A stretch of 35,759 bases of DNA from a virus (IMGVR_UViG_3300044535_000639:1-35759); one strand, 5' to 3'; shown: positions 1 through 35,759, counted from the stretch's first letter. Made by a program: numbers and translations. Notes: generated from the sequence alone by a model not told the origin.

Positions 1-127
1 CAAGGGTGCTACTGAGTACATGGCTGCTATGGCACTACAGGATATTGCTGAAGGTGTTAAGGCTGGCAAGGTGAATACCGTTGTTGTTCCTTATGACTTC
101 AAGGGCATTGTAAACGTAGGCCGCTAA
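1..127 (+). CDS. C-terminal end of an unidentified protein (truncated by the window)
   Basis: An open frame enters from the left edge, with the first whole codon at base 2, and ends at TAA 125-127. The 41 visible residues include a stretch MAAMALQDIAEGVKAGK and end in GIVNVGR. No motif identifies the family. It is followed directly by a promoter (TGTACA at 135), so it is the last gene of its transcription unit or reads through into the next. Codon use resembles the following genes. The reading frame is convincing because it is continuous to the edge and stops just before a regulatory site. Function is unknown. Confidence 0.7.
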   Translation, partial: KGATEYMAAMALQDIAEGVKAGKVNTVVVPYDFKGIVNVGR

Positions 128-134
128 ATAACTG

Positions 135-163
135 TGTACAATTAATTTGTGGTGATGTATAAC
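135..163 (+). promoter_or_regulatory. Early-type promoter, TGTACA / 17 / TATAAC
   Basis: TGTACA at 135-140 within ACTGTGTACA is followed after 17 bases by TATAAC at 158-163. The same extended upstream block (AAATARYTGTGTACA) recurs before other transcription units in the window. The predicted start is near 170, giving a short leader with a GGAGG ribosome site before the gene at 186. It would be read by a host sigma70-type polymerase, by spacing; this is inferred. Confidence 0.7.
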
Positions 164-185
164 AAAATCTGGAGGAAATTATATT

Positions 186-590
186 ATGACAATGCATCTT
201 CTAGGTCCTGCTTACACCACCACAAACCACAACAAGCGTAAGTCTAAGGTCAGCAATTCCCAGTATCACAAGTACTGTATGGACTGGCGTGACGACTGCA
301 AGCGCAATAAGCGTCTAGGCATCAAGTCAAAGACGCTCGACGAGTATCTGGCATACCGTCAAGGCAAATACAATCCAAAACTTCGTGGCACCAAGATGCC
401 AGAGTATAACGTATCAAATCACCGTGAGAAATATCCATCGCTGACTGATACCAGTGTGACATTTGCCAAGAAGCCTAACGTCTATACAGGCGATCGCCTA
501 CTCGGTATTGCTACAATGCACAAATCTAATAGTGTTCCGGTCTTCAGCCAGGAAGATGCTATCGAGATAGCGACAATGCGCCGTGGCTAG
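186..590 (+). CDS. Hypothetical basic protein, 134 aa
   Basis: First gene behind the TGTACA promoter, with a strong ribosome site (GGAGG around 172-176) eight or so bases before ATG 186; a second ATG at 192 is possible. The protein is basic and polar. It has a Lys/Arg-rich N-terminal third (NKRKSKV, RDDCKRNKRLG) and a tyrosine/proline-rich middle, with no membrane segment or catalytic motif that I recognise. Its position as the promoter-proximal gene of a run of small genes suggests an early phage protein. Function unknown. The frame is safe given the promoter, the ribosome site and the overlap with the next gene. Confidence 0.8.
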   Translation: MTMHLLGPAYTTTNHNKRKSKVSNSQYHKYCMDWRDDCKRNKRLGIKSKTLDEYLAYRQGKYNPKLRGTKMPEYNVSNHREKYPSLTDTSVTFAKKPNVYTGDRLLGIATMHKSNSVPVFSQEDAIEIATMRRG

Positions 591-741
591 CATCCTGACG
601 ATTTTGGTACTTCTATTCGTAGTGCCGTTCATATTATGGCTGGCGGTCTACATATTCTTTGTGGTTGCTGTCATTAAATTCATCGTGAAGTACATTTGGT
701 ATGTACTATTATTCCTATTCATGCTATATTTGATATTCTAG
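583..741 (+). CDS. Small membrane protein, 52 aa, GTG start
   Basis: Starting at GTG 583, overlapping the previous stop by eight bases, an uninterrupted frame runs to TAG 739-741. The peptide is almost entirely hydrophobic: one segment covers roughly residues 3-31, a short basic break follows (IKFIVKY), and a second hydrophobic segment covers residues 38-52. This implies two inner-membrane helices with a short cationic turn. No ATG is available before residue 49, and the ribosome site is weak, so translation probably depends on coupling to the upstream gene. Function unknown. Small membrane peptides in early regions are often superinfection or host-takeover factors, but nothing here proves it. 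Confidence 0.5.
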   Translation: MASILTILVLLFVVPFILWLAVYIFFVVAVIKFIVKYIWYVLLFLFMLYLIF

Positions 742-755
742 TAAAGGAGATTATA

Positions 756-968
756 ATGGCAAATCCGATTAAAAACCCGACACTATCAGACGGCACTGGT
801 GTCAACTTACGTTCACTTATCGACTATACCAAACAGGCTATAGTTGCTCTGGAAGACTCTGGTGAAGAAAATGCAGCTCATTACTTTGATTGCTTTCTTG
901 ACTATCTTACGCTGGATGTTGCCAACGGCAAACCGTTCGGCTTCACATATAAATCGTTAGGACTATAA
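756..968 (+). CDS. Hypothetical protein, 70 aa
   Basis: Start at ATG 756 is chosen over an upstream in-frame ATG (696) because AAAGGAG at 743-749 sits at ideal distance and the upstream codons overlap the membrane gene. The protein begins MANPIKNPTLSDGTG and continues with an alpha-helical middle (DYTKQAIVALEDSGEENAAH). It ends two bases before the next start region, consistent with one operon. No known motif. It resembles in size and style the small conserved genes of T4-like phages. Function unknown. Confidence 0.7.
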   Translation: MANPIKNPTLSDGTGVNLRSLIDYTKQAIVALEDSGEENAAHYFDCFLDYLTLDVANGKPFGFTYKSLGL

Positions 969-970
969 AC

Positions 971-1258
971 ATGCTTATTGAAACTCCATATAAAGTTACC
1001 GACATCATCACAGTTAAGATCCTTGGCGGCGATGAGGTCGTTGGCCGACTGGCAGCCATTGAGAATGGTACCGTAACCCTTAACAAGCCGCATGCAGTTA
1101 TGATGGGTCAGCAAGGTTTTGGTCTTGCACCTTACGTCTTGACTGCTGGTCCTGAATTCAAGATTAACATTAAGGATGAACATATTGTCTGTATCGTCAA
1201 AACATACGACGCTGTAGCCAAAGAATACACCAAACAAACAAGTGGACTTATGGTATGA
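971..1258 (+). CDS. Small beta-rich protein with an Sm-like look, 95 aa
   Basis: The ATG at 971 is two bases after the previous stop. Residues 14-35 read as an Sm/LSm-like beta pattern: a hydrophobic strand, GGDEVVGRL, a turn, then another strand. Lsm and Hfq folds share such a G-x-x-x-x-G-x-L core. The C-terminal half alternates hydrophobic residues as in further strands. RNA binding is therefore conceivable, but the resemblance is only by eye and the length is near the lower end of useful signal. It overlaps the next gene by four bases (ATGA). Function not assigned. Confidence 0.7.
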   Translation: MLIETPYKVTDIITVKILGGDEVVGRLAAIENGTVTLNKPHAVMMGQQGFGLAPYVLTAGPEFKINIKDEHIVCIVKTYDAVAKEYTKQTSGLMV

Positions 1259-1662
1259 TTGTTCAAAATGCAGTAACATGTCTTGCTTGTGGTGACTTTA
1301 TTGTCTCCAAGCATCGCCATGACTTTGTAGAATGTACGTGCGGTGCAATTGCAGTTGATGGCGGTCAAGAATACCTACGGCGCGTCGGCGACTTTACTAA
1401 TGCAGTAGACCATTCATGGGAAATCTCAGATGGATTGTATCGTCAATGTGCAGATGCAGTCGAAGAAGCTATCGACACCAATCGTAATAAGTTTGGCATT
1501 GCTAATGCTGTAATGCGTAGGCTTCGATCGTCTGCTAGTATCATTGGTAAAGGTGAGCAGCGTATCATAGGCGTAAATAATGACCTTGATGAGATTATGG
1601 TCGAAGAAGCCGATGGCACATATAGCCGTTATAAGAAAGTCATTGATGATGAAAAAATCTAA
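1255..1662 (+). CDS. Zinc-knuckle protein, 135 aa
   Basis: The N-terminus has Cys9 and Cys12 (CLACG), His20/His22, then Cys27 and Cys29 (ECTCG): a compact four-Cys zinc site of the kind found in small phage proteins. A helical region of about 60 residues follows, then an acidic C-terminus with VEEADGTYSRYKK. No enzyme motif is visible. It is coupled to both neighbours by overlaps (ATGA at 1255; its last 14 bases overlap the SWIM protein), so it belongs to the same operon. Role unknown; nucleic-acid or protein binding through the zinc site is the simplest guess. Confidence 0.7.
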   Translation: MIVQNAVTCLACGDFIVSKHRHDFVECTCGAIAVDGGQEYLRRVGDFTNAVDHSWEISDGLYRQCADAVEEAIDTNRNKFGIANAVMRRLRSSASIIGKGEQRIIGVNNDLDEIMVEEADGTYSRYKKVIDDEKI

Positions 1663-1870
1663 ATGGTATCGCAAGCCACTTAAGCTTGCTGGTATTACAT
1701 TTGATGGCAAGCATCACCTCATAGGATTCCAGTGGCCATACACAAACTGTATGGGTACTACCTATCTCACTACAATGATGGCCGATGGCTGGATCTGTGA
1801 GTGTATGGGTTTTACATCACACGGCCATTGTAAGCATATTAAACAAGTACATGAAAGGATAATTGCATGA
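1649..1870 (+). CDS. SWIM-type zinc finger protein, 73 aa
   Basis: From the ATG at 1649 (1646 is equally possible) the protein is basic at its start (MKKSKWYRKP). It then shows C50-x-C52, eight residues, C61-x-H63, the CxC...CxH signature of SWIM zinc fingers, with the usual tryptophan just before the first cysteine (GWICEC) and a conserved glycine. SWIM domains bind DNA or proteins and occur in transposases, MEKK1 and archaeal or bacterial Swi2/Snf2 proteins. Here the domain stands alone. The two genes either side overlap it. A regulatory DNA-binding role is inferred only. Confidence 0.65.
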   Translation: MKKSKWYRKPLKLAGITFDGKHHLIGFQWPYTNCMGTTYLTTMMADGWICECMGFTSHGHCKHIKQVHERIIA

Positions 1871-2112
1871 GTAAGATTACTGTAGAATTGGATGCTGAAG
1901 CTATCGATCAGGTTATTGTTGACCAACTGTTTGAAAGCCGCTCATCCTTGTTAAAAGACTATGAAAGCGGTACTGCAAAGGTATTTTCGTTAGATCCTAA
2001 AGAAGATCGTAAACAGATCCGTAAGATGATTAAATCATTTGAGCGTGTTATTAGCTGGTACAGTGTTCCTGGTAGTGTCGAGTTTGACAAACTGGAAACC
2101 TATGATGCCTAA
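1867..2112 (+). CDS. Hypothetical protein of a T4-like phage type, 81 aa
   Basis: It begins with ATGA overlap to the SWIM gene. The sequence is MSKITVELDAEAIDQVIVDQL, then KDPKEDRKQIRKM-like charged helices ending SWYSVP. Such small proteins with a beta start (xITVELD) and a helical tail that includes a lysine-rich stretch and ISWY are common in T4-like phages and remain uncharacterised; this is from memory of the group. No catalytic motif. Translation is coupled to both neighbours. Confidence 0.7.
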   Translation: MSKITVELDAEAIDQVIVDQLFESRSSLLKDYESGTAKVFSLDPKEDRKQIRKMIKSFERVISWYSVPGSVEFDKLETYDA

Positions 2113-2371
2113 GTATCTTGTAGAGACAATCGACATGTTTCGCATGCGATACGTTGTAGAATGTGAGAACGCAGAGCATGCCAAAGACGTTGTAACGATG
2201 AAAGAGGCAGTAGAGCTTAGTCAGTTATATCTTGACGAGACTATCACTTCTACTCGTGTTATCGATGATGCAGAGTATCTTCGATTGTTCGATGAAGATA
2301 ATGAATATCTCAAAAGCTGGACTGATGAGCAAAAATTTAATATAATTCATAAGGTAGATTATAACAAGTGA
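2105..2371 (+). CDS. Hypothetical protein, 88 aa (MPKYLVETI type)
   Basis: The start at ATG 2105 overlaps the previous stop by eight bases; ATG 2102 directly before it is an alternative. The N-terminus MPKYLVETIDMFRMRYVVE is typical of a small T4-like phage family in which one beta strand leads to RYVVE and an acidic middle. The rest is acidic and helical. No known function. It hands over to the next gene through a GTGA junction (GTG 2368, TGA 2369-2371). Confidence 0.7.
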   Translation: MPKYLVETIDMFRMRYVVECENAEHAKDVVTMKEAVELSQLYLDETITSTRVIDDAEYLRLFDEDNEYLKSWTDEQKFNIIHKVDYNK

Positions 2372-2898
2372 ACATCTTCTATCTTCACGAAGATCCACGG
2401 CAGTGTGCAGAGTGGATGGTAGACAAGCATGTCGTCAAGATGATTCTTGAGACTGCCCAACTACTATCCACTGCACACCGTCTACTCGACGGCATCGAGA
2501 GCATCGATACATCATCTGGTCGTAAGAAAAAAGTGTACAAACTATCCGACGATCGTGATGCTGTTCTGTATAGTGCCACACATGCTAACCATCCTAGTGC
2601 CGTATGGGCACGCCAATCGGTAGAGAACTATAACTGGCTAGTAGACCATCTCTTTGCTCTGAGTGAAGAGTATACGTACCGTTACGGTAAGACACACCTG
2701 ACGATAACCAAGCTCGGTGTTCCGATTGCATCTCCTCCATTAAACCTGAAGGAATGGGATATGACTCCTATGCCTTCGTGCATGGATGAGCAATACAAGA
2801 TCGGCGAAGATCCTATCGCCAACTACCGTAACTACTATAAGTATGGCAAGGCTTCCATGCACTCATGGAAGAAACGTGAAGCTCCAGAATGGATTTAG
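2368..2898 (+). CDS. Conserved phage protein, HVVKM type (possibly Pyr_excise-like), 176 aa
   Basis: It uses a GTG start inside a GTGA junction. The N-terminal block FYLHEDPRQCAEWMVDKHVV, followed by KMILETAQLLSTAH, is widely conserved in large phages. I recall relatives labelled pyrimidine-dimer DNA glycosylase (Pyr_excise, PF03013), but that label is uncertain: T4 DenV itself does not look like this. Conserved features visible here are Asp-Lys-His near residue 19-21, HPSAVWARQS in the middle, and a C-terminal YRNYYKYGKA plus WKKREAPEW. The length and conserved His/Lys/Glu pattern fit a small enzyme. Substrate not assigned. It closes the first run of small genes. Confidence 0.75.
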   Translation: MNIFYLHEDPRQCAEWMVDKHVVKMILETAQLLSTAHRLLDGIESIDTSSGRKKKVYKLSDDRDAVLYSATHANHPSAVWARQSVENYNWLVDHLFALSEEYTYRYGKTHLTITKLGVPIASPPLNLKEWDMTPMPSCMDEQYKIGEDPIANYRNYYKYGKASMHSWKKREAPEWI

Positions 2899-2906
2899 CA
2901 TAAATA
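2899..2906 (+). promoter_or_regulatory. Candidate late promoter CATAAATA
   Basis: CATAAATA lies immediately after the stop of the previous gene and about 30 bases before the start at 2939, the usual place for a T4-type late promoter (TATAAATA), which has no -35 box and is read by a phage late sigma factor with a sliding clamp. One mismatch from consensus at the first base. Moderate confidence because the motif is short and AT-rich. Confidence 0.5.
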
Positions 2907-2938
2907 AACCATGATAAATTCCAACCATGGAGATACTA

Positions 2939-3403
2939 ATGACTGACAATTATGTAAAATTCATTTCTGAGCAAGTGCACAAAGAAAAAGTGCGCGGGTT
3001 CAAAGATATGGCAATCAACGAAGGTCTAGAACTTACATCTGAAGATTATATTAATATGCTTCATATGTATATTGAAGATCTTGAGTCACACTTTGAAGCA
3101 GAAGATCTCCAACAAATCCAAGAACTTTCACAAGACACAATGAAGTCTTATGTAAATAAATCCAAAGCCAATCTTAATAAAAATTGGAAAAAAGCTGGAT
3201 ACCATTATAACAAGGCAGACGATGCAGAAGATTCATCAAAAGAAGCTAAGCAATATGCCAGCGGCGACAAAGCTATGAAAAATGTAGCTAAAAGAGAAGT
3301 CGGTCAACACATGGCAGCCAAAAAACTTGGTACTAATTTTAAGCGTAAGACAACTTCTACATATGACAACGATCATCTTGAGCGTCGTGGATATCGCGAT
3401 TAA
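2939..3403 (+). CDS. Candidate capsid-targeted internal protein, 154 aa
   Basis: Start at ATG 2939 is preferred to ATG 2927 because GGAG at 2929-2932 lies six bases ahead. The N-terminus MTDNYVKFISEQ matches the T4 capsid-targeting pattern [YF]xxF[IL]xE, where the prohead protease gp21 cuts after [IL]xE. Residues 60-115 contain ELSQDTMKSYVNKSK and a later Lys/Ala helix. These resemble the repeated ELSKxTMGxYIxKA units of the 580-residue protein encoded at 11233. The C-terminus is basic and low-complexity. A late-promoter box precedes it and a strong terminator follows, so it is transcribed alone. An injected or scaffold-associated DNA-binding protein is inferred. Confidence 0.8.
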   Translation: MTDNYVKFISEQVHKEKVRGFKDMAINEGLELTSEDYINMLHMYIEDLESHFEAEDLQQIQELSQDTMKSYVNKSKANLNKNWKKAGYHYNKADDAEDSSKEAKQYASGDKAMKNVAKREVGQHMAAKKLGTNFKRKTTSTYDNDHLERRGYRD

Positions 3404-3426
3404 AAACAAAATATATAATTAACACG

Positions 3427-3464
3427 AACCGGCCCGGTAGCAATACTTGGGCCGGTTTTCTTTT
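3427..3464 (+). terminator. Strong intrinsic terminator
   Basis: A perfect nine-base stem, AACCGGCCC (3427-3435) with GGGCCGGTT (3449-3457), encloses a 13-base loop and runs straight into a T-rich tract (TTTTCTTTT). It is one of only two clear terminators I see in the window. It separates the gene at 2939 from the nuclease-like gene at 3496. Confidence 0.9.
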
Positions 3465-3468
3465 GTGT

Positions 3469-3476
3469 GATAAATA
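3469..3476 (+). promoter_or_regulatory. Candidate late promoter GATAAATA
   Basis: GATAAATA directly follows the terminator and lies about 20 bases before the ATG at 3496, with AAAGGAGA between. This is the layout of a T4-type late promoter. Together with the terminator it gives the next gene its own transcription unit. Confidence 0.6.
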
Positions 3477-3495
3477 ATCAAAAGGAGATATAATT

Positions 3496-4299
3496 ATGGC
3501 CAGTGATAAAGCGTTTCAAGACGAAATAAATGCTTTTAATAAGTTGAAAAACATGTTGGGGAGCGCTATTGTTTTTCAAGCACCGGCTGGCGCAGATGCA
3601 GGATTTCCTGATTTTGGTTTTACATTAATATTGCCTAATAAAAAAATCAATTTACATATAGAATATAAAAATGCGCACACCGCCCAAATGGGATCTATGC
3701 GTGATTGGGTATTTGATGGTAACAAATATTATACTAATGATAAGAACAGCGAACAGAAACAAGAACTTTTAACTATAATGAATAATACCCCAGATGCTAT
3801 TAAAAACGGAAAAAGATTGCTTTCTGATTTACAAAAATATTTTTCCAGTCAGGTAAAATCCATATATTCGGGCGCAATGACAGTTATAAAAGATAATGTG
3901 GCCAGAAAAGCAGCAGCTAAAAACTTTGCTAATAGTACAAAGAACTATCAGATAGCTAACATTGCTAATAGTACTTTGGGAGATAAAATCCTTACTCATT
4001 ATAAATCTAAATTTAAAAAATCTAGCACCAAGTTTAGTGCTAATGGTCATGTGTTGATTATGATGATTAAAGATGAAATGTGGTATGTCGATAAATCAAG
4101 CAATGTGACTGACGCTGATATAAAAATGATAGCGTCGTTTTTAGGGATAAAAAGTTTAAATAAACTTAGCGGCTTGGTAGCTGCTTTAGAAGTCCGAATC
4201 CAACCGCGCGGTCTAAACAGTGATAAACCGGCCTCTATCGATGTTATGGCAAGCTACCGGTTAAAGGGAAAACCTACTGGTGGGCAAAAAGTAATTTAA
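3496..4299 (+). CDS. Candidate PD-(D/E)XK nuclease, 267 aa
   Basis: Good ribosome site (AAAGGAGATA) before ATG 3496. Residues 38-39 are Pro-Asp in GFPDFGF, followed 16 residues later by E56-Y-K58 in a predicted beta strand (LHIEYKN). This spacing and the predicted strand order fit the PD-(D/E)XK core, with Glu10 in the preceding helix as a possible extra metal ligand. The downstream 200 residues are Lys/Asn/Ser-rich without another motif I know. The gene is visibly richer in A and T (AAA, AAT, TTA codons) than its neighbours and is isolated by a terminator, its own late-type promoter and a fresh promoter downstream. These hint at acquired cargo. The nuclease assignment is inference from the motif. 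Confidence 0.7.
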   Translation: MASDKAFQDEINAFNKLKNMLGSAIVFQAPAGADAGFPDFGFTLILPNKKINLHIEYKNAHTAQMGSMRDWVFDGNKYYTNDKNSEQKQELLTIMNNTPDAIKNGKRLLSDLQKYFSSQVKSIYSGAMTVIKDNVARKAAAKNFANSTKNYQIANIANSTLGDKILTHYKSKFKKSSTKFSANGHVLIMMIKDEMWYVDKSSNVTDADIKMIASFLGIKSLNKLSGLVAALEVRIQPRGLNSDKPASIDVMASYRLKGKPTGGQKVI

Positions 4300-4307
4300 A
4301 ATAACTG

Positions 4308-4336
4308 TGTACAAATTATCAAAAGTATTGTAGAGT
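4308..4336 (+). promoter_or_regulatory. Early-type promoter, TGTACA / 17 / TAGAGT
   Basis: TGTACA at 4308-4313, inside AAAATAACTGTGTACAAATTA, is followed after exactly 17 bases by TAGAGT at 4331-4336. It belongs to the recurring promoter family of this window. The expected transcription start (about 4343) falls on the ATG at 4342, so the message may be leaderless. Confidence 0.65.
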
Positions 4337-4341
4337 AAACT

Positions 4342-4947
4342 ATGATAAAGAAAAGATTCAGAGAGTTCATCGGTTCAGGCACACTTACGATATTCGATAT
4401 CGATGAGACACTGTTCCATACGTATGCCAAGGTTGCTGTCATGAAAGACGGTAAGGTTGTTCGAATGCTAGACAACCAAGAATTCAACACTTACAAACGT
4501 AAGAAGGGTGAAACCTACGACTACGGCGAGTTTGCGAATGCTGAGGTATTCCGCAAGTCATCCAAGCCGATCGGACGGATGGTTGCTAAAGCCAAAGCAA
4601 TCTTTGCTAATTCTAAGAAGAATCCTCACAGTCGTGTTATCATCTGTACTGCTCGTGCCGACTTTGACAACAAGGATATCTTCCTTCAGACGTTCAGAGA
4701 TCATGGTTTACCTATCGATAATATCCACGTTGAACGTGCTGGTAACTTGAAGATTGACTCCTCGGCTGAAGCCAAGAAGATCATCTTTCGGAAATATATA
4801 AATACCAAGAACTATGTAAAGCTTAGGTTGTTTGATGATGCTCCTAGCAATCTTCAAGCATTTCTTTCCTTAAAGAAGGAATATCCTGACATTACATTCG
4901 AGGCATATTTTGTAAATCCTGATGGATCGGTAAAAACAGTACGATGA
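4342..4947 (+). CDS. HAD-superfamily phosphatase, 201 aa
   Basis: All four HAD motifs are visible: motif I FDIDET (nucleophile Asp19, acid/base Asp21), motif II Thr103 in IICTARAD, motif III Lys145/146, and motif IV DD at 165-166 (LFDDAPSN). These form a Mg-dependent phosphoryl-transfer site through an aspartyl-phosphate. The substrate is unknown; the same fold serves as the 3'-phosphatase domain of T4 polynucleotide kinase. There is no ribosome site before ATG 4342, which lies at the predicted transcription start. The N-terminus KKRFREFIGSG loosely recalls the capsid-targeting peptides of neighbouring proteins but lacks the final Glu. It overlaps the ligase-like gene by ATGA. Confidence 0.85.
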   Translation: MIKKRFREFIGSGTLTIFDIDETLFHTYAKVAVMKDGKVVRMLDNQEFNTYKRKKGETYDYGEFANAEVFRKSSKPIGRMVAKAKAIFANSKKNPHSRVIICTARADFDNKDIFLQTFRDHGLPIDNIHVERAGNLKIDSSAEAKKIIFRKYINTKNYVKLRLFDDAPSNLQAFLSLKKEYPDITFEAYFVNPDGSVKTVR

Positions 4948-6113
4948 CCACATTTAAAGATTTCCTTTTCGAAGATGCAAGTGAAGAGAAGCTTAAGCAT
5001 CTTGAGCACGCCGAAGATCACGTACTTCACGGTGGCTCTGCTGGTTTCTCCCATGCGTATCATAACCTAAAAGATGTTCACGACAAACTTACAGGCAAAG
5101 AGAACGACACTAAGGTGACCATGAAGTATGATGGTTCACCTTCTGTAGTTTTTGGTCGCAACCCAGAGAACGGTAAGTTCTTTGTGGCAACTAAGTCTGC
5201 TTTTAATAAGAATCCTAAGATTAACTATACCCATGAAGATATTCAAAAGAATCACGGCCATGCGCCTGGTCTAGTTGAGAAGCTTAAGCATGCACTCGAT
5301 CACCTGCCTAAGGTAACTCCTAAGAAAGGTGTCTTCCAGGGTGATATCATGCATTCTAAAGGTGATGTACAAACACATGGTAACAAGATCAAGTTTACAC
5401 CTAATACCATAACATATGGTGCCGATAAGAACTCAGAGCATGGTATGGCTGCACTGAAGTCTCAGATCGGTGTTGCTGTACACACTGCCTATAAAGGTAA
5501 AGATCTTGAAAGCATGAAGGCAGAGTATGCGCCGGCTCTTAATAAGTTTGGTAAGCATCCTGACGTTCATGTTATCTCTACAGAGCATAAACTTGACGGT
5601 GCACACTACAAGCCTGAGCATCAACAACAGTTTGCTAAGCACATGAAAGCTGCAGCCGTTCTTCACAAGTCGATGCCTGAAGAAGGATACGATGCAGTTG
5701 TAAGTCACAATATTCCTTTGAAAACATATATCAACCACACCGTACGTCATGGCACGACTCCTACTCTTGCAGGATTCAAGAAGCATTTCGAAGCTTCGCA
5801 TCAGAAGAAAATCGATTCTGTAAAGACTGATAAGGCCAAGGCTTCGAAGACTGAAGCGGCAAATGCCGACATGGCACATGTCTCTACAAACAGAGCACAC
5901 TTCCAACGCGCTCTTGATATGCACAAGCACCTACAGAAGGCAAAGGACATCTTGACACATACGATGTCTAAGAGTTCTGAGTTCGAACATTCAATCAATG
6001 GTAAGAAGGCGAAACCAGAAGGTTTCGTTGCAGTTCGTTATAATCGTCCTACGAAGTTCGTAGACCGTAGTGAGTTTTCTGCCGCTAACTTTAATCGGGA
6101 CAAAGTACTATGA
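4944..6113 (+). CDS. Nucleotidyltransferase/ligase-like protein with KxDG motif, 389 aa
   Basis: Residues 61-64 are KYDG in a strand-turn context (VTMKYDGSPSVVFG), the motif I lysine of nucleotidyltransferases such as DNA/RNA ligases. A GVFQGDIM segment (129-136) recalls motif III/IIIa. Near the C-terminus PEGFV (358-362) and then Lys371 in KFVDRSEFS recall motifs IV and V. The interval between motif I and the EGFV is about 300 residues, longer than in T4 RNA ligase 2, so an insertion or a different arrangement must be assumed. The N-terminus MTTFKDFLFED fits the capsid-targeting pattern with a cut after LFE. I recall phage relatives carrying only a DUF label (DUF6267). Ligase activity is inferred. 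Confidence 0.75.
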   Translation: MTTFKDFLFEDASEEKLKHLEHAEDHVLHGGSAGFSHAYHNLKDVHDKLTGKENDTKVTMKYDGSPSVVFGRNPENGKFFVATKSAFNKNPKINYTHEDIQKNHGHAPGLVEKLKHALDHLPKVTPKKGVFQGDIMHSKGDVQTHGNKIKFTPNTITYGADKNSEHGMAALKSQIGVAVHTAYKGKDLESMKAEYAPALNKFGKHPDVHVISTEHKLDGAHYKPEHQQQFAKHMKAAAVLHKSMPEEGYDAVVSHNIPLKTYINHTVRHGTTPTLAGFKKHFEASHQKKIDSVKTDKAKASKTEAANADMAHVSTNRAHFQRALDMHKHLQKAKDILTHTMSKSSEFEHSINGKKAKPEGFVAVRYNRPTKFVDRSEFSAANFNRDKVL

Positions 6114-6721
6114 AGGCCATCCATATAACTCAAGGTAGGTTTAATCCTGTCCATGCTGGCCATGCTATGGTTGTAAAACACGTGATGGATTCTGCTAAGA
6201 AGGAAGGCGCAGATCATAAGATCCTGACTACTGGATCACACGATGCCAAGAAGAATCCATTGACTCCTGAGCAGAAGGTAAAGCATCTCTCCCGGGCGGT
6301 CAAGGGTGCACACGTGGAAGCTATGGGTAAAGATCATCCTACTCTTTTGCATCAGATGTCAAAGCTACATAAAGCTGGTTATACACATGTGACAATGCAT
6401 GTTGGCTCCGATCGTGTCAATGAATTCCATAAGCTTCTGCACCAATACAACGGTAAAGATCTCAAGCATGGTCACTATAACTTTAAGAGTATCAAGGTCA
6501 AGTCTGTAGGTGGTGAACGCAAAGAAGGCGGAGGCGGTATCGAGTCTGCGTCTGGCACCGCTATGCGTAAACATGCTGCAGCCGGTGACAAAGAATCTTT
6601 TCATAAGATGGCACCTGCCGGCATGAGCAAAGCACATAAGGACGAACTATACCACGATGTTCGTAAGGGCATGGGTACTAACGAATCGTTTATTATGAGA
6701 TTTAAGAACTGGATTAATTAA
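6110..6721 (+). CDS. Nucleotidylyltransferase (cytidylyltransferase-like, HxGH), 203 aa
   Basis: The start overlaps the previous stop (ATGA). GRFNPVHAGH (residues 9-18) is the N-terminal signature of the HxGH nucleotidylyltransferase superfamily (His15, His18), which transfers a nucleotide monophosphate, as NMN adenylyltransferase does. HVGSDR in the middle and a C-terminal ASGTAMRKH (the SxTxxR-like motif) complete the expected set. T4-like phages commonly carry such proteins. Whether it makes NAD, a CDP-activated product or a modified nucleotide is not visible. It is the third member of the phosphatase/ligase-like/nucleotidylyltransferase trio. Confidence 0.85.
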   Translation: MKAIHITQGRFNPVHAGHAMVVKHVMDSAKKEGADHKILTTGSHDAKKNPLTPEQKVKHLSRAVKGAHVEAMGKDHPTLLHQMSKLHKAGYTHVTMHVGSDRVNEFHKLLHQYNGKDLKHGHYNFKSIKVKSVGGERKEGGGGIESASGTAMRKHAAAGDKESFHKMAPAGMSKAHKDELYHDVRKGMGTNESFIMRFKNWIN

Positions 6722-8019
6722 TGGCTCAATTTAATACCAGTAATAATGCGTTCCAAGCTGGAAATAAGACACTATTTGAAGTTAATCAAATAGCTACATC
6801 CAATGGGGATCTAGTAACAGATAGCAATAGATTTCCTATTGCATTTGATCCTCTAGCATTAGATGCATTTGGTCGTTTTAGAATGTCAACACCGCTGACA
6901 CTATTTGATTCGTCTCACAGATATCGTGATAATGGATTATGGGTTACATCGAATACTGCTGGCACAACATATGCTCATAATGCCAATCAAGGCCTTGTTG
7001 ATTTAAATCTTCCTACTACAGCAGACGCAGAGATCGTACGAGAGACGACAAAGGTCTTTGCATATCAGCCTGGTAAGTCTCTTCTTGTTTTAAACACATT
7101 TGTTGCTACTGAACCAAAGGCCAATCTGCGCCAGCGCATTGGATATTTTGGAGCACAGAACGGAATCTACTTTGAAATCGATGGGATAACAGCGTATTTT
7201 GTCAAAAGATCATATGTAACTGGATCTGTAGTAGAAACACGAGTTGCTCAGGCCGATTGGAATAACAATACATTATCGAGTTTAGATCTCTCAAAAGCTC
7301 ATATTATGTGGATGGATATTGAATGGCTTGGTGTTGGCTCTGTTCGCTGTGGATTTGTCATAGACGGTAAATTTATTCATTGTCATTCGTTTCATCATGC
7401 CAACATAATTGCATCAACTTATATTACAACTGCAACTCTTCCGCTTCGCTATGAGATGAAAAATACTGGAACGACCGCAAGCGCATCTACACTTAAACAA
7501 ATATGTTCAACTGTAATTTCAGAAGGAGGCTATAATCTTTTTGGAATACAACAAGCAGTTGGTACACCAGTTGAAACACCAAGAACACTTGGCACGACCG
7601 GCACATTTTATCCTGTAATATCGCTCCGTCTTAAAAGCTCGCCAAATCGATTAGACGCAATTGCAATCATAACAGCACTTTCAATTATACCAATGACATC
7701 TGGTGCATACAACTGGCAACTAAGAGCAACAGGAGCCACAACTGGCGGTACGTGGGTAAGTGCTGGGGATGATAGCGCTGTTGAATATAATGTTACAGGC
7801 ACATCATTTGCCGGTGGCAGAGTTCTTGCAAGCGGTTTTTTCAAAGAAACAAACCAAAGTATGACCCAAATTGATATTCCAAAAGAAGCACTTTTTAAGT
7901 TTCAATTAGAAAGAAATAGTTTAACTACAACACCGCTTGAACTTACACTCGCGGTAGCTTCTAATAGTAGTAATGATACTTTACTTGCTTCAATGGATTG
8001 GGAAGAAGTTAGCCGTTAA
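6721..8019 (+). CDS. Virion structural protein, 432 aa
   Basis: ATG 6721 lies on the final base of the previous stop (TAATG). The protein has few charges, many Thr/Ser/Gly/Asn, and long runs of alternating hydrophobic residues, typical of beta-sandwich virion proteins. A block DAFGRFRMSTPLTLFDS followed by HRY is characteristic of structural proteins I remember from T4-like cyanophages and marine phages. No catalytic motif, signal peptide or membrane segment. The following intergenic region has a late-promoter box. It may be a tail-fibre, whisker or head-decoration component; I cannot say which. Confidence 0.75.
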   Translation: MAQFNTSNNAFQAGNKTLFEVNQIATSNGDLVTDSNRFPIAFDPLALDAFGRFRMSTPLTLFDSSHRYRDNGLWVTSNTAGTTYAHNANQGLVDLNLPTTADAEIVRETTKVFAYQPGKSLLVLNTFVATEPKANLRQRIGYFGAQNGIYFEIDGITAYFVKRSYVTGSVVETRVAQADWNNNTLSSLDLSKAHIMWMDIEWLGVGSVRCGFVIDGKFIHCHSFHHANIIASTYITTATLPLRYEMKNTGTTASASTLKQICSTVISEGGYNLFGIQQAVGTPVETPRTLGTTGTFYPVISLRLKSSPNRLDAIAIITALSIIPMTSGAYNWQLRATGATTGGTWVSAGDDSAVEYNVTGTSFAGGRVLASGFFKETNQSMTQIDIPKEALFKFQLERNSLTTTPLELTLAVASNSSNDTLLASMDWEEVSR

Positions 8020-8031
8020 GAGTTTTCTTGT

Positions 8032-8039
8032 TATAAATA
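8032..8039 (+). promoter_or_regulatory. Late promoter TATAAATA
   Basis: An exact match to the T4 late-promoter consensus TATAAATA in the 82-base gap between two structural genes, about 60 bases before the ATG at 8102. Exact match and position make it the best late promoter in the window. Confidence 0.7.
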
Positions 8040-8101
8040 CATGTACGGTTAGGCTACGTGCAATCCCGTTTGTGTAACAGATAAGCCCAAGGGAAACTCT
8101 G

Positions 8102-9916
8102 ATGGAAGACAAAGAAGTAAAAGACAAGACTGTACCGGTTAAAGCGCCTGAGAAAAACCTCAAGAAGCCGACTGGGAAATCTGCAACAGGTAAACCATTA
8201 GACGGTATCGACATCAATCCTCAGCTCAATGACGTGAGTACCAATGGTAACCTGCTAAAAATACGCAAAGAGGATTCCGTAGACCTAACTGCTCCCGTAA
8301 TTCAAGAGCGTAAAGCCTTGACATTACCACAGCGTCAGAAGCGTTCGCGCCAACTAAGAGCACGTGAACCACGCATGATTAGAGCACGTGAAGTTGCTAA
8401 AACAAAACTTGCAGGCCCAAGTAAAATAGAACAAAGAGCAATGGCCCACGCCCGTGCTTTTGTCAAGGCTAGAGTATCACCTCGTAAAGTTCCTTACTCA
8501 GAGCTGACAACATCTGAAAAAATTCAAGTAGATACTGCAGTAGCAAAGAAGACGAAGCTGATCAAGAGGATCGCTGCCCGTCTACTTCCACGTGTACGCA
8601 AGGCAGAGTTCGAAAGACTCAAGTCCTTCCGTAACGGTGAGAAACTACAAGATCTATCAACACAGAATCCGGCATCGCAAGGCATTATGCCTAAGGTGAC
8701 CGAAGAGATGTCACACCTGTTCAATACACTTGATGGTGCTGACACTAACTCGCTTATTTCTATCATCGAAGATACGATTAAGCAGTTTAATAGTGACAAT
8801 AACCCTATGGGTGAACAACTTAAGAAGATGCTTAATGCAGTTCTTCCTGAGGATGTTATAACCGAGTCACTTTTAAAGAAATCAGAAAAAACTGGCATTG
8901 CTTTCTCTACACTGAAAGAAGTGTTCGAACGCGGAGAATACTCTTGGGATGCATCCAACCGGATGACCCAGGAGCAATTCGCGTTTGCACGGGTGAATTC
9001 CTATATTGCCAAGGGTAAAGCATGGCATATGGATGCTGATGTTCGTGAAGAGAAGGTTGTTAATGCCAAACTAGACGAGTCGTTTGCTGCATTCCTTGAA
9101 GCGAGTGTCGGTACTACTGCACGCAAGAAGATCGAAGTAGTAGACCGTCCTCCTGCCAGCCAAGCAATCAAGACGCGCCAACAAGAGATCCAAAAAAAGA
9201 TTATTGATGAGTCTGGTAATACACCTTATGTAAGACCACATATCGAAAAGGGTTCTACTAGTCAATCTGGTTGGAAAGCATCTAATAAGCACGGTAATGT
9301 AAAGTACTTTGGCAAAGCATTCAAGGCATCAGCTATGAAGCATGCCGGTATATCTGAAGCTGCCGAAAAGCATCCGATTGTAAAAGAATATAACGCCCTT
9401 AAGAAACACGATATTAAGACTCTTCGTAATATGATTGCGCGGAGCGGTGGAGTTGTTGATACCTCTGGTTTTAAATCTAAAGATCACGCAGCATCACACA
9501 TCATTCGTTCAAAGCATGGTAATAAAAAAGTAGATGCTGCATTTGGATTTAAAGAAGATACTGCCGCGGATCGTGAGATCGGTACAGATGCACTAGTAAA
9601 GAAATACAAGAAGGATACACCAGGTCAGAAGTCAAACCTAGATGAGTCATTCAATATGGCATGGACATCCGGTATTGGCGTGACTCTATCGGCTGCCGAT
9701 TGTGGTATCCAGATCAAAGGTGGTTTCGCTTTACATCCTGATGTTATCGAGCAGATGCAATCAGATGCATTTGACGAAGAAGTTAGATCGGCCGATATTG
9801 AAGGTGTTATAGTTCGTACTGCTGACGGTAAAACAATTGTTCGCAAACAAAAAAGAAATCGTAAGATTATCGGTACCGGCAACCTAACTGATGGAAAACC
9901 AGATGATACGATTTAA
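8102..9916 (+). CDS. Large basic virion-associated protein, 604 aa
   Basis: Residues 1-60 are Lys/Pro-rich and disordered. Residues 75-180 are strongly basic and helical (LPQRQKRSRQLRAREP, ELTTSEKIQVDTAVAKK, RIAARLLPRVRKAEFERLKS), as in a family of internal virion proteins I remember from T4-like cyanophages. Two later segments, KLDESFAAFLEAS and SNLDESFNMAWTSG, repeat an LDESF element. A region around residues 430-480 alternates Lys/His helices (KHDIKTLRNMIARSGGV). This looks like a DNA-contacting head or prohead-core component. Ribosome site GGGAAA near 8090; the gene has its own late promoter. It overlaps the next gene. Confidence 0.75.
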   Translation: MEDKEVKDKTVPVKAPEKNLKKPTGKSATGKPLDGIDINPQLNDVSTNGNLLKIRKEDSVDLTAPVIQERKALTLPQRQKRSRQLRAREPRMIRAREVAKTKLAGPSKIEQRAMAHARAFVKARVSPRKVPYSELTTSEKIQVDTAVAKKTKLIKRIAARLLPRVRKAEFERLKSFRNGEKLQDLSTQNPASQGIMPKVTEEMSHLFNTLDGADTNSLISIIEDTIKQFNSDNNPMGEQLKKMLNAVLPEDVITESLLKKSEKTGIAFSTLKEVFERGEYSWDASNRMTQEQFAFARVNSYIAKGKAWHMDADVREEKVVNAKLDESFAAFLEASVGTTARKKIEVVDRPPASQAIKTRQQEIQKKIIDESGNTPYVRPHIEKGSTSQSGWKASNKHGNVKYFGKAFKASAMKHAGISEAAEKHPIVKEYNALKKHDIKTLRNMIARSGGVVDTSGFKSKDHAASHIIRSKHGNKKVDAAFGFKEDTAADREIGTDALVKKYKKDTPGQKSNLDESFNMAWTSGIGVTLSAADCGIQIKGGFALHPDVIEQMQSDAFDEEVRSADIEGVIVRTADGKTIVRKQKRNRKIIGTGNLTDGKPDDTI

Positions 9917-10196
9917 AGACTTTATCACTGAAAGAGGAGCGGACTCTAAAGGCCATTTCATTGCGACTGAAAAAGGCGCAGGGATGACATCAAAGGGTGT
10001 CAAGGCATTTCGTGCCAAGAACCCGGGGTCAAAGCTTCAGACTGCCGTTACAGGTAAAGTCAAGCCAGGATCCAAAGATGCAGGCAGACGCAAGTCATTC
10101 TGTGCTCGTATGTCAGGTATGCCAGGTCCTATGAAGGACGAGAAGGGCAGACCAACAAGAAAAGCAATGTCATTAAGAAGATGGAAGTGCAACTGA
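9903..10196 (+). CDS. Small basic protein with capsid-targeting-like N-terminus, 97 aa
   Basis: Start at ATG 9903 rather than 9891 because it yields MIRFKDFITERG, the [YF]xxF[IL]xE pattern of T4 capsid-targeting peptides, with a gp21-type cut expected after ITE. The remainder is short, basic and Gly/Lys-rich. It has a conserved-looking ending KDAGRRKSFCARMSGMPGPM and then RKAMSLRRWKC, which I recall as a small phage domain (DUF6321). It sits between two head-associated genes and overlaps both. A DNA-binding internal head protein is the natural inference. Confidence 0.75.
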   Translation: MIRFKDFITERGADSKGHFIATEKGAGMTSKGVKAFRAKNPGSKLQTAVTGKVKPGSKDAGRRKSFCARMSGMPGPMKDEKGRPTRKAMSLRRWKCN

Positions 10197-10633
10197 TGGA
10201 AGAGATTACAAACCCACTCAAGGTAGCTTTTGCTGATACCTATGCATTATATGTGAAAGCACAAAACTATCACTGGAACGTAGAAGGACCTATGTTCCCT
10301 ATGTACCATGATTTCTTCGGTAACATATACGAAGAAGTTGGTGAAACAATTGATGCATTTGCAGAACAAATTCGTGCAGCTGGAGCATATGCACCTGGCG
10401 CGTTTAGCCGTTTTGCAGAACTTTCTAATATTCAAGACGAAGTCTTAGTTAGTCTTGTTCCTGCTCAGATGGTATCAAATCTTTATATGGATAATGTCAA
10501 GGTTATTGATTCGCTTAATGCTGTACGTGATATTGCCGAAAAATATTCTGAACGTGGTCTGGTTAACTTCCTTGAAGGAAGACTAGATGCACATAAGAAA
10601 CATGCATGGATGCTTAAGGCAACAATGAAATGA
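10196..10633 (+). CDS. dps: Dps-family ferritin (DNA protection protein), 145 aa
   Basis: Start at ATG 10196 (TGATG junction) fits the family better than ATG 10181. NYHWNVEGP is the Dps signature. His26, His38, Asp53 and Glu57 have the same spacing (12, 15, 4) as the ferroxidase ligands H51, H63, D78 and E82 of E. coli Dps, so the iron-oxidising centre looks complete. Dps forms a 12-subunit shell that oxidises and stores iron with peroxide and protects DNA. The protein lacks a basic N-terminal tail, so direct DNA binding is less likely. It lies inside the head-gene block and is translationally coupled on both sides. Confidence 0.9.
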   Translation: MEEITNPLKVAFADTYALYVKAQNYHWNVEGPMFPMYHDFFGNIYEEVGETIDAFAEQIRAAGAYAPGAFSRFAELSNIQDEVLVSLVPAQMVSNLYMDNVKVIDSLNAVRDIAEKYSERGLVNFLEGRLDAHKKHAWMLKATMK

Positions 10634-11220
10634 ATTATAGATCGGTAGAATCTAAGATCAGAGACGTATTGGAAGGATTGCAACCTAAGCATTTGCTTGG
10701 TAAAGAATCCGACCAAAACGACCAGATCGCTATAGGTTCTTACACGACAAAGATGTTCGACATGTCGCCTGATGCACAGATCATATTTGCTGATCTGCCT
10801 AAGGATACAGATCCTGAATCGGCCGAGGTTGCTGCTCTTAATCTTGACAGACTGTTTGGTATCCACAAGCATGTTGTCAATACAAAGATGGCATCGCAAT
10901 CTGATATCAATACTGCAGAAGATTGTGTAGAAAAGATTAAAAATGCTGCCGAGGGTATGAACCAACCTAAGGTTGCTGATATTGCTGATGACCATTTGAA
11001 TGATATCAAAACTTTTGCCAAGGAACATCCTAGTGTTATCGAGCCGGACGACTACGTCCATCCGGCTGACGATCCTAGGTTTCATAGTGGGCCAAAAGGT
11101 AATAAGCCGGATCCAATTGCTGGACCGCAAGGTGATCGCGATATAGATAATGTGAAGAATTATTTGATTAGAAGATCAAAAGCGGCACAACGCAAGATTA
11201 AAATTATAGACGTAGATTAA
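10630..11220 (+). CDS. Hypothetical late protein, 196 aa
   Basis: Begins with an ATGA overlap to dps. The N-terminus MNYRSVESKIRDVLEG recalls short helical leaders seen on several phage head-associated proteins. The middle is acidic and helical (NTAEDCVEKIKNAAEGM), and the C-terminal third is Pro/Asp/Gly-rich with a basic end (RRSKAAQRKIKI). No motif known to me. The next gene follows after an ACGGAGTC ribosome site that recurs in this region. Location argues for a head or internal virion role. Confidence 0.65.
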   Translation: MNYRSVESKIRDVLEGLQPKHLLGKESDQNDQIAIGSYTTKMFDMSPDAQIIFADLPKDTDPESAEVAALNLDRLFGIHKHVVNTKMASQSDINTAEDCVEKIKNAAEGMNQPKVADIADDHLNDIKTFAKEHPSVIEPDDYVHPADDPRFHSGPKGNKPDPIAGPQGDRDIDNVKNYLIRRSKAAQRKIKIIDVD

Positions 11221-11232
11221 CGGAGTCAGAAG

Positions 11233-12975
11233 ATGTTTACAAGAAATATTAAAGATACATTCACAGCTAATCTTCTGAATGCCGTTTCTGGCGTTCTAGG
11301 TGAGGCAAAGAAGTGCAAAGATTGCGGTTGCGCAAAGTGCACATGCGATGATGCAGAAGATCAACCTGAAGAAACAAAAGAAGGTTATGTCAGCCATGCA
11401 CAGCGTAAAGCAGTGTGGGCAAACCGTGCCGACGATGGCAAGGGACATCCTGATAAGAAGAAAAAGATGAAGGAAGAAGCCGAGGTAGAAGAAGGTTATA
11501 TGCCTACTAATGACATGCCTTCTGAAAAAGATCGTAAGACCGCCGGTAAGCTTGGTGATCTACTAAAGCGTGAGCGTGATGCCAAAGAAAAGAAAGAGCC
11601 TAACGGCGTCAAGACCGAAGATACTGATATGCCATGGGCTGAGGATCCTAATAATCCTACTCGTAAAGCCGGCGTGCGTAAGGATGAGTACGGTAATAAG
11701 GTAAAGAACGTTGCTAAACATCTTGCTAAGAAGGCAATGAAGGCCAACGAAGAAGTAGAAGAGATTGAAGAAAAGCGCGGATTGTGGGATAACATCCATG
11801 CTAAACGCAAGCGTATCAAAGCTGGTTCAGGTGAGCGTATGCGTAAGCCTGGATCTGAAGGTGCACCATCTGCTGCAGATCTAAAGGCATCTCAGAAAGA
11901 AGAAGTGTCGCTTGATGGTGCATTCGAGCAGATTGATGAGATCTCAAAGGCAACAATGGGTCGCTATATCAATAAAGCTAAAGATTCGATTGATACTGCT
12001 TCTTATAGACAAGGCCACAAAGAAGCTCATGGCAGTTCATCAAAGCCTCTTGAAAAGAAACTCACAAAGCGCCATAAGGGTATTGAGACTGCTGTCAAGA
12101 AGTTGACTAAAGAAGACGCAGAGCAGATTGATGAACTCTCAAAGGATACAATGGGTCGGTACATCAACAAGGCTGCCACGAAAATGGGCAGTCAAGGTGT
12201 TACAGCCGGTCTCAAGATTGCTGCAGACGAAAAGTCAAGCAAGAACTTCAAGGACATGGGCAAGCGCGAAAAGGGTATTAAACTTGCTGTTAGCAAGCTG
12301 ACCAAGGAAGAGCAAGACTTTGTTGATTCGCTGAACGATACTGATATCGAACAGATTGATGAACTTTCAAAGGCAACAATGGGTTCTTATATTAAGAAGG
12401 CATCGGGTGCTGAACAGCCAAAGAATGTAATGTCACCAAAGAATATTCCATTGACAAAGATTGCTGCGTATCAAGGTGACAGTGAAACAGGACACTTTGG
12501 CAATAGATTTAATCAAGCAACTTACGACAAGGCAGATCGTCTTCGTAAGAACCGCTCACAAGGAATCACAAGAGCTGCTGATAAACTTGCCAAGGAAGAA
12601 ACAGAAATCACCGAAGCGCGCGGTCGTCCAAGAAAGGCCGGTGCCAGGGACTTCACGATCCATCCGAAGACTAAAGAAAAGTTGATGCATAATAATCCTG
12701 AGCATATGAAGAGGATTGAAAGACTTCAAAAAACTGGTATGCTACAGAAACCAAAGACTGAAGCAGGTCAGCACATCATGAATCAGCTTCAAAAGGCCAA
12801 AACGTCGATGACTGGCGGAACTATAATCAACTTCACACATGGTGATTCCAAGCATGTTTCTGGTACTCATGCTGCAAGACTTCTTGATAAGTATGCTGGA
12901 ATGAAACCAAATGAGAAGGAAACCTTCCAAAAGAAGATCGGCCACTCACACGAAAATCTTAAAAGCGAGTTATGA
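11233..12975 (+). CDS. Large Lys/Glu-rich repeat protein, 580 aa, probably virion or prohead-associated
   Basis: CGGAG precedes ATG 11233. Residues 31-48 carry a Cys cluster (KCKDCGCAKCTC), a likely zinc or metal site. A long low-complexity Lys/Glu region follows to about residue 230. Three related units then start at residues 232, 297 and 373, each beginning EQIDE[IL]SK-x-TMG-x-YI-x-KA and ending AxxKLxKE. The last 100 residues are basic, with a His-rich segment (HGDSKHVSGTHAARLLDKY). The composition recalls T4 prohead-core or internal proteins, and VLGEA near residue 22-26 offers a gp21-like [IL]xE site. Function otherwise unknown. Confidence 0.75.
   Translation: MFTRNIKDTFTANLLNAVSGVLGEAKKCKDCGCAKCTCDDAEDQPEETKEGYVSHAQRKAVWANRADDGKGHPDKKKKMKEEAEVEEGYMPTNDMPSEKDRKTAGKLGDLLKRERDAKEKKEPNGVKTEDTDMPWAEDPNNPTRKAGVRKDEYGNKVKNVAKHLAKKAMKANEEVEEIEEKRGLWDNIHAKRKRIKAGSGERMRKPGSEGAPSAADLKASQKEEVSLDGAFEQIDEISKATMGRYINKAKDSIDTASYRQGHKEAHGSSSKPLEKKLTKRHKGIETAVKKLTKEDAEQIDELSKDTMGRYINKAATKMGSQGVTAGLKIAADEKSSKNFKDMGKREKGIKLAVSKLTKEEQDFVDSLNDTDIEQIDELSKATMGSYIKKASGAEQPKNVMSPKNIPLTKIAAYQGDSETGHFGNRFNQATYDKADRLRKNRSQGITRAADKLAKEETEITEARGRPRKAGARDFTIHPKTKEKLMHNNPEHMKRIERLQKTGMLQKPKTEAGQHIMNQLQKAKTSMTGGTIINFTHGDSKHVSGTHAARLLDKYAGMKPNEKETFQKKIGHSHENLKSEL
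11926..12606 (+). repeat. Three tandem coding repeats (EQIDELSK units)
   Basis: Within the 580-residue protein, units begin at 11926, 12121 and 12349 (65, 76 and about 86 codons). Each opens with GAG/GAA CAG ATT GAT GA and encodes ELSKxTMGxYIxKA, then a variable Lys-rich spacer, then a KGI/A..KLTKE end. The DNA has drifted between copies while the peptide pattern stays, so the repeats are old and under selection. A single related unit occurs in the protein at 2939. Confidence 0.75.
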
Positions 12976-12976
12976 T

Positions 12977-13174
12977 ATGGCTATTAACGTAGGCAATCTT
13001 GTAATCAACGGAACTACTGTAATCGAAAATGGTGCATCTGTAGACAAAGAAATTGTCATTGTCGAGAAACCATCAGTACAAGAAAACGGTACAGTGATGG
13101 TCAATGGAAAACCAAAAAGATTTCATAAAAGAATGTCTCAGTATATGATTGATATGCTAACAACAGAAGAATGA
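12977..13174 (+). CDS. Small beta-rich protein, 65 aa
   Basis: ATG 12977 follows the previous stop by one base. The peptide MAINVGNLVINGTTVIENGA alternates hydrophobic and polar residues, with further NG turns, and then a Lys-rich C-terminus (KPKRFHKRMSQYM). It resembles a small beta-structured virion or regulatory peptide. The stop codon overlaps a late-promoter box (13173-13180). Function unknown. Confidence 0.65.
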   Translation: MAINVGNLVINGTTVIENGASVDKEIVIVEKPSVQENGTVMVNGKPKRFHKRMSQYMIDMLTTEE

Positions 13175-13180
13175 TAAATA
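13173..13180 (+). promoter_or_regulatory. Candidate late promoter GATAAATA
   Basis: GATAAATA overlaps the stop of the preceding gene and stands 26 bases before the structural gene at 13206, which has its own CAGGAGAAG ribosome site. Same form as the box at 3469. Confidence 0.6.
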
Positions 13181-13205
13181 AAAGAAAGTTTACAGGAGAA
13201 GTAAA

Positions 13206-14033
13206 ATGGCACAATGGGGTAATACGGATGATGCTGCGAACTCAGTCTTATGGGCTACTACAGCAGTAAATCTGACACCAAACACAGATAACCAAACAGC
13301 ATTGTTTGGCAATACAACTGCATCAGCATTCTTAAACAATGGTGTTGCTATGCAGAAGACAGTTGGCCAATTCGGTCTAGACGCAACTGAAATTGCAGTA
13401 TCCAACGCATCGGTTGTTGCATACGAAACAACATTTGCAGGTTCAGGCTACTCGGCTAACGCTACAGTAACTGTCGGTGGTAACGCTACAGCAAATGGAC
13501 TAAATACCGGTGGACGTCTATCGGTTCTAGCAGTTCTTGCTGGTAACTCATATACAACACCACCTGCTGTAACTGTTGCAGCACCTACTGCACAAGCATT
13601 CAATGCTAACTCAGCGGTTACTAATGCTACAGACGCTATTGCGATCACAACTGCAAACAGCATCTTCCTTCCAAATGACAAGGTAACATATACTGTTGCT
13701 GCTGGTAATACTGCACTGACAAATCTGACTTCAGGTTCGCAGTACTTTATCAAGACATCAAATACAACAGCCGTTACACTGTCGCTTACACAGGGTGGAG
13801 ATACAATCGATCTTACTAAGGGATTGACCGAAGCAGGCCACTCACTAACTGGTGAAACTGCTACAGCCGTAGCAACAATCTCTGGTGTTTCGAAAGGTGC
13901 TGCTCACACTGGTTGGGTACTTCGCACAGTTGGCCAAGGCGGTCGTGCTGGACGTGTTCAATATGAAACACTGGTTGCGATGGGTGGAAATCTTTCGACA
14001 GACGCTGAAGACACAATCCTGAAGGACGCATAA
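13206..14033 (+). CDS. Virion structural protein, 275 aa
   Basis: Strong ribosome site (CAGGAGAAG) and a late-promoter box upstream indicate high late expression. Codon use is biased to a restricted set, also a sign of abundance. Composition is Ala/Thr/Asn/Gly-rich with almost no Lys or His. The start MAQWGNTDDAANSVLWATTA is a type I recall from structural proteins of T4-like cyanophages. The middle has VTVGGNATANGLNTGG-like beta repeats, and the C-terminus ends GGRAGRVQYETLVAMG. Exact place in the particle is unknown. No enzyme motif is present. Confidence 0.8.
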   Translation: MAQWGNTDDAANSVLWATTAVNLTPNTDNQTALFGNTTASAFLNNGVAMQKTVGQFGLDATEIAVSNASVVAYETTFAGSGYSANATVTVGGNATANGLNTGGRLSVLAVLAGNSYTTPPAVTVAAPTAQAFNANSAVTNATDAIAITTANSIFLPNDKVTYTVAAGNTALTNLTSGSQYFIKTSNTTAVTLSLTQGGDTIDLTKGLTEAGHSLTGETATAVATISGVSKGAAHTGWVLRTVGQGGRAGRVQYETLVAMGGNLSTDAEDTILKDA

Positions 14034-14036
14034 TAA

Positions 14037-14288
14037 ATGGTTGATCGTGCCAAGAAAATTAATGAACTTACTTCGATTGGCACGGCCAACACGTCGATTG
14101 CTAGCGGAGATCTCTTCATTGTTGAGGATGTCTCCGCTAACACGACCAAATACGCTCCATTATCCACACTTCGTAAAGCAATAGTACAAGGCCCGTACGC
14201 AGATGATGCCGCGGCAAATACAGCGGGTGTCATTCTTGGGCAACTATACTATACTGCGGCAGGGGTTGTTAAAGTAAGAATTGCATAA
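14037..14288 (+). CDS. Small structural protein, 83 aa
   Basis: ATG 14037 is three bases after the previous stop. The pattern VDRAKKINELTSI...IASGDLFIVEDVSA...KYAPLSTLRKAI is the kind found at the start of phage tail-fibre or attachment-related proteins, where a short alpha-helix is followed by a GDLFIVEDxS strand. The end, GQLYYTAAGVVKVRIA, is also beta. Coupled to the next gene by TAATG. Likely a tail or virion component; not proven. Confidence 0.7.
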   Translation: MVDRAKKINELTSIGTANTSIASGDLFIVEDVSANTTKYAPLSTLRKAIVQGPYADDAAANTAGVILGQLYYTAAGVVKVRIA

Positions 14289-14677
14289 TGATTGATAAAA
14301 TTGATGAAACGAACTTTCTATTGTTCGCTGCGAAACATTATGATAACCCCCAGTGTTTTGACACCCTAGAATTTTACGAGGATCTATCTAGATTCAAGTA
14401 TATTAAAAGATTACTTAACCGTTACGAAGAGTCTGGCGATCTTAAAGAACGTCTGATTATTAACCACCTGATAATTTTATATAATGTATTTGGTACTGCT
14501 ACGACAAAGATGTTGTTCTTTAAACTAGACGGCCAACTTCATCTATTGAAGCCGTTTATTGTTTTGATGGGCCAAATGCCTGATGTAATTCGTGGTATAG
14601 GAATAGAAAATAAAACTATAATCAGTTCTGATATCCCTATGGATGAGAAGATAGTACAGATACTAAGGAAGATTTAA
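14288..14677 (+). CDS. Conserved T4-type protein (ETNFLLFAAKHYDNP), 129 aa
   Basis: Begins on the TAATG junction with the previous gene. The N-terminus IDETNFLLFAAKHYDNPQC is a well-conserved block I remember from many T4-like phages in proteins of about 130 residues with no known function (annotated only with a DUF number). The rest is helical and mixed-charge. Gene order next to the MSQLKGI-type protein is also commonly kept. Function unknown. Confidence 0.8.
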   Translation: MIDKIDETNFLLFAAKHYDNPQCFDTLEFYEDLSRFKYIKRLLNRYEESGDLKERLIINHLIILYNVFGTATTKMLFFKLDGQLHLLKPFIVLMGQMPDVIRGIGIENKTIISSDIPMDEKIVQILRKI

Positions 14678-15369
14678 TGGCTAAAGATCCAAGAGAATAC
14701 GGATACGAAGGTGAGATGGTGATGTCTCAGCTAAAAGGTATCATGAATCATGCTAAGCAACTTCATGATATGCTTGAGCCAAGTACAGATCTTCCAGAGT
14801 GGGTTCAATCAAAGATCACTCTTGCTTATGATTACATGCAAACGGCTGCCGACTATATGGCAACCGAGATGAGCGAAGAAGTAAACGTAGACAAGTATGC
14901 TGATTCGTTAATCAAGCGCGATAAACAAAATCTTAGTAAAAGACATGTAGTTCATGCAGCTCGCGTTGCAGGCGTAGATCATAAGAAACTTTTAACTGCT
15001 GTTCAGATGAAAGTAGGCCGCATTAAAGAAGAAGTTACTCACTCTGTACATGTCAAGACATATGACTCACAAGGTCAAAAGCAGATGAACTCACCAGAGT
15101 TCAAGAAGCATGTTACTGCACACGGTGGTGAACTAGATTATCCTTCTGACAAGGGTGCAGCATTCAAGTTTAAGTCAGCATCACATGCTGCAGCATTTCA
15201 TCGTGGTGTCCAATCAAAGTTTAAAGAACTTGATTCTGAACATGATATGCATGAAGACATGGCAATGGGAACTGGCCCTGTAAACGTTGCTGCTAATGTA
15301 GCCAATCCTGATAATAAAAAACTGTTTACTAAACCAATGAAGAGATTTAAAAGCTTTAAGGCTAAATAA
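14677..15369 (+). CDS. Two-part virion-associated protein, 230 aa
   Basis: TAATG junction with the previous gene. Residues 13-70 carry EMVMSQLKGIMNHAKQLHDM, then LPEWVQSKITLAYDYMQTAADYM, a helical block common in T4-like phage proteins of unknown function. Residues 115-190 hold a separate basic/aromatic part (SVHVKTYDSQ, SPEFKKHVTAHGG, FKSASHAAAFHRGV). The C-terminus is Lys/Phe-rich. Two domains joined by a short linker are the simplest reading. It lies at the junction of the virion block and the lysis block. Confidence 0.75.
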   Translation: MAKDPREYGYEGEMVMSQLKGIMNHAKQLHDMLEPSTDLPEWVQSKITLAYDYMQTAADYMATEMSEEVNVDKYADSLIKRDKQNLSKRHVVHAARVAGVDHKKLLTAVQMKVGRIKEEVTHSVHVKTYDSQGQKQMNSPEFKKHVTAHGGELDYPSDKGAAFKFKSASHAAAFHRGVQSKFKELDSEHDMHEDMAMGTGPVNVAANVANPDNKKLFTKPMKRFKSFKAK

Positions 15370-15370
15370 T

Positions 15371-15883
15371 ATGTTCGGTATGATTCCTTTACCATATAAG
15401 TTACTTGCTGGTGCAGCACTGCTAGCCGGTGTTTTCTTTTATGGTTACATGAAGGGATCAGCGCATGCTGAGGCAGAACTTGCTAGATTCTCTGCTGAGA
15501 AGAGTGCACAAGTTGTCGAACTTGAAAAGAAAAACACAGAGATAAGTAATAATGTTGTAACCGAGTATGTTGACAGAACAAACACGATTAGAGAGAAAGA
15601 ATATGTATACCTTGACGCCGCTAAAAACTCTGTTCCTAGTCAGCACGTTATGTCTAACGGCTGGGTGTACACGCACGACCTTAGTGCCACATCCGGTGAT
15701 GCCGACTCCACCAGAGCTTCTGATGCGAGCGCCTCAGGAATTACAGACACTACAGCCCTCGTCGGAATCATCACAAACTACTCAAGATGCCAACAAAACG
15801 CCGAGCAACTTAGACAACTCCAGCAATGGATAAGCCAGAATAAGGCTGCTGTTGATGCCATGGCAGAAGAGAAAAAGAAATGA
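15371..15883 (+). CDS. Rz-like inner-membrane spanin, 170 aa
   Basis: One N-terminal membrane segment at about residues 8-27 (LLAGAALLAGVFFYGYM) is followed by a charged periplasmic coiled-coil (FSAEKSAQVVELEKKNTEIS) and another helical stretch near the C-terminus (CQQNAEQLRQLQQWIS). This is the architecture of Rz inner-membrane spanins, which fuse inner and outer membranes at lysis. The decisive point is a lipoprotein frame nested inside it (15603-15833), as in lambda Rz/Rz1. No endolysin is recognised beside it. Confidence 0.85.
   Translation: MFGMIPLPYKLLAGAALLAGVFFYGYMKGSAHAEAELARFSAEKSAQVVELEKKNTEISNNVVTEYVDRTNTIREKEYVYLDAAKNSVPSQHVMSNGWVYTHDLSATSGDADSTRASDASASGITDTTALVGIITNYSRCQQNAEQLRQLQQWISQNKAAVDAMAEEKKK
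15603..15833 (+). CDS. Rz1-like outer-membrane lipoprotein, embedded in Rz, 76 aa
   Basis: A second frame inside the Rz gene begins at ATG 15603 with GAGAGAAAGA upstream; an upstream in-frame ATG at 15567 gives a poorer signal peptide. The peptide MYTLTPLKTLFLVSTLCLTA ends at a lipobox, LTAGC, with Cys22 as the lipidated residue. A proline-rich stretch (VPHPVMPTPPELLMRAP) and a Gln/Ser-rich tail follow, both typical of Rz1. It would pair with Rz across the periplasm. The nested arrangement and lipobox make this a confident call. Confidence 0.88.
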   Translation: MYTLTPLKTLFLVSTLCLTAGCTRTTLVPHPVMPTPPELLMRAPQELQTLQPSSESSQTTQDANKTPSNLDNSSNG

Positions 15884-16110
15884 AGAAGTTTAAAGATTTT
15901 GAAACAAAACAGCAAGATGATGAAACGCAGTCAGCTGACACGGTTGTCAATATCATTGCTAACTCCCTTAATAGGGCTGGTAGTAGTAAATCTACCGGAG
16001 ATTCCAAATCTATATTAATGTTAATTGCAGCACTTGGATTATTAAATCTGTCTAAAGACGGACTTCCACTAAGTGTTGCTAGGCGACTAGCTACAACTGC
16101 TAAAAAATAA
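15880..16110 (+). CDS. Small protein with one hydrophobic segment, 76 aa
   Basis: ATGA overlap with Rz. Starts MKKFKDFETKQQDDE; FKDF recalls the capsid-targeting N-termini elsewhere in the window, but the [IL]xE cut site is missing. A polar linker leads to a short hydrophobic run (ILMLIAALGLLNL) around residues 45-57 and a basic tail. It might be a membrane-associated lysis helper. Function unknown. Confidence 0.65.
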   Translation: MKKFKDFETKQQDDETQSADTVVNIIANSLNRAGSSKSTGDSKSILMLIAALGLLNLSKDGLPLSVARRLATTAKK

Positions 16111-16122
16111 CGGAGACAGAAC

Positions 16123-16308
16123 ATGTGGGAAAAAATTAAAAGCTGGTTCATGAAGACAGCAGATCTAAACAAAGATGGTAAGTTAACAGCAGAAGATCTT
16201 GAACTTGCTCGTGCTTTGGCTGACAAGCAAGCTAAAGAAGCAAACCAAGTTATCAATGCAGTTGCTGAAGCTGCCGACAAAATTAAAAAGGTTAGAAAAA
16301 AGAAATGA
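16123..16308 (+). CDS. Small protein with one EF-hand loop, 61 aa
   Basis: A CGGAG ribosome site precedes ATG 16123. Residues 14-25 read D-L-N-K-D-G-K-L-T-A-E-D, an EF-hand calcium loop with ligands at positions 1, 3, 5, 9 and 12 (Asp14, Asn16, Asp18, Thr22, Asp25) and the conserved Gly19. The flanking sequences are helical: amphipathic before (WEKIKSWFMKTA) and Lys/Ala-rich after. A single small EF-hand protein in a phage lysis/envelope region is uncommon. Calcium binding is inferred from the loop alone. Confidence 0.75.
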   Translation: MWEKIKSWFMKTADLNKDGKLTAEDLELARALADKQAKEANQVINAVAEAADKIKKVRKKK

Positions 16309-16754
16309 GCCTAATGTCGTTTTTTGCATCACCGCCGGTCGAGTCTCTCGAACAACTAGAGCTTGAAAAAGGCAAGATTCAACTTACAATCATGAAGATG
16401 GTAACATTAGTCTTATCATCTATTATGCTAGCAGTTGTATTCATCTTCCTCATTGGTATGTTCATGCCAAATGAATTAATTGACAACAACGAGATCTTTA
16501 AGATTATCGGTCCGGCATTCTCTATGATTATTGGCGCCTTTGTTGGTGCATTTGCCACCATGATGGGTATGAAGACTGCAGAGTTTGATCCGAATGTAAA
16601 GGTTCAAGAACTCGGTAAAACAGATCATAAGGCTCTAGCAGAAGCCCATGTTATCAATGCACAAGCCGAAACAATTGAGACCGAGAACGAGATCAAGATG
16701 ATGGCTGCAATCGATAAATACAAAGACAGCGATGAGGACCACGGTCCTTTCTAA
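16305..16754 (+). CDS. Two-helix membrane protein, 149 aa
   Basis: ATGA overlap with the EF-hand gene. Two long hydrophobic segments, about residues 27-50 (MVTLVLSSIMLAVVFIFLIG) and 63-85 (IIGPAFSMIIGAFVGAFATM), are separated by a short polar loop; a charged helical cytoplasmic tail follows. It is holin-like in outline but larger, and the tail is acidic. It sits two genes downstream of the spanins, so a role in lysis timing or membrane disruption is reasonable but unproven. Confidence 0.7.
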   Translation: MSLMSFFASPPVESLEQLELEKGKIQLTIMKMVTLVLSSIMLAVVFIFLIGMFMPNELIDNNEIFKIIGPAFSMIIGAFVGAFATMMGMKTAEFDPNVKVQELGKTDHKALAEAHVINAQAETIETENEIKMMAAIDKYKDSDEDHGPF

Positions 16755-16784
16755 ATTATGATTCTGTTATTAACGGAGTCTAAT

Positions 16785-17024
16785 ATGTTTAAAAAGTTAA
16801 AAGATCTTATCCTCCAGACGTTTACTGGGAGAGACAACAAGACACTTGATCTGGGTAGAATCCTATGGGCCAAAGGAGTAATAATCTTCTTTGGCCTTTC
16901 GATCTACGATATCTATCGTGGTGCTGCATTTGATGCATCAACATGGGGTATAGGTCTAGGAGCAGTACTTGCTGCTGGCGGCGCCGCACTTGCTATGAAA
17001 GCCGGTACGGAGCCAACTGAATAA
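16785..17024 (+). CDS. Small membrane protein, holin-like, 79 aa
   Basis: Start at ATG 16785 (CGGAG eight bases upstream) rather than 16758, which lacks a ribosome site. Residues 25-43 and 54-72 are hydrophobic (VIIFFGLSIYDIY; IGLGAVLAAGGAALAM). The N-terminus is Lys-rich and presumably cytoplasmic. Size and two short membrane spans fit a class II holin, but I know no specific motif. It overlaps the next start (TAATG). Confidence 0.65.
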   Translation: MFKKLKDLILQTFTGRDNKTLDLGRILWAKGVIIFFGLSIYDIYRGAAFDASTWGIGLGAVLAAGGAALAMKAGTEPTE

Positions 17025-17497
17025 TGGCTACTCCAAGCGTCAACAAGTTAGCAGATGACATATCGTATCTAAGTAAGGATATGGCAGTCGTCAACACACT
17101 TGTCGGGCGCTTGGATACCACTATCGACAAACTAACAGACATCTCAAGTAGTGTATCAAATCTTCTTGCTGTGCATGAAACTAAGTTGACTTCACAAGAA
17201 ATCATAAGTAAACAACTATCAGATTTAGTGGAAGCCCGCAGAGTGGAAACAGATGACAAGATTCAGATTCTACATGAGCGCATCTCTTCTGGCGAGCGTG
17301 AGCTTAAAGTGAACATCGACGAACAGTACGATGAGCTCATGAAAGAAATCAAAGAAATGAGAGCCGAGTCAGCAGCACAACACACTACCCTTAGTGATAG
17401 AATCACTGCCATGGAGAAATGGATGTGGACCGTGATTGGTGGTTCTGCTATTGTTGGTGGTATCATTACTCTTATTCCGTGGGATAAATTCTTCTAA
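17024..17497 (+). CDS. Coiled-coil protein with C-terminal membrane anchor, 157 aa
   Basis: Residues 1-125 form continuous amphipathic helix rich in Asp/Glu/Lys with heptad-like leucines (LADDISYLSKDMAVVNTLVG, IHERISSGEREL-type repeats). Residues 130-152 are hydrophobic (WMWTVIGGSAIVGGIITLI), giving a tail anchor. The topology resembles proteins found near phage lysis genes. Last gene before the primase transcription unit. Function unknown. Confidence 0.7.
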   Translation: MATPSVNKLADDISYLSKDMAVVNTLVGRLDTTIDKLTDISSSVSNLLAVHETKLTSQEIISKQLSDLVEARRVETDDKIQILHERISSGERELKVNIDEQYDELMKEIKEMRAESAAQHTTLSDRITAMEKWMWTVIGGSAIVGGIITLIPWDKFF

Positions 17498-17511
17498 TCG
17501 CCATTATTTAA

Positions 17512-17539
17512 TGTACATTATTCTGAAACTGTGTATAAT
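17512..17539 (+). promoter_or_regulatory. Promoter, TGTACA / 16 / TATAAT
   Basis: TGTACA at 17512-17517, then 16 bases, then a perfect TATAAT at 17534-17539, just upstream of the primase gene (ATG 17572). The upstream part reads TTTAATGTACATTA, a slightly shorter match to the recurring family, as at 31643. Perfect -10 and location in a gene gap give good support. Confidence 0.7.
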
Positions 17540-17571
17540 GATAATATCAGTTGTGAATTGGAATAATAATA

Positions 17572-18597
17572 ATGCTTTGGTTAGAACACAAATACATCAA
17601 CCTTCTGTCATCAAGACTTGAACGATTCTCGCGTGTCAATGCAAACACATATAAGTTTCGTTGCCCTGTCTGTGGTGACTCCCAAAAGGATACACGAAAG
17701 ACCCGTGGGTACGTATACGCACGTAAGGGTTCGTTAAAGTTCTTCTGTCATAACTGTAATGCCTCTATGGGTCTGCCTTGGTTTATCAAGACACTAGATC
17801 CTACCTTGTACACTGAGTACCTCAAGGAGCGGATGGTCGAGAATGGCCACAAGGATGAGACACAGGCATTCGTTGACAAGATGAAGACTCCTGTCTTTGT
17901 CAAGACAACTGGTCTAAAAGATCTAAGGAAGGTTTCACAACTAAAACCTGAACATCCTGTCAAACAATATATATCTAACCGGTTAATCCCTACAGAGGCG
18001 CATCACAAACTATTTCTTGTAAGAAACTTTAAGGCATGGGTCAATACTATGTTGCCTGAGAAGTTTGACGAGGAATCAGTAAAGAATGATGAACCTCGGC
18101 TAATCATCCCATTCTTGGATGAAGAGAAGAACCTATTCGGGTTTCAGGGTAGATCGTTCAAGAATACTGGTGTCAGATACATTACTATTATTCTGAACGA
18201 TGATAAGCCAAAGATCTTCGGTCTGGATACTATGGATCCATCCAAAGATATATATGTAGTAGAGGGGCCGATTGATTCACTGTTCTTACCGAATGGTATT
18301 GCGTCGGCTGGTGGCGATCTTATTACTCCACTGCAACTTTTAGATGTACAAAAAGAAAAATTCGTGGTAGTATATGATAATGAGCCAAGGAATAAACATA
18401 CCGTAAAACACATTGAGAAGGCCATTGACTCTGGACACAGAGTGTGTATCTGGCCAACTGCTATGGAACAGAAGGACATCAATGATATGGTCCTTGCTGG
18501 ATATACGAAAGAACAAGTGAAGGATATTATTGATGAACGCACTTACTCAGGACCAACTGCAAAGTTACATTTCGCATTATGGCGGAAAGACCGTTGA
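17572..18597 (+). CDS. DNA primase, T4 gp61-like, 341 aa
   Basis: The primase synthesises the RNA primers for lagging-strand Okazaki fragments at the fork. Its zinc-binding domain has Cys31, Cys34 (CPVCGDS), Cys59 and Cys62 (CHNC), and the length matches T4 gp61 (342 aa). A Toprim-type core follows: VVEGPIDSLF with its glutamate and aspartate, and VVYDNEPRN. It has its own promoter. The last 65 bases overlap the following gene. The start is ATG 17572 with a weak ribosome site. The C-terminus TYSGPTAKLHFALWRK fits relatives from memory. Confidence 0.9.
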   Translation: MLWLEHKYINLLSSRLERFSRVNANTYKFRCPVCGDSQKDTRKTRGYVYARKGSLKFFCHNCNASMGLPWFIKTLDPTLYTEYLKERMVENGHKDETQAFVDKMKTPVFVKTTGLKDLRKVSQLKPEHPVKQYISNRLIPTEAHHKLFLVRNFKAWVNTMLPEKFDEESVKNDEPRLIIPFLDEEKNLFGFQGRSFKNTGVRYITIILNDDKPKIFGLDTMDPSKDIYVVEGPIDSLFLPNGIASAGGDLITPLQLLDVQKEKFVVVYDNEPRNKHTVKHIEKAIDSGHRVCIWPTAMEQKDINDMVLAGYTKEQVKDIIDERTYSGPTAKLHFALWRKDR

Positions 18598-18820
18598 TGC
18601 GATTTTACGGTTACCAGAAGAAGATATAACATGGGTTGTTTATAACGCAAACCTAGTTCCTACAGCTGCTCGCCTTATCATTGAGTTGCGTGGTGTTGAC
18701 TACTTCTCCAAGTACGTACGAGTAGCCTCACGCGATATCGATGATATTGAGTCGTGTGGTGCAGCAACGGTATACTATGACCCAAAAATGTTCGAACACT
18801 TAGGAAACGGATATGACTGA
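18533..18820 (+). CDS. Hypothetical protein, 95 aa
   Basis: The only usable ATG (18533) lies 65 bases inside the primase gene; the frame continues beyond the primase stop with no other start. The protein is helical at first (LTQDQLQSYISHYGGK) and then mixed, with an Asp-rich stretch (ASRDIDDIESCGAATVYYD). Such overlap is unusual but the frame is otherwise convincing, since it joins the next gene through an eight-base overlap. Function unknown. Confidence 0.7.
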   Translation: MNALTQDQLQSYISHYGGKTVDAILRLPEEDITWVVYNANLVPTAARLIIELRGVDYFSKYVRVASRDIDDIESCGAATVYYDPKMFEHLGNGYD

Positions 18821-19079
18821 ACTAGTAGACAACGAATTCGGAATCGAGTACGAGCAGATCTCGATCAAGAAGCTTCGGATCTTCCGAGTTGGCAAGCAGT
18901 GGCTTGTCGAGTATCAACGAGCTCCTCGTCTTTGGGCTCCATGGGATTATTTCTGGTGGTATAATGACGGACAGTACGTAGAGTATTACGATGCTCTTGG
19001 CCGAGTGAATGAACTCAAGGCCAATGGATATGTGAATATCCCAAGATTTATGAATGCAAAAACTTTTGAGGTGGAATAA
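18813..19079 (+). CDS. Hypothetical Trp/Tyr-rich protein, 88 aa
   Basis: It overlaps the previous gene by eight bases and ends on TAATG with the next. It is aromatic-rich: APWDYFWWYNDGQYVEYYD. I recall similar small T4-like phage proteins without a known role. No catalytic or membrane motif. Its place between primase and thyX suggests a replication-era early or middle gene. Confidence 0.7.
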   Translation: MTELVDNEFGIEYEQISIKKLRIFRVGKQWLVEYQRAPRLWAPWDYFWWYNDGQYVEYYDALGRVNELKANGYVNIPRFMNAKTFEVE

Positions 19080-19273
19080 TGAAAGACGAAATTAAAATGG
19101 TGCTTCGCAAGCATTTTCAAGCACACATTGAGAAGCATGCAATGAACGTTCGTGTTATGATGAATAACCCAATGGCTATTCATGAACATACCGACTTTAT
19201 GGGTGCAATTGAACTTGAACTTGGTCATATCGCCGAGTATAAGGACAAGCTCGAAGCGATGGAACATATTTAA
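19079..19273 (+). CDS. Hypothetical small protein, 64 aa
   Basis: TAATG junctions on both sides. Mostly helical with several His and Met residues (HFQAHIEKHAMNVRVMMNN), then an acidic helix (MGAIELELGHIAEYKDKL). No motif known to me. Histidine content could allow metal binding, but this is speculation. Translation coupled to thyX. Confidence 0.65.
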   Translation: MKDEIKMVLRKHFQAHIEKHAMNVRVMMNNPMAIHEHTDFMGAIELELGHIAEYKDKLEAMEHI

Positions 19274-19971
19274 TGAGTGAAGTAAATCTGATCGGCATCA
19301 CTAAGCCGAGTGCATATACAGGATGTACAACCGCAAACGAATTGGTAGCATGGACTGCTCGAGTATCGAATCCATCTAATCAGAATAATACTGCAACCGC
19401 ACCTAAGTTGGTTCAATATCTTATCAAGAACCGACATTGGTCACCTTTGGAGATGGTCCATGTATCAATGGAAATCAGAACAACAAGAGATATTGCCCGC
19501 CAGATTTTGCGGCATAGTTCTTTCAGATTCCAAGAGTACAGTCAGCGTTACGCCGATCCAACCCAGGATCTGGGATTTGTTGTACGGGAAGCACGCCTCC
19601 AGGATGCCAAGAACAGGCAGAACTCGGTAGACGTTGAAGACTCTCGTTTGCAAGAAGAATGGGCAATGAGACAAGTGGCAGCAACAGATGCTGCTTTAGA
19701 TGCCTATGAATGGGCTATCGATAATGGTATTGCCAAGGAACAAGCACGAGCAGTTCTACCTGAAGGCAATACAGAATCGGTTATGATAATGAGCGGTTCT
19801 CTTCGTTCATGGGTTCACTATTGCCAATTGCGTATGGATAAGGCAACTCAGAAAGAACATCGTATCATTGCTGAACAGTGCTGGGATATTATTGCACATC
19901 ACTTTCCTGATGTAAAGAAGGCTCTTGATGATATGGCTGCACAAGCAGAGTTTGAAAGAAAACTTCCATGA
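19273..19971 (+). CDS. thyX: Flavin-dependent thymidylate synthase, 232 aa
   Basis: ThyX converts dUMP to dTMP with methylene-tetrahydrofolate, FAD and NADPH, in the cytoplasm. The family motif RHRxxSxxExSxRY appears as residues 80-93: R80-H81, S83, E88, S90, R92 and Y93 (RHSSFRFQEYSQRY), with Ser in place of the usual second Arg. Length (232) is normal for the family. It is coupled to a 57-residue AbrB-like gene and then nrdA, forming a dTTP and deoxynucleotide supply cluster. No thyA-type gene is seen in the window. Confidence 0.93.
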   Translation: MSEVNLIGITKPSAYTGCTTANELVAWTARVSNPSNQNNTATAPKLVQYLIKNRHWSPLEMVHVSMEIRTTRDIARQILRHSSFRFQEYSQRYADPTQDLGFVVREARLQDAKNRQNSVDVEDSRLQEEWAMRQVAATDAALDAYEWAIDNGIAKEQARAVLPEGNTESVMIMSGSLRSWVHYCQLRMDKATQKEHRIIAEQCWDIIAHHFPDVKKALDDMAAQAEFERKLP

Positions 19972-20141
19972 CGCAGGTGACAGTTAAAGAAGATGAGCAT
20001 GGCGAGTTATATATAGATCTACCAGATAGTCTCATGGAAGAGATGGGATGGGATATAGACACCGAATTGGTGTGGACTGTCTATGATGACGGCAAGATTG
20101 GTTTAAGAAAGAGGTCAGATGATAACAGTAACGAAGCGTGA
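19968..20141 (+). CDS. AbrB/MazE-like small DNA-binding protein, 57 aa
   Basis: ATGA overlap with thyX and 23 bases of overlap with nrdA. The sequence follows the swapped-hairpin AbrB/MazE pattern: GELYIDLPDSLMEEMGWDID, then a second strand pair ending KIGLRK. Such domains dimerise to bind operator DNA in transition-state regulators and antitoxins. No toxin gene is seen next to it, so a regulatory role is more likely than addiction. The exact family is by eye. Confidence 0.7.
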   Translation: MTQVTVKEDEHGELYIDLPDSLMEEMGWDIDTELVWTVYDDGKIGLRKRSDDNSNEA

Positions 20142-22386
20142 TGGAACGCGTGAACCCCTAAATATTAATAAGTTCCATAAGGTTGCCGCATATGCATGCG
20201 AAGGACTATCCGGTGTTTCTGTATCTGATCTAGAAATCAAGACACATATTCAGTTTTATGATAAGATTAAGTCATCTGACATTCAAGAGACTTTAATTAA
20301 GGCCGCGGCCGAACTCATCACAGAAGACGAGCCAAACTATCAGTATGTTGCTGGCCGTCTGATTAACTATAACCTCCGTAAGCAAGTCTACGGTCAGTAC
20401 GAGCCTATTGCTTTACTTACACACTACTTCGAAGTCGCGACTGCAGGTTATTATGACTGGGGAATTTATGATGCATATAGCCCAGATGAATGGATAGAAC
20501 TTAACAAGTATATCGACCACGACCGTGATAACCTTCTGACCTATGCTGCCATGGAACAGTTTCGTGGAAAGTATCTGATCAAGAACCGTGTAACCGGTAA
20601 GTTCTACGAAACACCTCAAATGGCTTTCATGTTGATTGCCATGACTCTCTTCCAAAATTATAAAACAGATCGACTCAAATGGGTAAAGGAATTATATGAC
20701 GCAATTAGTACTTTTGACATTAGTTTGCCTACTCCAATTATGGCTGGCGTCAGGTCCCCACAGCGTCAGTTTAGCTCGTGCGTACTCATCGAAACTGATG
20801 ACTCGCTTGACTCAATAAATGCAACTTCTTCTGCGATTGTTAAATATGTTTCACAAAAAGCTGGTATTGGTATTGGCGGCGGTTCTATTAGGGCTATTGG
20901 ATCTCCTATACGCCGTGGTGATGCTTCTCACACTGGTGTTGTTCCTTTCTGGAAGCACTTTCAATCTGCTGTTAAATCTTGTAGCCAAGGTGGTGTCCGT
21001 GGTGGAGCAGCGACTCTCTATTACCCCATTTGGCATTACGAAGTGGAGGATCTTCTTGTCCTAAAGAACAACAAGGGCACAGAAGACAACCGCATTCGTC
21101 ATCTAGATTATGGTGTACAATTTAATAAGGTAATGTATGAAAGACTTCTTTCTGGAGGTAATATCACCCTCTTCTCACCTCATGATTGCCCGGATCTCTA
21201 CAGAGCGTTCTTTTCAGATGTTAATGAGTTCCGCACACTCTACGAAAAATACGAGCGCTCCACCAAAATCAGAAAAAAGACCATCCCTGCGATTGATCTC
21301 TTCTCAGCCTTCATGCAAGAACGAAAAGACACTGGTCGAATCTATCTAATGAACGTCGACCATGTTAATGAACATGGATCATTTACTGAAGCTGCTCCAA
21401 TTAAGATGAGCAACCTCTGCTGTGAGATTACACTACCAACAACTCCTTTAAAGGATATTCATGATGAGTCAGGTGAGATTAGCCTTTGCACGCTTGCAGC
21501 GATCAATTGGGGAAAGATTAGAAAGCCAGCTGATTTCGAAAAGCCATGCACCATTGCAGTACGCGCTTTGGATGCCTTACTTGATTATCAGGACTATCCT
21601 GTTCGAGCCGCTGATATTGGTACTCGGAACCGTAGGCCTTTGGGTGTTGGTATCATTAACTTTGCTTATTGGCTGGCTCGTAATGACACTAATTATTCTG
21701 ATCCTAACCTTGAGCTTATTCATGAGTATGCTGAAGCATGGAGTTACTACCTTATTAAAGCCTCGGTCGACCTGGCTGAAGAAGTAGGTTCTTGTCCTCT
21801 TGATGGTCAAACTAAGTATGCATATGGCACTATGCCAATTGACACTTATAAGAAAGAAGTCGATGAACTTGTAGCTCCTAACTATAAGATGCCATGGAGC
21901 ATACTTGCAAGTCGTGCACTATCATCTGGTATTCGTAACTCAACACTTATGGCTCTGATGCCGGCTGAGACATCGGCCCAAATCTCTAACTCGACCAATG
22001 GTATCGAGCCACCACGTGCTCTTGTTTCCATCAAACAGTCTAAGGACGGTGTGATGAAGCAGGTTGTTCCTGAGCTAAAACGTCTTAAGAATAAATATGA
22101 GTTACTATGGGATCAGAAGAGTCCGGAAGGATATCTGAAGATCATGGCGGTATTGCAGAAATTTATCGATCAAGCCATCTCTGTCAATACGTCATACAAT
22201 CCAGTCCATTATGAAGATGGCAAGATCCCCATGTCTGAGATGCTTAAGCATGTTCTGATGCATTATAAGTACGGTGGTAAGACTTTGTATTACTTTAATA
22301 CTAATGACGGTGCTGGTGAGATTGAAGATACCCCATTGGATCCAGGTGCAATGGATGAAGAAGATTGCGATTCTTGCAAAATATAG
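20119..22386 (+). CDS. nrdA: Ribonucleotide reductase class Ia, large subunit, 755 aa
   Basis: NrdA reduces ribonucleoside diphosphates to deoxy forms with a radical from NrdB. An ATP-cone lies at residues 1-90. The active-site cysteines are at C221 and C457, with the thiyl Cys at C434 in the N-L-C-C-E segment (residues 432-436). These keep the spacing of E. coli C225, C439 and C462. The C-terminal CxxC (DCDSCKI) matches the dithiol reloaded by thioredoxin or glutaredoxin. Length equals T4 NrdA. The start at 20119 has GAGG upstream and lies within the AbrB-like gene. Confidence 0.95.
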   Translation: MITVTKRDGTREPLNINKFHKVAAYACEGLSGVSVSDLEIKTHIQFYDKIKSSDIQETLIKAAAELITEDEPNYQYVAGRLINYNLRKQVYGQYEPIALLTHYFEVATAGYYDWGIYDAYSPDEWIELNKYIDHDRDNLLTYAAMEQFRGKYLIKNRVTGKFYETPQMAFMLIAMTLFQNYKTDRLKWVKELYDAISTFDISLPTPIMAGVRSPQRQFSSCVLIETDDSLDSINATSSAIVKYVSQKAGIGIGGGSIRAIGSPIRRGDASHTGVVPFWKHFQSAVKSCSQGGVRGGAATLYYPIWHYEVEDLLVLKNNKGTEDNRIRHLDYGVQFNKVMYERLLSGGNITLFSPHDCPDLYRAFFSDVNEFRTLYEKYERSTKIRKKTIPAIDLFSAFMQERKDTGRIYLMNVDHVNEHGSFTEAAPIKMSNLCCEITLPTTPLKDIHDESGEISLCTLAAINWGKIRKPADFEKPCTIAVRALDALLDYQDYPVRAADIGTRNRRPLGVGIINFAYWLARNDTNYSDPNLELIHEYAEAWSYYLIKASVDLAEEVGSCPLDGQTKYAYGTMPIDTYKKEVDELVAPNYKMPWSILASRALSSGIRNSTLMALMPAETSAQISNSTNGIEPPRALVSIKQSKDGVMKQVVPELKRLKNKYELLWDQKSPEGYLKIMAVLQKFIDQAISVNTSYNPVHYEDGKIPMSEMLKHVLMHYKYGGKTLYYFNTNDGAGEIEDTPLDPGAMDEEDCDSCKI

Positions 22387-22387
22387 A

Positions 22388-22416
22388 TGTACAGAAAGTA
22401 GCAAATGGATTATATT
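22388..22416 (+). promoter_or_regulatory. Possible promoter, TGTACA / 17 / TATATT
   Basis: TGTACA at 22388-22393 directly after the nrdA stop, then 17 bases, then TATATT at 22411-22416. The motif lacks the upstream TGTG block. Its predicted start (about 22423) is inside the small gene at 22405, so it would serve nrdB at 22590 rather than that gene. Confidence 0.35.
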
Positions 22417-22590
22417 AGAATAGATAACGACATGTGGGCTGACCATGGTACGGTTTATACAGTTCTAGAATATAGTAAACCGTTGACTAGTTCTTCGGCT
22501 GTTCATCTAGTTCTAGAAAACCGTGAAACAAAAGAAATCACCCGACGTGTCGTTGCCGAACACCAAATAGAATGGCTAGAGGATATTTAA
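22405..22590 (+). CDS. Hypothetical protein between nrdA and nrdB, 61 aa
   Basis: ATG 22405 lies 19 bases after the nrdA stop and the gene ends on TAATG with nrdB. The ribosome site before ATG is poor (AGCAA). The peptide is mixed with a beta start (YIRIDNDMWADHGTVYTVLE) and a charged middle (ENRETKEITRRVVAEHQ). Small genes are often inserted between nrdA and nrdB in T4-like phages. Function unknown. Confidence 0.65.
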   Translation: MDYIRIDNDMWADHGTVYTVLEYSKPLTSSSAVHLVLENRETKEITRRVVAEHQIEWLEDI

Positions 22591-23702
22591 TGTCAGTATT
22601 TAACAACGAACAATTTGACGCTACACAACAGACTTGTTTCTTTGGTAAGCCAGTAAACATTGCTCGTTATGATAAACAACGGTATAATGCATTTGAAAAG
22701 CTTACAGAGAAACAGCTTGGTTTCTTTTGGCGTCCTGAAGAGATAGATCTGTCTCGTGATGGTAAAGACTTTAAGGCACTGAACGATCATGAAAAACACA
22801 TTTTTACGTCTAACCTCAAACGTCAAATCCTCCTTGATTCTGTACAGGGTAGAGCTCCATCTCTGGCTTTTCTCCCAATATGTTCGCTTCCTGAGCTGGA
22901 AACCTGGATCCAAACTTGGGCGTTTTTCGAGACGATTCATTCCCGTTCCTACACTCATATCATTCGTAACGTCTATTCTGATCCTTCCAGAGTCTTTGAT
23001 GAAATGCTGGACATCCAAGAAATAGCTGATTGTGCTGACGATATTAGTAAGTATTATGATGATCTGATATATCTGAATCAGCCAGTTATTCATATATCTG
23101 ACTCTGCAAAGCCGGGTGAGTTTGGTTCAATGGAGAGATATAACTATGAACACAAGAAGGCTTTATGGCTCTGTCTCAATGCTGTTAATGCTCTTGAAGG
23201 AGTAAGATTCTATGTCTCGTTTGCATGCAGTTGGGCTTTTGCGGAAGTTAAGAAAATGGAGGGTAACGCGAAGATCATCAAGCTCATTGCGCGGGACGAG
23301 AACGTTCATCTTGCCTCGACACAACAACTCCTCAAAATTCTACCGAAAGAGGATCCAGACTTTGCTCGCATACAAGAAGAAACACGGGATGAGTGCATCA
23401 GCATGTTTTATCGAGTGGTCGAGCAAGAAAAAAGTTGGGCACATTACCTTTTCCAGAACGGTTCGATGATTGGTCTGAATGAACAACTTCTTTGTGACTA
23501 CGTAGACCATATTGCTGCAAAACGTATGGGTGCAATCGGACTGAACGGTAAGCCAGGTCCTAATCCACTTCCATGGACGCAGAAGTGGATTGCAGGATCT
23601 GATGTTCAGGTTGCCCCACAGGAAACAGAGATAACTAGTTACATCTCTGGTGGTGTTATTAAAGATGTCGACTCAGATACATTCAAAGGATTCTCACTAT
23701 GA
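22590..23702 (+). CDS. nrdB: Ribonucleotide reductase class Ia, small subunit, 370 aa
   Basis: NrdB holds the di-iron centre and tyrosyl radical used by NrdA. Start at ATG 22590 rather than 22572 because AGAGGA lies upstream and TAATG couples it to the preceding gene. The first iron ligands are D83, E114 and H117, with the radical tyrosine Y121 in ETIHSRSYTHI; these keep the spacing of E. coli D84, E115, H118 and Y122. The later ligands lie in RDENVHL. It therefore looks active and of class Ia, needing oxygen. Confidence 0.95.
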   Translation: MSVFNNEQFDATQQTCFFGKPVNIARYDKQRYNAFEKLTEKQLGFFWRPEEIDLSRDGKDFKALNDHEKHIFTSNLKRQILLDSVQGRAPSLAFLPICSLPELETWIQTWAFFETIHSRSYTHIIRNVYSDPSRVFDEMLDIQEIADCADDISKYYDDLIYLNQPVIHISDSAKPGEFGSMERYNYEHKKALWLCLNAVNALEGVRFYVSFACSWAFAEVKKMEGNAKIIKLIARDENVHLASTQQLLKILPKEDPDFARIQEETRDECISMFYRVVEQEKSWAHYLFQNGSMIGLNEQLLCDYVDHIAAKRMGAIGLNGKPGPNPLPWTQKWIAGSDVQVAPQETEITSYISGGVIKDVDSDTFKGFSL

Positions 23703-23875
23703 GATCGGTAGAACAAGAAGTTTTAAATAGCCTAGACCACCGAGAGAAGATCTGCTGGGATATGGCAGAGGTATTCTTACAGAATAAGGATGCTCATGGT
23801 ATCCATGATATGGGTGTTGAGATCCAAGCATTACAAAGAGCAATAGCAGAAATAAAAAGGATAACTGAAGAATGA
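23699..23875 (+). CDS. Hypothetical small helical protein, 58 aa
   Basis: ATGA overlap with nrdB and with the next gene. The peptide MRSVEQEVLNSLDHREKICW continues as a helix-loop-helix with a charged tail (EIQALQRAIAEIKRIT). No motif. Reading frame supported mainly by exact coupling at both ends. Function unknown. Confidence 0.65.
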   Translation: MRSVEQEVLNSLDHREKICWDMAEVFLQNKDAHGIHDMGVEIQALQRAIAEIKRITEE

Positions 23876-24006
23876 AGTGGATAACCTGTGCCGAGTGTGA
23901 AGAAGAGTTTAGGGTTATCACTGATTCGTTAGAACCAGTTACGTATTGCCCGCTGTGTGGTTCCGACCTCCCCAGTGAAGAAGATGAAGAACTTGAAGAC
24001 GAATAA
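23872..24006 (+). CDS. Zinc-ribbon micro-protein, 44 aa
   Basis: ATGA overlap with the preceding gene. Cys6-x-x-Cys9 (CAEC) and Cys26-x-x-Cys29 (CPLCG) form a classic four-cysteine zinc ribbon, followed by a very acidic tail (SEEDEELEDE). The short length leaves room only for the zinc knuckle. Such ribbons in phages often bind polymerase or another partner. Partner unknown. Confidence 0.75.
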   Translation: MKWITCAECEEEFRVITDSLEPVTYCPLCGSDLPSEEDEELEDE

Positions 24007-24038
24007 ATAAATCTTTCCGTGCAAACTGGTAAGATTTA

Positions 24039-24455
24039 ATGTGGTTATATGAAGGTAATGAGTTCGAGTACGATGACCAATGGTATGGCTTCATCTATCT
24101 TATCGAGAACTTAGTTAATGGTAAAAAGTATATTGGACGTAAGTTCCTGACAAAAGCAGGATACAAGACCGTCAATAAGAAACGTAAGAAGATCCGTGTG
24201 GAGTCAGACTGGGCTTCGTACTATGGATCTTCTCCATCGCTGGCTAAAGATATTGAACTTTATGGCCAGGACAAATTCAAACGTACTATTCTAAAACTGT
24301 GCAAAACCCGTGGTGAGTGTAACTATTGGGAAACAAAGATGATCTTTGATGCTGATGCAATCCTAGATGGCAACTACTATAACACATGGGTGCAGTGCAA
24401 GATCCAAGCCAGTCACGTAAAAGCATTACATTTTAATATTTCGGAGACTACATGA
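24039..24455 (+). CDS. GIY-YIG family endonuclease, 138 aa
   Basis: GFIYLIENLVNGKKYIGRKF (residues 17-36) is the GIY...YIG core, with the catalytic arginine or lysine just after and a later Glu in YWETKMI. A tyrosine-bearing segment (WASYYGSSPSLAKDI) lies between. GIY-YIG nucleases cut DNA with one metal and include homing endonucleases and T4 Seg proteins. The protein lacks a separate DNA-recognition domain, so the target cannot be inferred. It has its own gap upstream and is followed by the speD-type gene. Confidence 0.8.
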   Translation: MWLYEGNEFEYDDQWYGFIYLIENLVNGKKYIGRKFLTKAGYKTVNKKRKKIRVESDWASYYGSSPSLAKDIELYGQDKFKRTILKLCKTRGECNYWETKMIFDADAILDGNYYNTWVQCKIQASHVKALHFNISETT

Positions 24456-24456
24456 A

Positions 24457-24843
24457 GTGGGCAGCATACTAGAACATAAGCATCTGATCGTCAGAGCTGA
24501 ACTAAAAGAACCACCATATTCACCACACGAAATAAAGTTGTGGATGAAACATCTTGTCAACAAGATCGGGATGAACGTTCTTATGGGACCTTATGCCGTC
24601 TATTCTGATATGGAAGGCAATCAGGGTCTGACTGCTGTAACCATCATCGAGACAAGTCATATTGCTCTTCACGTATGGGATGAGGCCGAACCGGCACTTA
24701 TGCAACTAGATGTATATACATGCAGTCATCTGGATATTAATCAGGTGTTTGAATCTATTCAGGAATGGGAACCTACAAAGGTTGAATATAAGTATATTGA
24801 CAGAGAGCACGGTCTGACTCTCATCGATACTAAAGTATTGTAA
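24457..24843 (+). CDS. speD: S-adenosylmethionine decarboxylase (SpeD-like), 128 aa, GTG start
   Basis: ATG 24452 gives only a six-residue peptide, so GTG 24457 is the start; GGAG at 24443 is 11 bases away. SpeD self-cleaves to make a pyruvoyl group and decarboxylates AdoMet for spermidine synthesis. The processing serine is Ser67 in IETSHIALHVW, followed by His72 and later Cys89 in DVYTC. The Ser-to-His spacing of five equals that of Thermotoga SpeD (S63, H68). The residue before Ser is Thr66, where the Thermotoga enzyme has Glu. Such speD genes are known from cyanophages. Processing is therefore likely but should be checked. Confidence 0.85.
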   Translation: MGSILEHKHLIVRAELKEPPYSPHEIKLWMKHLVNKIGMNVLMGPYAVYSDMEGNQGLTAVTIIETSHIALHVWDEAEPALMQLDVYTCSHLDINQVFESIQEWEPTKVEYKYIDREHGLTLIDTKVL

Positions 24844-25190
24844 TGCCGTTTAAAAGAACTACTAAAAGTGGAAAGAATGGTACACGTACCACGAATACAC
24901 AATCGTTTAAGGGGCCTAAAAGATCTTCTAAAGTTTCAACCAGTAGCGGTAATAAGTATTCAAGAGTTACAACCACAACAAATTTGAATACTGGTGAACG
25001 TAAGAGTTATCTTACACAACGCACTGCAGATGGCTGGGTTTCTAGAAAAAGTCTTAGTGCTCCTAAACAAAAAACTTTAAAACCAAAAAAACCTAAAACA
25101 ATTAAAATCAAAAAAACCAAACCGATAAAGTTTAGCACAGTCTTAATAATTTTGTGTACATTATATCTAATTGGTGTTATAGTTAGTTAA
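24843..25190 (+). CDS. Basic protein with C-terminal membrane anchor, 115 aa
   Basis: TAATG junction with speD. The first 90 residues are very Lys/Thr/Ser-rich and low-complexity (KRTTKSGKNGTRTTNTQSFK). The last 17 or so are hydrophobic (TVLIILCTLYLIGVIVS), a single tail anchor. The tail coding contains a TGTACA promoter for the next gene. Function unknown; a DNA- or membrane-tethered role is speculative. Confidence 0.7.
   Translation: MPFKRTTKSGKNGTRTTNTQSFKGPKRSSKVSTSSGNKYSRVTTTTNLNTGERKSYLTQRTADGWVSRKSLSAPKQKTLKPKKPKTIKIKKTKPIKFSTVLIILCTLYLIGVIVS
25155..25183 (+). promoter_or_regulatory. Promoter, TGTACA / 17 / TATAGT
   Basis: TTTGTGTACATTA with TGTACA at 25155-25160, then 17 bases, then TATAGT at 25178-25183. 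It lies inside the end of the preceding gene and points to the gene at 25216. Same family as the others. Confidence 0.55.
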
Positions 25191-25215
25191 TAAGCAAAAG
25201 TGAGGAATACAAATA

Positions 25216-25485
25216 ATGGGTAAGAAAAGAACACGTAAGACTGTTGTTTCAAAGGGTCAACGCCGTAATATCGTTGCCGGTGTGAAAGAAGTACGTCAGT
25301 CAGTAACAGAGTTTGACAAGGCACTAAATAAGATCGAGGCATGGCGCAAAGGCAAGAACCCGTGGATCACGGTTCCAGGACCATCGTCAAACAAACCGTT
25401 TGTCAAAGTGCGTGCTAATAACGTATACGGTGACTACAAACGGACCAACGCTAATTTGTTTGGCGGCAAGTCTGATGCCCAATAA
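25216..25485 (+). CDS. Conserved basic T4-like protein, 89 aa
   Basis: A GTGAGGAA ribosome site precedes ATG 25216. The protein starts MGKKRTRKTVVSKGQRRN and has a C-terminal KNPWITVPGPSSNKPFVKVR block, then a KRTNANLFGGK end. I recall similar small basic proteins in many T4-like phages of marine hosts, unstudied. The C-terminus overlaps the glutaredoxin gene by 11 bases. A nucleic-acid partner is plausible from the charge only. Confidence 0.7.
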   Translation: MGKKRTRKTVVSKGQRRNIVAGVKEVRQSVTEFDKALNKIEAWRKGKNPWITVPGPSSNKPFVKVRANNVYGDYKRTNANLFGGKSDAQ

Positions 25486-25732
25486 TGTTATTATATACAG
25501 TAAGGCCAACTGTCCTTACTGCGATCGAGCAAAGGCTCTTCTAAGCCTAAAAAACAAACAGTATCAAGAAATGAAAATTGGCGAGGATCTTACTCGCGAT
25601 GACTTTGTATCTATTTTCCCTAACGTGAAAAGTGTACCACATATTATTATTAATGGAGATGAAATTGGTGGATTCGATAAACTTACAGAATGGCTCAACA
25701 CAGACGCAGGACGAAACTTCCTGGCGGAATGA
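25475..25732 (+). CDS. grx: Glutaredoxin, 85 aa
   Basis: Start at ATG 25475. The peptide MPNNVIIYSKANCPYCDR has the active-site CPYC of glutaredoxins, followed by a helix, then the cis-proline (VPHI) and GGFDKL, the usual third motif. Such proteins reload the C-terminal cysteines of NrdA, so it fits the nearby nrdAB genes. Length (85) is typical of phage glutaredoxins such as T4 NrdC. It ends in an ATGA overlap with the next gene. Confidence 0.92.
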   Translation: MPNNVIIYSKANCPYCDRAKALLSLKNKQYQEMKIGEDLTRDDFVSIFPNVKSVPHIIINGDEIGGFDKLTEWLNTDAGRNFLAE

Positions 25733-25982
25733 GTACCTTAAAACAACATTAAAGGCTTCAGTTTTGAGTGTTGTCTTTATAAAGAAAGATGGTACAGAGC
25801 GTACAATGGTTTGCACATTAAATGCAAATTTACTTCCGGCTCAAACTGATCTTGAAGAAGCAGTACAGAAAAAGACTCCAAACCCAGATGTTCTGGCAGT
25901 GTGGGATCTTGAAGCACAAGGATGGCGTTCGTTCCGGTATGACTCGATCATCGGGTTCTCCGAGAGGGAATGGGTAGCGTGA
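25729..25982 (+). CDS. Small conserved phage protein, apparently interrupted by a -1 frameshift, about 84 aa
   Basis: ATG 25729 overlaps the glutaredoxin stop in an ATGA junction and would start MSTLK but meets a stop after seven codons. One base back, after the AAAA at 25740-25743, the frame TTLKASVLSVVFIKKDGTER runs openly to 25982, ending with a VLAVWDLEAQGWRSFRYDS block typical of T4-like phage SH3-type beta proteins. Reading with one extra A gives MSTLKTTLKASVLSVVF. So either a base is missing in the A-run (assembly or mutation) or the ribosome slips -1. No normal start exists near 25735-25760 in the open frame. Confidence 0.6.
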
Positions 25983-26003
25983 TAACAAAAGGGTGTTAAC
26001 ACT

Positions 26004-26963
26004 ATGAATGAAGATTTAATTGAATTGAACGAACTAAATAAAGAATCGAACGGTGGGACTGAACTCACCACTCGTGGTATCTACAAGCATCTTACACGTG
26101 AAGAACTTGAGGGTGTACAAATTGTTACGTCGCGTGTTCGTGAACTAGATGATAACCGCATTAAGATATATCATTTACACGATCTTGCTGGCGATCCGGA
26201 AGCTTCACATCTTATGGAGTTAGAAAGCCGTGAACGTTTTGATAAGCTTGTTTTTGTTTCTAACTGGCAATATCAGCAATACCGTGACTATTTAGGTATT
26301 CCATATAGCCATCAATCTTGTGTAATTGAAAATGGTATCGATCCGATTCCTTTAGTTGATAAACCAAAGGATAAGATCCGTCTGATTTATACGTCAACGC
26401 CACACCGTGGCCTTGAGATCTTGGTACCTGTCTTTATTGCGCTTGCTGAGAAATATCCTAATATTGAACTAGACGTGTTCTCGTCGTTTGGTATCTATGG
26501 TAGCAACTGGGAAGATCGTGATAAGCAATACGAGCCGTTGTTTGAAATGTGCCGTAACCATCCTCAGATTAACTATCATGGTTGGGCAGATCAGGAAACG
26601 GTCCGTGCAGCATATCAGCGTGCTCACATCTTTGCGTATCCATCTATCTGGCCTGAAACATCATGCCGTTGTTTAATTGAAGCCATGTCGGCTGGTTGTC
26701 TTGCAGTCCATCCTAACTTTGCTGCATTGACAGAAACATCTGGTGGATTAACTGTGCAGTATGATGGCGATCATGAAGATATGAATCTCCATGCAAACAT
26801 CTTTGCTCACACACTAATGTATGCTATTGAGAATGTACAGAACAATGATTTGACTAGTCTTCTTGGATTCATCAAGACGTATGCAGATACACGCTTTTCA
26901 TGGCAGACAATCATGCCAAAATGGAAAGGCCTGATTGCTTCATTGAAGGCACCGAAAAAATAG
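26004..26963 (+). CDS. Glycosyltransferase, GT4-like, 319 aa
   Basis: A GT-B fold protein lacking membrane segments. The N-terminal half includes LNKESNGGTELTTRGIY and the acceptor-domain strands. Residues 120-160 contain IENGIDPI and TSTPHRGLEIL, the donor-binding SxPxRGL signature. The C-terminal domain has YPSIWPETSCRCLIEAMSAG, the conserved ExxxxCxxxEA nucleotide-sugar site. Substrate unknown; T4-like phages use glycosyltransferases on DNA or on host polysaccharide. The stop TAG 26961-26963 lies inside the next promoter. Confidence 0.88.
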   Translation: MNEDLIELNELNKESNGGTELTTRGIYKHLTREELEGVQIVTSRVRELDDNRIKIYHLHDLAGDPEASHLMELESRERFDKLVFVSNWQYQQYRDYLGIPYSHQSCVIENGIDPIPLVDKPKDKIRLIYTSTPHRGLEILVPVFIALAEKYPNIELDVFSSFGIYGSNWEDRDKQYEPLFEMCRNHPQINYHGWADQETVRAAYQRAHIFAYPSIWPETSCRCLIEAMSAGCLAVHPNFAALTETSGGLTVQYDGDHEDMNLHANIFAHTLMYAIENVQNNDLTSLLGFIKTYADTRFSWQTIMPKWKGLIASLKAPKK

Positions 26964-26966
26964 TTG

Positions 26967-26995
26967 TGTACAAATTATAAAAACTATAGTAAGAT
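26967..26995 (+). promoter_or_regulatory. Promoter, TGTACA / 17 / TAAGAT
   Basis: AAAATAGTTGTGTACAAATTA holds TGTACA at 26967-26972, followed after 17 bases by TAAGAT at 26990-26995. It is a full-length member of the promoter family. A GCTAAGGA ribosome element follows, as at 31681 and 32979. Confidence 0.7.
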
Positions 26996-27027
26996 GATAA
27001 TATCAACACTGCTAAGGAATAACACAC

Positions 27028-28104
27028 ATGGCTATCAAGGTTAAAACTAAACCAAAACAAATATCTCGGACGGCTATCAAGTCGATCGATGATAAGGCTT
27101 ATGGTTCAGAACCTATTGCAATCATCAAGCTTGGTGATGCATTGAATTGGTACAACTACATGGCAAGCGACGATCAGTCGCGTGAGTGGTTCTTTCAATA
27201 TGTCAAGAAGAACTTCAGCAAGAATGATGTTGCTCTCTTGCGTAAACTTCCAAAGTGGAAGATCTCAAAGACCATTGGAAACGTAGCACGTATCATGCTC
27301 AATGGCAATATACTCCCTCAGGCGAACCTAGACTACTTTAATAACAGTGTCCAGGCGCTCTTGAGGGAGGCCAGTGCGCTTCGCGATGAAACCAATGACG
27401 AACCTAAGACAGTGGTCAGCATTCAAGATCGTGTACAAGCCAAGATTTATCAGCTCATTACAGAGTGTGAAGAAGCTATTGATGCAGACCCTAAGCTTGA
27501 CATCTATGAATGGCTGGTTGGCAAGGAAGCAACTGCTCAGGCAGCATCGGCTATCCGTGACTTCTATGCTAAAGGTCTTGGCGACCACGAACCAGACGAG
27601 TTCGATACTCGTGAGATGAAGAAAGCTCGTGAAGATCTTAAAAAGTATTGGGAAAACTTTATCCTTCTTGTTGATCGCTTTATAAATAATAAGAAGGCAG
27701 TCAAGGTCCGCAAGCCACGTGAGAAGAAGGTCAAGTCGGCCGTTGATATCGTCAAGAACTTGAAGTTTCAGAAGGAAGACAAGGCACTTAAAGTTGTGTC
27801 TGTTCACCCTGCTGAGATTGTAGGATGTAGTCAATTATGGGTGTACAACACCAAGTACAAGAAGTTAACCAAGTATCTGGCAGTCGGTCCGGCTGGTATC
27901 CAGATCAAGGGAACTACATTGCTCGGATGGGATGTGGAAACAAGCATCTCCAAGAGTCTTCGCAAACCGGACGAATCAATCCAATCACTACTGTCAGCCG
28001 GCAAAGTGGCAATTAGGTCCTTCATGGAAGGTCTTAAGACTACTTCGTCGAAGCCGAACGGCCGCCTCAACGAACAAACAATTCTACTAAGGGTTATTAA
28101 GTGA
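27028..28104 (+). CDS. Conserved hypothetical protein, 358 aa
   Basis: First gene of a fresh transcription unit. It has a basic start (MAIKVKTKPKQISRTAIK), a helical middle (REWFFQYVKKNFSKND, LIKKWENFILLVDRFINNKK-like segments), then a basic linker (VKVRKPREKKVKSAVDIVKN). The C-terminal part ends with a beta-rich block (VVSVHPAEIVGCSQLWVYNT; AVGPAGIQIKGTTLLGWD). No catalytic motif. I recall large T4-like phage proteins of about this length and style without a known role. It shares ATGA-type coupling with the next gene (GTG 28101). Confidence 0.75.
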   Translation: MAIKVKTKPKQISRTAIKSIDDKAYGSEPIAIIKLGDALNWYNYMASDDQSREWFFQYVKKNFSKNDVALLRKLPKWKISKTIGNVARIMLNGNILPQANLDYFNNSVQALLREASALRDETNDEPKTVVSIQDRVQAKIYQLITECEEAIDADPKLDIYEWLVGKEATAQAASAIRDFYAKGLGDHEPDEFDTREMKKAREDLKKYWENFILLVDRFINNKKAVKVRKPREKKVKSAVDIVKNLKFQKEDKALKVVSVHPAEIVGCSQLWVYNTKYKKLTKYLAVGPAGIQIKGTTLLGWDVETSISKSLRKPDESIQSLLSAGKVAIRSFMEGLKTTSSKPNGRLNEQTILLRVIK

Positions 28105-28457
28105 CAGACAACGTAATCCGGTTTCCTAAAGAAAAGATGAATACGCCGCCGCAGTCGCTCGACGATATGATAGCTGACATGGAGCGCATGCGGCACGAAC
28201 ATGCTGATGAAGTTGCATCTAGTATGATTCCACAGCTAATTGGTTTGTTCATGGCCAATGGAATTGATGTAGATCAGCATGAATACATCAAAGATGTTTC
28301 GATGATAGTAGAATCAACTAAGTCACTGCTATATAAATACATGAATATAGAACATCCTTTCCACGAGATGGTTGAGAGTGTTTTTGAGTTTAATTATAAT
28401 GACGATGAAACGGTATCTTATAAGTATACAATACCGTCTGACATGGAGGAAGAGTGA
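28101..28457 (+). CDS. Conserved hypothetical protein, 118 aa, GTG start
   Basis: GTGA junction with the previous gene. The N-terminus MTDNVIRFPKEKMN is frequent in phage proteins, and the rest is helical and acidic with MIPQLIGLFMANGIDV. No catalytic site or membrane segment. The following gap of 17 bases lacks a promoter. Function unknown. Confidence 0.7.
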   Translation: MTDNVIRFPKEKMNTPPQSLDDMIADMERMRHEHADEVASSMIPQLIGLFMANGIDVDQHEYIKDVSMIVESTKSLLYKYMNIEHPFHEMVESVFEFNYNDDETVSYKYTIPSDMEEE

Positions 28458-28474
28458 ATACTCTTTAATTTGAT

Positions 28475-29326
28475 ATGATAATTGTTGACCTTTCACAAGT
28501 AATGATTTCTAATTTAATGATGCAGCTTGGTAATCATACCAACACCGAAGTCGAAGAAGATCTTCTTCGGCACATGATCCTTAACTCTATCCGTTCCTAT
28601 AACATGAAGTTCAAGGACGAGTATGGTGAGATGATCATCGCATGTGACGACCGTAAGTTCTGGCGCCGTGACATCTTCCCATACTACAAAGCAAACCGCA
28701 AGAAGTCTCGTGAGAAGTCCGAGCTTAACTGGACTCAGATCTTTGATGCATTGCACAAGATCCGTGACGAACTCAAGGCATTCTTCCCGTACCGTGTTGT
28801 ACAGGTTGATGGCGCAGAGGCAGATGACATCATCGGTGCACTCGTCATGAAGTATGGTGACACGAGCGAGAAGATCCTGGTACTCTCGGGCGACAAGGAC
28901 TTTGTCCAGCTTCAACGTTACAACAACGTCAAGCAGTTCGACCCTGTCCAGAAGAAGTTCCGTACCACCAACGATCCTGATCGGTTTATCAAGGAACACA
29001 TCATGCGTGGTGATATCGGTGACGGTATCCCTAACTTCCTGTCATCAGACAACTGCCTGGTTGTAGGTGAACGTCAGAAACCTGTAGCCACCAAGAAACT
29101 GGACGTATGGGTAAATCAAAAACCAGAAGAATTTTGTGACGAACGTATGTTACGTGGCTACCGTCGCAATCAACAGCTTGTAGACCTCACATTCATTCCT
29201 CAGAATATCCAAGACGATATCATAGTAGAGTATGAAGCACAGGCCGGCAAGGATCGCAAAAACCTGTTCAACTATTTCATTGAGAAGAAGTTGAAGAACC
29301 TAATCGAAAGCATTAACGAGTTTTAA
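28475..29326 (+). CDS. rnh: T4-type RNase H (FEN-1-family 5' nuclease), 283 aa
   Basis: This enzyme removes RNA primers from lagging strands and trims flaps. Acidic metal-binding motifs lie at residue 4 (VDLSQ), around residue 55 (ACDDRKFWR), 112-118 (GAEADDI), 138-142 (SGDKDF) and 180-185 (GDIGDGI). Length is close to T4 RNase H (305). A KANRKKSR basic element follows the second motif, as in relatives. It fits the T4-type replication set beside primase and PhoH. Ribosome site is weak. Confidence 0.9.
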   Translation: MIIVDLSQVMISNLMMQLGNHTNTEVEEDLLRHMILNSIRSYNMKFKDEYGEMIIACDDRKFWRRDIFPYYKANRKKSREKSELNWTQIFDALHKIRDELKAFFPYRVVQVDGAEADDIIGALVMKYGDTSEKILVLSGDKDFVQLQRYNNVKQFDPVQKKFRTTNDPDRFIKEHIMRGDIGDGIPNFLSSDNCLVVGERQKPVATKKLDVWVNQKPEEFCDERMLRGYRRNQQLVDLTFIPQNIQDDIIVEYEAQAGKDRKNLFNYFIEKKLKNLIESINEF

Positions 29327-29327
29327 T

Positions 29328-29741
29328 ATGGTAACATTAGCTATTTCACAAATCATCGAGAAAGCCGGCAAACTCAAGACACAAGAGAAAAAGGCACAGT
29401 ACCTGCGTGATCACGACAGCGAGACGCTTCGTTATATCTTGGAACTGGCATTTTATCCTGGTGTCAAATGGGAACTCCCAGAAGGTGCACCTCCGTACAA
29501 GCCTACTTCATATCTAGACCAAGAAGGTCGATTGTACCAGGAAGCCCGAACGTTGCCTATGTATCTTCTCGGCAATAACCCCGAGCTTGGTAAGGTCAAG
29601 CGTGAGATGTTGTTTATTGGTCTGCTTGAATCCTTGCATCCTAAGGACGCAAAACTCCTTATTGATGTCAAAGACAGAAAGGTTACCGATCTGGATGTTG
29701 ATACTATCAATCTTGCATTCCCAGGACTGATTCCAACATGA
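29328..29741 (+). CDS. Conserved hypothetical protein (PEGAPPYKP type), 137 aa
   Basis: Residues 40-68 contain FYPGVKWELPEGAPPYKP, then the SYLDQEGRLYQEARTL stretch, and the end has VKREMLFIGLLESLHPKDA, all strongly conserved in T4-like phages as I remember (annotated with a DUF, DUF6433). No known function. Located between RNase H and PhoH in a set of early/middle genes. Coupled to the next gene by ATGA. Confidence 0.75.
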   Translation: MVTLAISQIIEKAGKLKTQEKKAQYLRDHDSETLRYILELAFYPGVKWELPEGAPPYKPTSYLDQEGRLYQEARTLPMYLLGNNPELGKVKREMLFIGLLESLHPKDAKLLIDVKDRKVTDLDVDTINLAFPGLIPT

Positions 29742-29902
29742 GCAAGTCGACTAAACGTAATAATAAGTATATTAGTGATGAGGTCGAGAGCCGACCAATG
29801 TATGAAGAACATCGCACACGTCTTCAACAAAAGAAACTGGTTTCAGCTCTTAGATCTAAGAATGCTGAGGCATTGCTTCAACTGACTGAAGAAGAGTACT
29901 AA
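29738..29902 (+). CDS. Hypothetical small protein, 54 aa
   Basis: ATGA junction at 29738 and TAATG at 29902. Basic start (MSKSTKRNNKYISDEVESR) then a charged helix (HRTRLQQKKLVSALRSK) and an acidic end (LTEEEY). Short T4-like phage proteins of this style are common. No assignment. Supported by coupling on both sides. Confidence 0.65.
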   Translation: MSKSTKRNNKYISDEVESRPMYEEHRTRLQQKKLVSALRSKNAEALLQLTEEEY

Positions 29903-30195
29903 TGCCATTATACGAGTTTGTAGATACAGAGACCGGTGAGAAGTGGGAAGATGTGATGTCTTACGATGAGTATAAGACATACTTGGCTGAGAATCCTACT
30001 ATCAATCCGGTCTATTCTATTTCGATCATCGGCAATTCTGGTGATCGAGTAAAGACGGATAGTGGGTTTGGTGATGTACTAAGCAGGATCGCTCAGGCAA
30101 ACCCTCACTCTCCACTCGCGCAGACTCACGGCGATAAAGGTGTCAAGGCATCTAAAACTCGTGAGATCGTCAATAAACATAAAAGCAAGGGATAA
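29902..30195 (+). CDS. FmdB-like phage protein without zinc ligands, 97 aa
   Basis: The N-terminus MPLYEFVDTETGEKWEDVM resembles the FmdB family start, but the usual cysteine pairs are absent, so the zinc ribbon is lost or replaced. The middle has AENPTINPVYSISIIG, then SGFGDVLSRIAQANP and a basic C-terminus. It is a common neighbour of PhoH in T4-like phages, from memory. Function unknown. Confidence 0.75.
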   Translation: MPLYEFVDTETGEKWEDVMSYDEYKTYLAENPTINPVYSISIIGNSGDRVKTDSGFGDVLSRIAQANPHSPLAQTHGDKGVKASKTREIVNKHKSKG

Positions 30196-30198
30196 CTT

Positions 30199-30951
30199 GT
30201 GGAACACAGCCAGCCTCGTTTAACAAAAAGAGAAAAAAGAATCGCCAGACAGAATGGTGATATCCAAGATGGACTAACATTCAAGACTCAAAACTTTAAT
30301 CTAAAGAACGTCAATCCACTTACTGAAAATCAACAAATTGCCTTTGATGCGTTTGATGATGGGAAACATTTGATGTTGCATGGTATGGCTGGTACCGGCA
30401 AAACATTCCTTGCATTGTATAAATCTATTGAGGCTTTGATGTCAAATAGAGGTGTACAAAATAAGATTTATGTAGTAAGATCGGTAGTACCAACACGTGA
30501 TATGGGCTTCCTTCCGGGCAACCAGAAAGAAAAGATGAAGGTCTACGAGGCACCTTATTATGCTATCTGTACCGAACTGTTTGATCGGTCTGATGCGTAT
30601 GAGATCCTCAAACAGAAGAATGCGATTGAGTTTATCTCGACGTCGTTTATTCGTGGCATCACCATGAATAACTGTTATGTGATTGTGGATGAGGTCAACA
30701 ACATGACCTTCCACGAACTCGATTCGGTTATTACACGTATTGGTAAAGGTTGTAGAGTATTATTCTGTGGTGACTTCCGCCAGTCAGATCTTACGAAGGA
30801 CCAAGAACGCAACGGGCTGAAAGACTTCATGAGAGTCTTAGGCCGGTTGAATGATTTTGTACATGTTGACTTCCTCGAACAGGATATTGTTCGCTCGAAG
30901 CTAGTGAAGGAATATATAATTGCTCGTCAAAAACTCGGTCTCCAACCCTAA
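30199..30951 (+). CDS. phoH: PhoH-family ATPase, 250 aa
   Basis: It starts at GTG 30199. The Walker A loop GMAGTGKT lies at residues 62-69, and Walker B (CYVIVDEVNN) at about 157-166, with CGDFRQSDL forming the sensor region. PhoH proteins are ATPases possibly acting in RNA or phosphate-stress metabolism, and are very common in T4-like and marine phages. The N-terminus is basic (RLTKREKRIARQNG). It overlaps the exonuclease gene by 32 bases. Confidence 0.92.
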   Translation: MEHSQPRLTKREKRIARQNGDIQDGLTFKTQNFNLKNVNPLTENQQIAFDAFDDGKHLMLHGMAGTGKTFLALYKSIEALMSNRGVQNKIYVVRSVVPTRDMGFLPGNQKEKMKVYEAPYYAICTELFDRSDAYEILKQKNAIEFISTSFIRGITMNNCYVIVDEVNNMTFHELDSVITRIGKGCRVLFCGDFRQSDLTKDQERNGLKDFMRVLGRLNDFVHVDFLEQDIVRSKLVKEYIIARQKLGLQP

Positions 30952-31603
30952 AGAATTCACTTGGTATCAGGATGAATTCGATCACTTCCCACGGGAGGAG
31001 ATCAACGGTATCCGTCACTATGTAACTCCTAATGGAAGCTATCCATCAGTCACGACTGTCCTCGGCAAGATGCTGGATAAGTCCGGTCTTGATGAGTGGC
31101 GTGCACGGGTAGGTGATGAAGAAGCTGATCGAGTTAGTCGGTTGGCTGCTACACGAGGTACTAACGTCCACAACATGTGCGAAAGCTATGTTCGTGGTGA
31201 GGATGTGGACCTTAGTATGCCTTTCAATGCTTACATGTTCAATCAGATCAAAAAAGTCTTGGATGAACATGTTGATGACATCGTAGGGTGTGAGTTGACA
31301 TTGGTATCCGATGAACTTAAGATTGCTGGATCTTGTGACTTGATTGCATTGTATGATGGTGTACTATCGATCATTGACTACAAGACATCGTCTAAGAACA
31401 AGATGAAGGAATGGATTGAATCCTACTTCCTACAGACGGTTCTCTACTCGTACATGTTATGGGAGATGACTGGCATGATGGCCAAACAGTGTGTCGTCAT
31501 TATAGCCGTTGAGGAGGAAACACATCCTCAGGTCTTTATCGTCAAGCCTCGAGAGTACCTTGGGAAAGCAGCGGCTCTTTGTCGAGCCTATCATGACCAA
31601 TAA
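30920..31603 (+). CDS. RecB-like PD-(D/E)XK exonuclease, 227 aa, TTG start
   Basis: TTG at 30920 has GAAGGA eight bases upstream and no better start exists. The motif set is clear: His84 (NVHNMCE), Glu125 (CEL), Asp140 (GSCDLIA) and Asp153/Lys155 (IIDYKTS), the order of RecB/Cas4-type nucleases. In T4-like phages such proteins are annotated as exonucleases, acting on double-stranded DNA ends in recombination or host-DNA degradation. It ends just before the UUCG terminator. Confidence 0.85.
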   Translation: MLVKNSVSNPKEFTWYQDEFDHFPREEINGIRHYVTPNGSYPSVTTVLGKMLDKSGLDEWRARVGDEEADRVSRLAATRGTNVHNMCESYVRGEDVDLSMPFNAYMFNQIKKVLDEHVDDIVGCELTLVSDELKIAGSCDLIALYDGVLSIIDYKTSSKNKMKEWIESYFLQTVLYSYMLWEMTGMMAKQCVVIIAVEEETHPQVFIVKPREYLGKAAALCRAYHDQ

Positions 31604-31604
31604 G

Positions 31605-31632
31605 AAAATGCGGCTTCGGTCGCATTTTTTTT
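31605..31632 (+). terminator. Intrinsic terminator with UUCG tetraloop
   Basis: A ten-pair stem, AAAATGCGGC paired with GTCGCATTTT (one G-U pair), closes a c(UUCG)g tetraloop at 31615-31618, with T-rich DNA to 31632. It directly follows the exonuclease gene, and a fresh promoter starts 10 bases downstream. Confidence 0.92.
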
Positions 31633-31642
31633 CACTTTTTGA

Positions 31643-31671
31643 TGTACATTATTTTAAAAACAAAGTATACT
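31643..31671 (+). promoter_or_regulatory. Promoter, TGTACA / 17 / TATACT
   Basis: GATGTACATTA with TGTACA at 31643-31648, 17 bases, then TATACT at 31666-31671. It follows the terminator and precedes the TTG start at 31698; the leader carries AATAAGCTAAGGAG, also seen before the gene at 32993. Confidence 0.75.
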
Positions 31672-31697
31672 GGGATAATAAGCTAAGGAGAAAAACA

Positions 31698-31883
31698 TTG
31701 ACTAACACCATCACCTTCGATTTCGATTATAACCACAACATTTTCGAAACACTCGTACCTTACTATCCACACATTACCAACATTAACTATAACTCCGATA
31801 CCCCATCCGGAAATCCCGAAATTACCATCACCTTCACCACTCCCGAAACCCTCGACCAATTTAAAACCGAAAACTACCTCTAA
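31698..31883 (+). CDS. Small G-poor, C-rich coding gene, 61 aa, TTG start
   Basis: CTAAGGAG at 31683-31690 lies seven bases ahead of TTG 31698, the only start in this frame downstream of the promoter. The coding strand is extremely poor in G: by my count 12 of 186 bases, almost all inside CG pairs, while C is about one third. The protein, MTNTITFDFDYNHNIFETLV with TPSGNPEITITFTTPETLD, is beta-like, Thr/Asn-rich and almost lacking Lys and Arg. Base composition is unlike all neighbours and suggests an outside origin or strand-specific constraint. Function unknown. Confidence 0.7.
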   Translation: MTNTITFDFDYNHNIFETLVPYYPHITNINYNSDTPSGNPEITITFTTPETLDQFKTENYL

Positions 31884-31903
31884 TAAAAACTAGGAAATAT
31901 ATT

Positions 31904-32098
31904 ATGACTAATGACCAATTTGACGAACTCTTTGAAACCCACGATGACATGTACGAAAAGTATATGGAGTATATCATGGAAAATACAAATATGGATTGGC
32001 CTATCTGTAACGGCGATGACGTTATCGAAGCTGCTGAAGCTGGATTTCTTTACGAAGACTTCCGTGATGAATGGATTGAAAATAACTGTGTACATTAA
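31904..32098 (+). CDS. Very acidic small protein, 64 aa
   Basis: A TAGGAAATATATT leader precedes ATG 31904. Nineteen of 64 residues are Asp or Glu against one Lys and one Arg (for example EDFRDEWIENN), so the net charge is about -17. Such proteins in early phage regions include DNA mimics that block host or restriction enzymes (T7 Ocr, ArdA). Nothing in the sequence proves this. The last codons overlap the next promoter. Confidence 0.75.
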   Translation: MTNDQFDELFETHDDMYEKYMEYIMENTNMDWPICNGDDVIEAAEAGFLYEDFRDEWIENNCVH

Positions 32099-32116
32099 TT
32101 CAAAATAGTGTATAAT
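32089..32116 (+). promoter_or_regulatory. Promoter, TGTACA / 16 / TATAAT
   Basis: AAAATAACTGTGTACATTAA with TGTACA at 32089-32094, 16 bases, then a perfect TATAAT at 32111-32116. It overlaps the final codons of the preceding gene and drives the gene at 32153. Confidence 0.75.
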
Positions 32117-32152
32117 GGTAATACCAATAGTGAATAGGATTATAATACAACA

Positions 32153-32335
32153 ATGAATATCTTTAGATACAAACTACGTTACTCCCGCATGACAACCTGG
32201 GTCATTGCAAAGGATGACGGATCTGTATGGGGTACGTATCGCAGCCTTAAATCTGCCAAGTTCGATGCTAACTGGCACAATGTCAAGGCAACCCGTCGTA
32301 TCGATATGGACTTTAAAACTGATATAACGTTTTAA
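32153..32335 (+). CDS. Small basic protein, 60 aa
   Basis: First gene after the promoter at 32089. The peptide MNIFRYKLRYSRMTTWVIAK, then a turn and SLKSAKFDANWHNVKATRRI, mixes beta and helical stretches, with a basic N-terminus. Early-type position and no motif. Function unknown. Confidence 0.65.
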   Translation: MNIFRYKLRYSRMTTWVIAKDDGSVWGTYRSLKSAKFDANWHNVKATRRIDMDFKTDITF

Positions 32336-32350
32336 TTCAAAGGAAAGCAA

Positions 32351-32419
32351 ATGATTCGTTGTATTATTAACCGAATTATTAACCGTTTGTTTAAAGATGA
32401 TAAGGACTGGAATCAATGA
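32351..32419 (+). CDS. Possible 22-residue micro-peptide
   Basis: AAGGAAAG precedes ATG 32351; the frame MIRCIINRIINRLFKDDKDW ends at TGA 32417-32419 and overlaps the next ATG (32416) by ATGA. The peptide is amphipathic with Arg spaced along a hydrophobic helix. It could be a real micro-peptide or just a leader that couples translation to the next gene. Confidence 0.4.
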   Translation: MIRCIINRIINRLFKDDKDWNQ

Positions 32420-32592
32420 ACGATTGGTACTTCCCTCATGATGTGCACGAAGCTGCTCACATGAATTACATCAAGAAGACTGGTGTGAGTCCAGAGGAAC
32501 TGCGAGAATATTGTCTTGCCCATATCGAGTTCTTCTTTGATGTTTCCTTTGCCTACGTAGAGAAACTACCTCCTCCACGAATGAAAAAATAA
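32416..32592 (+). CDS. Hypothetical small protein, 58 aa
   Basis: Start at ATG 32416 within the micro-peptide stop (ATGA). The sequence MNDWYFPHDVHEAAHMNYIK, then GVSPEELREY and a C-terminal LPPPRMKK, is helical in the middle with an aromatic start. No catalytic motif known to me. Early-gene neighbourhood. Confidence 0.6.
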   Translation: MNDWYFPHDVHEAAHMNYIKKTGVSPEELREYCLAHIEFFFDVSFAYVEKLPPPRMKK

Positions 32593-32615
32593 TTGCATAA
32601 TTTTGAAAATAACTG

Positions 32616-32644
32616 TGTACATTATTTCGAAAACATCGTACTGT
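32616..32644 (+). promoter_or_regulatory. Promoter, TGTACA / 17 / TACTGT
   Basis: AAAATAACTGTGTACATTAT with TGTACA at 32616-32621, 17 bases, and TACTGT at 32639-32644. The -10 is weaker but the upstream block is a full match. Leads to the small gene at 32669. Confidence 0.65.
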
Positions 32645-32668
32645 GAATAATAACGAATGGAGATTGTC

Positions 32669-32770
32669 ATGGAAATTTTTGAACTTGATGAGACCTTCTG
32701 GGAAGGTTATGAAGAATGGCTTGATGAGCAAGCCGCCCGTAATGCTTATGAACGTATGTTGGAGATATAA
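32669..32770 (+). CDS. Acidic micro-protein, 33 aa
   Basis: GGAG at 32659-32662 precedes ATG 32669. The peptide MEIFELDETFWEGYEEWLDE has many Asp/Glu and aromatic residues in a helix-like pattern. Like the protein at 31904 it is strongly acidic. Function unknown; a promoter and ribosome site support that it is expressed. Confidence 0.6.
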   Translation: MEIFELDETFWEGYEEWLDEQAARNAYERMLEI

Positions 32771-32771
32771 T

Positions 32772-32924
32772 ATGAACTATGTTATGATGTTTGTTGGCCT
32801 GATTACAGTGGCTATTATTCCTGAGTCTGCTGGCTGGTTACAGTTTGTACTTCAAGGCCTTTTCGGCCTGGCTGTGTTTGTTGCTGGTTCAATTAATTTG
32901 ATATCCGCTGAAAATAATGCATAA
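32772..32924 (+). CDS. Small membrane protein, 50 aa
   Basis: ATG 32772 is one base after the previous stop. Two hydrophobic segments, MMFVGLITVAII and WLQFVLQGLFGLAVFVAGS, are separated by PESAG. It looks like a two-span inner-membrane peptide. Ribosome site GGAGAT. Function unknown. Confidence 0.65.
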   Translation: MNYVMMFVGLITVAIIPESAGWLQFVLQGLFGLAVFVAGSINLISAENNA

Positions 32925-32939
32925 TTTCGAAAATAGTTG

Positions 32940-32968
32940 TGTACAAATTATCAAAACTTTGGTAGTAT
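32940..32968 (+). promoter_or_regulatory. Promoter, TGTACA / 17 / TAGTAT
   Basis: AAAATAGTTGTGTACAAATTA with TGTACA at 32940-32945, 17 bases, and TAGTAT at 32963-32968. The leader AATAAGCTAAGGAG (32973-32986) matches that of the 31643 promoter exactly over 14 bases. Confidence 0.75.
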
Positions 32969-32992
32969 GAATAATAAGCTAAGGAGATTGTT

Positions 32993-33157
32993 ATGAACAT
33001 TTACACACGTGAGATTGCTAAGATTCTTGAAATTAGCCTTGACGATGCACTTCGTATCCAAGACGAAATGGAATGCAACGGTTTTGATTTCAGCGAAGCA
33101 ACAACTAATCAGTTTATGCGTGAAATCAAGTATCAACGTACAGCTTTGTCTATCTAA
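32993..33157 (+). CDS. Small protein with helix-turn-helix-like start, 54 aa
   Basis: GGAG precedes ATG 32993. The peptide MNIYTREIAKILEISLDDAL has a helix pattern (TREIAKILEIS) resembling a DNA-binding helix-turn-helix start, but too short to be sure. The rest is mixed and ends KYQRTALSI. Early-type small gene. Function unknown. Confidence 0.6.
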   Translation: MNIYTREIAKILEISLDDALRIQDEMECNGFDFSEATTNQFMREIKYQRTALSI

Positions 33158-33184
33158 TCTAATTTGAACTGAAGGAAATATATT

Positions 33185-34132
33185 ATGGCACATATGATTG
33201 AAATGATTGACGGTCAAGCTTCGATGGCTTGGGCAGGCGACCTTCCTTGGCACGGTCTTGGCACGAAGGTCTCGAATGACCTGACTCCTGACCAGATGCT
33301 TAAGGCTGCAAACCTTGACTGGAAGGTAAATCCGATTGCTGCTTTTGCCAATATTGGTGGCAAGCAAACTGACATTGGTCGTTCGGCTCTGGTCCGTGAC
33401 CGTGACAACCGCGTCCTTGACATCATTACAAACGACTGGGTACCTAATCAGAACTCAGATGCTTTCGAGTTCTTCAACGACTTCGTTGCAGCCGGTGAAA
33501 TGGAGATGCATACCGCTGGTTCGCTCCGTGATGGTCAGATTGTCTGGGCATTGGCTAAGATCAAGGACTCGTTCGAGTTGTTCAAGGGTGACCAAGTTGA
33601 TTCTTACCTGCTCTTCACAAACCCGCATAAGTATGGCTCGTCGATTGACGTTCGCTTTACACCGATTCGTGTGGTCTGCAACAACACTCTGACTCTGTCG
33701 CTTTCGCAGAACTCCAGTCAGGTTGTCAAGGTTTCGCACCGTAACGAATTCAATGGTGATGCCGTCAAGGAAACGCTTGGCATCGCCAAAGAAAAGCTTC
33801 AGTCCTACAAAGAAATGGCTGCATATCTCGGTTCGAAGCGTTACAACGACGAGACTGTTGTTGACTACTTCAAGCGTGTCTTCCCTGTCACCGGTGCCAA
33901 GAAAGAAATCAGCAAGAACGCTGAGATCGCTCTCAACATCATCGACCAACAGCCTGGTGCAGAGTATGCCGAAGGTACATGGTGGCAGGCGTTCAACGCC
34001 GTGACCTTCATGACTGACCACGTCATCGGTCGTTCAAACGATAACCGCTTGCAGTCTGCCTGGTACGGTTACAACAAAGGTCTCAAGACTCGTGCCCTTG
34101 AGTCTGCAGTCGAGTTTGCAGACGCAGCATGA
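33185..34132 (+). CDS. DUF932 family (phage/plasmid-like) protein, 315 aa
   Basis: AAGGAAATAT ribosome site. The start is typical of DUF932/TIGR03299 proteins: SMAWAGDLPWHGLGTKVSND, LTPDQMLKAANLDWKV, and later NDWVPNQNSDAFEFFNDFV and RVVCNNTLTLSLSQ. These occur widely in phages and plasmids and have no confirmed activity. The protein lies after the small early genes and overlaps a small membrane gene by ATGA. The codon use is rich in the G/C-ending set, suggesting high expression. Confidence 0.9.
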   Translation: MAHMIEMIDGQASMAWAGDLPWHGLGTKVSNDLTPDQMLKAANLDWKVNPIAAFANIGGKQTDIGRSALVRDRDNRVLDIITNDWVPNQNSDAFEFFNDFVAAGEMEMHTAGSLRDGQIVWALAKIKDSFELFKGDQVDSYLLFTNPHKYGSSIDVRFTPIRVVCNNTLTLSLSQNSSQVVKVSHRNEFNGDAVKETLGIAKEKLQSYKEMAAYLGSKRYNDETVVDYFKRVFPVTGAKKEISKNAEIALNIIDQQPGAEYAEGTWWQAFNAVTFMTDHVIGRSNDNRLQSAWYGYNKGLKTRALESAVEFADAA

Positions 34133-34371
34133 TTGTAACTTACCTGCCATGGCTAATGTCATGCCTTACCATTTGGATGACGTTGCTGGCAGGTAACAAT
34201 CATCCACGTGCGTGGGCAGTCGGTCTCGCTAATCAGTTCCTATGGGTGACATGGATTATTGCCAGTCAAACATGGGGCCTGATTCCGATGAGTATCGCTC
34301 TTGCGATTGTATATGCTCGGAATCACTTTAAATGGAATGCAAAGAAGGAAGAATCTACCGATAATAAATAA
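34129..34371 (+). CDS. Small membrane protein, 80 aa
   Basis: ATGA overlap with DUF932. Three hydrophobic stretches (YLPWLMSCLTIWMTLLAG, GLANQFLWVTWIIASQ, GLIPMSIALAIVYA) with short loops, then a charged tail (WNAKKEESTDN). It resembles small phage membrane proteins of unknown role. A few relatives are related to vitamin transporters by fold, but this is speculative. Confidence 0.7.
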   Translation: MIVTYLPWLMSCLTIWMTLLAGNNHPRAWAVGLANQFLWVTWIIASQTWGLIPMSIALAIVYARNHFKWNAKKEESTDNK

Positions 34372-34375
34372 GTGA

Positions 34376-34561
34376 ATGGTAGAAGAAAACGGTACTTACT
34401 TTGTAGGAATGGCATTGGAAACCGGGGAAGATGAAGAGATCATCTTCCCGTTAAGATTCCATACAAAGAATTATAATGAAGCTCTCAGACTGACTCGGTG
34501 TATCACTTCAGGCGATCCAAGAAAACGCGTCATGTTTGCGGATATAGACGAAAGGTTCTAA
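34376..34561 (+). CDS. Hypothetical small protein, 61 aa
   Basis: ATG 34376 comes four bases after the previous stop. Peptide starts MVEENGTYFVGMALETGEDE, has IIFPLRFHTKNYNEALRLTR and a beta-like end (KRVMFADID). Mixed alpha/beta with no motif. Precedes two exported proteins. Function unknown. Confidence 0.6.
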   Translation: MVEENGTYFVGMALETGEDEEIIFPLRFHTKNYNEALRLTRCITSGDPRKRVMFADIDERF

Positions 34562-34562
34562 C

Positions 34563-34886
34563 ATGAAGAAGTTTCTTGCATCTTTAATTATTGGTAGTAT
34601 GTTAATCTCTACACCATCTCTTGCACGTGACCGTGATCGCCATGAACGCAAAGAGTGGCGAGAGCGCAAAGAACACAGAGGTGGTTGTGGATGGCTTTGT
34701 GGTGCTATCATCGGCGGTGTCGTAGTCGGCGTTCTTAGTTCAAAAAATCGTGAACAAGAACCTGAGGATGACAATCGCTACTATCCACCCGAGTATAGAT
34801 ATGATAAGCGTTATTGTGTTCGCGAACAGATTACCGAATGGCGTCGAGGCGAACGCTACGTTTATTGGGAAACCCGTTGTAACTAA
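34563..34886 (+). CDS. Exported protein with glycine-rich hydrophobic segment, 107 aa
   Basis: The first 22 residues (MKKFLASLIIGSMLISTPSL then AR) are a Sec-type signal peptide cut after SLA. A strongly Arg/Glu/His-charged stretch follows (RDRHERKEWRERKEHRGG), then a glycine-rich hydrophobic stretch CGAIIGGVVVGVL that could insert in a membrane. The C-terminus has two cysteines (RYCVREQ and ETRCN) and aromatic residues. Exported to the periplasm or outer surface. Neighbour of the exported nuclease, with a shared promoter region. Role unknown. Confidence 0.75.
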   Translation: MKKFLASLIIGSMLISTPSLARDRDRHERKEWRERKEHRGGCGWLCGAIIGGVVVGVLSSKNREQEPEDDNRYYPPEYRYDKRYCVREQITEWRRGERYVYWETRCN

Positions 34887-34895
34887 GGAAAATAC

Positions 34896-35330
34896 ATGAA
34901 GAAGTTTATTGCTCTAGCGCTCTTGGCGCTATCCACTCCTGCAATCGCACAAAAGACACCTGTAGGTGTTACGTATGATACAACCATTGTACGTGCAGTT
35001 GATGGTGATACAATCATAATCACTGCTCCATATCTGCCAGCTCCTCTAAAGCCTGAACTCGGTGTTAGAATCTTTGGGGTCGATACGCCTGAAAAGAGCT
35101 TCCGTGCTAAGTGCGCAAGTGAAAAAGCTCGAGGCGAACAAGCTTCTGTCTTTGTAAAAGATTTGATTGCTGGTACAAAGAAACATCAGGTTGTTCTGTA
35201 TGATTGGGACAAGTTTGGTGGCCGTGTTCTTGGAGATATTCTTTTTGATGGCATGAGCCTTCGTGAACTGCTAATCAAGAACGGCTTTGCTCGTGCATAC
35301 TACGGCGATGCTAAACAGTCTTGGTGCTAA
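34896..35330 (+). CDS. Exported staphylococcal-nuclease-like protein, 144 aa
   Basis: Signal peptide MKKFIALALLALSTPAIA is cut after AIA. The mature part follows the SNase/TNase fold: AVDGDTI (Asp36, Asp38), VRIFGVDTPE (Arg58, Asp63, Glu66) and GGRVLGDIL (Arg110). The spacing Arg to Asp of 5 and Asp to Glu of 3 equals that of S. aureus nuclease (R35, D40, E43; R87). These enzymes cut DNA and RNA using calcium. Two cysteines (KCAS, SWC at the end) could form a disulphide after export. A phage-encoded secreted nuclease is uncommon. Confidence 0.85.
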   Translation: MKKFIALALLALSTPAIAQKTPVGVTYDTTIVRAVDGDTIIITAPYLPAPLKPELGVRIFGVDTPEKSFRAKCASEKARGEQASVFVKDLIAGTKKHQVVLYDWDKFGGRVLGDILFDGMSLRELLIKNGFARAYYGDAKQSWC

Positions 35331-35638
35331 TGTCTGCATCACTAGAATCTTTCTTTGATGATAGTACCATCTATGTGCCGTCTTTGGTAGAGAAGATCCG
35401 CCAGAGACGGCATCAGATGTTAGTTCATTCTTATCTTTACTATAGTATGGATGAGAGTGTTGTGAGTGATGGCAAATGGCAACAGTGGGCTGACGAGCTT
35501 GTAGAGCTACAGAAACAAGAGAAGGTCATAGGATTCTATGACGAGGTCTTTGCAGAATGGGATGGGTCTACAGGCATGCACCTTCCCCACGATCAATGGA
35601 TCGTAGACCGGGCTAAATGGCTAATTAAAGTAAAATAG
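35330..35638 (+). CDS. LigA-related small protein (N-terminal ligase domain Ia-like), 102 aa
   Basis: ATG 35330 overlaps the previous stop (TAATG). The middle IRQRRHQMLVHSYLYYSMDE, then VSDGKWQQWADELVELQKQE, resembles the N-terminal domain Ia of NAD-dependent DNA ligase (the YYxLDxPxISDxEYDxLxxEL pattern). The rest of the ligase is absent. I recall proteins of this kind in T4-like phages labelled DNA ligase LigA-related. A stand-alone NMN-binding or regulatory piece is possible. Ends at TAG inside the next promoter. Confidence 0.75.
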   Translation: MSASLESFFDDSTIYVPSLVEKIRQRRHQMLVHSYLYYSMDESVVSDGKWQQWADELVELQKQEKVIGFYDEVFAEWDGSTGMHLPHDQWIVDRAKWLIKVK

Positions 35639-35641
35639 TTG

Positions 35642-35670
35642 TGTACAATTAAAGAAAAACATTGTATATA
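35642..35670 (+). promoter_or_regulatory. Promoter, TGTACA / 17 / TATATA
   Basis: AAAATAGTTGTGTACAATTAA with TGTACA at 35642-35647, 17 bases, then TATATA at 35665-35670. A full family member. The first transcribed base is near 35677, immediately before a hairpin and the tRNA-like 3' end. Confidence 0.7.
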
Positions 35671-35676
35671 TAGTAT

Positions 35677-35741
35677 ATCAGTTGTTGACAATCAACAATA
35701 AAGGCGGAAAGACCGGGGTTCGACTCCCCGCACCTCCACCA
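35677..35741 (+). ncRNA. tRNA-like 3' half: T-arm, acceptor 3' strand and CCA (tmRNA acceptor piece or tRNA remnant)
   Basis: CGGGG-TTCGACT-CCCCG (35714-35730) is a perfect five-pair T-stem with a canonical T-loop, followed by CACCTCC, discriminator A and encoded CCA ending at 35741. The matching 5' acceptor strand (GGAGGTG or GGGGGTG) is not found in the preceding 80 bases, so a complete tRNA does not fit. Upstream lies a perfect seven-pair hairpin, TTGTTGA-CAA-TCAACAA (35682-35698). A promoter sits just before. A permuted two-piece tmRNA would place this piece first, with the 5' half downstream of the window. A tRNA remnant or a recombination scar remains possible. Confidence 0.45.
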
Positions 35742-35759
35742 TCTACTAAGCATTCATTA

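Follow-up and report, generated by a model that had tools for sequence, protein, structure and literature searches.

Predicted capsid-targeting tags on unrelated proteins of a T4-like phage fragment and its aquatic relatives

The question raised by this locus is whether several proteins encoded close together in a T4-like phage are marked at their N-termini for packaging into the phage head. The DNA analyzed here (the window) is the entire 35.8-kb virus record IMGVR_UViG_3300044535_000639 (35,759 nucleotides), a fragment that holds T4-like replication and structural genes, e.g., a gp61-type primase and a phrog_1645 virion protein. DNA-level search of the window against phage records gave nothing useful. 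The original prediction pointed to three N-termini resembling the capsid-targeting sequence (CTS) of T4 internal proteins, and all three are present in open frames at the positions claimed: MTDNYVKFISE|Q at 2939, MTTFKDFLFE|D at 4944 and MIRFKDFITE|R at 9903. Alternative in-frame ATGs occur 12 nt upstream of two of these starts (2927 for 2939 and 9891 for 9903), and a ribosome-binding-like GGAG/GGA precedes 2939 and 9903 themselves.

Tags in the T4 register and the proteins that carry them

Amber-suppressor analysis of T4 IPIII assigned targeting mainly to residues 4 and 7 and processing to residues 8 and 10 (reviewed in PMC9026906). The same four positions are matched by 4944, which reads M-T-T-F4-K-D-F7-L8-F-E10, and by 9903, which reads M-I-R-F4-K-D-F7-I8-T-E10, and 2939 fits this register shifted by one residue. 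The aromatic residues of a T4-type CTS at positions 4 and 7 are therefore found in 4944 and 9903 and one residue later in 2939; the [IL]xE at positions 8–10 is also in place, but not in two weaker candidates at 4342 and 15880. Scanning T4 with the same motif returned IPII and IPIII, both MKTYQEFIAE|A (T4 65416-66415), and IPI, found separately, reads MKTFKEFTSTTTPVSTITE|A; the T4 peptide quoted in the original prediction is correct for IPII and IPIII but slightly different from that of IPI. A 54-aa ORF on the T4 minus strand (18966-19130) starts with MKTFKEFIKE, a full CTS match beyond the three named internal proteins.

The phage tags resemble those of the T4 internal proteins in being N-terminal and ~10 residues long, with aromatic residues at 4 and 7, I or L at 8 and E at 10, followed by a body that would then be freed, and relatives encode T4-type gp21, gp22 and gp23. 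They differ in that position 8 more frequently has L than I and that the predicted cut is often followed by E, R or D instead of A. In addition, the tagged bodies are unrelated to IPI–III and some are enzymes, as judged from the Pfam families DUF6267 and DUF6321 and not from direct comparison of the bodies. T4 Alt, an ADP-ribosyltransferase that is packaged and injected, is likewise a head-carried enzyme with an N-terminal [IL]xE propeptide (MELITE), although it lacks the FxxF pattern and has other enzyme chemistry.

The protein at 4944..6113 (plus strand) belongs to DUF6267 (Pfam PF19782, E=6e-101), and its predicted CTS, MTTFKDFLFE (4944..4973, plus strand), lies in the IPIII register with a predicted gp21 cut after E10. 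Homologs, down to ~34% identity, were retrieved with an alignment of the KxDG and FFVxTK regions only, so that the N-terminus played no part in the search. In a 40-sequence alignment, all 36 homologs in which positions 4 and 7 are present have F at the former and F or Y at the latter; position 8 has L/I in 37 of 38 and position 10 has E in 34 of 38, with positions 5, 6 and 9 freely variable. The motif occurs in 92 of 109 distinct homologs, among which the F and E codons differ synonymously. Several of the remaining 17 have shifted or altered versions, and some cyanophage DUF6267 proteins are untagged. One lineage (L269, L274, L276, L281, L282 and L285) retains FKGF, and T[KQ] replaces the glutamate of the cut site (MFSFKGFITKDK); these proteins are perhaps targeted but uncut.

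In the AlphaFold model of the DUF6267 protein (mean pLDDT 90.6), residues 1–12 are the sole stretch below 50, and such predicted disorder outside the folded body is as expected of a detachable tag. The earlier suggestion that this protein is ligase-like finds support in its fold and, less clearly, in its motifs. In VIA-align, ranks 1–25 were all RNA ligases (183–185 residues, rmsd 3.3–3.6), with Z scores of 10.0 for the Naegleria gruberi ligase (the best), 8.9 for T. brucei REL1 (TbREL1) and 8.5–8.7 for T4 Rnl2. The likeness lies in the structurally aligned nucleotidyltransferase core and extends in part to the motifs, with motif I KxDG, a motif III-like QGD, motif IV EG and a motif V-like KxV, and K61xDG, QGD134, E359G and K371 are invariant in 40 DUF6267 sequences. 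However, identity is only 10–14%, a large helical insertion is present (residues 224–344), motif III carries D where E is usual, and motif V contains a single K, the second being absent. Foldseek alone found no significant match for the model, and a PDB sequence-profile search yielded weak helical matches only. Since the Foldseek result was not significant, the model-based assignment as an RNA-ligase-like nucleotidyltransferase is good but not certain, and ligase activity is inferred.

The protein at 9903..10196 (plus strand) is small and very basic and belongs to DUF6321 (Pfam PF19846, E=4e-20); its structural model is poor (pLDDT 63). The predicted CTS, MIRFKDFITE (9903..9932, plus strand), is in the T4 register with a predicted cut after E10. 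It is conserved in 30 of 36 distinct DUF6321 homologs, and several of the six without the motif are fused or internal domains. In L079 (12304-12717), a longer frame holds the end of an NMNAT-like domain and a DUF6321 domain with a CTS-like MKDFKTFLAED between them; translation may start there internally, or cutting there would separate the two domains.

For the protein at 2939..3403 (plus strand), which is of unknown function and has no Pfam assignment, the tag MTDNYVKFISE (2939..2971, plus strand) is one residue longer than that of T4. KYxKFISE or NYVKFISE is kept in its homologs, and as these are few the protein only probably carries a CTS. The notion of at least two basic proteins held for 9903 (net charge +18) and failed for 2939 (net charge −1). 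The 2939 protein has one IQELSQDTMKSYVNKS repeat in common with the protein at 11233-12975; the repeat, [IV]DE[LI]SxxTMxxYIxKA, occurs three times in the latter. The N-terminus of the 11233 protein (MFTRNIKDTFTANLLNAVSGVLGE|A; 11233..11304, plus strand) is longer and conserved, ends in [IV]L[GD]E|A in homologs and has no FxxF, and it may represent a second class of head-protein propeptide. A related repeat is found in a protein of the relative G003 (L103, 124173-125495) that starts with MAKTLKDFLNE|R and is encoded immediately before gp21 within the head module, the position that gene 68 takes in T4. It is possible that these repeat proteins have a role in the prohead core.

Modularity of the tag and weaker candidates

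A DNA pattern consisting of a ribosome-binding site followed by MKxFxxFxxEA, applied blindly to IMG/VR, produced at least 120 matches. Among the matches listed were at least 34 NMNAT-like proteins and at least 10 adenylate kinase-like proteins (Pfam ADK, E=4e-41), together with HAD phosphatases homologous to that at 4342 in the window, DUF6267 and DUF6321 proteins, relatives of the window protein at 14677 and many orphans. We tested eight source contigs of ≥100 kb: an S77 gp21 is encoded by seven of them and a T4-type gp23 by the remaining one. As far as sequence comparison can tell, one tag precedes unrelated bodies across phages, i.e., it is modular. The presence of the tag, its register, its conservation and its modularity are thereby established for the T4-type CTS reading.

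The NMNAT/cytidylyltransferase-like protein of the window (6110..6721, plus strand; Pfam CTP_transf_like, phrog_3041/395) is itself untagged and is tagged in many relatives. Six of 69 loci encode DUF6267 and the NMNAT-like domain as a fusion, and in 62 of the 69 the tag is present on at least one of the two partners or on the fusion. Of 63 separate pairs, 44 have exactly one tagged partner, 12 have two and 7 have none. A rule of one tag per pair was rejected because of the last two groups. A domain of the window protein at 14677-15369 (...LPEWVQSKITLAYDYM...) recurs in small, fully tagged proteins from other phages (L307 and L336).

Two N-termini had been put forward as weaker echoes of the motif, and they fared differently. 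The HAD phosphatase at 4342..4947 (plus strand) resembles the phosphatase part of polynucleotide kinase (phrog_415, polynucleotide kinase, E=2e-8; FDIDETLF motif), and its N-terminus, MIKKRFREFIGS (4342..4377, plus strand), contains the targeting half of the tag (FxxF) without a cut site. It is homologous to true tags, since HAD homologs in L214, L238, L309, L320 and L399 have full ones (for example MKTFKSFLTE|AVGKKSLHIFDIDDT). In the lineage of the window protein, RF[KR]xF[IV] is kept and a G always stands where the cut motif should run, so a cleavable tag was rejected. A T4 CTS with D10 still targets without being processed (PMC9026906); by this analogy it is possible that the HAD protein is packaged uncut through an uncleaved targeting peptide, its packaging being inferred. 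The peptide at 15880 was rejected as a tag, as it is not conserved and its relatives read MKKFKDxPEED. Nearby, 15371-15883 is an Rz-like spanin gene, and an overlapping lipoprotein-like frame (15567-15833) makes this a nested Rz/Rz1-type pair.

Processing sites and virion proteomics in relatives

The original prediction had proposed a comparison of the tags with the phage's own gp21 protease and major head protein cut site, and this could be met only through relatives, where gp21 and matching gp23 cut sites were found. An S77 protease was searched for in the window and is absent from this 35.8-kb fragment; as a result, processing in the phage from which the window derives is unproven. S77 gp21 was found in the relatives G003 and G004 and in nine isolates (HTVC008M, Melnitz-2, Syn9, S-PRM1, S-CREM2, S-SZBM1, S-SCSM1, S-SM1 and T4). 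At the site homologous to T4 FLTE65|A, the gp23 propeptides of relatives end in FLSE|A, FLAE|A, LLTE|A or ILTE|A, and further ends are ILTE|T, FLGE|I, LFE|A and MLGE|G. In the gp21 N-termini of relatives, [IL]xE occurs at residue 6 and again close to residue 16, and gp22 is ~1.6- to 3-fold richer in [IL]xE sites than expected from composition. From these sites the protease is predicted to have the same specificity as in T4, and the last letters of the tag agree with them. Cutting by gp21 in this clade is nevertheless inferred, with no peptide evidence.

Published virion data allowed a test in the cyanophage S-CREM2, for which we used GenBank starts (219 proteins, 52 detected in virions; PMC10665884, Table 3). 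The strict motif picked 3 of the 219 proteins: gp6 (MKDFDSFLEE), a SAM hydrolase; gp14 (VKRFDAFLTE), an APH/ChoK-like kinase; and gp154 (MKNFSSFLTE), an NMNAT-like cytidylyltransferase. All three were detected in virions (Fisher p 0.013, or 0.0022 once recognized structural and lysis proteins were removed), and with a relaxed motif 5 of 7 proteins were detected. In the Cas9-like virion protein gp12 (OR473000, 7704-10313), RFASFMAE|A occurs ~17 residues past the annotated start, and the true start may lie further in than annotated. With gp6, gp14, gp154 and gp12 tagged, all four non-lytic virion-associated enzymes listed by the S-CREM2 authors carry the tag. The authors mentioned no tag and cautioned that the virion preparation might be contaminated (PMC10665884).

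NMNAT-like virion proteins of S-SZBM1 (MRFRQFIIE|A), S-SCSM1 (MKSFLQFLKE|A) and S-SM1 (MKKFSAFLNE|A) are tagged as well. These proteins (S-SZBM1_140, S-SCSM1 ORF91 and S-SM1 T4-GC190) and S-CREM2 gp154 belong to the enzyme family of the window protein at 6110, and in S-SZBM1 and S-SM1 they adjoin DUF6267; the window lineage differs in having the tag on DUF6267 and not on the NMNAT-like protein. The untagged DUF6267 homologs S-CREM2 gp87 and S-SZBM1_141 are missing from the virion tables, and for this reason piggy-back packaging of untagged DUF6267 is not supported. The S-CREM2 protein gp137, which has a DUF6321 domain, is in the virion. Counter-evidence came from S-SZBM1, in which only one of three tagged proteins was detected, _191 and _192 being missing from its shorter virion list. 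According to these published data, tagged homologs are present in the virions of relatives; presence in the virions of the phage studied here is inferred. Together with the T4 register, conservation at four positions and the unrelated tagged bodies, mass spectrometry of tagged homologs in virions supports the capsid-targeting reading originally proposed.

Proposed mechanism, alternatives and significance

The best explanation of these data, and one we hold with considerable confidence, is CTS-guided packaging followed by gp21 cutting and probable injection. In this mechanism, F4 and F7 would bind the growing prohead core, so that the tagged protein would be enclosed as gp23 closes around it. 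The S77 protease gp21 would then cut after [IL]xE and leave the mature protein free amid the packaged DNA. As in the case of the T4 internal proteins and Alt, the mature cargo would exit with the DNA at infection; injection by this phage is inferred from that analogy alone. DUF6267 and its neighbours, the polynucleotide kinase-type HAD phosphatase and the NMNAT-like enzyme, might thus form a kit available before phage gene expression. Among its possible functions a role in RNA repair or in nucleotide/NAD metabolism is the most likely, though this is speculative and inferred. tRNA-cleaving and NAD-depleting defences are plausible targets, likewise by inference; for tRNA cleavage, T4 Pnk and Rnl1 provide the background. 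Reconstitution of NAD+ by phages has been described (PMC12774641).

It could be argued that the matches are fortuitous, as the core of the motif has four letters and, of the five mechanical matches in the window, the two at 29902 (an internal Met) and 31880 (antisense, on the minus strand) look like noise. To estimate chance, we counted [FYW]..[FYW][ILVM].E within a 14-residue stretch, with the interior of the window's own proteins as background. The background rate of 0.00203 per position corresponds to 0.13 expected among 65 ORF N-termini and P(≥3) ~3e-4, which makes three such N-termini unlikely by chance. A comparison of motif rates with four phages lacking S77 was borderline (p=0.05; T5 had one match), the sample being too small. 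Given the P value in the window alone and conservation across more than 100 homologs, coincidence is scarcely conceivable as a general explanation: by conservation it is excluded for the tags of 4944 and 9903, and low odds of it remain for 2939. An amphipathic helix of the form FxxFLxE might also serve another purpose, e.g., in a cytoplasmic complex, with the virion detections due to contamination. There are no cleavage data, untagged proteins are also in virion lists and abundant enzymes could contaminate, as the caution of the S-CREM2 authors implies (PMC10665884). Yet the strictly tagged S-CREM2 proteins were all detected, whereas DNA polymerase, RNR and primase are not among the 52; moreover, conservation of [IL]xE with a free middle residue is the pattern of a protease site, and the gp23 propeptide ends in the same letters as the tag. 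We consider this explanation very improbable.

A different possibility accepts that the tag targets the prohead and limits the cargo to a core or assembly role, as for T4 IPIII, with nothing useful injected. IPIII does affect head assembly, and the internal proteins co-purify with the core protein gp22 (PMC9026906). However, most tagged bodies are enzymes whose catalytic motifs are invariant, and the cargo varies from phage to phage, which would be odd for a structural part. A purely structural role thus seems unlikely to us, if less so than the preceding alternatives, and packaging with probable injection remains the preferred reading.

A T4 review regarded the CTS as possibly a general packaging route in T4-like phages (PMC9026906). 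In a literature search that left subscription journals largely uncovered, we found only T4-centred and SPN3US papers and none that links a CTS to cyanophage-type phages; with the same coverage, no paper mentioning DUF6267 was found. As the T4 CTS is known, the novelty would lie in new enzymatic cargo for the same mechanism in a distant clade. More tentatively, and short of what we would call probable, a ten-residue N-terminal code may sort a changing set of enzymes into the heads of T4-like phages of ocean and lake as an injected counter-defence and repair kit whose cargo can be read from sequence. That cargo might comprise DUF6267, the polynucleotide kinase-type phosphatase, NMNAT-like proteins, adenylate kinase, SAM hydrolase, a kinase and the Cas9-like protein, and the defences countered might be tRNA cleavage, NAD loss and restriction. 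Enzymes in cyanophage particles previously had no explanation for their route of entry, and contamination was not excluded by the authors who found them; a ten-residue tag that follows T4 rules offers both a mechanism and a sequence test for head cargo. If this is true, genomes would allow prediction of the proteins that abundant aquatic myoviruses bring into the host at the very start of infection, and this early cargo would include likely counter-defence and RNA-repair enzymes.
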